From NCBI GenBank assembly GCA_900142905.1, contig FSRV01000002.1:1302001-1366000 (forward strand): a stretch of DNA of 64,000 nucleotides, written 5' to 3'. The translations under genes and the position numbers were made by a program. Every line of letters begins with the position of its first letter. Position 1 is the first letter of the stretch. This DNA comes from Burkholderia sp. GAS332. Its GTDB lineage: Bacteria; Pseudomonadota; Gammaproteobacteria; Burkholderiales; Burkholderiaceae. Positions 1-64,000 of the stretch are shown here, one piece after another. The notes under the pieces are model-generated. The model did no database searches and had not been told where the DNA came from. It saw nothing but the letters and a program-made list of their open reading frames with translations.

Positions 1-1
1 G

Positions 2-337
2 TTTTATGACCGGGCGAATGCGGTGCGCGTGGTCATCACCCCACAGACGCGCGAATCGGTTCTCGGGCTGATGCCAGGGCGGACCTGTCACCGGGAACTC
101 ATGGCATTGCTGCGCTTTTACCTGGGCTATGAGGCAAGGGCGCATCTGGAAATGCACGTCAGCGCGGAACTGATGCCTGCGCAGCAGTTGAACTCAGATC
201 AGGTCAGCCTTGGTTACACCACCCAGTTGCCGCAGTGCTGCGGGCACGACCCTGTCGCTGGGCTCACGCGCGTGCAGCTTGGCGAGTGGACGGGTGGTAG
301 CGAGCGACGCGCAAGCCAGGGGCGCGCGTCGCACTGA
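2..337 (+). CDS. tssG: TssG, type VI secretion baseplate subunit, C-terminal fragment
   Basis: Only the last ~111 codons are inside the window; the reading frame is open to the left edge. TssG is a wedge component of the type VI secretion baseplate, which docks on the membrane complex in the inner membrane and cytoplasm. The tail shows the family pattern: VRVVITPQTRESVLGLMPG, then the LLRFYLGYEARAHLEMHV segment, then LGYTTQLPQ, which corresponds to the LGWTTWL motif near the end of TssG proteins. The next gene on the same strand encodes a TssJ-like lipoprotein, which supports the call. The last ~20 residues are polar and Arg-rich and match nothing I know. Confidence 0.72.
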   Translation, partial: FYDRANAVRVVITPQTRESVLGLMPGRTCHRELMALLRFYLGYEARAHLEMHVSAELMPAQQLNSDQVSLGYTTQLPQCCGHDPVAGLTRVQLGEWTGGSERRASQGRASH

Positions 338-383
338 CACAGCGTTTAACGGATTGATACGGAACACATAGAGGATCAACAGG

Positions 384-995
384 ATGATGCGACAGCTTCG
401 AACCGCTGCAACGGTGTTGGCCATCCTTACCAGCGCCGGGTGTGGGGTAGGTCAGGCGGTGAAGGACAGCACGGTGGACGCAGCGAAATGGGCGTTCACG
501 ACGCAGATTAAAACTATGAACGTGGACCTCGTCAGCCGGTCATCATTAAACGCAAATGGTGCTGGACAGTCGATGTCGACCGTGGTGCGGATTTACCAGC
601 TGAAAACGCCGCAGGCATTCCAGCTGCTCGACTACACGCAGTTGCAGACGAATGATCTCGATGCGTTGAAGGCCGATTTGCTCGCGACCAAAGACGTCGT
701 GCTGCGTCCTGACGCGAGCACAAGCGTCAGCGAGCCGATGAATAGCGCTGCGCAGTATGTCGGCGTGGTCGCCTTCTTCCGCAACGCCGGCAAGGATTCC
801 ACGTGGAAGCTTGTGATCCCGAAGAAGCAGTGGAAGAACACAGACCCGGTGAAGATCGAGGCGCGCGACAACACGCTCAATCTCGTTGACGCGACGGATG
901 ACCCGATCAGGCGCAACGCACCTCAGCAGAGCGTGCCGAACCCGCCGAAACCGAAGCCCGCGGCGGTGACGGAGTATGGAACGCAGGCGGGGTGA
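384..995 (+). CDS. tssJ: TssJ-like type VI secretion lipoprotein
   Basis: 203 residues. The N-terminus is a short signal peptide ending in SAGC, with Cys20 the likely lipidated residue. TssJ anchors the TssJLM membrane complex to the outer membrane. Family features visible are the VVRIYQLKTPQAFQLLDY stretch, the DLLATKDVVLRPDAS segment and the QYVGVVAFFRNA beta-strand region. It lies 46 bp after the tssG tail on the same strand, so the two are probably co-transcribed at the end of a T6SS operon. The last ~30 residues are Pro-rich (NPPKPKPAA) and extend beyond the core fold. An ATGATG start leaves two adjacent start choices. It converges on nasS with only 26 bp between. Confidence 0.85.
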   Translation: MMRQLRTAATVLAILTSAGCGVGQAVKDSTVDAAKWAFTTQIKTMNVDLVSRSSLNANGAGQSMSTVVRIYQLKTPQAFQLLDYTQLQTNDLDALKADLLATKDVVLRPDASTSVSEPMNSAAQYVGVVAFFRNAGKDSTWKLVIPKKQWKNTDPVKIEARDNTLNLVDATDDPIRRNAPQQSVPNPPKPKPAAVTEYGTQAG

Positions 996-1021
996 CGTTT
1001 AGAAAACCCGCAACCGCAACG

Positions 1022-2173
1022 CTATGCGCGGATAGCGAAGCTCTGCGCGTAAGCCTTGGATACCGTGTCGCTACCCCACACCTTACCGTCGACCAGCGCT
1101 TGAGAACACGGGTCGCCCGGCACCGCTACACCGACGCGTGCCGCGGCCTCGCGATACAACTGCGTCTGATTGATTTGCGCCGCAATCTCCTCATAATCCG
1201 CGCGTGCATCGATCATGCCCCAGCGTTCGAACTGCGTGAGGAACCAGGTACCGTCGGTGGCGCGAGGGTAGTTCACCGCGCCGTTGTCGAAGAACCGCAC
1301 CGGCAGGCCGCGCGGCGCCGAGGCGGCGATTTCGTTGCCGAATCGCGCCGCAATCAAGGCTTCGTCGATACCGATGAATTCGGGCCGTGCAAGCCAGCGT
1401 GCAATCTCCTCACGATGCCCCGCGCCGTCGAGCCAGCGGCACGCTTCGAGCATGGTCTGCACGAGCGCTCGCGCCGCATTCGGCGTCGCGCTGACAAAAT
1501 CGCGCCGGCATGCCAGCACTTTCTCGGGATGATCGGGCCACACGTCGCTTGTATAAGCGACCGTCCTGCCGACGCCTTGTGCCTCTGCCATAGCATTCCA
1601 CGGCTCGCCGACGCACAGGCCGTCGAGTTTGTCTTCGGCGAGCGCGGCGACCATCTGCGGCGGTGGAATCACGACGCTCTCGATATCGCGCAACGGATGC
1701 ACGCCTTGCGACGCCAGCCAGTAGGACAGCCACATCGCGTGTGTGCCGGTGGGGAAAGTCTGGGCGAACACCGGTTTGCGGCCGAGCGTCGCCAACGCCC
1801 TAGGAAGGGTGCCGTGTTCGGCTAATGCATCGGCGAGACGGTTTGACAGCGTGAATGCCTGACCATTGCGATTGAGCACCATCAGCACGGCCATATCCGT
1901 TTGCGGACCGCCGAGTCCGAGTTGCACGCCGTACACGAGACCGTAGAGCACATGCGCCGCGTCGAGATCGCCCGACAGCAGTTTGTCGCGCACGGCTGCC
2001 CATGACGGCTGGCGGCACAACTCCAGCGTCAATCCATGAACGTGGCCGAATTCGAGCAGCTTGGCGGCGACGAGCGGCGCGGCATCGGACAGCGCAACGA
2101 AGCCGAGCCGCAGATGGGTTTTCTCGAGCGGCGCAGATGCGGACGTTGGGGCGAGGGGGGCGGGAGAGTTCAT
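1022..2173 (-). CDS. nasS: NasS-like nitrate/nitrite sensor, NrtA-type periplasmic-binding fold
   Basis: 383 residues from the chosen start (MNSPAP). The frame stays open to 2218, but that would overlap nasT by 35 bp, whereas 2173 leaves a 10-bp gap. It has the NrtA/CmpA/NasS bilobal binding fold: LRLGFVALSDAAPLV, VRDKLLSGDLDAAHVLYG, and IPPPQMVAALAEDKLDGLCV followed by GEPWNA. No Sec or Tat signal peptide or lipobox is visible, so it is cytoplasmic, as expected of NasS rather than of a transporter subunit. In the family, NasS holds NasT inactive until nitrate or nitrite binds. It is the second gene after nasT. No nitrate transport or reductase genes are in the window. Confidence 0.85.
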   Translation of the reverse strand: MNSPAPLAPTSASAPLEKTHLRLGFVALSDAAPLVAAKLLEFGHVHGLTLELCRQPSWAAVRDKLLSGDLDAAHVLYGLVYGVQLGLGGPQTDMAVLMVLNRNGQAFTLSNRLADALAEHGTLPRALATLGRKPVFAQTFPTGTHAMWLSYWLASQGVHPLRDIESVVIPPPQMVAALAEDKLDGLCVGEPWNAMAEAQGVGRTVAYTSDVWPDHPEKVLACRRDFVSATPNAARALVQTMLEACRWLDGAGHREEIARWLARPEFIGIDEALIAARFGNEIAASAPRGLPVRFFDNGAVNYPRATDGTWFLTQFERWGMIDARADYEEIAAQINQTQLYREAAARVGVAVPGDPCSQALVDGKVWGSDTVSKAYAQSFAIRA

Positions 2174-2183
2174 GAGCGGCGCT

Positions 2184-2759
2184 TCATTTAAGCGAATCTG
2201 CTGACGCGATGACGGCACGCGCGACTTCAGCGAGTTTGACGCCCTGGTTCATGGCGCGCTTGCGCAGGTTAGCGTACGCGGCGTGTTCGGTGATCTTCTG
2301 TTGATCCATCAGCAGGCGTTTGGCACGATCGATCAGCTTGCGTTCGGCGAGTTCGTTTTCGGCTTGCGCGAGGCGCTCGCGCAACTGCGACTCCTGCGCG
2401 AACCGTGCGAGTGCGACTTCGAGAATCGGTGCGAGCCGCTCCGTGGCAAGGCCTTCGACAAGGTAGGCCGTGACGCCCGCACCCACTGCGTCGCGGATCA
2501 ATTGCTGGTTCGCGTCGTGACTGAACATCAATACGGGACGGGGCGCCGTGGCGTTCATGACCGCGAGTTGTTCGAGCGTGTCACGCGATGGCGATTCCGT
2601 ATCAATGATGATGACGTCCGGCCGTTCGCTCTGAACCACGCGGTGTAGCGCTTGCGGCGTCGCCGTGCCGGCGAGCATCTCGTAGCCGAGTCGCGCGAGG
2701 GCATCGCGCAAATCGCCAATGGGCTTATCGGTATCGGTGACTAGGAGAACACGCAGCAT
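2184..2759 (-). CDS. nasT: NasT, ANTAR-domain antitermination regulator
   Basis: 191 residues. Residues 1-120 form a CheY-like receiver fold (VLLVTDTDKPIGDLRDAL, then DVIIIDTES with the acceptor-position Asp near 53). Residues ~125-186 are an ANTAR RNA-binding three-helix domain (AKRLLMDQQKITEHAAYANL, RKRAMNQGVKLAEVA). NasT proteins bind paired hairpins in the leader of nitrate assimilation operons and allow read-through when NasS releases them. It is the promoter-proximal gene of a two-gene unit with nasS downstream. The target leader is not in this window, so regulation of a remote nas operon is inferred from the family. Confidence 0.9.
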   Translation of the reverse strand: MLRVLLVTDTDKPIGDLRDALARLGYEMLAGTATPQALHRVVQSERPDVIIIDTESPSRDTLEQLAVMNATAPRPVLMFSHDANQQLIRDAVGAGVTAYLVEGLATERLAPILEVALARFAQESQLRERLAQAENELAERKLIDRAKRLLMDQQKITEHAAYANLRKRAMNQGVKLAEVARAVIASADSLK

Positions 2760-2885
2760 GGGGTTGGGTTTATCGACGGCTGGCTACGAATAAAGCAACC
2801 TGCATGCCAGTGCGAAACGATTGCGATGAAGGTAACGCAATCATGGGCTTACAAACAGTGTAGGCAACCGTGGCCGCACCCGCAT

Positions 2886-2908
2886 GGGGCATGCGCAAGG
2901 CATGCCCC
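2886..2908 (-). terminator. Putative terminator hairpin of the TPR/glycosyltransferase gene
   Basis: Perfect 9-bp inverted repeat (GGGGCATGC, 5-nt loop, GCATGCCCC) 30 bp beyond the stop of the minus-strand gene ending at 2938. No T-tract follows, so an intrinsic terminator is possible but unproven. Confidence 0.5.
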
Positions 2909-2937
2909 GAAGCGGCGCATGAGGTAGGAACATTGTC

Positions 2938-4755
2938 TCAACGAACGCAAAGCCGGGCTGCCGGGGCGTCACGCCACAGTTGCAGCGCAGCCCGCACTTC
3001 TTTGACAAGGGGATCCCACTTACCCAGTTCCCGCTGGCGGAACAGGCGCATTGACGGATACCACGGGCTATCGGTTCTGCCGGTCAGCCATCGCCACTCG
3101 GGATAGGCGGGCACGAGCACCCAGACAGGCAGTCCGGCCGCACCGGCCAGATGAGCGACCGACGTGTCGACGGTAACGAGCAGGTCGAGCGTCTGCAGTA
3201 TCGCTAGCGTGTCCGTAAAGTCGTTGATCGCGGGGCCCAGAGCATGCAGGTCGTATTCGTGTGCCAGGTCGTCGCTTTCATGCTCGTGGACGCCTTTCTG
3301 GACCGAATACCACGTTATACCGTCAAGCCCGAAAAGTGGCTTCAGCGCGGCCAGTTGGATAGACCGGTAACGGTCGAGAACATGGTGAGGGCTGCCGGCC
3401 CACGCTACGCCGACGCGTTTGTTTTGTGCCTGCTCGTTGCCATGTGGAATCGCTTCGATATGAATCTTCCAATGACTGAGTTTTTCCGGCGTTGGCGCGA
3501 GGTAGGGCATCGCAATCGGAAGCATGGGTAAGTCGAGTTTTGTATGTTCCGGCATCCTCAGCATATGGCACCAGTAGTCATATGGACCGGGCGGTAGGGT
3601 AGTGAATACGGTCTGCACACCTGTCGTGCTCGCGGCCAGTTCCGCGATCGGCTGGCTGACCAGTACATCGACTGCAGCACCTTGACGATTCAACCATTCG
3701 GCGAATCTGAGGAACTGGATTTCATCGCCGCGCCCTTGTTCGCCGACGAGCAGAAACCGGCATCCTGCGACGGGTTCGCCATGCCACTCGGGGAAACCTG
3801 GGCGAACCCGCTCATTTTCCGTGCCGGGGAGGTCGTAAAACGATCTATACCTCTTCCAGCCCTCCTCGAACTCACCAAGGGCAAGCAACACACCGGCAAG
3901 ATGAAATTGCAGGTGCGGGTTATCCGGCAGAAGCCGGGCCGCTTCAGTACTATGCGGCCGACTTTCGGCAACGTTGCCGGTGATGCTGAGTGCTCTTGCC
4001 GCGTTGTGATGCAGGAACGGATGGTGCGGATCGATGACGAGTCCCTGCCGGGCCACGCTAAGCGCTTCGCTGAAGAGGTCGCGGGTGTTCAGCACGTAGG
4101 CTAGCGAATTGAGCGTATCGGCATTGTCGGCAAAGCGGGTTCTGATCTGTTCGATCGCTTCATCAAGCTTGCGATTGCGGCCGGCTTTGAGCAGTGCCGC
4201 GATCAGGTCGAGGCCGTCTTGCGGGCTTGCCGGGTCGAGCAGCCAGGCGCGCAACCAGTAGTCCGCAGCGTCATCGCTCTTGCCGAGCGCCGTGCAGATC
4301 CGGGCCAGCGCGCGAACGGCGTGGTGCACTCCCGAATCGATCTCAATGGACTTTTCATAGTGGTCCATGGCCTCGTTGAGACGGCCGGACAGCCGCAGGC
4401 AGTCGGCAAGGTTCCGGTGAAGGCTGGCGGTACTGCCCGCCAGGCTGATCGCTCGGCGATAGGACGCTTCAGCCGATCCATGGTCGCCCTTCAGCGCGGC
4501 AAGCAGGCCCGCGTGCTCCCACAATTCAGCCCGCTCAGGGGCGGCTTGCAATGCCAGTTCCAGGTATTCGCGCGCGCGATCGATTTCATCCGTATGAACG
4601 CAGACAAGTCCCATACGGTGCAGCGCGTGTGCGTCGCGTGGGCGTACGGCGAGCACCTGGCGGTAACCGTTCATCGCCTCGGTCATCCGTCGCGCGGAAA
4701 AATGCGCATCTGCACGCGCGACGACAGCGTTCGCGTCTGCGTCATTGTGATTCAT
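2938..4755 (-). CDS. TPR-repeat protein with glycosyltransferase-9-like C-terminal domain
   Basis: 605 residues. Residues ~1-290 are tandem tetratricopeptide repeats, for example RDAHALHRMGLVCVHTDEID followed by RAREYLELALQAAPERAEL. The second half carries a domain like the C-terminal region of ADP-heptose/GT9 enzymes seen in many TPR proteins: GVAWAGSPHHVLDRYRSI, LAILQTLDLLVTVDTSVAHL, AGAAGLPVWVLVP, WYPSMRLFRQ. No signal peptide or membrane segment is seen, so it is likely cytosolic. The substrate is unknown; glycosylation of a surface polymer or protein is a guess from architecture. It stands alone, 80 bp downstream of the protease gene on the same strand. Confidence 0.8.
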   Translation of the reverse strand: MNHNDADANAVVARADAHFSARRMTEAMNGYRQVLAVRPRDAHALHRMGLVCVHTDEIDRAREYLELALQAAPERAELWEHAGLLAALKGDHGSAEASYRRAISLAGSTASLHRNLADCLRLSGRLNEAMDHYEKSIEIDSGVHHAVRALARICTALGKSDDAADYWLRAWLLDPASPQDGLDLIAALLKAGRNRKLDEAIEQIRTRFADNADTLNSLAYVLNTRDLFSEALSVARQGLVIDPHHPFLHHNAARALSITGNVAESRPHSTEAARLLPDNPHLQFHLAGVLLALGEFEEGWKRYRSFYDLPGTENERVRPGFPEWHGEPVAGCRFLLVGEQGRGDEIQFLRFAEWLNRQGAAVDVLVSQPIAELAASTTGVQTVFTTLPPGPYDYWCHMLRMPEHTKLDLPMLPIAMPYLAPTPEKLSHWKIHIEAIPHGNEQAQNKRVGVAWAGSPHHVLDRYRSIQLAALKPLFGLDGITWYSVQKGVHEHESDDLAHEYDLHALGPAINDFTDTLAILQTLDLLVTVDTSVAHLAGAAGLPVWVLVPAYPEWRWLTGRTDSPWYPSMRLFRQRELGKWDPLVKEVRAALQLWRDAPAARLCVR

Positions 4756-4835
4756 TGCTTGCCCGTGGATTGAGGGATGTACGGCCCCTGCGATCCGCAG
4801 TCGCGACGCAGGGGCGCAATTCCGGCGTAGCCGAT

Positions 4836-6941
4836 TTATTGCGTATAGGTAGCCAGGAGAGAAACGCCGCTCAGTTTTGTGTTGGCGCTCAATATGCCGT
4901 AGTAAGTTCCGGCTACCGGGTTGGTGATCGTGCAGGTGGCGGCCCCACCTCTGACCATAACGGACTCGCAGTCAGGATGAAGCATGGATGGCGTACCGGC
5001 CCTGACATACAGTGTTGCGATTTGACTGGCTGTCTCTGGCGACAGGGTGAACGTCAGGCTCTTGACGCCCGCAGGAACAACCAGATCGTAATTCTGCATA
5101 TCGCCGTTTTTTGCTGAGATTGTTAGCGGAGTACCGGCGCTTAGGTCCGTCAGGGTTGGAGGCATGACCTGAAATGGGCGCGTCAGCTTGCTAACGGCTC
5201 CGGTGCTATCCGTCACTGTGAATGTGATTTCGTAAGTGCCGGGATAGTCATAGTTCACATAGGGCGCGACCGATTGTGTGCGCACCATATCAGGACCACC
5301 CGTGCCGAAATTCCAGGTCCATGACTTGATCGGCGCACCCCTGGCAGTAGACAGGTCCTTGCATGTCACTTGCATGATCGTCGTCGCTTCGGAGCACGTA
5401 AAATCCGCTGCCGCAGGAATCTTTCCGGACCTGGCGGCAATGACAGTCGCGTACGCATCCAGAATGCCTGAGCCGATAGGTTGATCCGGTTTGCCGTTGG
5501 GAAACGGTTGCACATTCTGCGTCAGCAGCGCTCTCATTTCCGTGGCGCTCAGGGGCGTGGGAGCGACTGATTGAGCGAGTGCGATCACGCCGCTCACCAT
5601 GGGTGCCGCCATCGACGTGCCGTCCAGGTAGGTATAGCCTTCGGTGCCCGGCGCGGCGGTTCCGTTGTTATAGGTGGACCAGATCGAGTCGCCAGGCGCG
5701 GCAATATCGACAGTCTGTCCGTAGTTTGAAAGAACCCACTTCAAACCGGGGCGATTGCTGCCGCCGACACTGATCACGTTCCGGCAGTTCGCCGGCGTAA
5801 AATTCGCTGCGCTGTTGCCATCGTTGCCAGCCGCCGCAACGACAACGGCCCCCCGACTGACGGCGTAGTCAATGGCGTTCTGAAACGTCATGCCGCAAGA
5901 GCCGCCGCCGCCAAGGCTCACATTAATGACCTTCGCCGGGTAGGCGTTGTTAGGGACACCCGACACGCTGCCGCCAGCGGCCCACGTCACGCCGTCGGCG
6001 ACGTCGGATGTAAAGCCTCTTCCGCATGCATTCATGACCCGGACCGGGACGACCTTGGCGGCGGGTGCGATCCCGGCTATACCAACGCCGTTATTGGTCT
6101 GCGCGGCCATGATGCCCGCGACGTGGGTGCCGTGCCAGACGACCGGGCATGTCTCGGTGGTGATGCCGAGATTCGTGCCGTCGCCGCCCCGGTTGTTCGC
6201 GGTGAAATCGTACCCAGGCAGGATATTGGCATTCAGGTCGCTATGACGGGTCACACCGTTGTCTATCATTGCGATCACGGTCCCGGCACCGTTAGCCATG
6301 TCCCAAGCACCCTCTGCCCGTATTCCAGCCGTGGTGACACCGGGTTTCTGGTTCGAGGTTAAGCCCCACTGCTTGCCATATTCCGGGTCGTTTGGCGCCA
6401 TGGTTACGGACATCGGTGTATCGGGCTCCACATACTCGACATCAGGGTCGGATGCCATGGCGCGCATGAACGCTTTGGCGTCCCTGGCGTTCAGCTTGCG
6501 TTCCGTTGTAACCACATCAGCCCCAATGCCCATGCGGCGCACATGGTGCGCTTTCGCGGGGAAGGCGTTCGTTAGCCGGTCGAGTCTTGACTGGACTGCA
6601 GAGGTTGATCCGCGTTCAGCGGTGCCGGTCTTGTACTTGACAATGAAGCGGTCGTTGGATGCGTCCGAAGACAGGCCGCTCACATTCATCTTCAAGGACG
6701 ATTGCAGGGCAACGGTGCTGGATGCCGCCGCCAGTGCCGCTGCCCTTTCCGGGGTCGGTGTTGTTTCGGACGTTGTATCGACGTCGCTGTTTCCGCCGCA
6801 TGCTGCGAGTGCGAGAGAAAGCGAAATACAGGCGGCGCCTGCAAACACACGACGTGCATTTGCCTTCGGCCACAGCACGCCGAATTCCGCAAAGGTAATG
6901 GGAGAACCGTACTGCTTGCTCTTATGTCTCTGTTTTTGCAT
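4836..6941 (-). CDS. Secreted subtilisin-like (S8) serine protease with PKD and PPC-like domains
   Basis: 701 residues. A long N-terminal region precedes a hydrophobic stretch ending in LALAAC, with Cys48 a possible lipobox residue. Residues ~95-180 look like an I9-type propeptide. The S8 catalytic domain has Asp227 (MIDNG), His270 (HGTHVAG), oxyanion Asn373 (AAGNDGNS) and Ser443 (DGTSMAAP), so the triad is intact. A PKD-type Ig fold follows (~515-595, with NYDYPGTYEITFTVTDSTG), then a C-terminal domain like bacterial pre-peptidase domains (~605-701). Such enzymes degrade extracellular protein. The promoter region contains a hexanucleotide tandem repeat 142-197 bp upstream of the start, which may affect expression. 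Confidence 0.92.
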   Translation of the reverse strand: MQKQRHKSKQYGSPITFAEFGVLWPKANARRVFAGAACISLSLALAACGGNSDVDTTSETTPTPERAAALAAASSTVALQSSLKMNVSGLSSDASNDRFIVKYKTGTAERGSTSAVQSRLDRLTNAFPAKAHHVRRMGIGADVVTTERKLNARDAKAFMRAMASDPDVEYVEPDTPMSVTMAPNDPEYGKQWGLTSNQKPGVTTAGIRAEGAWDMANGAGTVIAMIDNGVTRHSDLNANILPGYDFTANNRGGDGTNLGITTETCPVVWHGTHVAGIMAAQTNNGVGIAGIAPAAKVVPVRVMNACGRGFTSDVADGVTWAAGGSVSGVPNNAYPAKVINVSLGGGGSCGMTFQNAIDYAVSRGAVVVAAAGNDGNSAANFTPANCRNVISVGGSNRPGLKWVLSNYGQTVDIAAPGDSIWSTYNNGTAAPGTEGYTYLDGTSMAAPMVSGVIALAQSVAPTPLSATEMRALLTQNVQPFPNGKPDQPIGSGILDAYATVIAARSGKIPAAADFTCSEATTIMQVTCKDLSTARGAPIKSWTWNFGTGGPDMVRTQSVAPYVNYDYPGTYEITFTVTDSTGAVSKLTRPFQVMPPTLTDLSAGTPLTISAKNGDMQNYDLVVPAGVKSLTFTLSPETASQIATLYVRAGTPSMLHPDCESVMVRGGAATCTITNPVAGTYYGILSANTKLSGVSLLATYTQ

Positions 6942-7082
6942 GTCTTTATCCCTTGTACGAGATATAAAAAGGATTGCCTCTATTTTTATGCAGCAGTCGT
7001 GCTGTCGTCATAAGCCGCGCGCCAGTCCTTGCTTCTCTGTCGTAGGCGAAACAACGAGTAAATTAAGATACCTAACTAATTA

Positions 7083-7138
<56 letters not shown>

Positions 7139-7141
7139 TGC

Positions 7142-7534
7142 GTGATGGGTTATCTTCCGCCGCCGTCAGCCAGCTCGTTGCATTCCTGCATCGCGCGAAA
7201 TTAATAGCCTGGACGAGAACGTAGTTAGCCTGAAATGGATAATAAATAGCCTGATTGATATAAACAATCAGGCGTTTCTATTTGTTCGTCAGATAACTTA
7301 CTCAGCGCGTAAGACTATCGGTGCCTACTCGTGCAGGCTAAAGGAGCAACTCAGCCAGCCGAGCGGGGGAGCGAGGATGTGATGACGAGGGCAATGGCAA
7401 ATTTCGCGCAACGGTGGCAAGCGTCGCACTGTTGGCTGATTGATACGTGATTCGGTATCTGTGTTGGCGATGGCGTTCCGGCGTGTGCGGGACCCACGAT
7501 GAGGCTCGACGCGCACTCGCGCAGCGCTACCCAA
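7142..7534. other. Intergenic region with one hairpin, no gene
   Basis: This stretch lies between the hexanucleotide array and the CynX-type permease gene. Apart from the hairpin at 7249-7273 I see no credible coding sequence or RNA gene. Confidence 0.6.
7249..7273. terminator. Putative bidirectional terminator hairpin
   Basis: Perfect 9-bp stem (GCCTGATTG / CAATCAGGC) with a 7-nt AT loop and T-rich sequence on both exits. It lies about 260 bp beyond the stop of the minus-strand permease gene. Confidence 0.5.
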
Positions 7535-8773
7535 TCAATTCCATTCCCCGTAACTCCGGGGCGAAAACAAAAAACTCACTGCAATCATGGCAACAACGCT
7601 AGCAGCCAGGGTGATCCAGGCCGCCCCAAAGCCGCCGGTCCAACCCCGAACAATCCCGGCAACAACGGGTGCAATGGCCGCCAGAATGAACCCGACACCC
7701 TGAGTGAATGCGACGAGCCTTCCCGCGACGCGATGATCCGTCGAATGATCCATGGCTGTGACGAGCGTCAACGAGAACGTCCCGCCAAGTCCGGCGCCGG
7801 CAACGCCGACCCAGACCAGCGGCGCTGCATCGGGCCACAAGACCAATCCGAGTAACCCGGCGAATTGGGCGGACAAACCTAGCACGAGCCACGGCCGCCG
7901 ATCCCGAAACGGTGCCGCAGCAAGCGGCAACAGCAACGCTGATGCGGCCTGAAACGCCGTCATGCTGGCAAGCAGCGAACCGCTATCCGCGACACTCACC
8001 CCGCGCTGCTGGTAGAACGCCGGCAGCCAGGCGACGAGCGTCGTATATCCGCCGTTGACGATCCCGAAGTACAAGCCGAGCGTCCAGGCGCGCCGCTTGC
8101 GCCACAGCGAAAAAGTCACCGCATTGCCCGGCGTTGCCTGCTTTGCCGTATCGTGCGGGGTGCGAAAATTCAAACTCAACCAGCAAATCAGCGCGACACA
8201 AGCAGGAATCGCCCACATGGCGAGACCCGCATGCCACGACCCGGTCGCGCCGCTCATCCATGGACTCAAGCGCGCCCCCAAGCCGCCGCCGCCCATGATC
8301 GAGGCCGAGAAAACCCCCATCGCGAGCGGCACGCGCGCATGAAAACGCTGCTTCATGACAGCCGGCAGCAGCGCCTGAATGGCCGCGACGCCGACGCCCG
8401 CGAGCGCCGCCGTCAACAGCAAGGTTCCACCACTTGCCGCCATCCAGCGTGCACCGCAAGCCAGCGCGATCGCCAGCAAACCGAGCGCGACGCCGCGCGT
8501 TTCACCGATTGACCGGGTTAGCGCACCGGCACCGAACGCGCCGATGCCCATCGCGACGACCGGCAGGCTGGTCAGCAACGAGGCGCCATAAAAACTCAGC
8601 CCGGTTGCCGCGCGGATCGTCGTCATCAATGGACTGATCGACGTTAGCAAGGGCCGCAGATTGATGCCGATCACCACGATCACGCCCAGCCATAAGGCGT
8701 CCCGCCACGTCAGCGCGTGGGATGCATCCTTGGCGGCGGTACGGGCGGGAGTGGCGCTGGAGTGCGAATTCAC
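7535..8773 (-). CDS. MFS transporter of the CynX/NimT (cyanate permease-like) family
   Basis: 412 residues with about twelve hydrophobic segments. It begins with a GTG codon. The first membrane segment carries INLRPLLTSISPLM, the typical CynX/NimT signature in which Arg and Pro sit inside helix 1. GVAAIQALLPAVMKQRF and GVFSASIMGGGGLGARLSP are also characteristic of this subfamily. The substrate cannot be told from sequence; members carry cyanate, 2-nitroimidazole or other small anions. It is divergently arranged with a GntR regulator whose probable operators lie between them, so it is the likely regulatory target. Confidence 0.85.
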   Translation of the reverse strand: MNSHSSATPARTAAKDASHALTWRDALWLGVIVVIGINLRPLLTSISPLMTTIRAATGLSFYGASLLTSLPVVAMGIGAFGAGALTRSIGETRGVALGLLAIALACGARWMAASGGTLLLTAALAGVGVAAIQALLPAVMKQRFHARVPLAMGVFSASIMGGGGLGARLSPWMSGATGSWHAGLAMWAIPACVALICWLSLNFRTPHDTAKQATPGNAVTFSLWRKRRAWTLGLYFGIVNGGYTTLVAWLPAFYQQRGVSVADSGSLLASMTAFQAASALLLPLAAAPFRDRRPWLVLGLSAQFAGLLGLVLWPDAAPLVWVGVAGAGLGGTFSLTLVTAMDHSTDHRVAGRLVAFTQGVGFILAAIAPVVAGIVRGWTGGFGAAWITLAASVVAMIAVSFLFSPRSYGEWN

Positions 8774-8888
8774 GATTGACCTGAAGGTGAGGGGGCGCCG
8801 CAGTAAGCGCGGGAAAGGCTGCGTTTACTGCGGCGGCATGGTTGGAAAAGAGCGTCGAACGAAGTAAAAAATCCGTTTCCAGCTCATT

Positions 8889-8924
8889 TTGGTCAACCAT
8901 AATAACCTAGAATGGTTAACCATT
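8889..8924. promoter_or_regulatory. Tandem GntR-type operators between permease and regulator
   Basis: A perfect 14-bp palindrome AATGGTTAACCATT occupies 8911-8924. A second, near-palindromic copy TGGTCAACCA occupies 8890-8899, and the two centres are 23 bp apart. TGGT-N2-ACCA fits the general operator form of FCD-class GntR regulators. The pair sits in the divergent region between the permease start (8773) and the GntR start (9026). Confidence 0.65.
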
Positions 8925-9025
8925 TTACTAATGTCCGGTATAGATGAGACGCTACCCGCATGGCGCTTGCCGTCCGTCGCCGCTAGAATGCCGGGCGATA
9001 TCGCTCCGTTTCCGTCACTGAACTC

Positions 9026-9769
9026 ATGGCTCCACGTTCCCGAAATCCCTCGTCTGCCGACGCAGAAACGCCGCTTCACACCGCGATCGGCGATGATTCG
9101 ATCAGCGTCGAGGCGCGCGTTTACGCGTCGATCACGGCGGCGTTGTTGCAAGGCCGCCTGCGGCCAGGCGCGCAACTGGTCGAGCGCGACCTCGCCGCGG
9201 CGTTCGGTTGCACGCGCGGCGCGTTGCGCAAGGTGCTGGCGCGGCTGGGTTTTGAGGGCAAGCTGGTGCTCGAGGCGAATCGCGGCGCATTTGTGCCGTC
9301 GCCATCGGAAGAAGACATTCGTCAGGTGTACCGCGCCCGGCAGATTGTCGAGGCGGGCATCGTTGCGGCGTTGTGCGGGAGTCTGAGTGCGGCTCACCAG
9401 CGCCGCCTGCGCGCCCATGTGCGCAGCGAAGAGAAGGCGTCACGCGCCGGCGCAATCGAGGAATCCGTGCGGCTCGCGGGCCAGTTTCATGTGTTATTGA
9501 CGGAGCTGGCGGGCGGGACGGAATTGCTCGGCCTGGTTGGGCAACTCGTCGCGAAGACCGAGTTGTACAAGGCGTTGTTCGACCCGTCGAAGGGTTCGAC
9601 CTGTTCCGCGGACGAGCATAGGCAGATTATCGAAGCGCTCGACGCGGGAGACCTGCGTGCGGCACTGGATACGATGCGCGAGCATCTGTCGGCGTTGGAG
9701 GAGCGGGTGGTCGAGCAGGTGCGCAAGAGCGCCGCAGGAGAGGATCTCGGTGCGGTGTTCGGCGTATAG
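9026..9769 (+). CDS. GntR-family (FCD/FadR subfamily) transcriptional regulator
   Basis: 247 residues. The winged helix spans ~25-95: VYASITAALLQGRLRPGAQL, VERDLAAAFGCTRGALRKVL, LEANRGAFV. The all-helical FCD ligand-binding domain spans ~105-230, with metal-ligand-type positions in QFHVLLTELAG and DEHRQIIEALDAGD. Such proteins are usually repressors of an adjacent catabolic or transport gene, released by a small carboxylate. Its divergent neighbour is the CynX-type permease, and two TGGT-N2-ACCA sites lie between them. The effector is unknown. Confidence 0.88.
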   Translation: MAPRSRNPSSADAETPLHTAIGDDSISVEARVYASITAALLQGRLRPGAQLVERDLAAAFGCTRGALRKVLARLGFEGKLVLEANRGAFVPSPSEEDIRQVYRARQIVEAGIVAALCGSLSAAHQRRLRAHVRSEEKASRAGAIEESVRLAGQFHVLLTELAGGTELLGLVGQLVAKTELYKALFDPSKGSTCSADEHRQIIEALDAGDLRAALDTMREHLSALEERVVEQVRKSAAGEDLGAVFGV

Positions 9770-9939
9770 AAAAGGAAGGGCAACTCATGCGACGCCGCAG
9801 CGCGCCGCTCAGGCTCGAGTCAACGAGTCAAGCCGGAGAAGGCGCGCGAAAGGCTTCGCGAACAAACTGAACAGCAGCAATTGACCACGCCCGGACCGAT
9901 CATGAGGTAAGCCAATGAGCGGTCAGCGTGCCGCCAGCC

Positions 9940-10212
9940 TTAACGGCGACGGAATTGCGTGTTGCGTGCGCCGCCGCCACCGGTGGCGCGCTCGTCTTTG
10001 TGACGGAAATTGATCCGGCCTTTGGTCAGATCGTAAACCGACAGTTCCAGCGTAACGCGGTCGCCCGCGAGAATACGGATGTGGTTCTTGCGCATGCGTC
10101 CGGACGCGTAAGCGCCAACCACGACGCCGTTGTCGAGCGTCACGCGGTAACGGCTATCCGGAAGTACTTCGTCGACGATACCGTCAAGTTCAAGCAGTTC
10201 TTCTTTCGCCAT
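9940..10212 (-). CDS. infA: Translation initiation factor IF-1, paralogue
   Basis: 90 residues from [11 protein letters not shown], preceded by a good AGGAG ribosome binding site; an upstream in-frame extension to 10320 is not credible. IF-1 binds the A site of the 30S subunit during initiation. The S1/OB fold is complete: [54 protein letters not shown]. It is longer than the usual 72 residues because of a Gly/Arg tail ([15 protein letters not shown]). Burkholderia relatives typically keep another infA in the ribosomal protein cluster. This isolated copy, next to a small hypothetical, is therefore probably the accessory paralogue. Confidence 0.93.
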
Positions 10213-10344
10213 GCATAACTCCTGGTCGATGGGATAAGTGGGTGTTGGCCACGCAGTTAAGCCTGGCGCAACATCTGATACGGTTAACAGTTGGCTTTCA
10301 GGCCATCTGCGTTGCGGCAACAGCGGATTCGCTGATAGTACCGC

Positions 10345-10626
10345 TCAAAGATCGGCGACGGACTGGCCGTCTACGCGGCCGTCGATCAACTGTTCGGCGT
10401 GGGCCATGCACGCAATGCGCGCCTTGCCCGTGCCGTCAAACGGAAACAGATACTGCAGACGGAACACACGCCCGTCGGCCGCCGGATTGGCGCCCACGCG
10501 GCAGATGCGCACCGACGCGTCGTAGCCTGCGTCCGGATTGCGGCCCGTCTGAGCGCCAGCAGGGCGGCGCGGATAGACGAGCGGGTGAATTTCGTAACCC
10601 TTGTACGTCTTGACAACTGAATTCAT
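10345..10626 (-). CDS. Conserved hypothetical small protein
   Basis: 93 residues, beginning MNSVVKTYKGYEIHPLVY. It is soluble, with no signal peptide or membrane segment. The KTYKGYEIHPLVYP opening and the FRLQYLFPFDGTGKARIA segment look like a small compact beta-rich domain of a type I associate with Burkholderia. I cannot name a function. It lies upstream of infA on the same strand, 132 bp away, so the two may share transcription. Codon use looks normal for the region. Confidence 0.6.
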   Translation of the reverse strand: MNSVVKTYKGYEIHPLVYPRRPAGAQTGRNPDAGYDASVRICRVGANPAADGRVFRLQYLFPFDGTGKARIACMAHAEQLIDGRVDGQSVADL

Positions 10627-11108
10627 GAAGCACGTGTCCTGTATTACGTGGCCCGCGTGTCACGCGTGTTACGCGCGGCACAACAGACCCGGCGGCGCAG
10701 CACCTTGGGGCGCGCCGCCATGGAAAAAGATTGGCACAGGCCCGATGGCAAGGGCATGAGCGCGGCCGCGCAAAATCGCGGATTCGATGGAGAAGAAACA
10801 CGCTGATGTCGCGCAGACATCGGGCGCGTAAATGAACCACTCAGCTGCACAACTCGCGACGGCGAATGCAGGCGGCGCATTGCCGGAATGACGGGATCGC
10901 CGACGGGCAGCGGTCGAACAGTCGGGGGTGGTGCGGAGACGCCGATTGAACCTGTTTGGTACTGCCGCTTGTACTGCCGCTAGTGTGGATGCGGAATACA
11001 GCTATTCCAATATGATGCACTAAATGGGGCTAATTGGATAGCAAAAAGTTCCGCGCGCGACCAATCCGCCCAGCCGGCGGGGCTTTGGGCAAGAAATGGC
11101 TGCGACGA
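10627..11108. other. Intergenic region, no gene seen
   Basis: About 480 bp with no credible coding sequence. It contains a short direct repeat, TACTGCCGCT twice near 10960-10985, and a GC-rich CACGCG-type patch near 10640-10680. No RNA gene is recognisable. Confidence 0.5.
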
Positions 11109-11139
11109 ACGGCGTGCCGGGGTAAGACCGGCACGCCGT
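11109..11139 (-). terminator. Strong hairpin downstream of a small hypothetical gene
   Basis: 12-bp perfect stem (ACGGCGTGCCGG / CCGGCACGCCGT) with a 7-nt loop, 38 bp beyond the minus-strand stop at 11178. There is no clear T-run. Confidence 0.6.
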
Positions 11140-11177
11140 ATATGAGCTGGCGCCGTGACGGCGACGACGGGCGAATA

Positions 11178-11396
11178 TCAGCGGGTGGTCTCGGCGACGC
11201 GCTTTTGCAGCTCGCGTGAAGCGGCGAGCGGGATGCGCGCATCATCCCAGCCGGACAGCCATTCGACTTCCTTCGACGTAAAAATCTGCCCGTGATTGCG
11301 CAGAGTGTATTGCAACGAATCGATGATGTGATTGCGGATGATTTCCGGCGTGCCTTCGTCATCGAGCACGGCGCGAAACGCTTCGAGCGTGGCCAT
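11178..11396 (-). CDS. Small hypothetical protein
   Basis: 72 residues from MATLEAFRAVLDDEGTPE, with a GGAG site about 9 nt upstream. A longer frame exists, but its N-terminal part has the composition of read-through of non-coding DNA. The protein is acidic to neutral and probably helical (IIRNHIIDSLQYTLRNHGQI, SKEVEWLSGWDDARIPLAAS), with no export signal. The function is unknown. It is divergent from the YheO-type regulator gene and is followed by a strong hairpin. Confidence 0.55.
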   Translation of the reverse strand: MATLEAFRAVLDDEGTPEIIRNHIIDSLQYTLRNHGQIFTSKEVEWLSGWDDARIPLAASRELQKRVAETTR

Positions 11397-11745
11397 CTGT
11401 TGCTCCGTGAATGGGTTGGTTCTTTTATCGCACGAAAAAAAAACCCATGCCAAGCGGACAAAAATCGCTCGGTGCGGATGCAACAACTGGAACGTGTGCG
11501 CCGCATGCTGTCGCGCACCCATCAAAGCCCTGCGCGCGATGCGGCCCCGCAATAAAATAGCCGCGGTGCTGTCGCCATGCCGTCGCGGTCGCCGCTGCCG
11601 ATTGGGGTCGTTACAATGGCGAGTTGCCGCGCCTGGCTGCCCGGCATTGCTGTGCCTACCTCGCCTGCCGGCCATAACCTCGGCGCCCCGATTGGCTCAT
11701 TGGGGCGAAAGCGGCGCCGCATCCCTCGAACACTGCGATTTCTCA

Positions 11746-12390
11746 ATGCGCAAGACAACCGACTCTCCCGTGAAAGACCTGCTGCTGGACCGCTACGCAC
11801 CGATTGCAGACGGCATCGCGGCGCTGTTCTATCCGTGTGCCGAAGTCGTGATTCACGACCTGCGCGATCAGACCATCGCGTATCTCGTGAACAATCTGTC
11901 GAAGCTCGAAGTCGGCGGCCCCTCGGTGCTCGACGAAGTCCACTATGCGGCGCGCGGCCGGACGATCGGGCCGTACGAGAAGCTGAATTGGGACGGCCGT
12001 CGCATGCGCTGCGTGAGCAACATTCTGTTCGACGACGATGGCAAGCCGGCCGGCATGCTGTGCGTCAACTTCAACATTGCGGTGTTCGAGGATGTGCGCT
12101 CCACGCTCGATTTGTTCATCAAAGGCGGCAATCTGACGGAGGCGCCCGCGGAGGAGTTGTTCCGCGACGACTGGCAGGACCGTATCAACACCTTCCTCCA
12201 CACCTGGCTGCGCGAGCGGCAAATCGGCATCAATGCGCTCACGCGTGAACACAAGCGGGAAATCGTCGAGGCGCTGCATGCGCAAGGCGCGTTTCGCGGC
12301 CGCAGTTCCGCGAACTATGTAGCCGCCGTGCTGACGATGGGGCGCGCCACCGTCTATAAGATTCTGAAGCAGATGAAAGAGGGCGGTTGA
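11746..12390 (+). CDS. YheO/DauR-like PAS-HTH transcriptional regulator
   Basis: 214 residues from MRKTTDSPVKDLLLDRYAP. Residues ~10-125 form the YheO-like PAS domain (PCAEVVIHDLRDQTIAYLVN, GPYEKLNWDGRRMRCVSNI, MLCVNFNIAVFEDV). Residues ~165-212 are the helix-turn-helix (HKREIVEALHAQGAFRGRSS, VAAVLTMGRATVYKILKQMK). Relatives such as DauR and DguR control amino-acid or D-amino-acid catabolism. The next gene encodes a putrescine-oxidase-type flavoprotein, so control of the 12.5-16.0 kb cluster is possible. The cluster also has its own XRE-cupin regulator, so the division of labour is unclear. Confidence 0.82.
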   Translation: MRKTTDSPVKDLLLDRYAPIADGIAALFYPCAEVVIHDLRDQTIAYLVNNLSKLEVGGPSVLDEVHYAARGRTIGPYEKLNWDGRRMRCVSNILFDDDGKPAGMLCVNFNIAVFEDVRSTLDLFIKGGNLTEAPAEELFRDDWQDRINTFLHTWLRERQIGINALTREHKREIVEALHAQGAFRGRSSANYVAAVLTMGRATVYKILKQMKEGG

Positions 12391-12524
12391 CGCTCCGCAA
12401 ATTCCGCCGACAGCCCGGAATACCTGAAATCTCTACCGTCTAGCACGCTTCATTGCCCTCTTGTACCGCGCGACGCGACAAGGCGGTTTTAGCTCGCGCT
12501 TGCCTTGGTGAAAAATTAGTGCTA

Positions 12525-12560
12525 TTTTTTCATGAAATTAATGATTGATTTTTTCATGGA
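12525..12560 (+). promoter_or_regulatory. Direct-repeat operator candidate before the puu-like operon
   Basis: ATTTTTTCATGRA occurs at 12525-12537 and 12548-12560, 23 bp apart, about two helical turns. The second copy overlaps the ribosome binding site of the oxidoreductase gene. It could be the site of the XRE-cupin (PuuR-like) repressor encoded in the operon. Confidence 0.4.
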
Positions 12561-12569
12561 GCGGCCCCG

Positions 12570-13859
12570 ATGTTCCATCAGTCCGCCGAGCACGTCGCTA
12601 GTTACTACGCGCGCACCTATCCAGGCTCGATCCCACTGCGCCCGACTTTGGAGGAGCGCCTCGACACCGAGGTATTAATCGTCGGAGCCGGTTTCAGCGG
12701 CTTGCACACGGCGCTGCGCCTGGCGCTCGCAGGCAAGCGTGTCACCTTGCTCGAGGCCAGCCGGGTGGCCTGGGCGGCGTCCGGGCGCAATGGTGGCCAG
12801 GCCTTGCTCGGCTGGTCCTGTGACATGCCGCCGCTGGAGGCCGCGTTGGGGCTGGAACGTGCTCGCCAGCTGTGGGACAGCATGCGCTGGGCCGCCAGGG
12901 AAATACGTGAGCTGCCGCAGCGGCATGCTTTTGATGCGGACTACCGTGCCGGAAGTCTGTGGGCGGCGGTGTTGCCGCGCCGCGTTGCACTGCTACAGGA
13001 GGCTCAGCGGGAAGCCGAGGAGAAATGGCGCTATGACGGGATGCGCTTAATTCCTCGCGCGGAGATGCCCGAATGGATTGCGAGTGATCGCTACCATGCG
13101 GCGCTCTACGATCCCGAGGCGGGCCACCTGAATCCGCTGAAGTTGGCCCAAGGCCTGGCGGCGGCGATCGAGCAGGCCGGGGGGCGCATTTTCGAACAGA
13201 GCCAGGTGCAGGAGTATCGCGAAACGTCTGGCGGTTATGTTGTGAGCACCGACAAGGGCGAAGTGCGTGCAGACGTGCTGGTGCTCGCCTGCAACGCCTA
13301 TATCGACCGCCTCGACCGCAAACTGTCGAGGCGCATGCTGCCGGTCGGCACGTATCAGGTTGCCACCGCGCCGCTGGCGCCGGAACTGGCCCGCTCGCTG
13401 CTGCCGCGCAACAGTTGCGTCATCGACAACCAGTTTGTTCCCGACTACTTCCGCTTGAGTCCGGATAACCGCCTGCTATTCGGCGGCGGCTGCACCTACG
13501 CGGGCGGTATTCCCAAGGATATTGCGGCGGCCACGCGGCCCTACCTGGAACGGGCGTTCCCGCAACTGCGCGGGGTGGAAGTGGAATTTGCCTGGGGCGG
13601 GCATATCGATATCAGCATGAAACGCACGCCGGATATTGGCCGGCAAGGCGAGCGCTACTGGCTGCAAGGCTATTCGGGGCACGGCGTGCTTCCCACGCTC
13701 GCTGCTGCCCGCGCCGTCGCGGACGCGATCCTCGGTGACGACGAATTGCTGGGCCTGTACCAGGCCATCGACAATCCGCCTTTTCCCGGCGGCGCGTTGC
13801 TGGCGGCGCCGCTGGAGGTCATGGGCAAGACCTGGTATCGTCTGCGCGATAGAGTCTGA
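12570..13859 (+). CDS. puuB: FAD-dependent gamma-glutamylputrescine oxidase-like protein (PuuB type)
   Basis: 429 residues. A Rossmann FAD motif lies near residues 34-60 (EVLIVGAGFSGLHTALRLAL), followed by SGRNGGQALLGWS, the usual DadA/PuuB-type second motif. C-terminal family features are GGGCTYAGGIP, WGGHIDISMKRTPDIG and YSGHGVLPTLAAA. PuuB oxidises gamma-glutamyl-putrescine to the aldehyde with release of ammonia and H2O2. Neighbouring PuuR- and PuuA-like genes on the same strand make this assignment better than generic D-amino-acid dehydrogenase. Substrate range could still be another polyamine or amine. Confidence 0.82.
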   Translation: MFHQSAEHVASYYARTYPGSIPLRPTLEERLDTEVLIVGAGFSGLHTALRLALAGKRVTLLEASRVAWAASGRNGGQALLGWSCDMPPLEAALGLERARQLWDSMRWAAREIRELPQRHAFDADYRAGSLWAAVLPRRVALLQEAQREAEEKWRYDGMRLIPRAEMPEWIASDRYHAALYDPEAGHLNPLKLAQGLAAAIEQAGGRIFEQSQVQEYRETSGGYVVSTDKGEVRADVLVLACNAYIDRLDRKLSRRMLPVGTYQVATAPLAPELARSLLPRNSCVIDNQFVPDYFRLSPDNRLLFGGGCTYAGGIPKDIAAATRPYLERAFPQLRGVEVEFAWGGHIDISMKRTPDIGRQGERYWLQGYSGHGVLPTLAAARAVADAILGDDELLGLYQAIDNPPFPGGALLAAPLEVMGKTWYRLRDRV

Positions 13860-13874
13860 GAGAAGGGGCGGAAG

Positions 13875-14432
13875 ATGAACAAGCAGGAAGAAATTGAAGG
13901 TCTCGCGATACTGATTCGGGACCTGCGCAAGCATAAGAAAGTGACGTTGGGCGCATTGGCGGAAAAGATCGGCCGCTCGGTGGGTTTCCTTTCCCAGATC
14001 GAGCGCGGCCTCTCTCGCCCGACTGTGGGCGACCTGACCGCCATCGGCGAAGCCTTGGGTGTACCCACCACGTATTTCTATAACCTGAGCAAGCCGCGCG
14101 CACTGCCTTGGGTGACCCGGCCGGATGAACGCCGCACCCTCTATTACGCCGAGGGTGTGACTGACGTGTTGGTGTCGCCGAATATGTCGGCGGGTTTCTC
14201 CATGCTGGAAAGCCACCTGGCCCCAGGCGCCAGCAGCGGTGATAGACCGTTGAACGACAGCGACGAGCAAGGTGGCTTCGTCCTCGAAGGCGAGTTGACC
14301 ATCTGGCTGGACGACGGGGCACAGCCGGTGACCTTGGGCCCTAACGACGGCTTCCAGGTGCCGGCGCACGCGCGGTTCCGCTATGCCAACCTTTCCGACG
14401 AACCGACGCGGGTGCTTTGGGTGTTCGCCTAG
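13875..14432 (+). CDS. puuR: XRE-cupin transcriptional regulator (PuuR-like)
   Basis: 185 residues. The lambda-Cro-type HTH is at ~10-65 (RDLRKHKKVTLGALAEKIG, SVGFLSQIERGLSRPTVGDL). The cupin domain is at ~110-183 (EGELTIWLDDGAQPVTLGPN, DGFQVPAHARFRYANL). PuuR represses putrescine utilisation genes and is relieved by putrescine. The gene starts 15 bp after puuB and precedes the puuA-like gene, so it is embedded in the operon and would autoregulate. The direct repeat before puuB is a candidate site. Confidence 0.82.
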   Translation: MNKQEEIEGLAILIRDLRKHKKVTLGALAEKIGRSVGFLSQIERGLSRPTVGDLTAIGEALGVPTTYFYNLSKPRALPWVTRPDERRTLYYAEGVTDVLVSPNMSAGFSMLESHLAPGASSGDRPLNDSDEQGGFVLEGELTIWLDDGAQPVTLGPNDGFQVPAHARFRYANLSDEPTRVLWVFA

Positions 14433-14633
14433 CATTCAGGTTGGATCCGGACGCAGCAGGGCACGCTGCGCCGAATGAAGATTCGGATCACTGATTAATT
14501 GCGTCATGCATGGACGTCATCAGTGGACGTTGTGAATGCCACGTCCCGTTGCGCAGCCGACCTGCCTGTCTCGGTCCATCGCAACCTTGAATTGAATCTC
14601 AATCATCACCTTTTGCGTGAGAAGGACAACACC

Positions 14634-15980
14634 ATGACTTCCCCCAGCACCGACCTGCTCAGCGAAGTGCGCGCCTTCCGCGCGGCGCATCCCGAGGTGC
14701 GTTACGTCGACCTCATTTGTCTGGATATCCCCGGGCACTTTTATGGCAAACGATACCCCGTGGACATGCTCGAGAAGGTCGCGGCCGGCAGTCTCCTGAA
14801 GCTGCCTCAGAACTGCATTTTGCTCGGTGCGCAGGGCGGCTTGTACCCGATCGGCGACTATTGCTTCAACGACGGCGACCCGGATGCGGTGCGCCGCCTG
14901 ATTGCCGGCACCCTCAAGCCTGTGCGATGGGAGAGTCAACCATTGGGCCAGATGTTGATCAGCTCGGACGGCACCGAGGCACCCATCGAGTTCGAGCCAC
15001 GCGAGGTCCTGGCGCGCGTGCTGAAGCGCCTCGAACGGCGCGGCATCCACCCGGTCGTGGCCTTCGAACTGGAGTTTTACCTGTTCGACGCCAGGCTCGC
15101 GGACGGTCTGCCGCAGTTCCCGCGCGATCCGTTCTGTGACGACAGGGACGACCAGCCAAACATGCATATCGAGCGACTGTCGCGCTTCTCCAGCGTGCTG
15201 GGTGAGATGGTCGACGCCACGCGCGAGCAGGGCGTGGATGCCACCGTGATCACGGCTGAACTGGGACCGGGGCAGTTCGAGATCAACTTCGACCACAACG
15301 ACGACGGTCTGCGCGCCGCGGACTGGGCCGCCTTGTTCTGCCGAAGCACGCGCGGCGTGGCGATGAAACACGGCTACCGCGCCAGCTTCATGAGCAAGCC
15401 ATATCTGCATGCGCCGGGCAGCGGCATGCATGTGCACGTGAGTCTCTATGACGAGGCCGGCAACAATCTGCTGGCTGCAGACGGCCAGCGGCCCTTGCGC
15501 CACGCGGTGGCCGGGTGTCTCGCGCTTCTGCCGCATTGCATGCCGGTCTTCGCTGCCAATCACAACGCTTTTCGCCGCTATGGCTGGAAGGCGAATGCCG
15601 CCAGCCGTGGCAGCTGGGGCTTCGAGGATCGCGATGCCTGCATTCGCATTCCCGAATCGGATGATCGCAACCTGCGCATCGAACATCGCGTGGCGGGCGC
15701 CGACGCAAACCCTTACCTTGTGCTGGCCGCCATCCTCACCAGTATGGAGCACGGGCTCGACGCCGGTCGCGAGCCGATCGCGCCGCTCAATGAGGACCGC
15801 AGGAGCGGCATCGATTTTCCGAAAGACATGCTCACGGCCGTCGCCGCGATGCAGAATCATCCGGTGGTGCGCGAGGGTATGGGGGAAGAGTTCGTGATGG
15901 TCTACTGCGAGAACAAACGCCAGGACCATCTGGATTTCATGAGCGAGGTGAACGCGCGGGAATACCGCTGGTTCCTTTGA
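14634..15980 (+). CDS. puuA: Glutamine synthetase family protein, gamma-glutamylputrescine synthetase-like (PuuA)
   Basis: 448 residues from MTSPSTDLLSEVRAF; a 45-codon upstream extension in frame looks non-coding, and GAGAAGG precedes the chosen ATG. The enzyme ligates glutamate to putrescine using ATP. Glutamine-synthetase motifs are present: VAFELEFYLFD, AELGPGQFEINFDHNDDG, GSGMHVHVSLYD, NHNAFRRYGW, RIEHRVAGADANPYLVLA. The C-terminal EYRWFL is typical of PuuA-type proteins. It follows the FAD oxidase and PuuR-like genes, supporting polyamine rather than ammonia assimilation. There is a ~200-bp gap after puuR, so an internal promoter is possible. Confidence 0.85.
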   Translation: MTSPSTDLLSEVRAFRAAHPEVRYVDLICLDIPGHFYGKRYPVDMLEKVAAGSLLKLPQNCILLGAQGGLYPIGDYCFNDGDPDAVRRLIAGTLKPVRWESQPLGQMLISSDGTEAPIEFEPREVLARVLKRLERRGIHPVVAFELEFYLFDARLADGLPQFPRDPFCDDRDDQPNMHIERLSRFSSVLGEMVDATREQGVDATVITAELGPGQFEINFDHNDDGLRAADWAALFCRSTRGVAMKHGYRASFMSKPYLHAPGSGMHVHVSLYDEAGNNLLAADGQRPLRHAVAGCLALLPHCMPVFAANHNAFRRYGWKANAASRGSWGFEDRDACIRIPESDDRNLRIEHRVAGADANPYLVLAAILTSMEHGLDAGREPIAPLNEDRRSGIDFPKDMLTAVAAMQNHPVVREGMGEEFVMVYCENKRQDHLDFMSEVNAREYRWFL

Positions 15981-16174
15981 GCGCTGGCGGTTTTTTTGCC
16001 GCGCAGGCGGCTACGCCTCGCGACTGTCGATCGCTTACCGCGTAAGCTTGCATCATCTATCTTTCACGCGCCGGCACAGGTTTAAAATAACGGTCGCAAC
16101 ACAATCACGTCCTCTGTTCTGGAGGACGTCGGCCCGTTTATAAAAATTCCGTTGATCGGGACAGGAGTAGTTGA

Positions 16175-16369
16175 ATGGTGCGTTATCGACACTACAAAGG
16201 CGGCATTTACGAGCTGGTTTGCGAGGCGACGCTGGAGTCCGATCCGACGGTCACGATGATCGTCTACAAAGCCAGCAATGGTACGATCTGGACGCGTCCG
16301 GCTTCGGTGTTTTTCGAGCTGGTCGACATCGACGGCACCAAGGTGCCACGCTTCGCGCCGATCAACTAG
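16175..16369 (+). CDS. DUF1653-type small protein
   Basis: 64 residues, start preceded by AGGAG. The sequence RYRHYKGGIYELVCEATLES, then TMIVYKASNGTIWTRP and FFELVD, matches my memory of the DUF1653 family, a small SH3-like fold of unknown function that is widespread in proteobacteria. It is soluble. It lies 80 bp before a Pmp3/YqaE-type membrane protein gene on the same strand; a functional link is not established. Confidence 0.75.
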   Translation: MVRYRHYKGGIYELVCEATLESDPTVTMIVYKASNGTIWTRPASVFFELVDIDGTKVPRFAPIN

Positions 16370-16449
16370 GCGGGCGCGTTCAAGCGATCGCAAGCGCGAT
16401 CGCACCCGAAGAACGCGTACTGCCAGGTCAATACAAACAGGAAATCTGA

Positions 16450-16644
16450 ATGCGTCTTTTGCTTGCCATCCTTCTGCCGTGGTTTCAGTTCTTCACGATC
16501 GGCCGGCCGTTTGCCGGGATCATCTGCCTGATCTTGCAGATCACGCTGATTGGCTGGATTCCGGCCGCGATCTGGTCGGTGTATGCACTGAGCCAGTACA
16601 ACACCGACAAGAAAATCGCCCGGGCGATGGGCAACGGGCGTTAA
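16450..16644 (+). CDS. YqaE/Pmp3-family small membrane protein
   Basis: 64 residues with two hydrophobic segments (MRLLLAILLPWFQFFTIG and GIICLILQITLIGWIPAAIW) followed by SVYALSQYNTDKKIARAMG. This is the usual UPF0057/Pmp3 layout. These inner-membrane proteins are often stress-induced and affect membrane potential in other organisms; the role here is unknown. It converges on the ferredoxin gene, with a hairpin between. Confidence 0.78.
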   Translation: MRLLLAILLPWFQFFTIGRPFAGIICLILQITLIGWIPAAIWSVYALSQYNTDKKIARAMGNGR

Positions 16645-16664
16645 GGCTGAAGGCGAGGTCGGCG

Positions 16665-16686
16665 GCGCTAAACACGGTTTTAGCGC
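16665..16686. terminator. Hairpin between convergent genes
   Basis: 8-bp stem GCGCTAAA / TTTAGCGC with a 6-nt loop, spanning the stop codon of the ferredoxin gene. A plausible bidirectional terminator. Confidence 0.45.
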
Positions 16687-16988
16687 TGCTGTAATTCAAC
16701 CGCATCCGGCACTTCGATCACCACATCGGTTTCCGCGATCGCCACGCACGGCAGGATGTAGCCCTCCGCTTTTTCTTCGCGACTCAAACCCGGCCACTCG
16801 ATCGTGTAGCGCACGCGTCCCGCTGTCATTTTGCATAGACACGTGCGACAGGTGCCATTACGGCACGAGCGCGGCAGGCGCAGATTCGCGAAGCCGGCGG
16901 CTTCGAGGATCGTGAGCGAATCGGGCGCTTCGAAGCTTTGGCCGAGCGGCTCGACGCGAACGAGAAAAGGGCTTGGGGTGTCCGGCAT
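16680..16988 (-). CDS. [2Fe-2S] plant-type ferredoxin
   Basis: 102 residues from MPDTPSPFLVRV; an upstream ATG at 17036 would add 16 residues lacking family character. The cluster ligands are in CRNGTCRTCLC (C-x4-C-x2-C) with the fourth Cys in ILPCVA about 30 residues later, as expected for plant-type ferredoxins. EAAGFANLRLPRSCRNG is the usual lead-in. It is a soluble electron carrier; the partner is unknown because no oxygenase or reductase is adjacent. Confidence 0.88.
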   Translation of the reverse strand: MPDTPSPFLVRVEPLGQSFEAPDSLTILEAAGFANLRLPRSCRNGTCRTCLCKMTAGRVRYTIEWPGLSREEKAEGYILPCVAIAETDVVIEVPDAVELQQR

Positions 16989-17144
16989 GAATGGATGCGA
17001 CAGGGTTGAGCGAAAGGTCAAACACCGACTGTACACGGCGACGGATAAGCAGGATGGTAACCGAAGCCCTGCGACAGTAAGGATTGTGTAATTTTTTGTC
17101 TGTGATGATAGCGTTTGATCTCCTTCCTTGGAGTCAAGTAAACC

Positions 17145-19157
17145 ATGCGCTATACATCTATTGCTCTAATCGTTGGCACTGCTTTATGTCGTGATGTCCT
17201 GGCGAGTACCCCGATCGCGCCGGTGTGCACCTACAAGGTTCAGGCCATCGTCGCGCATCAGGACGACGACCTGTTCTTCATGCAAACCGATTTGCAGCGC
17301 CATCTGGAGCGAGGCGCTTGCGCCGAGGTTGTCTATCTGACGAACGGAAAGCTCGCCTCAGATACATGGGACTATTCAGCGAGGCGTGACATCGGTGCTT
17401 TGACCGCATGGTCGTCGATGGCCGGCGCACCCGCTCCTGAATCGATCAAATGGTCGCAGGACCGGCCGGACGTCATCGGTTACAAACCCGTTCGCTATAC
17501 CCACCCCGACGGCCGGCTGACACATATCCATCTTGGGATCGACGATGCGTGGGAGGGCAGCGGTTGGGGCTCTCACACGCCGCTGAGCCGCGCGTATTCG
17601 GACACGAGCTACGCTGCTCCGGCGTATCCGGCCGGGCCAGCGGCTCCTGGTGCGGCTGAAAGTAACGTCGAGCGCTATCGGGTCAAAGGGCCTCGCAATC
17701 TCGTGCACGCGCTGGCTCAATTGATCTTTAAGTATCAGCCGGACATCCTCTACCTGCAGGATCCGTCTATTACAACCGCAGTTGAGAAGCTGTGCTGGTT
17801 ATGCGGTGAGAACAACGACCATCCAGATCGTGCGGTAGGCGCAAAATTGGCGCTCCGTGGGATGAGCTATCTGTATATGAGCCATGCAACGCAGTTCTAT
17901 GTGGGCGATCCAGGCGCCGCAAGGGCTGCGAATCTGACTTCCGCGGAGTCCGATATGAAAACCCGCGTGGCAGCGTGGTACGGTAAATACGACAGCAAGT
18001 ACCAATGTTCAAGCGCGTCGGCTTCGGCGCCACCTTCGTGTTCATGGCCACCCGAGGCGGAAGGTAAATGGCTTAAAGCGCAGTACATCTTGGCGCGCGG
18101 TGCGGAACCTTTGAGTCGCCAGATTGCGCCAATCGGTGCTGCCGGCTCTAAAGGCGGCGCTATTGTCGCCTACGTGGGCAGCGTGGACAACAAGCTGCAT
18201 GTGCGAAGTACCGTAGCGCGTAGACTCGCGCCTGTCGAAGGCCGGTTTGCCGGCGTACCGGCGGTAGCGGTCGGCAGAGATGCGCGGCTTGCGGTTTTCG
18301 CGCGCACGGCGCAAAACGATCTTGTTCACGTGGCGACGAACTCAGACGGAGGATGGCTGCCGACGGTCACCTGGCGCGACAGCGTGATCGTGTCCTCACC
18401 GCAGGCCATCGCCAACAGTGACGGCCGCCTTGCCGTTGTGGCCCGGGCAGTTGACAAAAGTGTGCTCTATCGCGCGGAAGCTGGCGTTGGCGGTGCCTGG
18501 GGCTCGTGGCTACCCACGGGTTTGAAGGGCGCAGGCGATCCGGCCGTGGTTAAAGATGCCACGGGCGCGCTGGCAGTCGCGGTGCGCGACGGAATGTTTC
18601 ATGGTCCGCTCCGAATCCGGTCGCAAGTGTTGCCCGGGCAGGCAGCGTTCAGTGACGTCGAGTTCCCTGAGACGTGGTCACTTGTTGACCCGATCATGCT
18701 GAACGGGGCCGACGGCGGCGTAATCGTCGTCACGAAAGAAATGCTGGGCGTCCATAACCCAATGGATCCAACAGGACCGATCGGCGACTTCAAGATCTAC
18801 CGGCAGTCGTCGCCCGTCGCTTTGTCCGCGAGTCCAAAGTGGACTCAGGTGGGGCTCGGCATCAAGGAGAATTGGATCAACGTGACGGCGACAATGGCGC
18901 AAGACAAGGTGATCGTTGCGGGAAACTGCGGAGCTGGCAAGGCGTTCGCGTACGTCAACCCATACGAGCAGTCATTCCCCAATCTTTGTGTCTGGAAGGA
19001 CGGTGTGATCACCGATCTCGGCCCTGTCGACGGCGTGGCGAAGTTCGTCAGCGACGACGGCGCCGACCCGATGCTCGTCGTGCGTAGCGAACGCGATGCG
19101 TCGGTGCTTGCGTCAAAGTTCAAGGATGGCGCGTGGTCGGCGTTCAGCGCGCTTTGA
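17145..19157 (+). CDS. Secreted PIG-L/LmbE-type deacetylase with C-terminal propeller-like repeats
   Basis: 670 residues. The N-terminus is a signal peptide cut near residue 21 (RDVLAS). AIVAHQDDDLFFMQ has His38 and Asp40-42 in the place of the PIG-L zinc motif (usually PHPDDE), and VVYLTNGKLAS plus THIHLGIDDAWEGSG continue the fold to about residue 270. From ~320 onward the protein repeats ARLAVFARTAQNDLVH and GRLAVVARAVDKSVLY, resembling PLL-type beta-propeller lectin blades. An exported deacetylase acting on a carbohydrate it also binds is the natural inference. The gene is monocistronic. Confidence 0.8.
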   Translation: MRYTSIALIVGTALCRDVLASTPIAPVCTYKVQAIVAHQDDDLFFMQTDLQRHLERGACAEVVYLTNGKLASDTWDYSARRDIGALTAWSSMAGAPAPESIKWSQDRPDVIGYKPVRYTHPDGRLTHIHLGIDDAWEGSGWGSHTPLSRAYSDTSYAAPAYPAGPAAPGAAESNVERYRVKGPRNLVHALAQLIFKYQPDILYLQDPSITTAVEKLCWLCGENNDHPDRAVGAKLALRGMSYLYMSHATQFYVGDPGAARAANLTSAESDMKTRVAAWYGKYDSKYQCSSASASAPPSCSWPPEAEGKWLKAQYILARGAEPLSRQIAPIGAAGSKGGAIVAYVGSVDNKLHVRSTVARRLAPVEGRFAGVPAVAVGRDARLAVFARTAQNDLVHVATNSDGGWLPTVTWRDSVIVSSPQAIANSDGRLAVVARAVDKSVLYRAEAGVGGAWGSWLPTGLKGAGDPAVVKDATGALAVAVRDGMFHGPLRIRSQVLPGQAAFSDVEFPETWSLVDPIMLNGADGGVIVVTKEMLGVHNPMDPTGPIGDFKIYRQSSPVALSASPKWTQVGLGIKENWINVTATMAQDKVIVAGNCGAGKAFAYVNPYEQSFPNLCVWKDGVITDLGPVDGVAKFVSDDGADPMLVVRSERDASVLASKFKDGAWSAFSAL

Positions 19158-19232
19158 TACGCCTACTCGGCCGTACGGCCGACAGTACGGTGCGATGTCA
19201 TGCATAGTCGCGCCTCGCGCCGCTGTTAAGCA

Positions 19233-19260
19233 ATGAGACTGCCAGAACCGGCAGTCTCAT
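19233..19260. terminator. Bidirectional terminator hairpin
   Basis: Perfect 11-bp inverted repeat ATGAGACTGCC / GGCAGTCTCAT with a 6-nt loop, between the convergent deacetylase (ends 19157) and sigma-54 activator (ends 19316) genes. Confidence 0.7.
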
Positions 19261-19315
19261 TGAATTGGCGTCATACGTAGGCACGCAGGTGCCACGCCTA
19301 TGCGCACATGCACAA

Positions 19316-21304
19316 TCAGCGGTCTTGCCCTCGGCGTAGATACCGATACACCGTATTGCGCGCAAGGCCCAACTCGCGTGCTGCCGCAGACACATTTCCA
19401 GTGTGGCGCGCGAGCGTCTGCGCAATCAGCGCCGATTGCCATTCTTCCTTGCGGCATGGCGGTGCTGGAGCGTCGGTTGCGATCGTCATGCCGTCAGTGC
19501 TACCGTCTTGACGGCACGACTGCACGTCGGTGCCGATGTGTGCTTCATGCAGGGGGATCGCCGCACAATCCTGCAAAAAATCCTCCGGCAAATCCTCGAG
19601 TTCGATCTGCTCCGCGCCTTCGGCCATGATGCTTGCGGTGCGCAGCACATTAGCCAATTGCCGCAGATTGCCCGGCCAGCGGCATTGCGCGAACCGTTCC
19701 AGCACCTCATCGGACACGCGATGCGGCAAACGCTCGCCATCCGGCTGCAATACCAGCATGCGCTCGACGAGCGCCGCCAGATCGCTACGCTCGCGCAGCG
19801 CCGGCAAGGTGACAACGAGGCCGTTGATCCGGTAATACAGGTCTTCACGGAAGGTGCCGGCTTCGATCATCGCGCGCAGATTGCGGTGGGTCGCGCAGAC
19901 GACGCGCAGATCGACCGGAATCGCCCGCGTGCCACCGAGCGGCACGACGGTGCGCTCTTGCAGCACGCGCATCAACCGCACTTGCTGGGCCAGCGGCATA
20001 TCGCCGATTTCGTCTAGAAAAAGCGTACCGCCGTCGGCTTGCACGATCTTGCCGACGCTGCCGCGTTTCTTGGCGCCAGTGAACGCGCCGTCTTCATAGC
20101 CGAACAACTCTGCCTCGATCAGCGTATCGGGCAACGATGCGCAATTCAACGCGATGAAGGGGGCGGCTCGCCGCGGCGAATCGTGATGGATCGCACGGGC
20201 GAGCCACTCCTTGCCCGTGCCGGTTTTGCCGAGTACAAGAATCGGAATATCGCGTCCACGCAGCTTGGCGACGCGTCGCAGGATCGCGGAGACCGTCGCG
20301 TCGCCGGTATCGAGCGTTTCGAGTGTGGCGAGTGGCGGCGCTTCGCAGGGCCGGGCCGCAGCACGCGTGCCGCTGGAAGTGGCCGTACGCGCCGCGTCAG
20401 GAAAGCCTTCCGCCGACGCAACATAACGCGGCGCCGCAAATTCGCCGCGTGCGACCACTCGCACGCCGCTCGGCAGCGTCAGCACGATACTTTCACCGGG
20501 TGCGCGGGCGATCTGTTGCAGCAACCGGGCGAATGCAATACCGAACAGTGCGTCGAAAGTTTGCCTTTGCAGGTCGGCGAGCGGCTGCCCGAATTGAAAC
20601 AGCGCGCTGCGATTTGCGGACAAAAACGTGCCGTCCGGCGCAAACGCAGCGAGCCCTTCGTACAGCGTGCCGATGAATTCCGCGCGCGCGTGAAAGTGGA
20701 CGCGAATGGCGTCGACGAATTGATTGGAGAACAGATGATTTTCGATCATCTGTGCCGACATCCGCACGAGTGCGAGTGTGTGCTTGTGAAAACCGCGCGT
20801 GTCGCCACTGACATCGAGCGCGCCGATGGTGCGCCCGAAGGGATCCGCGATGGGCGCGCACGAACAGGTGAGGATCCGGTTCGCGTGCAGGAAGTGCTCG
20901 CCGGCGTGCACGACGGTGGGTTGCCCGTCGATCAGGGCGGTGCCGATTGCGTTCGTGCCGCGATCCGCTTCGGCCCATGACACGCCCGGACACAACGCGA
21001 CGCGATTGGCTTTTTCGACGAAATCGCTGTCACCGAGACTGTGGAGAATCACGCCGTGATTGTCGGTGAGCAGCACCATGCTTTGCGTGTCGACGATCTG
21101 CGCGTGCAGCGTCTCCATGACAGGGAGCGCGTGGGTGTACAGCGACTGGTTGCGATCGACGAGTTCACGCAGCGCGAGGCGGCGCAGCGGTTGAAAGTCT
21201 GGCGTTTCCGATGCACGCAGGCCGACTTCGAGCGAGCGGGCATGCGCTTGCGCGATGACATCTGGCCGGCCGAGGGTGGGCGGCGCAACAGATCGATGGG
21301 TCAA
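19316..21304 (-). CDS. AcoR-like sigma-54-dependent transcriptional activator
   Basis: 662 residues. A GAF-type sensor spans ~55-190 and contains CSCAPIADPFGRTIGALDVS, the AcoR-type GAF hallmark, followed by a PAS-like region to ~290. The AAA+ domain spans ~335-565 with Walker A GKTGTGKE (359-366), the sigma-54 contact loop GAFTGA (406-411) and GGTLFLDEIGD (Walker B). A Fis-type HTH closes the protein (RHTGNVSAAARELGLARNTV). Members activate RpoN promoters of acetoin, alcohol or aldehyde catabolism. No such target is adjacent, and the divergent neighbour is only a DUF1488 protein, so the regulon lies elsewhere or is unknown. Confidence 0.9.
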   Translation of the reverse strand: MTHRSVAPPTLGRPDVIAQAHARSLEVGLRASETPDFQPLRRLALRELVDRNQSLYTHALPVMETLHAQIVDTQSMVLLTDNHGVILHSLGDSDFVEKANRVALCPGVSWAEADRGTNAIGTALIDGQPTVVHAGEHFLHANRILTCSCAPIADPFGRTIGALDVSGDTRGFHKHTLALVRMSAQMIENHLFSNQFVDAIRVHFHARAEFIGTLYEGLAAFAPDGTFLSANRSALFQFGQPLADLQRQTFDALFGIAFARLLQQIARAPGESIVLTLPSGVRVVARGEFAAPRYVASAEGFPDAARTATSSGTRAAARPCEAPPLATLETLDTGDATVSAILRRVAKLRGRDIPILVLGKTGTGKEWLARAIHHDSPRRAAPFIALNCASLPDTLIEAELFGYEDGAFTGAKKRGSVGKIVQADGGTLFLDEIGDMPLAQQVRLMRVLQERTVVPLGGTRAIPVDLRVVCATHRNLRAMIEAGTFREDLYYRINGLVVTLPALRERSDLAALVERMLVLQPDGERLPHRVSDEVLERFAQCRWPGNLRQLANVLRTASIMAEGAEQIELEDLPEDFLQDCAAIPLHEAHIGTDVQSCRQDGSTDGMTIATDAPAPPCRKEEWQSALIAQTLARHTGNVSAAARELGLARNTVYRYLRRGQDR

Positions 21305-21720
21305 AGCATGTCTCCGGTTATCGGACCCGGCGGGTGCGTTGCCCGCCGTTGCGTTCCGCAGTGCAACATACGCGTCTGCGGCCGAACACCGATATTACAG
21401 GACGAAACAGGACCCAGGCGAAAGCCGCGCGGCAGGGAAAGCGGGTCACGCTGACCCGACGCCTCGCCCCAAAAAGACCCTGTCAGGCACCAAAATCAAG
21501 CAAGCCGAAAGGAAAACTTGCGCAGCGCCCGAACTCGTCTACAGTGAATCAAATCACCTCCGCCTGGCGCGAAGTACTGCGCTGTCGCAGCCGTGAGGTG
21601 ACGGACCCGCGCTACCAGCATCCGACCAGGGGGACAAGCGCTGCAAGTGCGACCAGACTCAACCAGCGTGCGCAGTACCAATCGACCATGCGCAGCACCC
21701 AACCTTTTAGGTGAACTCCC
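21305..21720. other. Intergenic region between divergent genes, no gene seen
   Basis: About 415 bp upstream of both the sigma-54 activator and the DUF1488 gene. I see no credible coding sequence or RNA gene. AGGTGA precedes the ATG at 21721. Confidence 0.5.
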
Positions 21721-22011
21721 ATGCAGATCCTATTCCCGAACGAAACTCCTGAATATTCAGGTCGCGAACTTACCTTGGCGTTCCCCGCGATGGTCGATGG
21801 GCAAAGGGTGGAGTGCATGATCACCGCAGAGGCGCTGGAAGATCACTTTGGCGCCGCATCGCCGCGCCTGGAGGACATGGTCGACGCATTCGACGCGCAC
21901 CGGGCCCGGATCGAGGCGGCTACGAGGCGTCTGCTGTCGGAAACGCGGGCGCAATGTCTGGTGCTGAGGAGTGGCTACGTACGCTTCTATGAAGCGAACT
22001 GGCGCAACTGA
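21721..22011 (+). CDS. DUF1488-family small protein
   Basis: 96 residues. The pattern FPNETPEYSGRELTLAFPAM, VDGQRVECMITAEALEDHFG and a C-terminal YVRFYEANW fits the DUF1488 family, whose function is unknown. It is soluble, with no export signal. It is divergent from the sigma-54 activator gene and probably monocistronic, since the next gene is on the other strand. Confidence 0.75.
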   Translation: MQILFPNETPEYSGRELTLAFPAMVDGQRVECMITAEALEDHFGAASPRLEDMVDAFDAHRARIEAATRRLLSETRAQCLVLRSGYVRFYEANWRN

Positions 22012-22266
22012 GCGAATCCGTGCCTGCTGGGTTCCGGCCCGAAAATCAGCCTGAAAATAGACCTGACGAGCAGACAGAGCAAACAAGTCGAACAAGCCGC
22101 GCAAGAGCAACACGAGACGCAAACCCAAGCGCGGCGTCAGTACCTCAACGGGGCCTCAACGGGGCGCGGCCATTCGCGCCGCCCAGGTTCTCACCCGCCC
22201 AGCGGGATGTTCCAGGCGCTGCGAACTCAAGCGCCAACGCCGGATGCGCACAGGACTGGAACCTGA

Positions 22267-22800
22267 TCAAACCATCCGTCGCAGTGTCCGATCCTTGAGC
22301 ACCACGTGATGCGCAATCGCCGCAAGCGCGTGCAATCCAATCACCCAGTAAAACGCATTGCCAAGCCACTCATGGGCTGTTTTGAGCAATGGCCGCGCAA
22401 CCGGATCCGCGCCGACCAGCGTGTAATTCAAGTTGAGCCACGCCAGCGTGACCGGATGCCCACCGGTATTGATCATCAGGATGCCGAGCAGCGGCTGCGC
22501 GAAGATAAAGACGTACAGGGCGAGATGGGCGGCGCGCGCCAGAAACGTGAGCAGCCGGTTGCCTTCGATTTCCGCGGGCGCACCGGCCCACAGCCGCCAT
22601 AGCAGGCGCAGAACCGCCAGTCCCAGCACGAGGGTGCCGGCCCAGAAATGCACGCTGCTCCAGAAAGCCCGGCTGTCAGATCCTTTCGGCCCGCGTATTT
22701 CGATCGCCAGATAGGCGAGCGCGACCAGCAGAAAGATCGCCCAGTGGAAGAAGATGGCGGGCGTCGTATAACGGTCCGAGGCGCGGCTGTAGGGCGACAT
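22267..22800 (-). CDS. Cytochrome b561 (CybB-like)
   Basis: 177 residues from MSPYSRASDRYTTPAIFFHW, with AGGAG 8 nt upstream; the frame extends 13 codons further without support. It is a four-helix inner-membrane di-haem cytochrome. Candidate haem-ligand His residues are in FFHWAIF, SSVHFWAGTLVLG, the third helix (RAAHLALYVFIF) and KTAHEWLGNAFYWVIGLHAL. It moves electrons between the quinone pool and unknown periplasmic acceptors. No YceI-type partner is next to it. It is preceded on the same strand by the purine permease gene, about 230 bp away. Confidence 0.85.
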   Translation of the reverse strand: MSPYSRASDRYTTPAIFFHWAIFLLVALAYLAIEIRGPKGSDSRAFWSSVHFWAGTLVLGLAVLRLLWRLWAGAPAEIEGNRLLTFLARAAHLALYVFIFAQPLLGILMINTGGHPVTLAWLNLNYTLVGADPVARPLLKTAHEWLGNAFYWVIGLHALAAIAHHVVLKDRTLRRMV

Positions 22801-23029
22801 GCAGGGAACTCCTGTGACCAGTTGGTTGGTTTTTATCAATCATCGGATGATAAAGGGCGCCCGACCAGAACGGGCGCCTTCCATAAAACGATTGTTGATC
22901 CAGACCGAACCGTGGCCGAACACAGCGGCGCTGCCGCCATGCTTTCAATCAGGCTGCGACGCGTTGCGCGTCGCCACGCCATGCCGCGTGACGCCGTGTC
23001 CCGCGCCTTCGCGTCAGGAGCCGCCGCGC

Positions 23030-24331
23030 TTATTCGCTGCCGAGGTAGAAATACCGGAACAGGAAAATCGCCGCGATGATCCACACCACCAGTTTCACTT
23101 TGCGCGCCTGCCCGGTCAGCAGCTTCAGGCCGGCATAGGAGATGAAACCGAACGCGACGCCATTGGCGATCGAGTAGGTGAACGGCATCAGCAGGGCGGT
23201 CAGCGCGGCCGGCACGACTTCGGTGGCGTCGTCCCACGGCAGGTCGAGCATTTCGCGCAGCATCAGGCACGACACGTACAGCAGCGCCGGCGCCGTCGCG
23301 TAGCCGGGCACCACGCCCGCCAGCGGCGCGAAAAACAGCGCCGCGAGGAACAGCAGGGCGACGGTGATCGCCGTCACGCCCGTCCGTCCGCCGGCCTGCA
23401 CGCCCGACGCGCTCTCGATATACGCCGTGGTTGACGACGTGCCCAGCATCGAGCCGGCCAGAATCGCCGTGCTGTCGGCCAGCAGTGCGCGGTTCAGCCG
23501 GAACATCTTGCCTTCGACCAGCAGCCCGGCGCGATTGGCCACGCCCATCAGGGTGCCGGTCGCGTCGAACAGTTCGACGAGGAAGAACACGAGGATCACG
23601 TTCAGCACGCCGCCGGAGAGCGCGCCGCGAATGTCGAGCTGGAACAACGTCGGTGCGATCGACGGCGGCGCGGAGACGATGCCGTGGAACTGATTGCCGC
23701 CAAAGAAAAAGCTCAGCACCGTCACGCCGACGATGCCGATCAGGATCGCGCCGCGTACCTTCAGGTAGTCGAGTGTGACGATCGCGAAGAAGCCGATCAC
23801 GGCAAGGACGACATGCGAGTTGTGCAGATCGCCGAGCGTGACGAGCGTGGCCGGATTGCCGACCACCACACCGGCCGACTTCAGCGAAATGATCGCCAGG
23901 AACAAACCGATACCGCCGGTGATGGCGATACGTATCGAATGCGGAATACCGTTGACGATCACTTCGCGCACGCGAAACAGCGTGACGATCATGAACAGGC
24001 AGCCGGAGATGAACACCGCCCCGAGCGCGGCTTGCCACGTGAAACCCATGCCCTTCACGACGGTGTACGCGAAGTACGCATTCAGGCCCATGCCGGGGGC
24101 GAGCGCGATCGGGTAGTTGGCGTAGAGACCCATGATCAGCGAAGCCAGCGCGGCCACGATGCAGGTCGCGACGAACACCGCGTCCTTCGGCATGCCGGCG
24201 TCGCCGAGAATCGCCGGATTGACGAAGATGATGTAGGCCATCGTCAGGAAGGTGGTTAGCCCGGCGAGCACTTCGGTGCGCAGGTTGGTGCCGGCGGCTT
24301 CGAAGCCGAAGTATCGTTTTATGGAGTCCAT
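23030..24331 (-). CDS. NCS2-family purine permease (AzgA/PurP-like)
   Basis: 433 residues with about twelve to fourteen membrane segments. Family motifs are TEVLAGLTTFLTMAYIIFVN near the N-terminus, ALAPGMGLNAYFAYTVV, GIPHSIRIAITGGIGLFLA, FFLVELFDATGTLMGVA and GTSSTTAYIESASGVQAGGR. The AzgA subfamily imports adenine, guanine or hypoxanthine by proton symport. The gene is monocistronic or weakly linked to the cytochrome b561 gene after it. I looked for a purine riboswitch upstream and saw none. Confidence 0.88.
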   Translation of the reverse strand: MDSIKRYFGFEAAGTNLRTEVLAGLTTFLTMAYIIFVNPAILGDAGMPKDAVFVATCIVAALASLIMGLYANYPIALAPGMGLNAYFAYTVVKGMGFTWQAALGAVFISGCLFMIVTLFRVREVIVNGIPHSIRIAITGGIGLFLAIISLKSAGVVVGNPATLVTLGDLHNSHVVLAVIGFFAIVTLDYLKVRGAILIGIVGVTVLSFFFGGNQFHGIVSAPPSIAPTLFQLDIRGALSGGVLNVILVFFLVELFDATGTLMGVANRAGLLVEGKMFRLNRALLADSTAILAGSMLGTSSTTAYIESASGVQAGGRTGVTAITVALLFLAALFFAPLAGVVPGYATAPALLYVSCLMLREMLDLPWDDATEVVPAALTALLMPFTYSIANGVAFGFISYAGLKLLTGQARKVKLVVWIIAAIFLFRYFYLGSE

Positions 24332-24619
24332 GAGGCGGGTCTCTCGTTGTTCAAAAAGCGTTTCTTGTGGTTGATACGGGCGATGCGTAGCGAATCAGCG
24401 GGTCACTGTGCCGTCCGACACGACACCCAACCGCCGCGCAGCCAGGCCTACGGCCGGATTGTAATCATGATTGGCGGCGGCGAACCGAATTGTGTGACTG
24501 CAGGGTTTGCCGAAGGGGCGAGATGATACCTTGCCAGCGCATGGGGCGCAGCGGCAAGCGAATTTACGATGTTGCGGGAGGCCGCGGTGGGTTTTCGGGG
24601 GAGCAGAGAGAGAAGGGTC
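24332..24619. other. Intergenic region, no gene seen
   Basis: This stretch upstream of the purine permease contains its promoter, but I see no credible gene, riboswitch or repeat. Confidence 0.5.
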
Positions 24620-24676
24620 GGCATGCAAGGCCGGCTTCGCCTGCGACCGTTGCAGTCGCGGGCGGCCTGGCATGCC
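24620..24676 (-). terminator. Large imperfect hairpin after the DUF4148 gene
   Basis: Arms 24620-24633 and 24663-24676 pair at 13 of 14 positions, and an inner TGCGAC / GTCGC pairing is possible. It lies 25 bp beyond the minus-strand stop at 24701. It may stop transcription or stabilise the 3' end. Confidence 0.45.
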
Positions 24677-24700
24677 GCTTCAAGGCCAGGATGAGACTGC

Positions 24701-24958
24701 TTACTGCGTCGTGCTCCCACCCATCTGCTGCGCCCGTCGCATGGCGACGATGCGGCCCGCGCGTTGCGCGTTGTCCGGATAGTCGATCCAGTCGAGCGGA
24801 TCGTAGCCGGCGGCGCGCCAATCGGCCAGATCGGCCCTGACCTGGGCACGCGTGAGCGGCCCCGACTGGTCGTAAGGCCGCGCGGTCTGCGCAAACGCGC
24901 TGCTCATACTCACGGCGGCCAACAGCGCGCCGAGTCCAACGAGAGAAACGATTTTCAT
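24701..24958 (-). CDS. DUF4148-type secreted small protein
   Basis: 85 residues. A clear signal peptide is cut after AFA (residues 1-23). The mature part carries the DUF4148 pattern GPLTRAQVRADLADWRAAGY, then DPLDWIDYPDNAQRA. This family of short periplasmic or secreted proteins is abundant in Burkholderiales, often in many paralogues; its function is unknown. It stands alone with its own hairpin downstream. Confidence 0.85.
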   Translation of the reverse strand: MKIVSLVGLGALLAAVSMSSAFAQTARPYDQSGPLTRAQVRADLADWRAAGYDPLDWIDYPDNAQRAGRIVAMRRAQQMGGSTTQ

Positions 24959-25097
24959 GGCTAGCTCCTAGGGAGCGGTTAAAAGCGACACCTCGAGTCT
25001 AGTTTTCGCATGCATGTCGAGTAAGTCGATTGACGGCAATGCACCGTTTCATCCCGTGATCCAAAGCGGGCTAAAGTGAACCGGTGCGCCCCCCGGT

Positions 25098-25871
25098 TCA
25101 GGACGCTGACGGCTTACTGAAGCGGTCCAACACGGCGCTCAGCAGATCGATCGGCAGCGGAAATACGATCGTCGAATTCTTGTCGGCGGCGATCGTCGTG
25201 AGGGTTTGCAGGTAACGTAACTGCATGGCCTGCGGCTGTTTCGACAGCGTCTGCGCCGCTTCCAGCAGGTGCTGCGACGCCTGTAATTCACCTTCCGCGT
25301 GAATCACCTTCGCGCGCCGTTCGCGCTCGGCTTCGGCTTGACGGGCGATGGCGCGGATCATCGTTTCGTTGATGTCCACATGCTTGATCTCGACGATCGA
25401 CACCTTGATGCCCCACGCGTCAGTCTGTGCATCGAGCACCTTCTGGATATCGGCGTTCAGTTGCTCGCGAGCTGCCAGCAGGTCATCGAGTTCGTGCTTG
25501 CCAAGCACCGAGCGCAGCGTGGTTTGCGATAACTGGCTGGTCGCCTCGAAATAACGCGCCACCTGTATCACCGCCTTTTCCGGATCGACGATGCGGAAAT
25601 ACACCACCGCGTTGACCTTCACCGACACGTTGTCGCGCGTAATCACGTCTTGCGGCGGCACGTCGAACACAACGGTGCGCAGATCCATGCGCACCACCTG
25701 CTGCACGATCGGGATGATCAGGACCAACCCGGGCCCCTTGACCTTCCAGAAGCGGCCGAGCATGAACACCACCCCGCGTTCGTACTCACGAAAAATCCGT
25801 ATCGATGAAGCAATCAGTGCGGCCGCCAGCAGAATCAGAATGCTGCTGAAGCCGAATGTGAAACCGATCAT
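25098..25871 (-). CDS. Slipin, SPFH/band 7 membrane protein
   Basis: 257 residues. One N-terminal membrane segment (~5-25) is followed by [20 protein letters not shown] and the band-7 core ([57 protein letters not shown]), then a coiled-coil rich in Ala, Glu and Arg. The C-terminal [16 protein letters not shown] is typical of slipins. They form oligomeric scaffolds in the inner membrane and are cleaved or partnered by NfeD proteases. The start overlaps the nfeD stop by 4 bp, so the two are translationally coupled. Confidence 0.92.
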
Positions 25872-27499
25872 GAGCGTTCTCCTTGTTGTCGTGCTTCCGC
25901 GGGCACCACGGTCAGCGTCAGTCCGCGCCGCGCCGTGACGCGCACCGCGTGACCGGCCGCAACCGGGGCCGTGCTGGACACCCGCCAGCGTTCACCATGT
26001 ACCTGAGCCCAGCCGGCCAGCGTGCCGCCCGCTGCTGCATCCCCCGGCAACAGGCCAGCGTCCGGTGACAGGCCGCCGTCGAGCACGACGCCGAGACTGC
26101 CGATCAGCGCTTCCGAGCCCGTCACTACGGGCCGGCGCCGCGCCCGCAAGGCGAGCCTCGACACGCCGAACACAAACACGACGCTGAACACGACCACGGC
26201 CGCGATCAGGGGTAGCGGAATACCGTAGCCGGGCACGTCGGTATCGATCAGCATCAGCGCGCCGATCACGAACGCGACCACGCCGCCGAAGCCGAGCGAG
26301 CCGAAGGTCGGCAGAAACGCCTCGCCGATCAGGAATGCGATGCCGAGAAAGATCAGGCCGAGCCCGACGTAATTGACCGGCAGCATCTGCATCGCGAAGA
26401 GGCCCATCAGCAGACTGATGGCGCCGACTACGCCCGGCAGCACGAACCCTGGATTGGCGAATTCGAAAAAGAGGCCGTACATGCCGATCATCAGCAGAAC
26501 CAGCGCGACGTTCGGATCGGTGATGACCGCGAGAAACTGAGTGCGCCAGTCGGGTTCGAGCGTGATCACCGGCACAATGGCGGTGCTGAGTTTGACGTCG
26601 CCGTGGGCCGTGCTGATCGTGCGGCCGTCCACCTGACGCAGCAGGTCGGGAATGTCGCGCGCATTCAGATCGACCACATGCTGCGCGAGCGCTTCACTGG
26701 CCGACAGGCTGACGGCTTCGCGCACCGCGCGTTCGGCCCAGTCGGCATTGCGTCCGCGCATTTGCGCGAGACCGCGGATGTAGGCGGCCGCGTCGTGGAC
26801 CTGCTTGCGCAGTTCGGTGGATTGGGTGTCGAGCGGCAGGGCGCTGCTGGCGGCGCTGGCTGAGTTCGCCGAGTTCGCCGAGCTCGCTGAATCGGCCGAA
26901 GCCGGCGCGCCCGGGCCGTTCTTTTGTGCACCCGCGCCGGCGCCACCGCCACCGCCGGGCAGGCCTGGCATGCCGCCGCCCGCAGGCGGCTCAGCACCGC
27001 CGATGCCCATCTGAATCGGCGTCGCCGCGCCGAGATTGGTGCCCGGCGCCATCGCCGCAATATGGCTGGCGTAGATGATATAGGTGCCGGCGCTCGCCGC
27101 GCGCGCGCCACTTGGGGCGATGAAGGTGGCGACCGGCACCGGCGAGCCGAGAATCGCCTTGATGATTTGCCGCATCGACGTATCCAGCCCACCGGGCGTA
27201 TCGAGTTGCAGCACGGCGAGTTGCGCGCGTTCGTCGGCGGCGCGCCGCAAGCTGCGCACGATGAAGTCGGCGCTGGCCGGATCGATCGCGCCGTTCACAG
27301 GGATCACGACAACGCTATTGGCTGCGACGGCCGCCTCGGCGACCCCAACCCGCGCCGGGTTTTCGCACAATGCGAACCCGAGGGCCAACAGGAGGCCGAA
27401 CGCGGTCATGCCGCGCATCAACCGGCCCACGACTCCGCCACGGATAAGCGCAGGGCGCGGACCAGACTGCCGGAACGGGAGGCGCGGATACGTGCTCAT
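25868..27499 (-). CDS. NfeD-type membrane-bound serine protease (ClpP-class)
   Basis: 543 residues from [11 protein letters not shown]. The start is uncertain: 27520 and 27418 are alternatives, and the open frame to 27655 would overlap the AraC gene. After a signal-like segment, a ClpP-class domain carries [19 protein letters not shown] and [20 protein letters not shown], with the nucleophile Ser in the first AS of ASAG. The partner Lys aligns with [19 protein letters not shown]. Between them is an unusual Gly/Pro/Ala/Ser linker. Several membrane helices and a C-terminal OB-fold NfeD domain follow. It cleaves the C-terminus of its stomatin partner, encoded by the coupled next gene. Confidence 0.88.
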
Positions 27500-27526
27500 C
27501 GCTGACGGCTGCCGCGCCATGCCGAC

Positions 27527-27554
27527 GGGTATCGGCCGGCGCGGGCCGATACCC
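27527..27554 (-). terminator. Terminator hairpin of the AraC-type regulator gene
   Basis: Perfect 11-bp stem GGGTATCGGCC / GGCCGATACCC with a 6-nt loop, 28 bp beyond the regulator's stop. It separates that gene from nfeD and argues against nfeD starts upstream of it. Confidence 0.65.
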
Positions 27555-27582
27555 CAGAAAAGGCTGGCCTGCTCCTTACAGC

Positions 27583-28638
27583 TTAGTCCGATTCCGCGCG
27601 ACGCGTGAAATCCGCCCGCGCCGGCCGGTAATCGGTCGGCCGCATGCCGGTCCACTTGCGAAACGCGCGATGAAACGCGCTCGGTTCGGCGAAACCCACG
27701 GCGGTGGCGATGTCGGCGATCGTGCGATCGGTGTCCTGCAGTTCGCCAATGGCGATGTCGCGCCGCAAGTCGTCCTTGATCGACTGGTATGTATAGCCTT
27801 CCTGCTTCAGCCGGCGCCGCATCGTCGCTTCAGCGACGTGCAGGCGCAGCGCCATCTGGTCGGCGGCGGGCCAGCCGGCCATCGGCAACGCGCGCAGCAT
27901 CTTGCGCACGCGCGCAGCGAGCGAGCCGGGATTGCGGTACTTGACGATGAAGCTGCCGGGCGCGTCGCGCAGGAACGGCTTGACCGACTTCGTCGTCTGG
28001 ATGACCGGCAGCTCGAGAAATGCCGGCGACAGGTCGACATACGAGTCGGCTTGATCGAAGCTCATGTCGTCGCAGAACATCAGGCGGTATTCGTGCGCGG
28101 CAGGCGGCTCAGCGCAGCGAAAGCGCGCCTCGATCAGCGGAATGCGCCGCCCAACCAGCCAGCACAGCAGACCGTAGATGAGGATGAAGTAGGTCGCGTA
28201 AGCGAACATGGCCGGCGGCCGCGCGCCTTCGCGTTCGATGAACCGGAGCCGCACACGTTGCGCATCCGTCGCGATCTGGGCGCCGAGATCGTCCAGTACG
28301 AGCCGCATGAAGCCGACCGCCCGCGCGAGCGCTTGCGCGCCGTTACGTGCGGTGAGCGCGGTTTGTGTCATCGCGATGAAGCTGCCGCTCTTCATACGGT
28401 GTGAGTCCTGGCCGAAGAACTCATCGTCCAGTGCGCGGGCTATGCCGGCCCACAACGCGCCGTACTGCGTCGACGAGACCCGGCTTTTCGGCGACGCCAG
28501 CATGGGCGCCGCGATGCCGGCGGCTTCGGCGAGCGGCAGCGCTTCGAAACCGCGCGCTCGTGCCAGCGCCAGGGCCTCTTCGACCATGCTGACGGAAATC
28601 GTGCCCTTGTCGTCCCTGGCGTTTTTCATATTTTTCAT
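27583..28638 (-). CDS. AraC-family transcriptional regulator with arabinose-binding-type N-terminal domain
   Basis: 351 residues from MKNMKNARDDKG; the frame is open far upstream into the divergent promoter region, which is not credible. Residues ~15-200 resemble the PF12625 ligand domain found in OruR/ArgR-type regulators (FEALPLAEAAGI, YFILIYGLLCWLVG). The C-terminal AraC HTH pair is clear: MALRLHVAEATMRRRLKQEG, then YQSIKDDLRRDIAIGELQDT, then IADIATAVGFAEPSAFHRAF. It is divergent from the valine operon, with a 289-bp region between that carries a 12-bp direct repeat, so activation of that operon is likely. The effector is unknown. Confidence 0.88.
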   Translation of the reverse strand: MKNMKNARDDKGTISVSMVEEALALARARGFEALPLAEAAGIAAPMLASPKSRVSSTQYGALWAGIARALDDEFFGQDSHRMKSGSFIAMTQTALTARNGAQALARAVGFMRLVLDDLGAQIATDAQRVRLRFIEREGARPPAMFAYATYFILIYGLLCWLVGRRIPLIEARFRCAEPPAAHEYRLMFCDDMSFDQADSYVDLSPAFLELPVIQTTKSVKPFLRDAPGSFIVKYRNPGSLAARVRKMLRALPMAGWPAADQMALRLHVAEATMRRRLKQEGYTYQSIKDDLRRDIAIGELQDTDRTIADIATAVGFAEPSAFHRAFRKWTGMRPTDYRPARADFTRRAESD

Positions 28639-28649
28639 GGTTATCTGGC

Positions 28650-28746
28650 AAATGCGCTCAACATTTTCCTTGGGGTGATCCGCTAAGCCTTTGAAAATGC
28701 GGCCTGAATCGGCTCTGCATGATACCGGTATGGTAAATGCGCTCAA
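28650..28746. promoter_or_regulatory. Divergent control region with direct repeat and palindrome
   Basis: AAATGCGCTCAA occurs at 28650-28661 and again at 28735-28746 in the same orientation, 85 bp apart. A palindrome ATACCGGTAT lies at 28722-28731. Paired direct half-sites of this kind fit AraC-type activators acting on both divergent promoters. Confidence 0.5.
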
Positions 28747-28927
28747 ACAGAATGATCGGGCTGAGCATCGAACCTGTCCAGCAGCTTCCCTACACTTGGG
28801 CTCAACCGATCGCGGGACGCCTCGCCCCGGAGACACCACGGCGAGGCCGGTCATTTCCCGCGATGCGTTGCAAATGACGAAGCAGCGCCTCGTCGCTGCG
28901 ACGCGATGCATACAACAGGATCGAGCC

Positions 28928-30061
28928 ATGGATAGCTTCTACACCGACGAACAGCGGATGATCCGCGACGCCGCCCGCGACTTCGCCACCGAGCGCCTCG
29001 CGCCGCACGCCGGGCAGTGGGATCGCGACGCGAAACTGCCTGCGGAAATCGTGACGCAAATGGGCGAGCTCGGCTTTCTCGGCATGATCGTGCCGCCCGA
29101 GTGGGGCGGCGCGTATACCGACTACGTGGCCTATGCGCTCGCCCTCGAAGAGATCGCCGCGGGCTGCGCCGCCTGTGCCACGCTGATGAGTGTGCACAAT
29201 TCGGTCGGCTGCGGGCCGATCCTGAACTTCGGCACGGACGCGCAAAAAGACCGCTATCTGCAAGACCTTGCCACGGGACGCAGCATCGGTGCATTCTGCC
29301 TGACCGAGCCGCAAGCCGGCTCCGAGGCGAACAATCTGCGCACCCGCGCGGTACTGCACGACGGCAAATGGATTCTCAACGGCAACAAGCAGTTCGTGAC
29401 CAACGGGTCGCGCGCCAATATCGCGATCGTGTTTGCCGTCACCGATCCCGACCTCGGCAAGCGTGGCCTGTCGGCCTTCATCGTGCCGACTGATACCCCG
29501 GGTTTCAACGTCGGCAAGCCCGAGCACAAGCTTGGAATTCGCGCCTCGGACACCTGCCCGATCTCGCTCGACGATTGCGCGGTACCCGAAGCCAATCTGC
29601 TCGGCGAACCGGGCGAAGGTCTGCGCATCGCGTTGTCGAATCTCGAGGGCGGGCGCATTGGTATTGCGGCGCAGGCGGTCGGCATTGCGCGAGCCGCATT
29701 CGATGCCGCGCGCCTCTACGCGAACGAACGCATCCAGTTCGGCAAGGCGCTGAAGGACCACCAGACGATTGCCAATATGCTTGCCGATATGGCGACCCGC
29801 CTGAACGCCGCGCGTCTGCTCGTGCACCACGCGGCGCGGTTGCGCACGGCTGGCAAGCCGTGTTTGTCCGAGGCGTCGCAGGCCAAGCTGTTTGCGTCGG
29901 AACTCGCCGAGGAAGTCTGCTCGAACGCGATCCAGATTCACGGCGGCTACGGCTATCTTGAGGACTACGCGGTGGAGCGGCATTATCGTGACGCCCGCAT
30001 CACGCAGATTTACGAAGGAACCAGCGAAGTGCAGCGAATGGTTATCGCGCGCCATGTTTAA
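28928..30061 (+). CDS. Acyl-CoA dehydrogenase, probably isobutyryl-CoA dehydrogenase
   Basis: 377 residues from [19 protein letters not shown]; the longer frame runs back through the promoter. It oxidises acyl-CoA to the 2-enoyl-CoA with FAD. Family motifs are [78 protein letters not shown] and the catalytic Glu in [18 protein letters not shown]. As first gene of an operon with mmsA, mmsB, enoyl-CoA hydratase and 3-hydroxyisobutyryl-CoA hydrolase, isobutyryl-CoA is the likely substrate, giving methacrylyl-CoA. Specificity is inferred from context. Confidence 0.9.
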
Positions 30062-30135
30062 ACGCTAGTTAGACGGTGTTTGAGCGCAAAATAGCCTGCC
30101 AGTAAGGTAAAAACAGAGCGCATACCGCGCCAAAA

Positions 30136-30273
30136 GCATGGGATCGGAGTAAGTGTTGAAGCGCTAACTCAGATCGACTGCGTTGCATGGGACGCGAGTA
30201 AGCGCTGAAGCGCTAACTCTCGTCGACTGCGTTGCATGGGACGAGAGTAAGCGCTGAAGCGCTAACTCTCGTC
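30136..30273 (+). repeat. Three 49-bp hairpin repeats in the leader of the acyl-CoA synthetase gene
   Basis: Units begin with GCATGGGA at 30136, 30185 and 30234, exactly 49 bp apart. Each contains a hairpin with arms 30142-30150/30067 offset to 30167-30175, then 30191-30199/30216-30224, and 30240-30248/30265-30273, enclosing AGCGCT-type inner arms. The third unit ends 16 bp before the ATG, next to CACAGGAG. The first unit is the most diverged and its stem is imperfect. Confidence 0.9.
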
Positions 30274-30289
30274 GACACAGGAGACAACG

Positions 30290-31981
30290 ATGACTGTAGC
30301 GAAGGGCTTTCTCGAAGCGCGCGACCTGTTACTGCGCCATCGCACCGACTACGACCGCGCCTACCGCGAATTCGCGTGGCCGACGCCAGGCCAGTTCAAC
30401 TGGGCGCTCGACTACTTCGATGTGATCGCGCGTGACAATCACAACCCGGCGCTGTGGATTGTCGATGATCCGGCAAGCGACGGATTGCGTCTCTCCTACG
30501 CGCAGATGTCGGAGCGCTCGTCGCGCATGGCGAACTTCCTGCGCGGCGTTGGCGTGGGTCGCGGCGACCGCGTGCTGTTGATGCTGCCGAATCGCGTCGA
30601 ACTGTGGGACGTGATGCTCGCGGCCATGAAGCTCGGCGCAATCGTCCTGCCGGCCACCACCCAGCTTTCCGCCGACGACGTGCGCGACCGTGTGCAGATC
30701 GGCGGCGCGCAGTTCGTGGTGGTCGACAGCGCGGAACTGGCCAAGTTCGACGCACTCGACGTACCGCTCACCCGCATCTCGGTCGGAGCGCCGCGCGACG
30801 GATGGATCGACCTTGCCGCGGCCTATGATGCATCGCCGCAATTCACCCCCGAAGGCGTCACGCACGCCAGCGATCCGCTGCTGCTGTACTTCACGTCGGG
30901 CACCACGTCCAAACCGAAGCTGGTCGAGCATACGCATCAGAGTTACCCGATCGGCCACCTGTCGACCATGTACTGGATCGGCCTGCAACCCAACGACATC
31001 CATTGGAACATCAGCTCGCCGGGCTGGGCCAAGCACGCGTGGAGCTGCTTCTACGCACCGTGGAATGCGCAAGCCTGCGTGTTTGTTTTCAACTTTCCGC
31101 GCTTCGTGCCGAAAGACACGCTCGACGTGCTGGTGCGTTTCAATGTCACGACGCTGTGTGCGCCGCCAACCGTCTGGCGCATGCTGGTGCAGGAGCATCT
31201 CACCGACTATCCGGTGAAGCTGCGCGAGATCGTCGGCGCGGGCGAGCCGTTGAATCCGGAGATCATCGAACGCGTCAAGCATGCGTGGGGGATCACGATT
31301 CGCGACGGTTTCGGCCAGACCGAAACGACCTGCCAGATCGGCAACCCGCCGGGGCAACCGGTGGTGCCGGGTTCGATGGGCCGTCCGCTGCCGGGCTACA
31401 AGATCGAACTCCTCGATGCGGACGATCAACCCGCTACCGAAGGCGAAATCTCGCTGCCCCTGGCTGAACGTCCGCTTGGATTGATGACCGGCTACGCGAA
31501 CAACGTCAATGCCACCGCGCAAGCCATGCGCAACGGTTTCTACCACACCTCCGACGTCGCGTTGCGTCGTGATGACGGCTACTACGTCTACGTCGGCCGC
31601 GCCGATGACGTCTTCAAATCGTCCGACTACCGGCTAAGCCCGTTCGAACTCGAAAGCGTGCTGATCGAACACGAAGCGATCGGCGAAGCGGCCGTGGTGC
31701 CGAGTGCCGATGCGCTGCGTTTGTCGGTGCCCAAAGCGTTCGTCACCGTGCGTCAGGGCTATGAAGCCGGTCCCGAACTCGCACGCGCGGTCTTCGCGTT
31801 CTCGCGCGAAAAGCTCGCGCCGTACAAGCGGATTCGCCGCTTGCAATTCAGCGAGCTGCCGAAAACCATCTCCGGCAAGATCCGCCGCGTCGAATTGCGG
31901 CGTCGCGAAATGGAGCGCGAGGCCGAGCCCGCGCGTCTGCCGGACGAATATTGGGAAGAGGATTTCCCGGATCTGCGTTGA
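30290..31981 (+). CDS. AMP-forming acyl-CoA synthetase (medium/short-chain type)
   Basis: 563 residues. It activates a carboxylic acid to its CoA thioester through an acyl-adenylate. Motifs are the P-loop-like LYFTSGTTSKPKLVEHTHQS, FGQTETTCQIG, YHTSDVALRRDDGYYVYVGR and the C-terminal KTISGKIRRVELRRRE with the acetylatable-type Lys. In this operon isobutyrate or another branched acid is the probable substrate, feeding isobutyryl-CoA to the dehydrogenase. The start is fixed by CACAGGAG upstream; three hairpin repeats precede it. Apparent N-terminal extensions beginning MHGTR are translation of the repeat. Confidence 0.9.
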   Translation: MTVAKGFLEARDLLLRHRTDYDRAYREFAWPTPGQFNWALDYFDVIARDNHNPALWIVDDPASDGLRLSYAQMSERSSRMANFLRGVGVGRGDRVLLMLPNRVELWDVMLAAMKLGAIVLPATTQLSADDVRDRVQIGGAQFVVVDSAELAKFDALDVPLTRISVGAPRDGWIDLAAAYDASPQFTPEGVTHASDPLLLYFTSGTTSKPKLVEHTHQSYPIGHLSTMYWIGLQPNDIHWNISSPGWAKHAWSCFYAPWNAQACVFVFNFPRFVPKDTLDVLVRFNVTTLCAPPTVWRMLVQEHLTDYPVKLREIVGAGEPLNPEIIERVKHAWGITIRDGFGQTETTCQIGNPPGQPVVPGSMGRPLPGYKIELLDADDQPATEGEISLPLAERPLGLMTGYANNVNATAQAMRNGFYHTSDVALRRDDGYYVYVGRADDVFKSSDYRLSPFELESVLIEHEAIGEAAVVPSADALRLSVPKAFVTVRQGYEAGPELARAVFAFSREKLAPYKRIRRLQFSELPKTISGKIRRVELRRREMEREAEPARLPDEYWEEDFPDLR

Positions 31982-32000
31982 TCGTTTTTGTTTCCAGTCA

Positions 32001-32030
32001 CTGTACGGCCGCTAAGCGGCCACTGCACAG
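32001..32030 (+). promoter_or_regulatory. Leader hairpin immediately before the mmsA ribosome binding site
   Basis: GGCCGCT A AGCGGCC (32007-32021) with outer CTGT (32001-32004) / ACAG (32027-32030) pairing. The sequence leads directly into CACAGGAG and the ATG at 32041. Same position as the repeats before the acyl-CoA synthetase and mmsB genes, but a different sequence. Confidence 0.6.
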
Positions 32031-32040
32031 GAGTCCCAGC

Positions 32041-33558
32041 ATGAGCGCAATTGCTTCGAACCAGGCCGCCACCGTCAAACTGCTGATCAACGGCGAGTTC
32101 GTCGAATCCAAAACCACCGAATGGCGCGACATCGTCAACCCGGCCACGCAAGAGGTGCTCGCACGCGTGCCGTTCGCCACCGCTGATGAAGTGAACGAGG
32201 CGATCCGCTCGGCACACACCGCGTTCAAGACCTGGAAGGACACGCCGATCGGCGCGCGTATGCGCATCATGCTGAAGTTCCAGGCGCTGATTCGCGAGCA
32301 TTCGCCGCGCATCGCCAAGACCTTGAGCGCCGAGCAGGGCAAGACGATTCCCGATGCCGAAGGCGATATTTTCCGCGGGCTCGAAGTGGTCGAGCACGCC
32401 TGCTCGATCGGCACCTTGCAGCAGGGTGAGTTCGCCGAGAACGTCGCAGGCGGTGTGGATACCTACACGTTGCGTCAGCCGATTGGCGTATGCGCCGGTA
32501 TCACGCCGTTCAATTTCCCCGCGATGATCCCGTTGTGGATGTTCCCGATGGCGATCGTCTGCGGCAATACGTTTGTGCTGAAGCCTTCCGAGCAGGATCC
32601 GCTGTCGACGATGCAACTGGTCGAGCTGGCGCTCGAAGCCGGTGTGCCGAAGGGCGTGCTGAATGTCGTCCACGGCGGCAAGGATGTGGTCGATGCGCTC
32701 TGCACGCACGATCTGGTGAAGGCGATTTCGTTCGTCGGCTCGACGGCGGTCGGCACGCATGTTTATCGCCTCGGCAGCGAACACGGCAAGCGCGTGCAAT
32801 CGATGATGGGCGCGAAGAATCACGCGGTTGTGCTGCCCGATGCGAATCGCGAGCAGACCTTGAATGCGCTGGCCGGTGCAGGCTTCGGCGCAGCAGGACA
32901 GCGTTGCATGGCGACCTCCGTGGTCGTGCTGGTCGGCGCGGCGCAGCAATGGCTGCCCGATCTGGTCGCGAAGGCGAAGACGCTGAAGGTCAACGCGGGT
33001 AACGAGCCGAACACGGACGTCGGCCCGGTGGTCTCACGCGCCGCGAAGCAACGCATTCTCGGCCTGATCGAAACGGGCGTGAAAGAGGGCGCAACCCTGG
33101 CGCTCGACGGCCGCGACGTGAAAGTGCCGGGCTACGAGCAAGGTAACTTCATCGGCCCGACGGTCTTCACCGATGTCACTACCGAGATGGAAATCTATCG
33201 TCAGGAAATTTTCGGCCCGGTGCTGGTGGTGCTGAGCGTCGCCACGCTCGATGACGCAATCGCGCTCGTCAACAGCAATCCGTTTGGCAACGGCGTGGGT
33301 CTCTTTACGCAAAGCGGCGCGGCGGCACGCAAATTCCAGAGCGAGATCGATATCGGTCAGGTCGGCATCAACATTCCGATTCCCGTGCCGGTGCCGTTCT
33401 TCAGCTTTACCGGCTCGCGCGGCTCGAAACTCGGCGACCTCGGGCCTTATGGCAAGCAGGTTGTGCAGTTCTACACGCAGACCAAGACGGTTACCGCCCG
33501 CTGGTTCGACGACGACACGGTCAACGACGGCGTCAATACGACGATCAGCCTGCGCTGA
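32041..33558 (+). CDS. mmsA: Methylmalonate-semialdehyde dehydrogenase (CoA-acylating)
   Basis: 505 residues from MSAIASNQAATVKLLINGEF; a 30-codon upstream extension in frame is non-coding. The enzyme converts methylmalonate semialdehyde with CoA and NAD+ to propionyl-CoA and CO2. Aldehyde dehydrogenase features include GVCAGITPFNFPAMIPLWMF, AISFVGSTAVGTHVY and the nucleophile Cys in GAAGQRCMATSVVV. PIPVPVPFFSFTGSRGSKLG is characteristic of MmsA. It sits between the acyl-CoA synthetase and mmsB in the valine/isobutyrate operon, with AGGAG at the start. Confidence 0.95.
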   Translation: MSAIASNQAATVKLLINGEFVESKTTEWRDIVNPATQEVLARVPFATADEVNEAIRSAHTAFKTWKDTPIGARMRIMLKFQALIREHSPRIAKTLSAEQGKTIPDAEGDIFRGLEVVEHACSIGTLQQGEFAENVAGGVDTYTLRQPIGVCAGITPFNFPAMIPLWMFPMAIVCGNTFVLKPSEQDPLSTMQLVELALEAGVPKGVLNVVHGGKDVVDALCTHDLVKAISFVGSTAVGTHVYRLGSEHGKRVQSMMGAKNHAVVLPDANREQTLNALAGAGFGAAGQRCMATSVVVLVGAAQQWLPDLVAKAKTLKVNAGNEPNTDVGPVVSRAAKQRILGLIETGVKEGATLALDGRDVKVPGYEQGNFIGPTVFTDVTTEMEIYRQEIFGPVLVVLSVATLDDAIALVNSNPFGNGVGLFTQSGAAARKFQSEIDIGQVGINIPIPVPVPFFSFTGSRGSKLGDLGPYGKQVVQFYTQTKTVTARWFDDDTVNDGVNTTISLR

Positions 33559-33578
33559 GACCTCAGGTCTATTGCTTT

Positions 33579-33665
33579 GCATGGGATGGGAGTAAGCGCT
33601 AAAGCGCTAACTCCCATCGAGCTTTGCATGGGATGGGAGTAAGCGCTAAAGCGCTAACTCCCATC
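33579..33665 (+). repeat. Two 47-bp hairpin repeats in the mmsB leader
   Basis: Units begin GCATGGGA at 33579 and 33626. Each holds a perfect outer stem GATGGGAGT / ACTCCCATC (33585-33593 with 33610-33618; 33632-33640 with 33657-33665) around inner AGCGCT arms with an AA loop. The second unit runs directly into CGACACAGGAG and the ATG at 33684. Related to the three units at 30136-30273, with different but complementary stem bases. Confidence 0.92.
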
Positions 33666-33683
33666 GACACAGGAGAGAACATC

Positions 33684-34586
33684 ATGAAAATAGGCTTTAT
33701 CGGACTCGGCAACATGGGCGCGCCGATGGCGCTCAATCTGCTGAAGGCGGGCCACACGGTCAACGTATTCGACCTCAACGCGCAAGCGGTGCAGACACTC
33801 GTCGATGCGGGGGCTAAAGCCGCAAGTTCGCCGAAAGCCGCGGTGACCGATGTCGAATGTGTGGTGACGATGCTGCCCGCTGCCACTCACGTGCGCAGCG
33901 TGCTGATAGCGGATGACGGTGTTTTCGCCGGCATCCCGGACGGCGTGACGATCATCGATTCGAGCACCATCGACCCGGCGAGCGTGAAGGCGTTTGCCGA
34001 ACTGGCCGAGCAGCGCGGCAACACTTTCGTCGACGCGCCCGTCTCGGGCGGCACCGGCGGCGCGGCGGCGGGCACGCTAACCTTCATGGTCGGCGGCAGC
34101 GCGGATGCGTATGAGCAGGTCAAGCCGGTGTTGTCGGCGATGGGCAAGAACATCGTGCATTGTGGCGACACCGGCACCGGTCAGGTCGCGAAGATCTGCA
34201 ATAACCTCGTGCTCGGCATCACCATGGCGGGCGTGGCCGAGGCGATGTCGCTGGGCGAGGCGCTCGGCATCGACGCGAAAGTCCTGGGCGGCATCATCAA
34301 TACCTCGACGGGCCGCTGCTGGAGTTCCGATACGTATAACCCGATGCCCGGCGTGATCGAAACCGCGCCGTCCACGCGCGGTTATACCGGTGGCTTCGGC
34401 ACCGATCTGATGCTCAAGGACCTGGGCCTTGCCACCGACGCCGCGAAATTCGCGCGTCAACCGGTGTATCTCGGCGCTTTGGCTCAACAGCTGTACCAGA
34501 CGATGAGCACGAAAGGCGCGGGACGCCTCGACTTTTCCGCGGTGATCAAGCTCTATCGCCAAGAGGGCAAGGACGGAGGCGCGTGA
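33684..34586 (+). CDS. mmsB: 3-hydroxyisobutyrate dehydrogenase
   Basis: 300 residues from MKIGFIGLGNMGAPMALNLL; AGGAG lies at the usual distance, and the 20-codon extension upstream is translation of a repeat. It oxidises 3-hydroxyisobutyrate to methylmalonate semialdehyde with NAD+. The Rossmann motif GLGNMG, the substrate loop DAPVSGGTGGAAAGTLTFMV and the catalytic Lys in GQVAKICNNLVLG are all present, as is the C-terminal MLKDLGLA. It overlaps the next gene by 4 bp, so the last three genes are translationally coupled. Confidence 0.95.
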   Translation: MKIGFIGLGNMGAPMALNLLKAGHTVNVFDLNAQAVQTLVDAGAKAASSPKAAVTDVECVVTMLPAATHVRSVLIADDGVFAGIPDGVTIIDSSTIDPASVKAFAELAEQRGNTFVDAPVSGGTGGAAAGTLTFMVGGSADAYEQVKPVLSAMGKNIVHCGDTGTGQVAKICNNLVLGITMAGVAEAMSLGEALGIDAKVLGGIINTSTGRCWSSDTYNPMPGVIETAPSTRGYTGGFGTDLMLKDLGLATDAAKFARQPVYLGALAQQLYQTMSTKGAGRLDFSAVIKLYRQEGKDGGA

Positions 34587-35431
34587 TGATCGAACTCGAC
34601 TACGCACACGACGGCGCCGTCGCGCTGCTGACGCTCAAGCGGCCGCCCGCGAACGCGTTCACGCCGGACGGTTTGCTGCAACTGCAGCAAACCGTCGAGC
34701 GTCTGAACGGCGAAGCGCGCGTGCGGGCCATTGTGATCACTGGCGACGGCCCGAAGTTCTTTAGCGCGGGCGCCGACCTGAACACGTTCGCTGACGGCAA
34801 TCGCGAAGTCGCGCGCACGGCGGCGACGCGCTTCGGTGCCGCGTTCGAGACCTTGCAGAACGCGAGGCCGGTGGTGATCGCCGCGATCAACGGCTACGCG
34901 ATGGGCGGTGGGCTCGAATGCGCGCTGGCCTGCGATATCCGTATCGCCGAGCAACACGCGTTGATGGCGCTGCCCGAAACGGCAGTGGGCTTGCTGCCAT
35001 GCGGCTGCGGCACGCAGACGCTGCCGTGGCTGGTCGGTGAAGGGTGGGCTAAGCGGATGATTCTGACGGGTGAACGCGTCGATGCGGCGACCGCATTGCG
35101 TATCGGTCTCGTCGAAGACGTGGTGGAAAAGGGCGCCGCGCGCGAGGCCGCGTTGGCGATGGCGGCGCGTGTCGCGACACTGAGCCCGCAAGCGGTCGGC
35201 TTCAGCAAGACGTTGATCCATCAGGGCCGCAACGGCGTGCCGCGCGCGGCGGCGCTCGCGGTGGAGCGGGAACGCTTTGTCGATCTGTTCGACGGCGCCG
35301 ACCAGCGCGAAGGTGTCAATGCGTTTCTCGAGAAACGTGCGCCACGCTGGCAGGTGACGCAAGCTGGACAGGTGGACCACGTAGCGCCCGCTGAGCAGGC
35401 TGCGAGCGTCGAGCAGGAGATCCGTCGATGA
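34583..35431 (+). CDS. Enoyl-CoA hydratase/isomerase family protein (methacrylyl-CoA hydratase candidate)
   Basis: 282 residues. Crotonase-fold motifs are FFSAGADLNTFADG (oxyanion hole) and NGYAMGGGLECALACDIRI and LPETAVGLLPCGCGTQTLPW. The two catalytic Glu positions (GGGLE and LPE) are both retained. In the operon order it would hydrate methacrylyl-CoA to 3-hydroxyisobutyryl-CoA for the next enzyme. It has a longer C-terminal tail (~25 residues beyond the fold) than many homologues. ATGA overlaps couple it to mmsB before and to the hydrolase after. Confidence 0.9.
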   Translation: MMIELDYAHDGAVALLTLKRPPANAFTPDGLLQLQQTVERLNGEARVRAIVITGDGPKFFSAGADLNTFADGNREVARTAATRFGAAFETLQNARPVVIAAINGYAMGGGLECALACDIRIAEQHALMALPETAVGLLPCGCGTQTLPWLVGEGWAKRMILTGERVDAATALRIGLVEDVVEKGAAREAALAMAARVATLSPQAVGFSKTLIHQGRNGVPRAAALAVERERFVDLFDGADQREGVNAFLEKRAPRWQVTQAGQVDHVAPAEQAASVEQEIRR

Positions 35432-36576
35432 GCGCCTTGCAGAGCGTCGCGCTCGATACGAGCGTAGAGGCGGAGCGCGAGATTCTGTTTCGCGTCGTCA
35501 ACCGTGTGGCGATCATCACGCTGAACCGGCCGGCCGCGCTCAATGCGCTGTCGCACGCGATGGTGCGGGAACTGACCGTGCTGGTCGAACATTGCCGTAC
35601 CGATGATGGGATCGTTGCCCTTGTGCTCAAAGGCGCGGGCGCCAAGGGTTTTTGCGCCGGCGGCGATGTGCGCGAGGTGCAGCGGCTCGCGAAGAATGGC
35701 GATAGCCGGTGGCTGGCGTTTTTCGTCGATGAATACCGGCTCGACTATGCGCTGCACACGTTTCCGAAGCCCGTGGTCGCCTTGCTCGACGGGATCTCGA
35801 TGGGCGGCGGCATGGGGCTCGGGCAGGCGGCGCGGCTGCGGATCGTCACTGAGCGGAGCAAGATCGCGATGCCGGAGACGCGCATTGGGTTCCTGCCCGA
35901 TGTCGGTGCGACGCGTTTTCTGAGCGTGATGCCGGCGGAGGTTGAACTGTATGTTGGGCTCACTGGGGTGACGTTATCCGGCGCGGATGCGTTGCGCTTG
36001 CAACTGGCGGATCTGTGTGTGCCGGCTGAGTGGCTTGGGACTTTTGAAGAGCGCTTGCAGCGCATGTCGCATACGGGGGATTTGATGGCGGCGTTGCGTG
36101 GAGTGTTCGAGCCGCCGTGCAATATCATTCCGCATGCTGCGTTGGGGCCTTTTACTCAGTTGATCCTTAGGCATTTTGATCGGCGCTCGAGTATCGAGCG
36201 GATTGTCGCGACGTTGCGTCATGATCTGGCGCGCGAGCCCGCGCGGGAGGTGAGGCAGTGGCTGCAGGCTGCTTATGATGCGATGGTTGGGCATTCGCCT
36301 ACGATGCTTTATGTCACCCGGGAGGCTTTGCTGCGCGGGCGGCAGATGACTTTGGCGGAGTGTTTTCGGATGGAGTTGGGGATCGTCAAGCGGGTGATCG
36401 AGGAAGGCGATTTCTGCGAAGGCGTTAGGGCGCAGTTGATCGATAAGGATCGGAAGTGCAGGTGGGCGCCTGCGACGCTTGCCGAGGTGCGGCCGGAGCG
36501 AGTTCGGCATTTTTTGGCTTCGCCTTGGAAGAGGGAGGGGCATCCGTTGGTTGCTTTGGGTGCTGAAGCGCTATGA
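35428..36576 (+). CDS. 3-hydroxyisobutyryl-CoA hydrolase
   Basis: 382 residues, the usual length for HIBCH, longer than simple hydratases. It releases free 3-hydroxyisobutyrate for MmsB. Motifs are NRPAALNALSHAMVRELTVL, GFCAGGDVREVQRLA, ISMGGGMGLGQAARLRIVTE and MPETRIGFLPDVGATRFLS, the last specific to HIBCH-type members. The C-terminal KDRKCRWAPATLAEV is also typical. It overlaps the preceding gene by 4 bp and ends the operon. Codon use in its second half drifts to more T- and A-ending codons than upstream genes. Confidence 0.92.
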   Translation: MSALQSVALDTSVEAEREILFRVVNRVAIITLNRPAALNALSHAMVRELTVLVEHCRTDDGIVALVLKGAGAKGFCAGGDVREVQRLAKNGDSRWLAFFVDEYRLDYALHTFPKPVVALLDGISMGGGMGLGQAARLRIVTERSKIAMPETRIGFLPDVGATRFLSVMPAEVELYVGLTGVTLSGADALRLQLADLCVPAEWLGTFEERLQRMSHTGDLMAALRGVFEPPCNIIPHAALGPFTQLILRHFDRRSSIERIVATLRHDLAREPAREVRQWLQAAYDAMVGHSPTMLYVTREALLRGRQMTLAECFRMELGIVKRVIEEGDFCEGVRAQLIDKDRKCRWAPATLAEVRPERVRHFLASPWKREGHPLVALGAEAL

Positions 36577-36876
36577 GGTAGTCGACGTTTGTTGTTCTGT
36601 ATTCCTACGGTGTTGGCCTTTCCTTGTTTTCTTATCGGTGTATTAGCGTCGCCCCTGTGCGGGGCGGCACCTACTTTTCTTTGCCGCCGCAAAGAAAAGT
36701 AGGCAAAAGAAAGCGGCTCGAAGCCCCTGCTAAGCGGGTCCCTCGCGCAGTTACGGTAGTGGTGCATCTGGAATCTGTGCTCTCGCACATTCGGCGTCAG
36801 TGACAAGGCAGTCATACTTCCGGCGGCGCTGCGCGCGCCGACGCGGTGGTTCTTGATGTGCGTCGGCGTGCTCTCG
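36577..36876. other. Intergenic region with a Paraburkholderia-type repeat
   Basis: This 300-bp stretch holds the inverted-repeat element at 36645-36720. I see no gene in the remainder, including the AT-poor part from 36720 to the MFS gene. Confidence 0.55.
36645..36720. repeat. Intergenic inverted-repeat element, REP-like, common in Paraburkholderia
   Basis: A short GC hairpin (GCCCC / GGGGC near 36651-36665) is followed by a perfect 14-bp inverted repeat CTACTTTTCTTTGC (36671-36684), 4-nt loop, GCAAAGAAAAGTAG (36689-36702), then GGCAAAAGAAAGCGGCTCG. I recall this sequence as a frequent intergenic repeat in the genus; that is memory, not a search. It may act as a bidirectional terminator between the convergent valine operon and the MFS gene. 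Confidence 0.7.
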
Positions 36877-38133
36877 TTAACCTTGTCCGACTGTGTCACC
36901 CCTCAGGGCGACCGTCGGGGGTAACGCGCTTTGCGCCCCGTGTACCCGGGAAACCCAGAACACACCGACCAGTGCGATGGCGACTGCGACCCATCCGACC
37001 GTGCCATATCCCACGATTTGCCCGGTCGGCGAACTGCTCAGCATCAAGCCGCCAATCCATGCGCCACACCCCGTGCCTAAGGCCTGTAGCGCACTGTTGG
37101 CGCTAAGAAATGCACCCCGGCGGGCAGGCTCCGGCACGGTTGTCAGCAGTGACTGCATGGGTACCATCCGTCCTGACATTAGCACCATGAAAAATGGGAA
37201 AAACATCACCAGTGCGTAGAACGGCAAATCCGGCAGATGCGTCACAAACAGGACGGGCAGAAACGAAAGTACCGCCGCAATCCGGAATACGCGCCGTGTG
37301 CCGAACCGATCCGCAAGTCTGCCCACCCGGCGCGATGTGAAGAACGTTGCCGCGCCACCCGCCATATACAACCAGGATAACTGCGCCGGGGCCACGCCGT
37401 GATTGGCGACCAACACCGGTGAGATAAACGGGATTACCAGCATGTGCGCGACCATCATCATGAAAGTCAGCGCAAACGCATTCATGTGCCGCGGGTTGCT
37501 CAACAGCCGCCACAATTCAGGCAACACCTCGCCAAGCGCCGGCTGGCGGCGGCTCAAATGCTCAGCAAGCGAAGGGACTAGTTGCCACCCAGCCGCCCAG
37601 ACGAGCAGCGACAACACCACCAGCAAATAGAACGGCGCCGCCCAGTTGAAGTGCGCGCCGAGCATCACGCCGGCCGGCACGCCGGCAATCGCAGCCAGTG
37701 AAAAGGCCGTCATGATCGTGCCGGTCGCGGCGCCGCGGCGTTGCACCGGGATCACGTCGCCAACAATCGCCATGATCACCGAGCCCAACACGCCACCCGT
37801 AATGCCGGCAAAGGCGCGCGCGGCAAGTAGAAGGGGGAAGCTGCTCGCCAATGCGCATGCGAGATTCGACACAGCAAACAGCGCATAGACGGTCAGCAAC
37901 AAACGACGCCGGTCGAAGCGATCGATATAGGTCGCCGCGAATAACCCCGACAACCCCGAACACCACGAATACGCGGATACGGCCGTCGCAAACGCGGACG
38001 GCGTGATACCGAACGAGTGCATGATCTGCGGGCCGAGCGGCATCATCACCATGAAGTCCATGATGATGGTGAACTGCGTCAGCGCAAGCAGCCACAGCAA
38101 ACGGCGCTCGTGCTTTGTGCTAATTGAATACAT
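36877..38133 (-). CDS. MFS transporter, drug/sugar exporter type
   Basis: 418 residues with twelve predicted membrane segments. Typical DHA1-like features are DFMVMMPLGPQIMHSFGITP in the first helix, the loop motif DRFDRRRLLL and RAFAGITGGVLGSVIMAIVG. The second half has GRLADRFGTRRVFRIAAVLS. The substrate is unknown. It follows the siderophore-interacting protein gene by 77 bp on the same strand, so it could be part of that iron-related unit and export a siderophore or metal-stress product. This is inference only. Confidence 0.82.
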   Translation of the reverse strand: MYSISTKHERRLLWLLALTQFTIIMDFMVMMPLGPQIMHSFGITPSAFATAVSAYSWCSGLSGLFAATYIDRFDRRRLLLTVYALFAVSNLACALASSFPLLLAARAFAGITGGVLGSVIMAIVGDVIPVQRRGAATGTIMTAFSLAAIAGVPAGVMLGAHFNWAAPFYLLVVLSLLVWAAGWQLVPSLAEHLSRRQPALGEVLPELWRLLSNPRHMNAFALTFMMMVAHMLVIPFISPVLVANHGVAPAQLSWLYMAGGAATFFTSRRVGRLADRFGTRRVFRIAAVLSFLPVLFVTHLPDLPFYALVMFFPFFMVLMSGRMVPMQSLLTTVPEPARRGAFLSANSALQALGTGCGAWIGGLMLSSSPTGQIVGYGTVGWVAVAIALVGVFWVSRVHGAQSALPPTVALRGDTVGQG

Positions 38134-38210
38134 CAGTCAATCCCTTGTTTTTGTTCGACGCACGCCGCTTGCAAGGCTCGCGCAGTTCATCGCGCGCACG
38201 CTGCGGACAG

Positions 38211-39038
38211 TCAGTCGTCGAGCGATTCATGTACCGCTTCGGCACCCTGTTTCCAGTAGCTAGCCGCGCGAATGCGCGACTTCTCGACGCCACGTTCGGT
38301 GCACAGGTGGTAGCGCACCGCACGCATCGTCGCGGATTCGCCAGCGGCCCATACGTAGCCTTCACCGTCTTCGGGCAAATAGATTTCGCGTACCGCTTGC
38401 AGCAAGGCCTCGCCGCGATAGCCCGATTCGCTGCGATGGCGCCAGACAATATGCAGCTCGGCACGCGTCGCGAATTCGATCTGCGCCGACGGATCGGCCA
38501 CTTCGATTACCGCCGCGACGCGTGTGCCGGCAGGCAACTCTTCGAGGCGGCGGGCAATGGCCGGCAGCGCGGTGTCGTCGCCGATCAGCAGATGCCAGTC
38601 GAAGCCGGTCGGTATCACCAGCGAGCCACGCGGACCGCCAATGCCGAGATACTGGCCCACCTTGGCTTGCGCCGCCCACGTCGCGGCCGGACCGGCCTCG
38701 TGCATGGCGAACTCGATGTCCAGTTCGCGCGCTTCAGCGTCGAAGCGGCGCGGCGTGAAATCGCGTGCGATCGGTCGCGGCTGGCCGGCGGGAAACACCG
38801 GACCGTCAGGGCCGGCTTCCGGCAGTGCCGGTTTGTCGGCGCCGGGTTCGGGGAAGAATACTTTGATGTGATCGTCGAACGATGCGGAGACGAAGTCGTG
38901 CAGATCCTCGCCAGTCAAGGTGACGCGAATCATATGCGGGGTCAGTGCGTGCACCTCTTTGACCTGCAACAGACGGAACTTCAGCGGATGTCGTACGCGA
39001 TAGACCGCCAGATCGGCCCGGTTGTCATTTGCCAGCAT
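38211..39038 (-). CDS. Siderophore-interacting protein, NADPH-dependent ferric-chelate reductase (YqjH/ViuB-like)
   Basis: 275 residues. Features of the SIP flavoprotein family: MIRVTLTGEDLHDFV, IARDFTPRRFD (FAD-binding, RxxT/S-type), GQYLGIGGPRGSLVIP, LIGDDTALPAIARRLEELP, WAAGESATMRAVRYHL and a closing YWKQGAEAVHE. Such cytoplasmic enzymes reduce ferric siderophores with NAD(P)H, releasing ferrous iron. The upstream gene on the same strand (81 bp away) encodes a PadR protein with a metal-binding-type extension, as in the E. coli YqjI-YqjH pair, so control by that repressor is very likely. Confidence 0.9.
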   Translation of the reverse strand: MLANDNRADLAVYRVRHPLKFRLLQVKEVHALTPHMIRVTLTGEDLHDFVSASFDDHIKVFFPEPGADKPALPEAGPDGPVFPAGQPRPIARDFTPRRFDAEARELDIEFAMHEAGPAATWAAQAKVGQYLGIGGPRGSLVIPTGFDWHLLIGDDTALPAIARRLEELPAGTRVAAVIEVADPSAQIEFATRAELHIVWRHRSESGYRGEALLQAVREIYLPEDGEGYVWAAGESATMRAVRYHLCTERGVEKSRIRAASYWKQGAEAVHESLDD

Positions 39039-39119
39039 AAGCGTGCTACTCCTGTTGGTTTGATTGGCGCACGAAGGTGCTCATGAGCATCTTCGACGCG
39101 AGTGTCGGATGGCGCGATC

Positions 39120-40187
39120 TCAGGCGGTGAATTCGCCGCCGCCTTCGTCGCTGCCGGGATTGCCTTCGCCTTCGATTTCCTTCGTCGCGCGCATCAGGAT
39201 CGCGGCGATGCGGCGCTGTTCGTCTGCGGGGACGTTGTCACGACGCAGGAGCGCATGTTTCAGCGCGCGGCGCGCTTCGCTCAGTTCGGGCAGCCAGCCG
39301 CCTTCGCTGATGTCAGCCGGCTCTTCACCGGCAAACGCGCGGCGCACGGAATCCATTTTTCGGGCGATATGCGTGAGTTTGGCGAGCATCAATTCGACGC
39401 GGTCGCGGTTGGCGCCTAGGTACTCGCGGCCCGTTTCCGACAGTTCGTAACGCTTACGGTTGCCTTCGAGTTGCACCGTCACGTAGCCGAGTTCTTCCAG
39501 ATAGGTGAGCGCCGGATAGACCATGCCGGGACTCGGGCTATAGAAGCCGTTCGAGCGCGTTTCGAGTGCCTTGATCAGTTCGTAGCCGTGGCTCGGCTGC
39601 GCTTCGATCATCGAAAGCAGCAGCAATTGCAGATCGTCGGAGCTGAATTTGCGGCCGCGCGGAAAACCGTCGCCGTCGCCACCGAAGCCGCCCGGGCCGC
39701 CGCCGAAACGCCCACCACGGCCGCCGCCGCGATGCTCGTGATGGCGGCCGATCGCGTGCCACAGTGCGTGCAGGGAGAAGCGGTCGTGGCCGTAGCCGAA
39801 TCCGCCGCGGTCGTCGCGTTCACCGCGTTCACCGCGCCCGCCATGGTGGCCATAGCCGCGCTCGTCGCCTTGGAACTCATGTCGGCCGCCATCACGGCCG
39901 CGTCCGTCGCCGCGGAACTCGTGTCGGGCGCCGCGGCCACGCTCGTCGTCGTGAAACTCGTGCCGGCCGCCACGGCCACGCTCGTCGCCGTGAAACTCGT
40001 CCCGGTCGCCACGCCCGCCGCGACGGCGGTCGAAGCCTTCACCGCGTGCTTCACCACCGCGTTCGCCGCCGAACGTGTAGTGACGGGCGAACGCATGCCA
40101 AAGCGCATGCAAAGACGGGCGGTCATGCCCGGCGAAGAAACCGTCGTCCGCGCCACGCGAACGGGAAAAACGATGTTGATGACGCAT
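39120..40187 (-). CDS. PadR-family regulator with long His/Arg/Gly-rich N-terminal extension (YqjI-like)
   Basis: 355 residues from MRHQHRFSRSRG; this ATG has GGGAG 8 nt upstream, better than the ATG at 40202. The C-terminal half is a PadR winged helix (SSDDLQLLLLSMIEAQPSHG, GMVYPALTYLEELGYVTVQL, KRYELSETGREYL). The first ~185 residues are low-complexity: four ~14-residue copies of RHEF-x2-D-x-RGRG type and two copies of SLHALWHA followed by His/Arg runs. E. coli YqjI has a His-rich N-terminus that binds nickel and represses ferric reductase YqjH. The downstream SIP gene makes the same logic likely here. Palindromes lie just upstream of the start. Confidence 0.88.
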   Translation of the reverse strand: MRHQHRFSRSRGADDGFFAGHDRPSLHALWHAFARHYTFGGERGGEARGEGFDRRRGGRGDRDEFHGDERGRGGRHEFHDDERGRGARHEFRGDGRGRDGGRHEFQGDERGYGHHGGRGERGERDDRGGFGYGHDRFSLHALWHAIGRHHEHRGGGRGGRFGGGPGGFGGDGDGFPRGRKFSSDDLQLLLLSMIEAQPSHGYELIKALETRSNGFYSPSPGMVYPALTYLEELGYVTVQLEGNRKRYELSETGREYLGANRDRVELMLAKLTHIARKMDSVRRAFAGEEPADISEGGWLPELSEARRALKHALLRRDNVPADEQRRIAAILMRATKEIEGEGNPGSDEGGGEFTA

Positions 40188-40206
40188 CTTGGGTACTCCC
40201 ATTTGT

Positions 40207-40236
40207 ATCTTAAGATGTGTCGTAAGATATATATCT
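40207..40236 (-). promoter_or_regulatory. Paired AT-rich palindromes, PadR operator candidate
   Basis: Perfect palindromes ATCTTAAGAT (40207-40216) and AGATATATATCT (40225-40236) sit just upstream of the padR-like start. E. coli YqjI-type operators are also AT-rich inverted repeats at the promoter. Confidence 0.6.
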
Positions 40237-40463
40237 AAAGATCGTTTGTCAAACTCATTTTTTGCATCTACGGAGTTTTGTTCGTAGCGGATCCGTTTTT
40301 TCTACTTGTCTGCCGACGATCACGAACGCTGTCAGCATCGGGCGGCCACCGGCCACGTGCGGCCTTTGGACAGGTACGCTGGAATCGCTGACAATCGCAC
40401 GTCGAGCGCCGATTCTCGGCGCGTAGTCATATCCGTTGTTAGGCTTTCCAACCAGAGGTAGTC

Positions 40464-41702
40464 GTGAACAGCGTTTCAATTGAGGCCGTTGCACCGGGCG
40501 ATGCCGACGTGTTTGTGGCACGTCAACCCGTCATGGATCGGGCGGGTCGCCTTGTCGCATACGAGCTTCTTTTCAGGGACGGCCCCGCCGGGGGCGCGCG
40601 GATCGGCGACGAACTGCGCTGTACGAGCGCGGTGACAGAACGCGCAGTGGGCTCGATCGGTCTCGAACGGCTGGCCGGGAGCAAGGCCTGCTTCCTGAAC
40701 TGCCCACCTGATTTTCTGTTTTCGGACTACCCGTATGTGCTGCCGGCGTCACGTTTCGTTCTTGAGATTCCGGAGTCTGTCGAGCTGACATCGAGTCTTT
40801 CGCGCCGATGCAGTGAGTTGCGAGGGGCGGGCTTCCAGATTGCTCTGGACGACGTCAAGAGCATGACTGACGAGATCCGATGGTTTCTTCCTGCCGTCGA
40901 CATCGTCAAGATCGACTGGCCGTTCGTGGAACGTGCGGCGTTACCAGGGCTGGTCAGTCAGTTCAAACGTGCGGGAAAGGTCGTGCTCGCCGAGAAAATC
41001 GATAGTCCAGAGGATGCGGAGCTTGCCCGGCAACTGGGTTGTGATCTGCTGCAGGGTTTTTATTTTGCCAAACCGCAGATTCTTTCAGGCAAGCGCGCGA
41101 TGCCGCCAGTCAAGGCGATTCTTCACGTGTTCGAACTGGTTGGCAGCGATGCCCCGTTGGGTACGATTGCGCAGGCGTTGAGAGAGACGCCCATGCTGGT
41201 TGCCCAACTGTTACGGCTGGCCAACACCAGCGAGCAGCCTAACGGCAAAACGGAGCGCATTTCATCGCTCATGCAGGCACTCTCGATCGCCGGTAGTCGC
41301 AGACTTCTGCATTGGTGCGGACTGCTGCTTTACGTTGACCGGGACGGGCTTCCAGCCGAGGATGATCCACTTGTGCTGCTTGCGCAACGACGGGCACATT
41401 TCATGGAAGAGGCGATCGACGCGATGCCGGACGGATCGCGCGCGCTGGCGGCCGCTGCCCATCTGACGGGCATGCTGTCGCTACTCCATGTCGCGTATCA
41501 CATGGAACTGCGCAGCTTCGTCGAGGAGCTACCCGTTGCTGATTCCATCCGGGTGGCCATCCTTAGCGGCGGCGGTGTACTCGGCGAATTGCTGTCGGTC
41601 GCGGCGCTGCTTGAACGGGGCGATGTGGACGCGGCGACGGTGAGACTTCAAGGGCTGGCGGATTCTCCCGCAGGGGTTCGGAAGATCGTCGAGTGCTACT
41701 GA
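40464..41702 (+). CDS. EAL-HDOD signalling protein with degenerate EAL domain
   Basis: 412 residues from a GTG start preceded by AGAGGT. The N-terminal half is an EAL fold (VFVARQPVMDRAGRLVAYEL, LEIPESVE, VDIVKIDWPF, GCDLLQGFYFAKPQ). The signature EAL is replaced by ELL, the catalytic DDFG by DDVK, and EGVE by EKID, so c-di-GMP hydrolysis is unlikely. The second half (~200-400) is an HDOD domain (PLGTIAQALRETPMLVAQLL, SRRLLHWCGLLLYV). Proteins of this architecture are regulatory adaptors in motility or biofilm control. It is a single gene, divergent from the padR-like gene. Confidence 0.88.
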   Translation: MNSVSIEAVAPGDADVFVARQPVMDRAGRLVAYELLFRDGPAGGARIGDELRCTSAVTERAVGSIGLERLAGSKACFLNCPPDFLFSDYPYVLPASRFVLEIPESVELTSSLSRRCSELRGAGFQIALDDVKSMTDEIRWFLPAVDIVKIDWPFVERAALPGLVSQFKRAGKVVLAEKIDSPEDAELARQLGCDLLQGFYFAKPQILSGKRAMPPVKAILHVFELVGSDAPLGTIAQALRETPMLVAQLLRLANTSEQPNGKTERISSLMQALSIAGSRRLLHWCGLLLYVDRDGLPAEDDPLVLLAQRRAHFMEEAIDAMPDGSRALAAAAHLTGMLSLLHVAYHMELRSFVEELPVADSIRVAILSGGGVLGELLSVAALLERGDVDAATVRLQGLADSPAGVRKIVECY

Positions 41703-42243
41703 CGCGGTTTCCAGTATCACGAGCGGTAGGGCGGCCAACCTTGGGCTCACTAAAAACCATGACGGACGGGTTTGGCGGCAGTAACCAGTCTGCCGGTGGG
41801 CCCCCCGATCGGTGTTGGCGATCACCGATCAGGGTGTTTGGACCCACTATTCGCTGCTCATCCTCCATCTGGGACACCCGCCGTTGGATGGACGGTAAAC
41901 CGTCTTCTCCGAGCCATCCAACTAGTCCAGACGAAACTCAATGTGAATCGCGTGGTGCGGTTGCTGGACCGCCACACCGCCGCGCGTAGCAGGCCGATAC
42001 CGTGCCGCCTGCACATAGCTCCGAGCAGCCGCCGCAAATTCGTCACCCCATCAACGGCAACCCATTGGCAGTTGGAGGTCGAACCGTCCGCTTCGATCGC
42101 GCAGTCGAAATCGACACTCCCTTCATGCATTTATAATGCCAAAAAGTCATTAAATTAATGACATTCATGCTCTCGTGAAATCGCCAGAAAGCGCCGAGAA
42201 TCTCGTTCAGCGCGGCATTGGCCGTATTCACGGAGCAACGAAC
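41703..42243. other. Intergenic region with one palindrome, no gene recognised
   Basis: About 540 bp. Open frames on either strand have no recognisable similarity and poor codon character. An AT-rich segment from 42125 contains the palindrome listed separately and is the probable promoter of the NmrA-type gene. A decayed gene cannot be excluded. Confidence 0.5.
42146..42162. promoter_or_regulatory. Operator candidate upstream of the NmrA-type gene
   Basis: 17-bp inverted repeat GTCATTAA A TTAATGAC, perfect apart from its central base, in the AT-rich promoter region about 80 bp before the start. The regulator is not adjacent. Confidence 0.45.
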
Positions 42244-43113
42244 ATGTATGCAATTACGGGTGTGACAGGGCAGGTGGGTGGCGCGGCGGCGCGCGCCTTA
42301 TTGGAGGCGGGGCATGCAGTGCGCGCCGTGTTACGCGACAAAAGCAAGGCAGCGGAGTGGCGGGAGCGGGGCGCCGAAGTGGCGGTCGCGTCCTTCGACG
42401 ATGCGGACGCACTCGCCGCGGCGTTCAGCGGTACGGCGGGCGTCTTCGTGATGGTGGCGCCGAACTTCGCGCCGCAGCCGGGCTATCCGAACGCGCACGC
42501 CGCGGTGGCGGTGCTGAAAGAGGCGCTGATTCAGGCACGGCCTGAGCGCGTCGCGGCGCTGTCGTCGATCGGCGGCCAGCGCAAGTCGGGTCTGGGTCTC
42601 ATCACGCAGGTGCATCTTCTCGAAGAAGCGCTCGCGGATCTGCCCATTCCGACGGCGATTTTGCGGCCCGCGTGGTTCATGGAGAACTCGCTGTGGGATA
42701 TCGCACCGGCGCGCGAAACGGGCGTGATGCCGAGCTTCCTGCAACCGCTCGGCCGTGCGTATCCGATGATCGCGACTGCGGATATCGGCCGGGTGATCGC
42801 CGAAACGCTTGCTCAGACGTGGCAGGGTCGCCGCGTGATCGAGATCGAAGGGCCGCGGCGCTATACGCAAGATGAAATCGCCGCGATGCTTGGCGACGTG
42901 CTCGGGCGCTCGGTGAAGGCTCAAGCGGTGCCGCGCGATCAGTGGGAAGCGCTGTTCCAGTCGCAAGGCACGGGCTGGCCTACGCCGCGCATCGAGATGA
43001 TCGACGGCTTCAATTCAGGGTGGATCGATTTCGAAGATGGCGTGAACGAGCGGGTGGTTGGCAGCACCGCTTATCAGACGGTGCTGGCTGAATTGGTCGA
43101 GCGGGCGGGTTGA
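42244..43113 (+). CDS. NmrA-family NAD(P)-binding protein
   Basis: 289 residues from MYAITGVTGQVGGAAARALL; the frame is open 23 codons further upstream without a start context. The Rossmann motif TGVTGQVG lies at the extreme N-terminus, and the fold continues as in NmrA/QOR2-type atypical short-chain dehydrogenases (HAVRAVLRDKSKAAEW, VASFDDADALAAAFSG, PIPTAILRPAWFMENSLWDI, IEIEGPRRYTQDEIAAMLGD). These proteins sense the NADP/NADPH ratio or reduce quinones. There is no operon partner. A 17-bp inverted repeat in its promoter suggests dedicated regulation. Confidence 0.85.
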   Translation: MYAITGVTGQVGGAAARALLEAGHAVRAVLRDKSKAAEWRERGAEVAVASFDDADALAAAFSGTAGVFVMVAPNFAPQPGYPNAHAAVAVLKEALIQARPERVAALSSIGGQRKSGLGLITQVHLLEEALADLPIPTAILRPAWFMENSLWDIAPARETGVMPSFLQPLGRAYPMIATADIGRVIAETLAQTWQGRRVIEIEGPRRYTQDEIAAMLGDVLGRSVKAQAVPRDQWEALFQSQGTGWPTPRIEMIDGFNSGWIDFEDGVNERVVGSTAYQTVLAELVERAG

Positions 43114-43526
43114 GCCTTAACGGCTCCGTACCGGTTCTGTGCATGGGCGGGCGGTGTAGCGCTGACGGAGGGCGGCAAGCCCGCAATGCCGCCGCCTGCC
43201 CACTCGTCATACAAAATCATAGTCGTCCACCGTTTGTGTATAGCCGCCGTTTGCCCCCGTCGTCCTCTCAACGTCGAAGAGCACACGGAGGTTGATATCT
43301 CTAACCGCCTTATAGCCGGCCAATACGACCGCCCGTTTGACCGCACGCTGGGCAATAACAAATGCGTGCGCCATCAAACCGACAAACTGACGCCATTTCG
43401 CGACATTTCGTACGGATTGTCACTACGCCGCGTGCGCGCTGTCAGAATCGGGCATGCGCCACGACAACAGTTCAAAAGCGTCAGACGATAAGAAGTCCAT
43501 CAGGTTAGTCGGAGTGAGCTGCGACC
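43114..43526. other. Intergenic region, no gene seen
   Basis: About 410 bp upstream of the first LuxR-type gene. I find no credible coding sequence, RNA gene or strong inverted repeat. Confidence 0.5.
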
Positions 43527-44609
43527 ATGGAAAATGCCACATTCCGTCGTGCGTTAGACGCGCTTAGGCACGTCGCGGATCCGACTCCGCCCTGGAAGGA
43601 CATTCTGACCGAAGCGCGCGATGTGGTCGGCGCCGATGCCTGCACGTTGGTGATGTTCGACCGGATGCACAACCTGTTGCTGATGGAGCACGTTGGTATC
43701 GATGCCGCGACCGAGAGGGACTATAAAGAGCACTACTACAAAGAGGACATTCTTGCCGCGGCTGCGCTGGATAGTCCCGTGGGACTGTGGTGGGACACGG
43801 TCGATCTGGTGGGACCGGCGCCCATGCGCAAGCACCCGTTCTACGCGGACTTCATGCACGAGCATCGAATGGCGCAAATCTCCACATTTATCGTACTGGC
43901 ACAACCCGGGCGACGCGCCGCCATTAGTTTCGAACGATCATCGCTCAGCGCGACGCAGTCGGCCGCGACAGACTCGAGCCAAAGGCAACGCTTCATGGCG
44001 ACGCTCGTCGCCGCAGTGGCGCAACGCGAGGACGCGGCACGTGTGCAGTTCGACGTAGTCGAGAGCGCATTCGAGCAAACGGGCGACGCTCATCTGTTAG
44101 TCGGCGCTTCTGGAACGATTCTGCGGTGTTCAACACGCGCCTACGAGATCTTGAGGCGCGAACGGCTAATCAGCGTATCGGAAATGCGTCTTGTCCATGC
44201 TAGTCAAGCGGTGATGGCTGGGCTGACGAGCGCGCTCGGTCGAGCGTTGCAAGTGCCGACCGGTGTTTCGTACGCCGTTCCGCTGACATGGGGGCGAGCG
44301 TTGCGGTACGAAATAGTACCCGCCGGCCCCTCGCTGCGAATCTCGCACGAACCCGTCATGCTGGTCAGGCTGCGCGAGATCAGTGCGTTTCGCACGCCGG
44401 CAGAACAAGATCTTGCTGCATTCTTTTCCCTGACGGCCGCCGAGGCTCGGGTGCTCCACAGTCTGGTGGCGGGGCACTCGCCGGCCGAAGTCGCGGCAGC
44501 TGGCGGTGTCGCTGAGCGAACGATCCGCAACCAGTTGGCGTCAATGATGCGAAAAATGTCATGCAGCCGCCAGGCGGAACTGGTCCGCCTGGGCACGCTG
44601 CTTCTCTAG
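43527..44609 (+). CDS. LuxR-type HTH regulator, paralogue A
   Basis: 360 residues. The N-terminal ~170 residues form a sensor region (FRRALDALRHVADPTPPW, GADACTLVMFDRMHNLLLME, HPFYADFMHEHRMAQIST) that I cannot assign to a known ligand domain with confidence; it is GAF-like in layout. A middle region (~175-290) resembles a PAS-like fold. The C-terminal LuxR HTH is clear: FFSLTAAEARVLHSLVAGHS, VAERTIRNQLASMMRKMSCS, RQAELVRLGTLL. A close paralogue lies at 47255-48340 on the opposite strand, and the glutamine-rich protein gene ends between them. GGAG precedes the start. Confidence 0.82.
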   Translation: MENATFRRALDALRHVADPTPPWKDILTEARDVVGADACTLVMFDRMHNLLLMEHVGIDAATERDYKEHYYKEDILAAAALDSPVGLWWDTVDLVGPAPMRKHPFYADFMHEHRMAQISTFIVLAQPGRRAAISFERSSLSATQSAATDSSQRQRFMATLVAAVAQREDAARVQFDVVESAFEQTGDAHLLVGASGTILRCSTRAYEILRRERLISVSEMRLVHASQAVMAGLTSALGRALQVPTGVSYAVPLTWGRALRYEIVPAGPSLRISHEPVMLVRLREISAFRTPAEQDLAAFFSLTAAEARVLHSLVAGHSPAEVAAAGGVAERTIRNQLASMMRKMSCSRQAELVRLGTLLL

Positions 44610-44666
44610 CATGCCCCCCGGCTAGGCGTTTGAGATGGCGTGCATGTGTCGTGCATCGTTCGAGGC

Positions 44667-46712
44667 TCACTCGCCAAACGCGGTTTTAGTCAAATGCGCC
44701 TCGCTGTTGTCAGCCTGCTGCTGGGCTCCGCTGACGAGCGCCTGCGCATCGGGTGCGGGCGGTGGCAGGTCGTCGATAGGCCGCGGCGGAGGGGCGATCG
44801 CCGACATTGGCGCGGCGGGAAGTCCGTTTTGCCCCTGCTGATCGTGCAAGGTCGTCAGGCCCCCATCCACTTGTGCACGAAAGCCGTTTTGCATTTCCTG
44901 CAAATCCTCGAACGTCACGGTGACCATCTGATGTGCCGGACAGTCCGCCTTGCGGCTGGCTTCGACGCTCAGTTCCGCCGCGATGGCGTTGTCTGCCGGC
45001 GGAGTTTGGACCTTGAGGAGATCCCCCGACGTCAATCCGCAAGTGTGGCCGTCCTCACTCGTTACGTTAAGTGGCTGGGTAACGATGAACAGGTGGTTCT
45101 GCACCAGGGCGCGCGACAAGCCGGTCAATTCGGTACTGGCTTGGGGATTCTGCGCAGCGGCATTTTCGCTGGAAACCTGTTGCGCGACTTCTTCCGCGAG
45201 TGCCTGCTTGAGTTGCGGAGTGATCGACGTGTCTGTTTGCGCGTAGACCGCATCGTCTGCCGTCTCATCGGCGCCGGCATCGACTGCCTGGTCCGATTGC
45301 TGCTGCAATTCGTACGCTGTTGCCAGCATGCCGCCCAGAATGTAATCGGTGAGCCAAAGCGCCGCGCTAGGGTAGGTGGGAAGGGCGACGAAATAGCCGG
45401 TGTCAGCCTGATACCAGGGCGTTGACGTCCACCCCCATGCATACACGGCTGGGGCGTGCCACGGGTAGTAGACCCAGCCGTAGAACGCCGGGACATAGTG
45501 GGTATGTGGCACGTAGTTGACGAGCGCCACGCCGTGGTAGGTATACGGCGCGTATAGGTGTGTGACCACATGCCCACCGGATACATACGTGCGCTGCACG
45601 ACCGCCTGCCCATGCCACATGACCGGGCGTTGCACGTAGCCTCCATGTAGGCCCATGCTGACCACAACAGTATGGTCGGGACGATGCATCACGACCATTC
45701 GGGCGCCGTGCGGCCCGCGACTGACATCGAGCGCGCCGGTATGCATCGATTGGACCCGTCCGTTGGGATCCAGCGTAGCGTGCATGCTTGTGCTCCTGTA
45801 GGACGCCAGTGTGCCGTTGGCCCGCAAACCATACTGCCGGCCGTCGACCGCCTTGACCGTCACGCTGCCGTTCGCGTGAGTCGTGACGGCGCCGCGCGGA
45901 ACAGGTAGTCGATTCACACCGGAGAGACCCGTGCGGACGTCGTTGATCCGATGCCGTGTTTCATCGGATTCGTGTGAGCTGAGGGTCGCCGAACCGTCCT
46001 TCCGGCCGGAAGGCTCTCGGGGCACGTTCGCCTCCCCACGTGTACCGGTTTCGGGCACGGTGGCCGCTGCGGCTCGTGTGCCGGATGTGCGAGTGTCTTG
46101 AGAGCTGGTCGCTGGAGCGTGTGCTGTTGTGGATTGCGTCGGTGTCGGCGATTGGGCGTGCGACGGCTTGGGCGTAGTTTCCGGCTGACGCCGCACAGCC
46201 TGACTTTCTGCCTCTTTCTGTCGTTGTGATGCGTCTCTTGCGGCCTGTGCGCGTTCGGCTTGCTGGTGTTGTGCTTCCTCTTGTTGCCGCGCCCGTTCAC
46301 GCTCTGCGTCTTGCTGACGTTGAACTTGCTCCTGCTGCGCTCGTTGTTGTTGCTGCTGCTGCATTTGCTCCTGCTGCGCTCGCTGCTGCTGTTGCATCTG
46401 CTCCTGTTGGGCCCGCTGCTGTTGCATTTGTTCCTGCTGAGCTCGCTGTTGTTGCTGTTCTTGCTGCTGCTCTTCCCGCTGCATGCATTGCTGCTGAAGG
46501 CTTGGCGGATTGGTCGCCGGGCAAAATCCGAATGCCGCAGCCGGCGCCACTGAGATGCCCAGTGCGATCAACCGAGTTCTCGTCCGCTTCACGCGAGCCG
46601 ATACCGCGAATGGAAGCGTGGCAAACACAGCCAGTGTCGCCTCGCGGCAAGACGTTTGCTTTGCGTTCGACGCTAACAGTCTCGGGAGAGGCTTTATATT
46701 TGATTTTTCCAT
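44667..46712 (-). CDS. Secreted glutamine-repeat protein of unknown function
   Basis: 681 residues; GGAG lies 8 nt before the ATG. A hydrophobic segment (~45-62, LIALGISVAPAAAFGF) after a long charged lead looks like an extended signal peptide. Residues ~73-170 are Gln-rich coiled coil with four near copies of RAQQEQMQQQ. A Ser/Thr/Pro linker follows, then a Tyr/Trp/His-rich region (~390-500: HTHYVPAFYGWVYYPWHAP, VYAWGWTSTPWY). The C-terminal domain has two Cys (HTCGLTSGDLLKV and KADCPAHQMVTVTFEDLQEM) and may form a disulphide. I do not recognise a family. It is the second gene of a two-gene unit with the Cys-rich peptide. Confidence 0.7.
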   Translation of the reverse strand: MEKSNIKPLPRLLASNAKQTSCREATLAVFATLPFAVSARVKRTRTRLIALGISVAPAAAFGFCPATNPPSLQQQCMQREEQQQEQQQQRAQQEQMQQQRAQQEQMQQQQRAQQEQMQQQQQQRAQQEQVQRQQDAERERARQQEEAQHQQAERAQAARDASQRQKEAESQAVRRQPETTPKPSHAQSPTPTQSTTAHAPATSSQDTRTSGTRAAAATVPETGTRGEANVPREPSGRKDGSATLSSHESDETRHRINDVRTGLSGVNRLPVPRGAVTTHANGSVTVKAVDGRQYGLRANGTLASYRSTSMHATLDPNGRVQSMHTGALDVSRGPHGARMVVMHRPDHTVVVSMGLHGGYVQRPVMWHGQAVVQRTYVSGGHVVTHLYAPYTYHGVALVNYVPHTHYVPAFYGWVYYPWHAPAVYAWGWTSTPWYQADTGYFVALPTYPSAALWLTDYILGGMLATAYELQQQSDQAVDAGADETADDAVYAQTDTSITPQLKQALAEEVAQQVSSENAAAQNPQASTELTGLSRALVQNHLFIVTQPLNVTSEDGHTCGLTSGDLLKVQTPPADNAIAAELSVEASRKADCPAHQMVTVTFEDLQEMQNGFRAQVDGGLTTLHDQQGQNGLPAAPMSAIAPPPRPIDDLPPPAPDAQALVSGAQQQADNSEAHLTKTAFGE
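46324..46486 (-). repeat. Glutamine-codon tandem repeat inside the secreted protein gene
   Basis: Imperfect repeats encoding RAQQEQMQQ(Q) about four times and longer Gln runs. Both CAG and CAA are used and units differ in length, suggesting expansion by slippage or unequal recombination. Confidence 0.8.
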
Positions 46713-46738
46713 GATGCGCTCCGATCAACCCGACGTAG

Positions 46739-47029
46739 TTAGTCGCAACTATCCCGCATCTCTGCACATTGATTGCAGGATTGAGACGTGCTATTGCTGG
46801 AGTCCTGTAGCGCAGGCAAATTCCCTTTGTTGTGCGATAGCAGCGTTCCGATCGCACTGCCGAGGAAGCTTGCCGCCGACTGCATGCAGTCGCTATCGCA
46901 CTGATCCGCTCTCGCGAGGCATGCATCGTGAACGTCTTGCTGCGCCTCCTGTACTTGAGCAGTCGCCCTTCCTGTTTGCATTGCGAGACAACACGCCAGC
47001 AATGTAAATGCGAAATAACGCGTTTTCAT
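46739..47029 (-). CDS. Small secreted Cys-rich protein
   Basis: 96 residues with GGAGG 5 nt before the ATG. A signal peptide is cut after ATA (about residue 24). The mature part contains six Cys in two groups that mirror each other: C-x6-C-x3-C (ACLARADQCDSDCMQ) and C-x2-C-x6-C (SCNQCAEMRDSCD), separated by a Ser/Leu-rich stretch. Disulphide pairing or metal binding is likely. The gene is directly upstream of the glutamine-repeat protein gene (26 bp), on the same strand, so the two products probably work together. No family is recognised. Confidence 0.72.
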   Translation of the reverse strand: MKTRYFAFTLLACCLAMQTGRATAQVQEAQQDVHDACLARADQCDSDCMQSAASFLGSAIGTLLSHNKGNLPALQDSSNSTSQSCNQCAEMRDSCD

Positions 47030-47254
47030 CTCGGCCTCCCCAACTTTCTGTCAGCTATCGTCAATGGTCCCGAAGCAGGCTGAGCGTTACGCTATCAACC
47101 GATCATTCTTTTCGACTCAGGATCCTGCGATGGTTTGAGGATAGGCGTTGCGCGGAGATTGCCTATAGTCAATATTGACCAGGCGCGAGGGCGACGCTGT
47201 CGGCTGGGTGGGGGAAAGCGCTGGTATGCGGAGATGTGTCCGCGGCGAGGCCGG

Positions 47255-48340
47255 CTAGCTCAACAAGCTTCCGAGACGGACCAGTTCGGCCTGGCGGCTA
47301 CAGCACATTTTTTTCATCAGCGAAGCGATGTGATTGCGGACCGTTCGCTCCGCGAGGCCGGCCAACTGCGCGTACTCCAGTGGCGAATGTCCCTGGATGA
47401 GGGCGCAAAGTACTCTGGCTTCGGCTTCCGTGACGGAGAAGAACGATTTGATCTGCGCCACGTCCGGAACGGAGAACACACTGCACGCCTGCATTCTCAC
47501 GAGCAAAATGGGCTCATTGGCCAGCTTCAACGCGTCGGCAGCGGGCACGATGTCGAAACGGATTCCTTCTCCCCAATTCGTTGGAAGTGCGAATTTTATT
47601 TTTTGTTGCTGATGCGCGGCTTTGGCAAGCGCTTGACGGAAAGCGGTGCCGAATTCGGCGCGTGGGTGGGTCACGGCGCGGTCGTAGGTCGAAAGCATGT
47701 TGGCCTTGGCCAGCAGCTCGTACGCTCTCGCCGAGCACCGGTACAGGATGCCGGTGGGTCCGGCGAGGAATGCCGCGTCGCCCAAGCCGGTAAGAATCAT
47801 TTCTAGCGAGTTGAATTGGAGCGCGCCCGCGCGCTCCCTATTGGCAATCGCCTGTGTCAGTGCACGCAGGTACACCGCTGTCCTTCCTTGGGAGATCTTT
47901 TCTACCGCGTCGGATGTGGCGCTCATGCGTTGGAAGCTCACCGCGGCGCGCCGTTCTGGATCGCCGGTGATGACATACGCGAGCACCTGTCCCATGCGAT
48001 GGCGCGGCATATAGTCAGCGTAGAACGGAAGTCGCCTGGTTTCCGAGGTTGCCTGCAAGGTCACGCTATCCCACCAGCGTCCCGACGGACTTTGTAACGC
48101 AGCTTGCGCCAACGAATCGTACTGGTAGTAGTAGTCGGTGTATTCGCGTTCTGCAGACTCGTCGATTCCGGTCTGGCGAAGTACGAGCAAATCCTGCCGC
48201 TCGTTGAACATGAGCAAGGTGGCCGCATCAGCACCGATCATCGCTTTCGCGGTGAGGAGGACGTCGTCCCACGGCGCAGTCGGATCGGCGATATGGCTGA
48301 CCGCCTCCATGGCGTTTCGAAAGATAGAAACGTTTGCCAT
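47255..48340 (-). CDS. LuxR-type HTH regulator, paralogue B
   Basis: 361 residues with GGAGG before the start. It aligns along its whole length with the regulator at 43527-44609: HIADPTAPWDDVLLTAKAMI, PFYADYMPRHRMGQVLAYV, and a C-terminal HTH (FFSVTEAEARVLCALIQGHS, LAERTVRNHIASLMKKMCCS, RQAELVRLGSLL). The two regulators bracket the secreted Cys-rich and Gln-repeat protein genes, which lie between them on the same strand as this one. It is separated from the Cys-rich peptide gene by about 225 bp. The signal sensed is unknown. Confidence 0.82.
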   Translation of the reverse strand: MANVSIFRNAMEAVSHIADPTAPWDDVLLTAKAMIGADAATLLMFNERQDLLVLRQTGIDESAEREYTDYYYQYDSLAQAALQSPSGRWWDSVTLQATSETRRLPFYADYMPRHRMGQVLAYVITGDPERRAAVSFQRMSATSDAVEKISQGRTAVYLRALTQAIANRERAGALQFNSLEMILTGLGDAAFLAGPTGILYRCSARAYELLAKANMLSTYDRAVTHPRAEFGTAFRQALAKAAHQQQKIKFALPTNWGEGIRFDIVPAADALKLANEPILLVRMQACSVFSVPDVAQIKSFFSVTEAEARVLCALIQGHSPLEYAQLAGLAERTVRNHIASLMKKMCCSRQAELVRLGSLLS

Positions 48341-48600
48341 GTTGCCTCCAGCGGCGCGCCGACAATGGGATCGGAGAGCCGGGAACGGAGCCTCCAGATG
48401 CAGGACGCGAAGCGCTCTTTATCTAGCGTTTTAACACGATAGGGAGCGATGGCAAATAGGCACAGACATTGATCTCGTGCTTGCGTGGATTGATCCGATC
48501 ATTACGTCATGGATGCGCATTCGGTTGCTCGCCGTAAATCGAACACATGGGGATGTTCGTGAATCGCTCAAACTGACGACAGCAACGCGCGCGTGCGCGG

Positions 48601-49047
48601 ACGCTCGCGGCGGCATCCGAGGGCACGCGCTTCTCGATTGACGAGTGGATGGCCCAGCTGTACGGCGCCGACCTTCCAGATCCGATTAATCTGAGCTGGA
48701 TCATGGAGCGAGTGCAGCGCTGCGAGCGTCAAATCTGGTGCACCGCTGAGCAAATTGCGAAAAATGGTGGAAGCGTTGTTTTAGATCTCGGTTTCATGAA
48801 GGAGAGAAATCGCTCAACGTTTGCCGAACAAGCAAGAGACGCTGGCCTTTCGAGCAAGCTCCACTATGTCACCGCACCGCATGACATACGCCGCACTCGG
48901 GTGATGACAAGGAACGCCGAAAAGGGCGAAACGTTTTCGTTTGAGGTTTCGCCCGCCATGTTTGATTTTATGGAAGCAGAATTCGAAGCCCCTACGAAAC
49001 TCGAACTTGCATCGGCTACCGTGTTTGATTCTCATAGCCAGGCCTGA
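48601..49047 (+). pseudogene. Decayed AAA/P-loop ATPase gene, N-terminus lost
   Basis: The frame reads TLAAASEGTRFSIDEWMAQL, which continues as a P-loop kinase-like protein (VQRCERQIWCTAEQIAKNGG, VVLDLGFMKERNRSTFAEQA, YVTAPHDIRRTRVM). A stop codon at 48574-48576 in the same frame removes the expected N-terminus, and no GxxxxGK[ST] motif is visible in the preceding ~100 bp. Homologues carry the Walker A loop just before the SIDEWM segment. A start at 48649 would give 132 residues without it. An intact relative lies at 49756-50328. An RNA or protein function for the fragment is unlikely. Confidence 0.65.
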
Positions 49048-49060
49048 TGACCAGGCTATG
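49033..49060 (+). terminator. Hairpin spanning the stop of the ATPase remnant
   Basis: Arms CATAGCC and GGCTATG (49033-49039, 49054-49060) with a further GG/CC inner pairing; the TGA stop lies in the loop. Confidence 0.45.
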
Positions 49061-49372
49061 GCGTTCGATGAGATGTTTCTCTATTGGCTCGCCACGTCAG
49101 GTATGCCGGCCGCCGTGTGCCTGATCGCGGACAGGTGCTGGTCAGGGTCAGCCTTTGACCGCGCTCTTTCCCGGCCAGGCCGCAGCAGGAGCCGATCTTA
49201 CGACGCCGTCTGGGATGCGCGCCTGAGTGCTAAAGTGTGGTCGTGGCGCAGCGAAGTGAGGTAACGGTTAACTGTCGCTAGCAATCTTAAAAGTGGCCAA
49301 CGAGGACGCCTCTGGCATGTTGAGAGAGGCAGGGCATTCGCCCTCAGTTTTGAAACCTGTTAAGGAGCCGAA
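49061..49372. other. Intergenic region, no gene seen
   Basis: Just over 300 bp before the small lipoprotein gene. I see no coding sequence. TTAAGGAGCC provides the ribosome binding site of the next gene. Confidence 0.5.
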
Positions 49373-49609
49373 ATGAAAACCCTAGTTGCGACTGTATTGC
49401 TTGCGAGCCTCGGAATCGGCCTCGCCGGGTGTATTGTCCAGGCCCCGGGTGGTGTTGCGCCTGCGCCCGTCGGCATCACAATTGGGTGGCATGGGGAGCA
49501 GTACTATGATGGCCATCGTTACTGGGCGCACGACGACTGGATGCGCAATCACCCCAACGATCGGGACCCGCACAATGAACATGACGACCACCACGATGGA
49601 GATCACTAA
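49373..49609 (+). CDS. Small lipoprotein with His/Asp-rich tail
   Basis: 78 residues with AAGGAG upstream. A lipobox (LAGC, Cys20) follows a hydrophobic signal segment, so the mature protein is lipid-anchored. The tail from ~50 is rich in His, Asp and Asn (HPNDRDPHNEHDDHHDGDH), a composition suited to metal binding. The family is unknown to me. It stands alone with a strong hairpin after it. Confidence 0.72.
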   Translation: MKTLVATVLLASLGIGLAGCIVQAPGGVAPAPVGITIGWHGEQYYDGHRYWAHDDWMRNHPNDRDPHNEHDDHHDGDH

Positions 49610-49625
49610 CCGGCGCGTGATTTGT

Positions 49626-49660
49626 CATCCGCGCCCCCTGCCTTACCGCGGGCGCGGATG
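49626..49660 (+). terminator. Hairpin after the small lipoprotein gene
   Basis: Perfect 11-bp stem CATCCGCGCCC / GGGCGCGGATG with a 13-nt loop, 17 bp past the stop at 49609. No T-run. Confidence 0.6.
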
Positions 49661-49755
49661 ATGGACTGGCGGGTGACGCGGAGCATCCGGGCTCACAGCG
49701 ATATCGAGGCGTCACCTGTCACAGAGCGGCCGGCGGCAGCCATCGGGATTGGCTT

Positions 49756-50328
49756 CTAGCTGGACAATCCAATGTCGTGCGCGCTCCGGCAGCGGAGATT
49801 CCCTGTCTCGTCGTACACCATGATGTTGAATCCTTCGCTTGGCGCAGGCGGGACGAAATAGCGGGTGATCAGCTCGTACTCGGTTTCGGATGTCTGGAAT
49901 GGATGTTCTCCTGACGCGTTTCTCGCCCTTAGCCTGGATTTGCAAATCTCGTCGCTCACATCCAGATAGTGAAGCTGATGTTCGCAGCCGGCGGCCTGAA
50001 ATAAAGCGTGCCCCCATGCACGAGTGTTAGTCGTGTTAAATGGGAAGTCGAGTACCACTGATATCCCTGCCGAGAGGAGCGATTGAATGTGCTCGGTGAG
50101 GAGCGTCTTGAGGCGCCCCGCGTAGCGCACATAGTCTGCCAGTGTATGAATTTCACCCGGATAGAGACACGCGATCCATACGTCTTCGCTGATCAGGACC
50201 ATCCGCTGAGAATTCATCAGGCGAGCCGTTAGCGTGGACTTGCCCGAGGCAATTTTGCCGCAGACCATATGGAGAGTGGCTGCGCTACAAGATCCAACAC
50301 CGTCAAGAAACCTGCTCTCACTCGTCAT
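49756..50328 (-). CDS. P-loop ATPase/kinase-like protein
   Basis: 190 residues from MTSESRFLDGVGS. The longer start at 50361 would lie in the T-tract of an intrinsic terminator, so it is rejected; GGAG precedes 50328. The Walker A loop is VCGKIASGKSTLTARL, followed by ISEDVWIACLYPGEIHT and GISVVLDFPFNTTNTRAWGH (Asp of the Walker B position). The fold resembles small zeta-toxin/AAA-type kinases of unknown substrate found in proteobacteria. The C-terminal half is Arg-rich (SDEICKSRLRARNASGEHPF), as in lid regions. It is related to the decayed gene at 48601. Confidence 0.75.
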   Translation of the reverse strand: MTSESRFLDGVGSCSAATLHMVCGKIASGKSTLTARLMNSQRMVLISEDVWIACLYPGEIHTLADYVRYAGRLKTLLTEHIQSLLSAGISVVLDFPFNTTNTRAWGHALFQAAGCEHQLHYLDVSDEICKSRLRARNASGEHPFQTSETEYELITRYFVPPAPSEGFNIMVYDETGNLRCRSAHDIGLSS

Positions 50329-50359
50329 TTCCAAGCGCTCCAAGTAGGGCCCAGAAAGC

Positions 50360-50383
50360 AAAAACCCGCCTTCTGGGCGGGTT
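50360..50383 (-). terminator. Intrinsic terminator, minus strand
   Basis: 8-bp stem AACCCGCC / GGCGGGTT with a 5-nt loop, followed on the minus strand by a run of T. It sits directly before the P-loop gene, and about 80 nt after a promoter-like sequence, see the ncRNA candidate at 50363. Confidence 0.8.
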
Positions 50384-50467
50384 GTGATTGCGTATTGTCA
50401 ACTCAATAGCTATCCCGCCGAGACTGTCGCGGCGTTAATAATCGAGTTGATGTGGGATCGGTTCATG
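50363..50467 (-). ncRNA. Candidate ~105-nt transcript (sRNA or attenuated leader)
   Basis: On the minus strand, TTGCCT (50497-50502) and TATGCT (50474-50479) are separated by 17 bp, a good sigma-70 arrangement. The predicted transcript from ~50467 ends at the intrinsic terminator 50360-50383. It could be an sRNA, the leader of the P-loop gene or a short mRNA. A 45-codon frame, 50410-50547 with a GTG start, begins upstream of the predicted RNA start, so it is less compatible with this promoter. No known family is recognised. Confidence 0.4.
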
Positions 50468-50547
50468 TGCCAAAGCATAATGCAGCGCACGGAATGAGGC
50501 AAGTAAGCTTCGCTCTGAACAATCCAGTCACCGGGGAGTGACAACAC
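50410..50547 (-). CDS. Possible small ORF or gene remnant
   Basis: A frame of 45 codons from GTG reads VLSLPGDWIVQSEAYLPHSV and continues RCIMLWHMNRSHIN. Its composition looks protein-like, but no ribosome binding site precedes it and the frame is closed by a stop seven codons upstream. Internal ATG starts at 50478 and 50466 would give only 22 or 18 codons. I cannot assign it a function; it may be the tail of a lost gene. Confidence 0.25.
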   Translation of the reverse strand: MLSLPGDWIVQSEAYLPHSVRCIMLWHMNRSHINSIINAATVSAG

Positions 50548-50631
50548 CCCGCCGGACGGCAGCTAATGCTCGAAAGTGGCCCATGCAGGCTTTGAGAGAG
50601 ACCCGGATGGATGCGCAAGGCGGCCGCTACT

Positions 50632-51576
50632 TCAAAGATCGAGAACCAGCAGCGGCGTCTTTGCGCGTGAGCAGCAAGGCAGAAACTGATCGTTGGCGAC
50701 GCGTTCCTCGTCGGTCAGGTACAGATCGCGATGGTCCGGTTCACCGGACAGCACGCGTGTGAGACAGGTGCCGCACACGCCTTGCTCGCACGACACCGGG
50801 ACTTCGACGCCACAGTTGCGTAGCGCCTCGACGACCGTGATGCCGGGCGGCACGTCGACCACACTGCCGGAACTGGCTAGCCTGACCTGGAACGTGCAGT
50901 CCGCGCCAGCGGCTTGGGGGGCGGCGCCGAAGTATTCGCGGTGGACGTGAGTGGCGGGCCAGCCAGCTTTCGATGTGGTTGCCAATACGGCCTCGATGAA
51001 GCCTGCCGGACCGCAGACGTAGACGTGGGTATCGGTAGTGGGGCGTGTGAGGACGGTTGGCAGGTCGATCCGTTCGCTGGGCGCGGCGGTGTCGAAATAG
51101 AGGTATGCGCGCGCTTTGAGGTCCGGTGCGGTAAAGCGTTCGCGGAAAGCGGCGCGCTCAGGTTCGCGCGCGCAGTAATGGAGTTCGAACGATTGACCGG
51201 TGCGGATCAGGTGTTCCGCCATGCACAGAATCGGCGTGATGCCGATGCCGCCTGCTAGCAGGATGGAGTGCGCCGCATCTTCCACAAGCGGAAAATGGTT
51301 CTTCGGTGTACTGATCTCAAGCGTCGAACCACAGGGGATTTCATGCATGGCGATCGAGCCGCCGCGCGAATTGGGATCGCGCAACACGCCGATGCGGTAC
51401 AGGCCGGTTTCAGCCGGGCTGTTGCACAGCGAATACTGCCGGACGTGGCCATCGACATGCACGTCGATATGCGCACCCGCCGAAAACGGCGGCAGCGCTT
51501 CGCCGCCTGGCGAGGCCAACTCGAACATGCAGATATCGGTAGCAACGTTGAGCTTGTGGGTAATGAGGGCTTTCAT
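50632..51576 (-). CDS. vanB: Vanillate O-demethylase reductase subunit (VanB)
   Basis: 314 residues from MKALITHKLNVATDICMFEL; the frame extends 10 codons more. It is a phthalate-dioxygenase-reductase-type protein: an FMN/FAD domain (FSAGAHIDVHVDGHVRQYSL), an NAD-binding domain (ILLAGGIGITPILCMAEHLI, VYVCGPAGFIEAVLATTSKA) and a C-terminal plant-type [2Fe-2S] domain (CEQGVCGTCLTRVLSGEPD with the last Cys in QFLPCCSRA). It passes electrons from NAD(P)H to VanA. The gene follows vanA by 73 bp on the same strand. Confidence 0.9.
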   Translation of the reverse strand: MKALITHKLNVATDICMFELASPGGEALPPFSAGAHIDVHVDGHVRQYSLCNSPAETGLYRIGVLRDPNSRGGSIAMHEIPCGSTLEISTPKNHFPLVEDAAHSILLAGGIGITPILCMAEHLIRTGQSFELHYCAREPERAAFRERFTAPDLKARAYLYFDTAAPSERIDLPTVLTRPTTDTHVYVCGPAGFIEAVLATTSKAGWPATHVHREYFGAAPQAAGADCTFQVRLASSGSVVDVPPGITVVEALRNCGVEVPVSCEQGVCGTCLTRVLSGEPDHRDLYLTDEERVANDQFLPCCSRAKTPLLVLDL

Positions 51577-51649
51577 GGATGCGTTTGTTGACAAGACGGG
51601 CGGCACGCCGGCATCCGGGCGACCGGCTGCGCGGCATCGGGGCGGCGGC

Positions 51650-52693
51650 TTAGTTCGCGACCGTTAGTTCGTGTTGCTGCTGGATCAGCCGGTCGAGCAC
51701 ACGGCGCGATTGGACGCCGCCTGCATCGATATTGAGTTTGAGGATCGGACGGTCCGGCCAGGTCAGCAGGTTGCGCTGTTGCGCTTCGAGCATGCCGAGG
51801 TCTTCGGAGAAAATTCGCCCTTGGCCTTCACGGATCGTGTCGGTCAGCGCCTTGTCGTCGGCTGCGAAATTGCGCGCCATGCCCCAGAAATACCAGATCG
51901 ACGTTTCGGTTTCGGGCGTGATGAAGTCGACCACGATGCTTGCCGCCTTATGCTGCGGTTCGGCGTGATAGCCGCCTTTGCCGGCATGCGCGACGCCCAC
52001 CTCGATCATGACGTGGCTCGGCGGCGTGAAGTGGCAGATTTGCCATCGGTCGCACGGGACATTATCCGCCAGACCGTTGCCACGCAGGGCAGCCGCCCAG
52101 AACGGCGGCGGCATGATGTTTTCCATGAAGCGGCTCGTGATGACGGTGTCGCCGTCGACTTTGGTCACGGGCGGCGCTTCCTCGATCTCCGGCTGGCCGA
52201 TGCTGCTCGCGTGCACGTAGGTCTCGTGCGTGAGGTCCATCAGGTTATCGATCATCAGGCGGTAGTCACACTGGATGTGATACAGCCCGCCGCCGTAGGC
52301 CCAAGCCGGATTGTCAGCCCATTCGAGGTGGTGAATCGCGGCAGGATCGGCCTTTTCCTTGTCCCCGGTCCATACCCAGACAAAGCCGTAACGTTCGACC
52401 ACCGGAAAGTTGCGAATCGCCGGAATGCCGCCCACACGCTGACACGGCATGCTGACGCACTTGCCGTTCGCACCCATCGTCAGACCGTGGTAGCCGCAGA
52501 CCAGGTGACCGTCGCGCACAGTGCCGAGCGACAACGGCGCGCCGCGATGCGGGCAGAAATCTTCCAGCGCTGCGACGGTACCGTCGCCGGCGCGATAAAA
52601 CACAATGCGTTCGCCGCAGATTTGCCTGCCGAGCGGTTTGTCTGCGATCTCATCCGGGGTACAGGCGACATACCAGGCATTCTTCAAAAACAT
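51650..52693 (-). CDS. vanA: Vanillate O-demethylase oxygenase subunit (VanA)
   Basis: 347 residues with GGAGGAGATCG just before the start. The enzyme removes the O-methyl group of vanillate to give protocatechuate and formaldehyde. The Rieske centre is CPHRGAPLSLG and CGYHG (C-x-H and C-x2-H) in the first 80 residues. The catalytic domain has LMDLTHETYVHASSIGQPEI with the His/His/Asp iron ligands expected in this family, and FRFMENIMPPPFW-like strands. vanB is downstream and a GntR regulator (VanR candidate) is upstream on the same strand, with divergent MFS and porin genes, so this is a complete vanillate uptake and conversion locus. Confidence 0.92.
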   Translation of the reverse strand: MFLKNAWYVACTPDEIADKPLGRQICGERIVFYRAGDGTVAALEDFCPHRGAPLSLGTVRDGHLVCGYHGLTMGANGKCVSMPCQRVGGIPAIRNFPVVERYGFVWVWTGDKEKADPAAIHHLEWADNPAWAYGGGLYHIQCDYRLMIDNLMDLTHETYVHASSIGQPEIEEAPPVTKVDGDTVITSRFMENIMPPPFWAAALRGNGLADNVPCDRWQICHFTPPSHVMIEVGVAHAGKGGYHAEPQHKAASIVVDFITPETETSIWYFWGMARNFAADDKALTDTIREGQGRIFSEDLGMLEAQQRNLLTWPDRPILKLNIDAGGVQSRRVLDRLIQQQHELTVAN

Positions 52694-52785
52694 CGATCTC
52701 CTCCGTGGCGTATCGGAACGCCTTTAGATAGGGGCGGCGGTGGTGCGCCGGCATACCGCCTGCACGCGCTGCCGTCCGGCAAGAA

Positions 52786-53556
52786 TTAGCGGGCGTTGCG
52801 GCGGATCAGGTTGCCGCCGATTAGCTTCGTCATGGCCCGCTGGTTTTCCAGCACGCGTTTCAGGTTCTGATGCGCGATCTTCGAGTGCTCGCGCATCAGC
52901 GCTTCGGCGCGGGCGCCTTCGCGGTTCTCGATGGCCTCGAGCACCGCGCGATGCTGTGCCTGCGCCACCACCAACGTCTCTCGCGCGCGCGGGTCCAGCG
53001 ACTGCACCACGGCGAACGCGCTGGCGGATGCAAACGGCAAAGTCGCGACCCTCTCGATCTGCCGCTCGACGACGCTACTGTCGGCAGCGGCTGAGAGCAG
53101 TCGGTGAAAACGGGCATTCGCATCGACGTAGCCCGAGAAACTCTCTTCTGTCAGTTCGCCGACCAGCAACTGGTCGATTTCGTCGATGCATTCGTGCAGA
53201 TCGCGGAACATCGAATGCGTGATGCCGCGTTCAGCGGCGAGCCGTGCGGCCAGGCCTTCGAGCGTGCCGCGCATTTCGATCGAATCGCGGATTTCGGTTT
53301 CGCTGAACGAGCGCACCGCAAAGCCGCCCGACGGAATCGGCTCGAGCAGGCCTTCCTCCTGCAAGCGGATCAAGCCGGCCCGCACCGGCGTGCGCGACAC
53401 GCCAAGCCGTTCGACAACCCATAACTCGGAAATCCGGTCGCCCGCGCTCAGCTCGCCGCCGAGGATCAGTTCGCGCAGTCCAAGCAACGCGCGGACCGTC
53501 TGCGAGGCGGGGGAGGAGGTTTTGCCGTCGACCGCTAGATTTTCACTGTCTGACAT
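52786..53556 (-). CDS. vanR: GntR-family (FCD) regulator, probable VanR
   Basis: 256 residues from MSDSENLAVDGKTSSPAS; the extension to 53595 lacks support. The winged helix (ALLGLRELILGGELSAGDRI, WVVERLGVSRTPVRAGLIRL) is followed by an FCD domain (RGTLEGLAARLAAERGI, ARFHRLLSAAADSS, AQHRAVLEAIENREGARAEA). It lies 92 bp upstream of vanA on the same strand, as VanR does in related organisms, and likely represses the van and divergent transport genes until vanillate is present. Palindromes in the divergent region fit FCD operators. Confidence 0.87.
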   Translation of the reverse strand: MSDSENLAVDGKTSSPASQTVRALLGLRELILGGELSAGDRISELWVVERLGVSRTPVRAGLIRLQEEGLLEPIPSGGFAVRSFSETEIRDSIEMRGTLEGLAARLAAERGITHSMFRDLHECIDEIDQLLVGELTEESFSGYVDANARFHRLLSAAADSSVVERQIERVATLPFASASAFAVVQSLDPRARETLVVAQAQHRAVLEAIENREGARAEALMREHSKIAHQNLKRVLENQRAMTKLIGGNLIRRNAR

Positions 53557-53629
53557 GGTGCGGCTCGTTCGAGGTTGCAGTTTCGGGTACGCCATCCGAT
53601 GTCGGAATAGCGGTGTAGTGAATACAGAT

Positions 53630-53637
53630 TGTATACA
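53630..53637. promoter_or_regulatory. Short palindrome, first FCD-GntR operator candidate
   Basis: TGTATACA inside ATTGTATACAGA, upstream of vanR and of the divergent MFS gene. FCD-GntR operators often contain TTGTATACAA-like cores. Confidence 0.5.
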
Positions 53638-53709
53638 GAGCTTTCAATAATTCAACGTTTTACTCATGAATTTCGGGTTAACACTCACAAATTTAATGTG
53701 GCTGGAGAT

Positions 53710-53725
53710 TTGTTGTGTACAACAA
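53710..53725. promoter_or_regulatory. Second FCD-GntR operator candidate
   Basis: Perfect inverted repeat TTGTTGT-GT-ACAACAA, about 85 bp from the first palindrome and in the same divergent region. Good candidate for the MFS-porin promoter. Confidence 0.55.
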
Positions 53726-53830
53726 GGGGAATCTTGTATTGACATGCTTATCGGATCTTCCTACGATCGGGGCTCACAAAGTTCGATAAACGAAGTGCAG
53801 TTCTACATACGAACAATAGGAGGCAAGCAC

Positions 53831-55084
53831 GTGAATAAGAACGCCACTCAGCATGACAGCCGATACGAGCGCACGACGCTCGTGCTGCTTTCAATTGGAT
53901 TCGGACTGGTCGGGCTCGACCGCTGGATCATCGCTCCGCTGTTTCCGCACATGATGAAAGACCTCGGGCTGTCGTATCAGCAACTGGGGTCGCTGATCGG
54001 CATTCTCAGTCTCGCGTGGGGCGTGTGCTCCATTGCGATGGGGCGCCTTTCCGACAAGATCGGCCGTCGCAAGATCATGATTGCAGCGATGATCATGTTC
54101 TCGCTGCTGTCGAGTTTCTCCGGATTTGCGGGCGGCTTTCTGAGCCTCCTGCTCATTCGCTCGGTGATGGGGGTGGCCGAAGGTGCCTTTACGCCGACCA
54201 GCGTCGCGGCGGTGGGTGAGGCTTCGCATCCGTCGCGGCGCGGTTTCAATCAGGGCCTGCAGTTGAGTATGTTCGCGCTGCTGGGTCTGGGTTTCGCGCC
54301 CATCATCGCCACCCAGTTGCTGCGCGTGGTCCCGTCATGGCACTGGGTGTTCGCGGTGTCCGCGATTCCCGGGTTGATCGTCGCGGCGTTGATCGCATTG
54401 TTGTTGCGCGATCAGCCGCGCAACGAACTGGTGAATCTGGCGGCCTTCGGTTCGCCGGGTCAGCCGCGTTGGAGCGAACTGTTCAAGAGCCGCAACGTCG
54501 TGCTGGCGATGCTTGCCACGCTGTGCGCGATGGCCGGCATCTTTGTGATCGGCGCGATGGTGCCTAACTACCTCGTCGATTATCTTCACCTCGATACCGA
54601 GCATATGGGCTTCGTCGTCTCGGCGATTGGCTTCGGCGGCTTCCTCGGCGAATTCGGGCTGGCCGGCATTTCGGACTTCGTGGGCCGTCGCCCGACCACC
54701 GTGATCGCTTTCGTCGGCGCGGCAATTTCCCTCTACGTGTTCGCCCGCATCGGCGCCAACCCAGTGACGTTGTTCATCGTGCTGTTCATCGTCTCGTTTT
54801 TCGCGCTTGGCTTGCTGGGCCTGCTCACCGGCCCGATCGCCACCGAGGCGGCGCCGCTGGGCCTGGTGGCGTCGGCCATCGGCATCACGTCGGGCACCGG
54901 CGAAATCTTCGGCGGCGGCATCGCGCCTGCTGCAGCGGGTTTCATTGCACAGCACTATGGCATCCAGTTCACGTTGCAGTTCGCCTTGATCGGGCTGGTA
55001 TGCGGTGCATTCGTCTCGCTTGCGCTGATTGAGACCCCTCCCCGCCGACGCGCGAAAGGTACCGCAGCTGTACTCGCCCAGTAG
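53831..55084 (+). CDS. MFS transporter, aromatic acid/H+ symporter type (vanillate uptake candidate)
   Basis: 417 residues from a GTG with AGGAGG 7 nt upstream; the longer frame runs through the operator region. Twelve membrane segments are predicted. Features are LVGLDRWIIAPLFPHMMKDL, GRLSDKIGRRKIMIAAMIMF and GVAEGAFTPTSVAAVGEASH, as in the anion:cation and aromatic-acid symporter groups of the MFS. The position divergent from vanR-vanA-vanB and followed by a porin supports a role in aromatic acid uptake. The substrate is inferred from context. Confidence 0.85.
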   Translation: MNKNATQHDSRYERTTLVLLSIGFGLVGLDRWIIAPLFPHMMKDLGLSYQQLGSLIGILSLAWGVCSIAMGRLSDKIGRRKIMIAAMIMFSLLSSFSGFAGGFLSLLLIRSVMGVAEGAFTPTSVAAVGEASHPSRRGFNQGLQLSMFALLGLGFAPIIATQLLRVVPSWHWVFAVSAIPGLIVAALIALLLRDQPRNELVNLAAFGSPGQPRWSELFKSRNVVLAMLATLCAMAGIFVIGAMVPNYLVDYLHLDTEHMGFVVSAIGFGGFLGEFGLAGISDFVGRRPTTVIAFVGAAISLYVFARIGANPVTLFIVLFIVSFFALGLLGLLTGPIATEAAPLGLVASAIGITSGTGEIFGGGIAPAAAGFIAQHYGIQFTLQFALIGLVCGAFVSLALIETPPRRRAKGTAAVLAQ

Positions 55085-55207
55085 CGGCAACTCAAATACC
55101 GTGAGCTGATGTCGGACTGCGAGTCTTGCGGTCCGAAAGATAATCACAATAAATATGTAGGCATACTGAATATTTACACTCAAAAATCAGATTAAGGAGA
55201 CAAATCA

Positions 55208-56320
55208 ATGAAGTACCTTGCGCTGTGGTGTGCCGTTCTTTCGGTCTTCGTCGCCGCCGAGGCTCGCGCGCAAAGCGTGCCGGCAGATAGTAGCGTGACC
55301 CTCTACGGACTGATCGATGCCGGCGTGTCCTATGTGAGCAACGAAGGCGGCAACAAGAACGTGAAATTCGACGACGGCATTTTCACACCAAACCTCCTCG
55401 GATTCAAAGGCACCGAAGATCTGGGTGGAGGGTTGCATGCCGTGTTCGACCTCGTCGACCAATTCACGCTCGGTACCGGCTCGATCCTCTCGGGCGAGGG
55501 CATCTTTGGCCGGAATGCGTATGTCGGCCTGGTGAGTGACCGCTATGGCAGTGTGACGCTCGGCAACCAGTACGACTTCATGACGGATTCACTGTTTTTC
55601 GGTCACGACGACGCGGCGATGGAAGTCGGCGGTCTATACAACTTCCGGGCTGGCCCCTTCAGCAAGATTGCGATTCCGGGCAATCCGCCGTTCGCCCAGC
55701 AGTTCGACTGGGACCGGATGGCTGGTGCGACAGTCGATAGTTCGATCAAGTATCAGTCACCTTCCATTGGTGGCTTCAGGTTCGGCGCGCTCTACGGTTT
55801 CGGCGGAGTGCCCGGATCGTTTGGCAGCGGCAATTCGGTCAGCGTGGGGGCGAACTACGATAACGGGCCGTTCGGGATGGGGGCCGCGTACACCGAAGTC
55901 AAGTACCTGAACTCGGGCGCGCCTGAGGTCGGCATTCGCAATTGGGGCGTCGGCGCGCATTATCGATTTGGCGATATCACGACCACCGCGCTGGTGACGA
56001 CGGTACGTAACACGTCCAACGGCGGCGCTATCGCAGAAGGCGAAGTGGGCGCCAGCTGGCTGTTCCAGCCAGACTGGCAGATCGGCGCAGACTATATGTA
56101 CATGAAAGGCGATGCGTATCTGAACAACAATCACGCACACCAGGTCACGGCGACCCTGGACCACAATCTGTCCAAGCGCACCTTGGTCTATGTGGAGGGG
56201 GTCTATCAACGGACCAACGAGGGCGCGCAGGCGTTGATCAGCGGCGTACTCGATCCGGATGGCACCTCGAGCGGTCCGAGCCAGTTCATCGGGCGCGTGG
56301 GGATGCAGACGCGATTTTGA
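55208..56320 (+). CDS. Gram-negative porin, OmpC-like Burkholderia type
   Basis: 370 residues. A signal peptide is cut after ARA (~residue 22). The mature N-terminus SSVTLYGLIDAGVSYVSNEG is the standard opening of Burkholderiales trimeric porins, followed by GLGGFKGTEDLGGGLHAVFD-like strands and the closing Phe in RVGMQTRF. It would form a 16-stranded outer-membrane channel. It follows the MFS gene by 123 bp on the same strand and may serve vanillate entry; general diffusion is also possible. Confidence 0.93.
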   Translation: MKYLALWCAVLSVFVAAEARAQSVPADSSVTLYGLIDAGVSYVSNEGGNKNVKFDDGIFTPNLLGFKGTEDLGGGLHAVFDLVDQFTLGTGSILSGEGIFGRNAYVGLVSDRYGSVTLGNQYDFMTDSLFFGHDDAAMEVGGLYNFRAGPFSKIAIPGNPPFAQQFDWDRMAGATVDSSIKYQSPSIGGFRFGALYGFGGVPGSFGSGNSVSVGANYDNGPFGMGAAYTEVKYLNSGAPEVGIRNWGVGAHYRFGDITTTALVTTVRNTSNGGAIAEGEVGASWLFQPDWQIGADYMYMKGDAYLNNNHAHQVTATLDHNLSKRTLVYVEGVYQRTNEGAQALISGVLDPDGTSSGPSQFIGRVGMQTRF

Positions 56321-56344
56321 TGGGCGGTTGAATTGCTTGTGGTG

Positions 56345-56375
56345 GGGGCATCGCCAGTGCTGGTGGCGATGCCCC
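56345..56375. terminator. Bidirectional terminator hairpin
   Basis: Perfect 12-bp stem GGGGCATCGCCA / TGGCGATGCCCC with a 7-nt loop, between the convergent porin and glutaminase genes. Confidence 0.7.
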
Positions 56376-56456
56376 TGCTGCGGCCAGATCCCGCCGGGGT
56401 GTCAAAACGCGCAGGAAGCAGGCAGCCGGTAGCCGGTAGCGCCGAAGCTTTCCGAA

Positions 56457-57371
56457 TCAAAAAATCGACCGCCCCGTATAAGTCGTCAACCATTCCAGCG
56501 CCAGCACCCCCGCCAGTGAGTTGCCATTGCTGTCCAGCCCTGGGGACCACACGCACACGGCCATCTCGCCCGGCAGCACCGCAACGATCCCGCCGCCCAC
56601 GCCGCTTTTCGCCGGCAAGCCGACCCGATAGACGAAATCGCCCGCCGCGTCGTAGGTCCCGCAGGTCAGCATCAACGCAGAAAGCCGCTTGGCCGAGCTG
56701 GTGTCGAGAATCCGCTCGCCGGTGGCCGGCACCACCCCATGATTGGTCAGAAACAGCGCCGCCTTCGCCAGCTCGACGCAGCTCATCGAAATCGCGCACT
56801 GCCGGCAATAAGCGTCGACCACCACTTCCGGTGGCATCTCCATGTTGCCGAAGCTCGCCATGAAATGCGCCATTGCCCGGTTGCGGTGGGCGTGCTGCAA
56901 CTCCGACAGCGCGACGCGCGAATCGTAGTCGATGCTGATTTCGCCTGTGAGCCGCCGCATGAATTCGACCAGCGCTGTTTCGGCCTGCACGAAACGTCGG
57001 CACAACACGTCGGTGACGACCAGCGCGCCCGCGTTGATGAACGGATTGCGCGGCTTGCCGTGTTCGGCTTCGAGCTGGACCAGCGAATTGAAGGCATTGC
57101 CGGACGGCTCGCGTCCCACGCGCTGCCAGAGCTCGTCACCGAGCAGCCGGAACGCCATCGTGCAGGCGAACAGCTTGGAAATACTCTGGATGGAAAAGCG
57201 CGTGTCGGCGGCGCCGGTGCGGAACACTTCGCCGGAGGCTGTGACGATCGCCATGCCGAAACTGTCGGCGGGGACATTCGCCAGTTCGGGAATGTAATCG
57301 GCGACCTTGCCGGTACCCAGATAAGGCTGAAGATCGCGATGAATCTGTTCGAGGATGGATGCGTAGTTCAT
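56457..57371 (-). CDS. glsA: Glutaminase A
   Basis: 304 residues, the standard length. It hydrolyses glutamine to glutamate and ammonia. The serine-dependent beta-lactamase-like fold shows the S-x-x-K motif in FSIQSISKLFACTMAF, NAGALVVTDVLC, and GLPAKSGVGGGIVAVLPGEM near the C-terminus, all typical of the YbaS/YneH-type family. It follows the DHA2 exporter gene by 59 bp on the same strand and may be co-transcribed with it, without an obvious functional link. Confidence 0.95.
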   Translation of the reverse strand: MNYASILEQIHRDLQPYLGTGKVADYIPELANVPADSFGMAIVTASGEVFRTGAADTRFSIQSISKLFACTMAFRLLGDELWQRVGREPSGNAFNSLVQLEAEHGKPRNPFINAGALVVTDVLCRRFVQAETALVEFMRRLTGEISIDYDSRVALSELQHAHRNRAMAHFMASFGNMEMPPEVVVDAYCRQCAISMSCVELAKAALFLTNHGVVPATGERILDTSSAKRLSALMLTCGTYDAAGDFVYRVGLPAKSGVGGGIVAVLPGEMAVCVWSPGLDSNGNSLAGVLALEWLTTYTGRSIF

Positions 57372-57430
57372 GGGGCTCGGACCGTTGAAGCCGCGATTCT
57401 ACTGGCAAGCTGGTCCGAAACACACCGCAA

Positions 57431-59008
57431 TCAGTGCGCTCCCGCCGCATCCGCTCCGCCGCCGCCCTTGGCCGGCTTCGTAATCCAGATCAGCGGAATG
57501 ATCAGAATAAAAATGATCGCCGACACATAGAAGATGTCGTTCAGGCCCATCATCGCGGCTTGCGTGTTCACGGTGAAATCGAACAGCGCGTGCGCCGACT
57601 GCGGATTCAGGTGCAGCAGCGATTGGGTCGAATCGATCTGCTGGTTGAACAGCGGGTTGTCGACGCTGGCCTGCTCGGTCAGCCGGGTGTGGTGCAGTAC
57701 CGTACGGTTGTTCCACTCGTTGCCGGCGATTGACGTACCCACCGCGCCGCAGAACACCCGCGCGAAATTCGACAGACCCGCTGCTGCCGGAATCTTGTTC
57801 GGTGGCTGGCCGGACAGAATGATCGCCGTCAGCGGCACGAAGAACAGCGCCATGGGAATGCCTTGTAGCAGCGTGGGGAGCACGAGGTGCCACGTGTCGA
57901 TTTCGATCACGTACTTCGAGCGCATATAAAACACGATCGCAAAGCCGATAAACGCGAGCGTGGCGATGATGCGCGCGTCCGAACGCGGCAGCACGCGGCC
58001 CATCACCGGCGCGAGCAGCACCGCGAAGACGCCGAGCGGCGCAGTAACGAGACCGGCATCCACCGAGCGGTAGTTCAGATACTCCTGCATCCATTGCGGC
58101 AGCAGCACCAGGTTGCCGAAGAACACGCCGTACGCCACTGAAATCGCAATCGTGCCGCCGAGAAAATTGCGTTGCTTGAAGAGCCGTAAATCGACGATCG
58201 GATTCTCCTCGGTCAGCTCCCACACAAGGAAGAACGCGAAACTGATTACCGCGGTGACGCCGAGAATCACGACCACCGGCGAAGAGAACCAGTCGAGGTC
58301 CTTGCCCTTGTCGAGCATGATCTGCAGCGACGCGACCCATGTAATCAGCAGGCCGAGCCCGACCACGTCGATGGGTGGCTTGCGGGTTGCCGACTCGCGG
58401 GTGCGATAGATCATCCACGTGACGCCGGCCGCGAAAATGCCGACCGGAATATTGATGTAGAAGATCCACGACCAACTGTAACTATCCGTGATCCAGCCGC
58501 CGAGCGCGGGGCCCGCAATCGGGCCGACGGTCGCCGTCATGGCCCAGAGCGAGAGTGCGGTCGATGACTTCTCCTTGGGATACGAGCCGAGCAGAATCGC
58601 TTGCGAGAGCGGAATCAGCGGGCCGGCCACCGCACCCTGGAACACTCGCGCGACCAGCAGGATCGGCAGCGTGGGCGCAATGCCGCACAACCACGAAGCC
58701 AGCACAAACATCAGAATCGCGCCGACGAAAAGCTTCACCTGGCCGATGCGTTGCGTGAGCCAGCCGGTCAGTGGAATCGAAACGGCATTGGCCGCGGCGA
58801 ACACCGTGATGACCCACGTGCCTTCATCGACCGAGACGCCGAGGTTGCCCGAAATGGTCGGAATCGCGACGTTCGCAATCGACGTGTCGAGCACGTTCAT
58901 GAAGGTGGCGAGCGCCACAGCAAGGGTCGCCAGAACCAGTTTGCCGCCCTGCAGCGGCGGGGGTGGTGCGGGCGGCGCGGCAGCAGGCGCGGAAGGGGGC
59001 TGGCTCAA
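57431..59008 (-). CDS. DHA2-family (EmrB/QacA) multidrug exporter
   Basis: 525 residues from a TTG with GGAG upstream (the track-length ORF starts at this codon). Fourteen membrane segments are predicted. The DHA2 signatures are FMNVLDTSIANVAIPTISGN in helix 1, GVSVDEGTWVITVFAAANAV and GAVAGPLIPLSQAILLGSYP. EmrB-type pumps usually work with a periplasmic HlyD-like partner and an outer-membrane channel. Neither is adjacent, so this may be a stand-alone exporter or use a remote partner. It is divergent from the esterase gene. Confidence 0.9.
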   Translation of the reverse strand: MSQPPSAPAAAPPAPPPPLQGGKLVLATLAVALATFMNVLDTSIANVAIPTISGNLGVSVDEGTWVITVFAAANAVSIPLTGWLTQRIGQVKLFVGAILMFVLASWLCGIAPTLPILLVARVFQGAVAGPLIPLSQAILLGSYPKEKSSTALSLWAMTATVGPIAGPALGGWITDSYSWSWIFYINIPVGIFAAGVTWMIYRTRESATRKPPIDVVGLGLLITWVASLQIMLDKGKDLDWFSSPVVVILGVTAVISFAFFLVWELTEENPIVDLRLFKQRNFLGGTIAISVAYGVFFGNLVLLPQWMQEYLNYRSVDAGLVTAPLGVFAVLLAPVMGRVLPRSDARIIATLAFIGFAIVFYMRSKYVIEIDTWHLVLPTLLQGIPMALFFVPLTAIILSGQPPNKIPAAAGLSNFARVFCGAVGTSIAGNEWNNRTVLHHTRLTEQASVDNPLFNQQIDSTQSLLHLNPQSAHALFDFTVNTQAAMMGLNDIFYVSAIIFILIIPLIWITKPAKGGGGADAAGAH

Positions 59009-59310
59009 AGGATTCTCCGGATCGCGGTGCTACGCATGTTTCATACGATGTTCTTTTCGCTGCCCGGGTTATGAGCCGGGCAGCCGTTCGAATGCTCGCA
59101 AAAGCATAACCGTATTCACGTTTTGGCGTCGTCGGCCCATACAGGTCCGACGGCAGAAACAGATTCGGCAGCGTATGCTCGCGGCTGAGGCTGCATGGAG
59201 CTTCGCGAAGCGACGTGGGCCTGCATGAAAGCAGCATGTTGCGGCGCGCTTGGCTACGCGTGCGGAAACACGATCCGAGCGTACAACGAGTATAGGGAGA
59301 GGAATTGAAT
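59009..59310. other. Divergent promoter region, no gene seen
   Basis: About 300 bp between the DHA2 exporter and the esterase gene. I see no clear operator, RNA or small gene. GGGAGAGG precedes the esterase start. Confidence 0.5.
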
Positions 59311-59970
59311 ATGGCCTGGGAGCAATTCGAACACGGCTGGCGGCGCGCGCCGGCGACAATGCCGGCCAAGGCGTTGGTGGTGCTGATGCACGGCGTGGGC
59401 AGCAATGCGCGCGATCTGATGCCGCTTGCGGACATCTGGAGCGAGAGCCTGCCGGACGTGGCGTTCACCTCGCTCGACGGCACGGATGCTTTCGACGGCG
59501 GCTTCGGCGGACGGCAGTGGTTCAGCCTGAGCGACGTCAACGCGGGCAATCGGGAGGCCCGTGTCGCGGCCGCCTATCCGGCGTTGCGGCGCATGCTCGA
59601 AGCCGAGCTGGCGCACTGGCAAGTTCCTTTCGACCGGCTTGCATTAGTCGGTTTCTCGCAAGGCTCGATCATGGCGATGCATCACCTGGCGACGAGTGCG
59701 GAAGGCGCTGCGGCCGTTGTCGCGTATTCCGGGCGGCTCGCCTCGGTGATCGTCGCGCAGAACGGCACCCCGCTTACGCTCGTGCACGGTGAAGACGACG
59801 AAGTGATCCCGGTAGAGGAACTGGAATCCGCCGCCGATGCATTCAGCAACGCCGGCTACACGGTCGACGCCTACGTCTTGCCCGGCATTGGTCATACGAT
59901 AAACGCGGACGGTGTCGAGCTCGGCAAACAGGCGCTGGAGCATGCGATGGGCGCTTTGTCGCGTGACTGA
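59311..59970 (+). CDS. Phospholipase/carboxylesterase family alpha/beta hydrolase
   Basis: 219 residues from ATG; a TTG two codons earlier is an alternative. Nucleophile Ser is in GFSQGSIMAMH (G-x-S-x-G), Asp in HGEDDEVIP and His in LPGIGHTINADG. The opening LVVLMHGVGSNARDLMPLAD is typical of the YpfH/Est group. It is cytosolic. Likely substrates are short acyl esters or lysophospholipids. It is a single gene. Confidence 0.88.
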   Translation: MAWEQFEHGWRRAPATMPAKALVVLMHGVGSNARDLMPLADIWSESLPDVAFTSLDGTDAFDGGFGGRQWFSLSDVNAGNREARVAAAYPALRRMLEAELAHWQVPFDRLALVGFSQGSIMAMHHLATSAEGAAAVVAYSGRLASVIVAQNGTPLTLVHGEDDEVIPVEELESAADAFSNAGYTVDAYVLPGIGHTINADGVELGKQALEHAMGALSRD

Positions 59971-60161
59971 CACAGCCCCGATTGAAAAGTGGCCCTAAAG
60001 ATTCTGATCTGCTTGCCGTTAACTGCTCATTAGCATGAAAATCACCCCCGCCGCGCGGACCGCGCAACGCCCATCTGGGCGTGTCCAGCGGCTCGGGTTA
60101 CCGGGGGCGCATTTTCCAAACTGCCCGGCAAGGGCGGATAACGACACATCAGAGCCTTCCT

Positions 60162-61214
60162 ATGGCCAGACCGACGCCGCATTACCCGCTTTTCGATCGA
60201 CTGTTCCGTCATTCCGTGGCGGTGGACCTCGGCACGGCCAATACCCTTATCTATACCGACAACGGTGGCATCGTGCTGAACGAGCCGTCCGTCGTGGCGT
60301 TCCAGAAAGAGCCTGCCGCCGGTCAAAAACGCGTGACGGCAGTGGGCGCCGAAGCGCGCCAACTGCTCGGCCGAGCGCCGCGCAACGTCGAAGCCGTGCG
60401 GCCGATGCGACATGGCGTGATTGCCAATTTTTCCGCAGCCGAGCAGATGATCCGGCAATTCGTCGACATGGCCCGCCCGCGGCCGCTGTTCAGCCGACGC
60501 GCCGCGTTCACCGTGTGCGTGCCGGCGGGCGCGACCCAGGTCGAGCGTCGCGCTATCAGGGAGGCCGCCGTGGCGGCCGGCGCATGGAAGGTCAGCCTGA
60601 TCGGCGAATCGCTGGCGTCGGCGGTCGGTGCGGGCTTGCCGGTATCGGAAGCGGTCGGCTCGATGGTGGTCGACATTGGCGGCGGCACGACCGAAGTCGG
60701 TGTGATCTCGCTCGGCGGTCTCGCCTATAGCGGCTCGATTCGCGTGGGCGGCGACAGTTTCGACATGGCGATCGTCAGTTACGTGCGCAACCTGTATGGC
60801 GTGCTGCTCGGCGAGCAGACCGCCGAGCACGTCAAGAAGGGCATCGGTTCGGCCGTGCGCGACGTGCCGGTCGAGCATATGAACGCGACTGGACGCAGCG
60901 TCGACGACGGCTTGCCGCGCACGGTTCAGTTGAGCAACCACGATATCGCCGATGCGATCGAGGGCCCGTTGCGTCAGGTGATCGGCGCCGTGAAACGCGC
61001 GCTTGAAACGGCGCCTGCCGAACTGGTGACCGATATCGCGGACAGCGGCATCGTGCTGACCGGTGGCGGCGCGCTGCTCGGCAATCTGGGCCGCCGCCTG
61101 ACCAGCGAATTGGGGCTCGACGTCCGCGTCGCTGACGAACCGCTCACGTGCGCGGTGCGTGGCGCGGGCGCGGCGGCAGCCGCCGGTTTGCTCGACGACA
61201 GCGCCTACGAATGA
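60162..61214 (+). CDS. mreB: MreB-like rod shape-determining protein, paralogue
   Basis: 350 residues from MARPTPHYPLFDRLFRHSV; a 27-codon extension upstream is not credible. Actin-fold motifs: AVDLGTANTLIYTDNGGIVL (phosphate 1), VDIGGGTTEVGVISLGGLAY (phosphate 2), TGGGALLGNLGRRLTSELGL (adenosine). MreB directs cell-wall synthesis at the membrane. The usual mreBCD-rodA operon is absent here, and no mreC follows, so this is an orphan copy. Burkholderia often have the main mreB elsewhere. Confidence 0.9.
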   Translation: MARPTPHYPLFDRLFRHSVAVDLGTANTLIYTDNGGIVLNEPSVVAFQKEPAAGQKRVTAVGAEARQLLGRAPRNVEAVRPMRHGVIANFSAAEQMIRQFVDMARPRPLFSRRAAFTVCVPAGATQVERRAIREAAVAAGAWKVSLIGESLASAVGAGLPVSEAVGSMVVDIGGGTTEVGVISLGGLAYSGSIRVGGDSFDMAIVSYVRNLYGVLLGEQTAEHVKKGIGSAVRDVPVEHMNATGRSVDDGLPRTVQLSNHDIADAIEGPLRQVIGAVKRALETAPAELVTDIADSGIVLTGGGALLGNLGRRLTSELGLDVRVADEPLTCAVRGAGAAAAAGLLDDSAYE

Positions 61215-61516
61215 TTGGATGCGGGACGTTCGCATGGCAGGTAACCGGGAGCCGGGCTAGGCGCCTGGGCCGGCCGGCGCGCTGCACCGGCCACGAGGCG
61301 AGCCGCATGGGGTACGAGGCACGATGCACGAGATCGCGAGGCACCCGGCATAAGTCGCGACACGTGCGCCGAACAAGCCTCGGCGCATACTGAATGGCTG
61401 TGTGACAATACGCGCCACGTCCCAATTTCAGGGACGCGAACACGTTTTCTTCCTCGAATCCATTTTCAGCCGGCACCGCCGTATTCAGGCGCTGCCGCGC
61501 CGTCTGTGAACCACCT
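61215..61516. other. Intergenic region, no gene seen
   Basis: About 300 bp between the mreB paralogue and the hydrolase. GC-rich short inverted sequences occur near 61255-61300, but no gene is evident. Confidence 0.5.
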
Positions 61517-62374
61517 GTGAATCAATCTGTTTCCGCCTCGTCCTCACCGGCATCCCCGTCCTTTATCGAACTGCATAGCGGTTTGCGCATGCCCTACGTG
61601 GAAGCCGGGGAGGGCGAACTGCTGCTGTTGGTGCATGGCTCGCTGTGCGATTACCGTTATTGGCAACCGCAACTGGCGGGTTTGTCGAAGCAGTACCGCT
61701 GCGTCTCGGTGAGTCTCACGCATTACTGGCCGGTGACGGACATCGAGCCCGACCAGCCGTTCAGTTGGAGCGAACATGCGGACGATGTGGCCGAGTTCAT
61801 CGATCGTCTCGGCGCCGGGCCGGCGCACGTAGTAGGGCATTCGCGCGGCGGCTGCGTGGCATTTCATTTCGCACGGCGCCATCCGCAGTACGTGCGCACC
61901 TTGACGCTGGCCGACCCGGGTGGTCCGTTGCAGATCGCCGGACGACCGCCCGCGAGTTTGCCGGAGACCGTGAACGCATTGCGTGCGAAAGCGGCGCAGT
62001 TGATCGAAACAGGCGAGGTGGAAGCCGGCTTGCAGTTGTTCGTCGATTCGGTGAGCCGCCCCGGTTTCTGGGCGATGAGCACGCCGGGTTTTCGCAAAAT
62101 GGCGACCGACAATGCACACACACTCGCGCGTCAATTCCGCGACCCGTTGCCCGCTTACGTACCCGAGCATGCGGCCGAAGTGCGCTGCCCTGTGCTGCTG
62201 ATCGACGGCGAAAAGAGTCCCGACATGTTCCGCCGCACGGCGACGGCGCTGCAAACATGGCTGCCGGATGCGCGCCGCGAAACGGTACGTGGCGCCTCGC
62301 ACGGGATGAATCTTGCGCATCCGGCAGCGTTCAATCGCTACGTCGACGAGTTCATTCGCTCAGTCGACGCTTGA
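61517..62374 (+). CDS. Alpha/beta hydrolase
   Basis: 285 residues from a GTG codon. The nucleophile elbow is VVGHSRGGCVAFHFAR, the acid probably in LLIDGEKSPDMFRRTA, and the His in RGASHGMNLAHPAAF. The opening MPYVEAGEGELLLLVHGSLC is typical of the lipolytic/epoxide-hydrolase-like alpha/beta group. No signal peptide. The substrate is unknown. It is monocistronic. Confidence 0.87.
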   Translation: MNQSVSASSSPASPSFIELHSGLRMPYVEAGEGELLLLVHGSLCDYRYWQPQLAGLSKQYRCVSVSLTHYWPVTDIEPDQPFSWSEHADDVAEFIDRLGAGPAHVVGHSRGGCVAFHFARRHPQYVRTLTLADPGGPLQIAGRPPASLPETVNALRAKAAQLIETGEVEAGLQLFVDSVSRPGFWAMSTPGFRKMATDNAHTLARQFRDPLPAYVPEHAAEVRCPVLLIDGEKSPDMFRRTATALQTWLPDARRETVRGASHGMNLAHPAAFNRYVDEFIRSVDA

Positions 62375-62449
62375 TCAGCGCGCGATGACCGCGTTGTGCA
62401 CGCGCCCGCGTATGGGGCCGAGCACGGGCGATTGATCGCTGGATGCCGT

Positions 62450-62851
62450 TTAAGCCTTGCGATGCGCGTCTTTATCGAGCGCGCGTTCCGCTGCTTCGCC
62501 GACGAGGCCGTGGTAATACAGATGCACGCCGATCGCGAGCGAGTCGTTGCGAATTTCGTGGAAGGCCTTCCATGCCTTCACGGGGTCTTTGAACAGCAGA
62601 TAGTGCGCTTCCTGCGCGATCAGATCCGCGACTTCGTGCAGACCATGGCCGTGCAGGACATTGACGAGTGCGTCGAGACTGTTATGGGTGCGTGCGTCGG
62701 TACGCGGGTAAAGCATATGCAGCACCGCCACGTCTTGCGTCTTCAGTGCTGCTGACAACGCCACGACGATGTCCTGGTGATTCAGCGCGCTGACGATGTT
62801 GTCGTCGGTGTGGACGTGATCCGGAAACAGTGTTTCGAGTGAGGCGTTCAT
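62450..62851 (-). CDS. Conserved hypothetical protein
   Basis: 133 residues from MNASLETLFPDHVHTDDNIV with AGGAAGG upstream; the longer frame to 62938 would read through a terminator hairpin. It is helical in appearance (VVALSAALKTQDVAVLHMLY, LVNVLHGHGLHEVADLIAQE, FHEIRNDSLAIGVHLYYHG). There are no membrane or export signals, and no family I can name. A minus-strand promoter and terminator lie directly upstream, see the candidate RNA, which may attenuate it. Confidence 0.6.
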   Translation of the reverse strand: MNASLETLFPDHVHTDDNIVSALNHQDIVVALSAALKTQDVAVLHMLYPRTDARTHNSLDALVNVLHGHGLHEVADLIAQEAHYLLFKDPVKAWKAFHEIRNDSLAIGVHLYYHGLVGEAAERALDKDAHRKA

Positions 62852-62879
62852 CGGGTCCTTCCTGATCTTCTGGCTGATG

Positions 62880-62906
62880 AAAAAAGCCCGCCGTAGGACG
62901 GCGGGC
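62880..62906 (-). terminator. Intrinsic terminator, minus strand
   Basis: 9-bp GC-rich stem GCCCGCCGT / ACGGCGGGC with a 3-nt loop, followed on the minus strand by six T. The plus strand has no T-run after it, so it acts on minus-strand transcription. It lies 28 bp before the start of the hypothetical gene at 62851. Confidence 0.85.
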
Positions 62907-63001
62907 CAAAGACAGCGATGTGTTCGCAGGGGAAGCAAAACACGGATTCAGTATCGCAGAGCGGCGTTGCTTATGCAGCTTGACTGCCGCAAAACATTGT
63001 T
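62880..63001 (-). ncRNA. Candidate ~120-nt small RNA or attenuated leader near gltA
   Basis: On the minus strand, TTGCCT (63030-63035) and TACAAT (63008-63013), with a 16-bp spacer, form a good sigma-70 promoter. The predicted transcript begins near 63001 and ends at the intrinsic terminator 62880-62906. No ORF with a ribosome binding site is obvious inside it. It is divergent from gltA, which starts at 63284. An sRNA or a regulated 5' leader of the downstream hypothetical gene are both possible. No known family is recognised. Confidence 0.5.
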
Positions 63002-63283
63002 GCAGTAATTGTACGAACTTTCATTTAGCAGGCAACGTCGCCAAGCGGACGCAGCGCCTTTTCGAGCGGCGCACTTCCGTTTATTTCGGCGTGTTTCAGG
63101 CGACTTTGCCCATTTTTCAGGCAATGAATGTTGCGTCAGTCGAGATGGATTGTTGCTGCCATTCGACGCAATCAAAGCCCTTGCGGACCGTAGAATGCGA
63201 AGCGGAGCCTGAGCATGCCAAGCGATGATCCCACGATCCAGCATGCCGGCATGTGTGCGATATGAAAGTAAAAGGAACGTGTA

Positions 63284-64000
63284 GATGAACTCGAAGACAC
63301 ACGCAACGCTGAGTTTTTCCGACAGCGATCAAACGATTGATTTGCCCATTTATCAGGGCACACTCGGGCCGGACGTCATCGACATCCGCAAGCTGTACGG
63401 CCAGACGGGCAAGTTCACGTACGACCCGGGCTTCATGTCCACGGCGGCATGCAATTCCGAAATCACGTATATCGACGGTGACAAAGGCGAGCTGCTGTAT
63501 CGCGGTTATCCGATCGACAATCTGGCGCAAAACGCCGACTTCCTTGAAACCTGCTACCTGCTGCTGAAGGGCGAACTGCCGAATGCGGCGCAGAAGGAAG
63601 AGTTCGTCACCACGGTTACGCAGCACACGATGGTGCACGAGCAGATGCATTTCTTCTTCCGCGGTTTTCGCCGTGACGCGCATCCGATGGCGATTCTGGT
63701 TGCTGCAGTTGGCGCGTTGTCGGCGTTCTATCACGATTCGCTCGACATCAGCAATCCGCAGCATCGTGACGTATCCGCGATCCGCATGATTGCGAAGCTG
63801 CCGACCCTGGTGGCGATGGCTTACAAGTACACCGTGGGGCAGCCGTTCGTTTATCCGAAGAACGACCTGTCGTATAGCGCGAATTTCATGCGCATGATGT
63901 TCGCCAATCCGGCGGAAGAGTATGAGGTCAATGACGTGCTGGTGCGCGCGCTGGATCGTATTCTGATTTTGCATGCGGATCACGAGCAGAATGCGTCGAC
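63284..64000 (+). CDS. gltA: Citrate synthase, N-terminal part
   Basis: The first 239 codons, running off the right edge. It opens with [20 protein letters not shown] and has the type II (hexameric, NADH-sensitive) citrate synthase pattern: [75 protein letters not shown]. It condenses acetyl-CoA and oxaloacetate at the head of the TCA cycle. No sdh genes are visible upstream. A candidate divergent small transcript lies about 280 bp before the start. Confidence 0.97.

Follow-up and report, generated by a model that had tools for sequence, protein, structure and literature searches.

According to the passages on placement in two REP surveys, the palindromes lie mostly behind genes (PMC3733652, PMC8266576). 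The CGTC-tagged superfamily, of which dRS3 of Neisseria is a member, is described there as short dispersed palindromes with the tag on their 5′ side, an unpaired 3′ tail that is mostly CCA, a stem of 8-9 bp with AT pairs in positions 1 and 2, a loop of 4-5 nt and no dedicated transposase gene; TGTC and CCTC are among its listed tag variants, and its uni-REPs are found towards the 3′ end of the preceding gene (PMC3733652). In the REP/TnpA-REP (RAYT) systems, the hairpin has a conserved internal mismatch and the enzymes cut at the dinucleotide C↓T (arrows mark junctions), as set out in sections of PMC8266576. Repeats in front of genes have been reported for Beggiatoaceae, in which TAACTGA heptamers stand in sense orientation just upstream of the start codons of many unrelated genes; the relevant sections present them as direct repeats, not as hairpins, that mostly replace the Shine-Dalgarno (SD) motif rather than standing 5′ of it (PMC4679880).

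Among the papers listed for letters of the repeat analysed here, one was relevant; its Table 4 classes as orphan CRISPRs, i.e. CRISPRs without cas genes nearby, two repeats that include the core of this family, GCGTAAGCGCTAAAGCGCTAACGCC from P. terrae and GTCGACCAGAGTTAGCGCTTCAGC from P. oxyphila (PMC5968390). Burkholderia is mentioned neither in the main text of PMC3733652 nor in that of RepRanger (PMC12306157), and we found no description of the hairpin family in the literature, as judged partly from passages of the papers.

Hairpin units in the valine operon

The window, i.e. the whole stretch of 64,000 nt of Burkholderia sp. GAS332 DNA that was analysed, contains hairpin units at two gene boundaries of a valine operon. 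The sequence and the matches to a repeat model confirmed three units with a 49-bp period before an acyl-CoA synthetase gene and two units with a 47-bp period before mmsB, as described in an earlier note made from the letters alone (Table 1).

Table 1. Hairpin units and adjoining features. Unit coordinates correspond to positions 1-44 of the repeat model.
Feature	Position in window	Strand	Details	Model match (bits)	Fold (kcal/mol)
Unit 1 before synthetase, degenerate hairpin	30134..30177	+	contig coordinates C2:1332134-1332177	56.2	-18.8
Unit 2 before synthetase	30183..30226	+	hairpin GACGCGAGT..ACTCTCGTC	67.9	-24.0
Unit 3 before synthetase	30232..30275	+	hairpin GACGAGAGT..ACTCTCGTC, stem 30240-30273	72.3	-24.6
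SD (AGGAG) of synthetase gene	30279..30283	+	directly 3′ of unit 3		
AMP-binding acyl-CoA synthetase gene	30290..31981	+	ATG 30290, 3′ of three units; PF00501, PF13193		
Unit 1 before mmsB	33577..33620	+	hairpin GATGGGAGT..ACTCCCATC	71.9	-25.3
Unit 2 before mmsB	33624..33667	+	same 44 model positions as mmsB unit 1	71.9	-25.9
SD (AGGAG) of mmsB	33671..33675	+			
mmsB, 3-hydroxyisobutyrate dehydrogenase gene	33684..34586	+	ATG 33684, 3′ of two units; PF03446, PF14833		

All five units fold as described, with predicted energies of -18.8 to -25.9 kcal/mol and z values of -3.1 to -6.5, and adjacent units are also predicted to pair with one another. The AGCGCT inner arms that had been ascribed to every unit are present in the last four, but the left inner arm of the first synthetase unit reads AGTGTT; this is the unit that the note had described as degenerate. 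Each of the five units contains the sequence GCATGGGA, which is also present at two further sites of the window; these 7 sites compare with 2.96 expected, and a count of 7 was reached in 2 of 100 shuffles. The core AGTAAGCGCTNAAGCGCTAACT, with up to three mismatches, is confined within the window to the five units (9 strand matches; 0/100 shuffles). No Rfam 15 family matched the units at the gathering score; the matches below it had E values of at least 0.028 and belonged to microRNA families. A promoter-like arrangement at the repeat (TTGCAT, 17 bp, TAAAGC) has a weak -10 element, as judged by eye. There is also a micro-ORF, ATGGGANNNGAGTAA, without an SD motif ahead of it.

A dispersed repeat family and its placement

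The units belong to a family of palindromic hairpins of 46-49 bp that is dispersed in the genome. Scoring the best 150 of 5386 first-look candidates gave at least 77 sense matches to the model, so that weaker copies may be missed. The repeat was matched in 116 of the 117 genomes of the genus searched, the own genome included, and a search at the family level found it in 57 of 150 genomes and 8 of 25 genera. Arrays reach 8 units. In simple tandems, 2-11 nt separate one model match from the next, with variable linkers; in 12 cases, units nest in one another's loops at one fixed junction, GTCGACAGCT↓NAAGC. The stem consists of 9 + 5 bp around a nearly invariant A.A mismatch, its first pair is G-C in 48 of 48 distinct copies, and 12 of the 44 alignment columns are invariant. 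Read on the antisense strand, a unit is composed of TGTC, a hairpin (9 bp, T.T mismatch, 5 bp, 4-nt loop) and CCATGCAA(AGC). Among the 71 non-rRNA copies of the 77 listed, the antisense tag is TGTC in 54, CGTC in one and GTAG in none, and the CCA tail is present in 68.

The best reading is a REP-like DNA element that resembles the CGTC-tagged class in its tag and tail and inserts or survives at SD edges. It shares with that class the short dispersed palindrome, a listed tag variant and the CCA tail; the six Y1_Tnp loci scanned gave no transposase gene with a copy of the repeat beside it. It differs in its longer, interrupted stem, in a G-C first pair where that class has AT, in its self-nesting, and in standing 5′ of the SD that follows, at an almost constant distance, and not towards the 3′ end of the preceding gene. 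The conserved internal mismatch is shared with REP/RAYT systems, and the junctions fall, on one strand, at the dinucleotide that TnpA-REP enzymes cut; unlike these systems, the family has no GTAG tag and no copy beside the six Y1_Tnp loci scanned, and the conserved RAYT-like protein of the genome seems, by eye, to be without a catalytic motif. Sense orientation and placement just upstream of the start codons of many unrelated genes are shared with the TAACTGA repeats, which differ as described above. In contrast to orphan CRISPRs, the units are palindromic and lie at SD edges, and their tandem spacing departs from the unique, regular spacers of repeat length that define CRISPRs. We infer that the CRISPR label of the P. 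terrae and P. oxyphila repeats is probably wrong, and the family may account for some of the repeats catalogued as orphan CRISPRs.

Among the matches listed for the own genome, 43 of 53 non-rRNA clusters lie directly 5′ of an SD-like sequence, a start codon and an ORF. The automatic count was 40 of 59, with the six clusters in rRNA spacers among the misses, and three clusters (L037, L092 and L095) were added after an ORF check, since they precede ORFs of 143, 304 and 326 codons. For comparison, 2.1% of random window positions show this arrangement; outside this genome, it holds for 24 of 33 clusters. In contrast to the palindromes of the REP surveys, which lie mostly behind genes, this family stands in front of ribosome-binding sites; atpG, atpC and metabolic genes are examples. 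At five of the 43 SD sites the SD is weak, with a core lacking GGAG, and the distance between GTCGAC and the SD differs by a few nt among sites. The other 10 clusters lack an SD with a long ORF; two of them belong to one complex locus (L088), and some look antisense to the adjoining gene (approximate gene calls). Many sites lie 3′ of a co-directional gene (approximate calls), including atpG, atpC, thiolase and mmsB. Of about 41 such sites outside the window, ten had their downstream protein scanned, and these ten point to no single evident regulon.

A preference for the target sequence as the sole cause of this placement is disfavoured. The window contains 13 SD-positioned and 10 intergenic non-SD instances of AGGAG. 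After the repeat, 33 SD sites stand against 1 other for AGGAG (Fisher p = 2e-4 against the window counts) and 38 against 1 for GGAG (p = 4e-12 against 32 and 58), so that the motif by itself does not account for the placement.

The comparison of filled and empty orthologous sites indicates, by eye, that the unit enters at the 5′ edge of a pre-existing SD. Pairs with clean junctions, as expected of a transposable element, were seen by eye at five sites, i.e. at atpG (insertion point GATC↓AAGGAG), atpC (CAACC↓AGGAG), the synthetase gene, mmsB and thiolase, and sites are gained and lost between species. Empty sites keep CATC↓AGGAG at the synthetase gene (loci L110, L111 and L114) and GGAG at mmsB (e.g. 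loci L105-L110). The mmsB site is filled in 2 of the 37 loci read besides the window, and the thiolase site, by eye, in 7 of 28, the own one included. For arrays before mmsB in relatives, the repeat model was run on 42 of 80 MmsB loci. Of 37 loci read for the synthetase gene, 16 gave a start; the pattern missed the atpC start in 9 of 30 loci, and 2 of 30 loci gave no thiolase start; for a dadA-like gene, 13 of 30 loci were read, 2 of them without a start found.

Two unrelated hairpin types occupy the atpA-atpG boundary. With either, the predicted pairing ends beside the SD, 1-6 nt before it in 30 of 30 genomes, also where the mobile type is absent or has replaced the older hairpin. The z values of the atpG folds are weaker than -2 in 9 of the 30, and a similar fold threshold admits 8 of the 25 genes scored in the window, two of the eight being repeat sites.

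Covariation and possible explanations

The earlier note had taken changes on both arms with preserved pairing as a sign of selection for the folded form. The covariation is indeed strong: in 48 distinct copies, 7 of the 14 stem pairs are changed on both sides, and 41 both-sides-changed cells compare with a shuffled mean of 9.5 (alignment of 51 of 54 own-genome copies; L034, L042 and L052 were left out for indels and seven rRNA loci earlier). Structural RNAs show an excess of G.U pairs. In the own genome, A.C mismatches (28, of which 13 at one pair) outnumber sense-strand G.U wobbles (14), and copies from other loci have 46 A.C and 33 G.U (counted over the 117 rows, of 150, that have exactly 44 letters; 74 are distinct); variation is understated there, since many rows hold a genome's top-scoring copy. 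A.C on the sense strand is G.T on the other strand. As A.C is at least as common as G.U, the covariation is no proof that the sense RNA is under selection, and the lack of a G.U preference argues against strong RNA-level selection. In the mmsB array of P. domus, two of three units carry GACGGG/CCCATC, a one-sided change that leaves C/A unpaired. Given that the family looks mobile, with units present or absent at orthologous sites and nested in one another, a need for a palindrome at the DNA level or a template-driven correction of the arms explains the covariation equally well. The step from covariation to selection on the RNA fold is not supported; the wider idea survives, as both the compensating changes and the preference for ribosome-binding sites, without which the note would have given it up, are present.

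We favour, with a probability of roughly 55%, a REP-like family of palindromes, with the five units as copies, that lies mostly at the 5′ edge of SD motifs, probably spreads as single-stranded DNA and would leave an insulating hairpin in the mRNA leader. A putative hairpin-recognising enzyme, possibly of the HUH type, would join the unit at C↓T steps of the antisense strand, which could be those of the SD complement (CTCC↓T) and of the AAAGC↓T junction, seen where units nest and between some tandem ones. Copies at SD edges would be kept since an insertion there spares promoter, SD and start codon. They may also be kept because the hairpin insulates the SD from upstream RNA; alternatively, it could decouple initiation from the upstream cistron or protect the downstream mRNA. 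Judged from the sequences, a role of the hairpin in the mRNA is plausible. A more far-reaching proposal, which we regard as tentative, is a transposable hairpin that targets the SD itself, reading the complement of AGGAG in single-stranded DNA, inserting at the 5′ edge of the SD in one orientation, nesting in its own loops and so spreading translational insulators. If true, it would have supplied insulators to cistrons across Paraburkholderia, Burkholderia and relatives, with hairpins swapped at atpG; an element moving by SD recognition would alter translation starts and leave promoters and coding sequence untouched.

The family could also be a purely selfish palindromic DNA element that inserts by sequence preference, finds a harmless haven at SD edges, between the start codon and the promoter or upstream gene, and forms a useless hairpin in mRNA. 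Presence and absence at the orthologous mmsB and thiolase sites, the long arrays, the self-nesting, the frequency of A.C and the copies that lie in rRNA spacers or away from an SD are all compatible with this possibility, which we nevertheless find doubtful: intergenic AGGAG outside SD positions should be equally safe and is nearly as common in the window, yet a single AGGAG-adjoining copy is not at a long ORF, and the atpG fold is predicted to end next to the SD in all 30 genomes, whichever hairpin type is present. Sense-oriented placement at SD edges (43 of 53 clusters among the matches listed), the many sites behind a co-directional gene (approximate calls), strong folds and covariation would suit a cis-regulatory RNA family, in which a protein would bind the sense hairpin, or an RNase would cut it, to set the translation or decay of single cistrons, the spread of copies being incidental. 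We consider this improbable in view of the missing G.U excess, the missing Rfam family at the gathering score, the gain and loss of sites between species and the lack of an evident regulon among the ten proteins scanned. The least credible account is mutational, with template switching correcting one arm against the other and no need of selection by RNA or transposase. Pairing is kept alike on both strands, and the same arm pairs recur within arrays (units 3 and 4 before mmsB in P. lacunae; alternating units at locus L113), as template switching would predict, but the invariant columns and the nearly invariant A.A mismatch exceed the needs of pairing, and SD placement, nesting and dispersal are left unexplained.

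Candidate mobilising enzymes

The own genome has a single Y1_Tnp match above the Pfam cut-off, a weak one (28.7 bits) in a protein that seems, by eye, to have lost its HUH and Tyr motifs, and one more under the cut-off. No repeat lies near either, and scanning six Y1_Tnp loci with the repeat model gave no match above chance. Relatives of the conserved RAYT-like protein occur in 134 of 150 genomes and 18 of 25 genera, including genera without the repeat, and this distribution, set against that of the repeat (57 of 150 genomes), led to its rejection; a search of solved structures with this protein gave no match. The 14 genomes of the genus with a Y1_Tnp match better than E 1e-20 have a median of 49 copies, compared with 28 in the others, among the matches listed, which are capped near 54 per genome (p = 0.025, not corrected for genome size). 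A match of this quality is absent from 103 genomes of the genus, 32 of which still carry at least 40 copies, and RAYT was rejected as the mobiliser on these grounds. Two of these stronger Y1_Tnp matches (L218 and L219) look like IS200/IS605 transposases because they lie opposite TnpB-like ORFs (by eye). A second RAYT-like paralogue is encoded in the own genome at C2:3172997-3173689.

Repeat units in the valine operon and their dispersed relatives

The acyl-CoA synthetase gene is preceded by three units with a 49-bp period and mmsB by two with a 47-bp period, as the earlier note had described. All five are predicted to fold as hairpins, the weakest being unit 1 of the synthetase array, and adjacent units are also able to pair with each other. 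The core motif (up to 3 mismatches) occurs in the window only at these five units, and in 0 of 100 shuffles. Domain scans fit a valine-type operon, comprising acyl-CoA dehydrogenase, AMP-binding synthetase, aldehyde dehydrogenase (mmsA), mmsB, and two genes of the enoyl-CoA hydratase family; the closest named relative of MmsB is from Paraburkholderia domus (96%), which makes Paraburkholderia the probable genus. By eye, the units contain a four-codon ORF lacking a Shine-Dalgarno (SD) sequence, ATG-GGA-NNN-GAG-TAA (e.g. window 30236-30250), and a different short palindrome, GGCCGCTAAGCGGCC, unrelated to the units, stands right before CACAGGAG at mmsA, the gene that separates the two repeat sites (window 32000-32041).

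Across the 10.4 Mb of the own genome, the search pattern matched 87 times with each strand counted separately (many places being counted on both), and the reversed control matched once. With a covariance model built from 51 aligned copies, at least 77 sense matches were found among the best 150 of 5386 candidates scored. The repeat family is present in 116 of the 117 genomes searched in the genus, own included, with 1 to at least 67 matches per genome among the matches listed, and in 57 of 150 genomes and 8 of 25 genera of the taxonomic family. In one of these genomes, G149, more than 20 listed copies tie at the highest score, 75.9 bits, suggesting that the family spread recently. Table 4 of PMC5968390 classifies as orphan CRISPRs two repeats, from P. 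terrae and P. oxyphila, that contain the family core. GCAACTATC or a near form precedes some outermost copies (L033, L040, L050, L092, L095), and a loose pattern detects a similar sequence before 8 of 71 copies; the element may extend 5′ to include this sequence.

Placement at ribosome-binding sites

The 77 sense matches form 59 clusters, of which six fall in rRNA spacers; L011 and L046, two of these six, were compared with Rfam. The placement test, i.e. an SD-like core, a start codon, and an ORF of at least 100 codons directly after the cluster, was passed by 40 of the 59 in its scripted form; three further passes were added (L037, L092, and L095, with ORFs of 143, 304, and 326 codons), and at L013 the true start also lies directly after the repeat (399 codons). 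A preference for ribosome-binding sites is thus seen in 43 of 53 non-rRNA clusters, versus 2.1% of random window positions. GGAG is present in 38 of the 43 passing cores, the accepted cores including weak ones. Ten of the 53 clusters failed (L028, L030, L031, L032, L035, L053, L086, L094, and both strands of L088); L086 has GGAG and ATG, yet its ORF has 27 codons. In other genomes, 24 of 33 clusters in 31 loci, chosen as best matches, pass a 60-codon version, two of the nine failures being cut by contig ends. Ten downstream proteins were scanned: ATP synthase gamma and epsilon, thiolase, FAD oxidoreductase, carboxyl transferase, aldehyde dehydrogenase, acyl-CoA dehydrogenase, enoyl-CoA hydratase, a sugar/MFS transporter, and a BNR-type protein.

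Filled and empty orthologous sites were compared (slash, junction). At atpG, the empty site reads GATC/AAGGAGCAAGCA-ATG, and the filled site has a unit ending GGCCGAC between GATC and AAGGAGCAAGCA-ATG. At atpC, CAACC/AGGAGTCGACATAA (L234) compares with the same sequence plus a unit ending GTCGAC (L238); at the synthetase site, CATC/AGGAGACGAC (L110, L111, L114) compares with units ending GTCGAC/AGGAGACGAC (L105, L108). The mmsB and thiolase sites give the same picture. The SD is found in empty and filled sites alike and therefore appears to predate the unit, which would enter at its 5′ edge. No target duplication was seen at the compared sites beyond 1-2 ambiguous bases. Outside the window, units occupy the mmsB site in 2 of 37 loci (3 and 4 units, versus 2 in the window). 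The synthetase site is filled in 7 of 16 loci with the start found; L113 has 8 units there, and L180 (Burkholderia paludis) a diverged version with different but paired outer arms.

AGGAG is SD-positioned in 33 cases and otherwise in 1 beside copies, versus 13 and 10 in the window (Fisher p 2e-4; the window sample is small and its gene calls approximate), which argues that placement is shaped by retention, not by target sequence alone. At the atpA-atpG junction, all 30 genomes are predicted to form a fold in the 60 bases before the atpG SD whose final paired base lies 1-6 nt from the SD (-18.5 to -33.6 kcal/mol; z -1.0 to -6.9, weaker than -2 in 9). The model matches in 18 genomes, L233 has a degenerate copy (by eye), and the remaining 11 have an unrelated, older hairpin; by eye, the mobile type stands in place of the older one in L240, L243, L245, and L246. 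These predicted folds and the replacement suggest that a hairpin is of use at this spot, with the caution that the genomes are related and that a comparable threshold is passed by 8 of the 25 window genes scored, two being repeat sites.

Features located in the window and in fetched loci
Feature	Location	Strand	Remarks
Bp1_684	window 36565-36680	-	Rfam match above gathering score, 49.3 bits
P9	window 50361-50445	-	Rfam match above gathering score, 46.8 bits
rRNA-spacer hairpin, related	L011:1492-1536	sense	just upstream of 23S
rRNA-spacer hairpin, related	L046:1951-1994	antisense	right after 23S 3′ end
rRNA-spacer hairpin, related	L054:2019-2056	antisense	right after 23S 3′ end
RAYT-like protein	L183:1459-2163 = G000:C1:440169-440873		PF01797 27-29 bits; NCBIfam REP_Tyr_transpos 57.7 bits, below its cut-off of 80

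Sequences similar to the rRNA-spacer hairpins occur in L043, L047, L049, and L051, with flanks in common with L046.

Arm pairing and junctions

The covariation of the arms claimed in the earlier note is real. In the 48 distinct rows, standard pairs make up 94.8% of the pair cells (89.1% when shuffled), changes on both sides occur at 7 of 14 pairs, and double-change cells number 41, versus a shuffled mean of 9.5; in slid structures the paired share drops to 21-32%. The note had read selection for the folded form from this covariation, and such selection on the sense RNA is expected to favour G.U. The step to selection on the RNA fold is unsupported, as G.U is no commoner than A.C: 14 versus 28 cells in the own genome (13 of these A.C at pair 19-32; two-sided binomial p = 0.04), 33 versus 46 in copies from other loci (p = 0.18), and 22 versus 33 for orthologous-site loci alone. 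Pairing is therefore maintained for a reason blind to sense-strand wobble, the candidates being a hairpin formed in DNA, correction of one arm against the other, or RNA selection not strong enough to purge single mismatches from so stable a stem.

Units also lie inside the loops of other units, once two deep (L089), and the pairing of the outer arms is mostly retained (by eye). Eleven fetched own-genome loci contain 12 right-hand nesting junctions, GTCGACAGCT/NAAGC. On the antisense strand, the junctions read C/T at nested units, at some tandem ones (AAAGC/TGTC), and at the SD target (CTCC/T); the remaining tandem linkers have other sequences. TnpA-REP enzymes, the transposases of REP palindromes, cut at C/T in the account drawn from PMC8266576, a parallel and no proof.

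Class assignment and a RAYT-like protein

In the likeliest course, a putative hairpin-recognising enzyme would insert the unit and copies at SD edges would be retained, leaving start signals intact; the predicted mRNA hairpin would insulate the SD, a further ground for retention. On the antisense strand, the units resemble the CGTC-tagged REP class, as PMC3733652 describes it, in a TGTC tag and a CCA tail. That class lacks an associated transposase gene; for the units, the model gave no match above chance at the six Y1_Tnp loci scanned. Because stem length, first pairs, and position relative to genes (opposite) differ, the units are classed here as a new variety of REP-like palindromic repeat outside that class as described there.

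Relatives of the RAYT-like protein of L183 occur in 134 of 150 family genomes, mostly with one match each. By eye, it has SVQ at what we take to be the HUH position and V at the usual Tyr position, and on these residues it may be a domesticated transposase that has lost its catalytic activity. Its paralogue in the own genome (62%) lies at C2:3172997-3173689.
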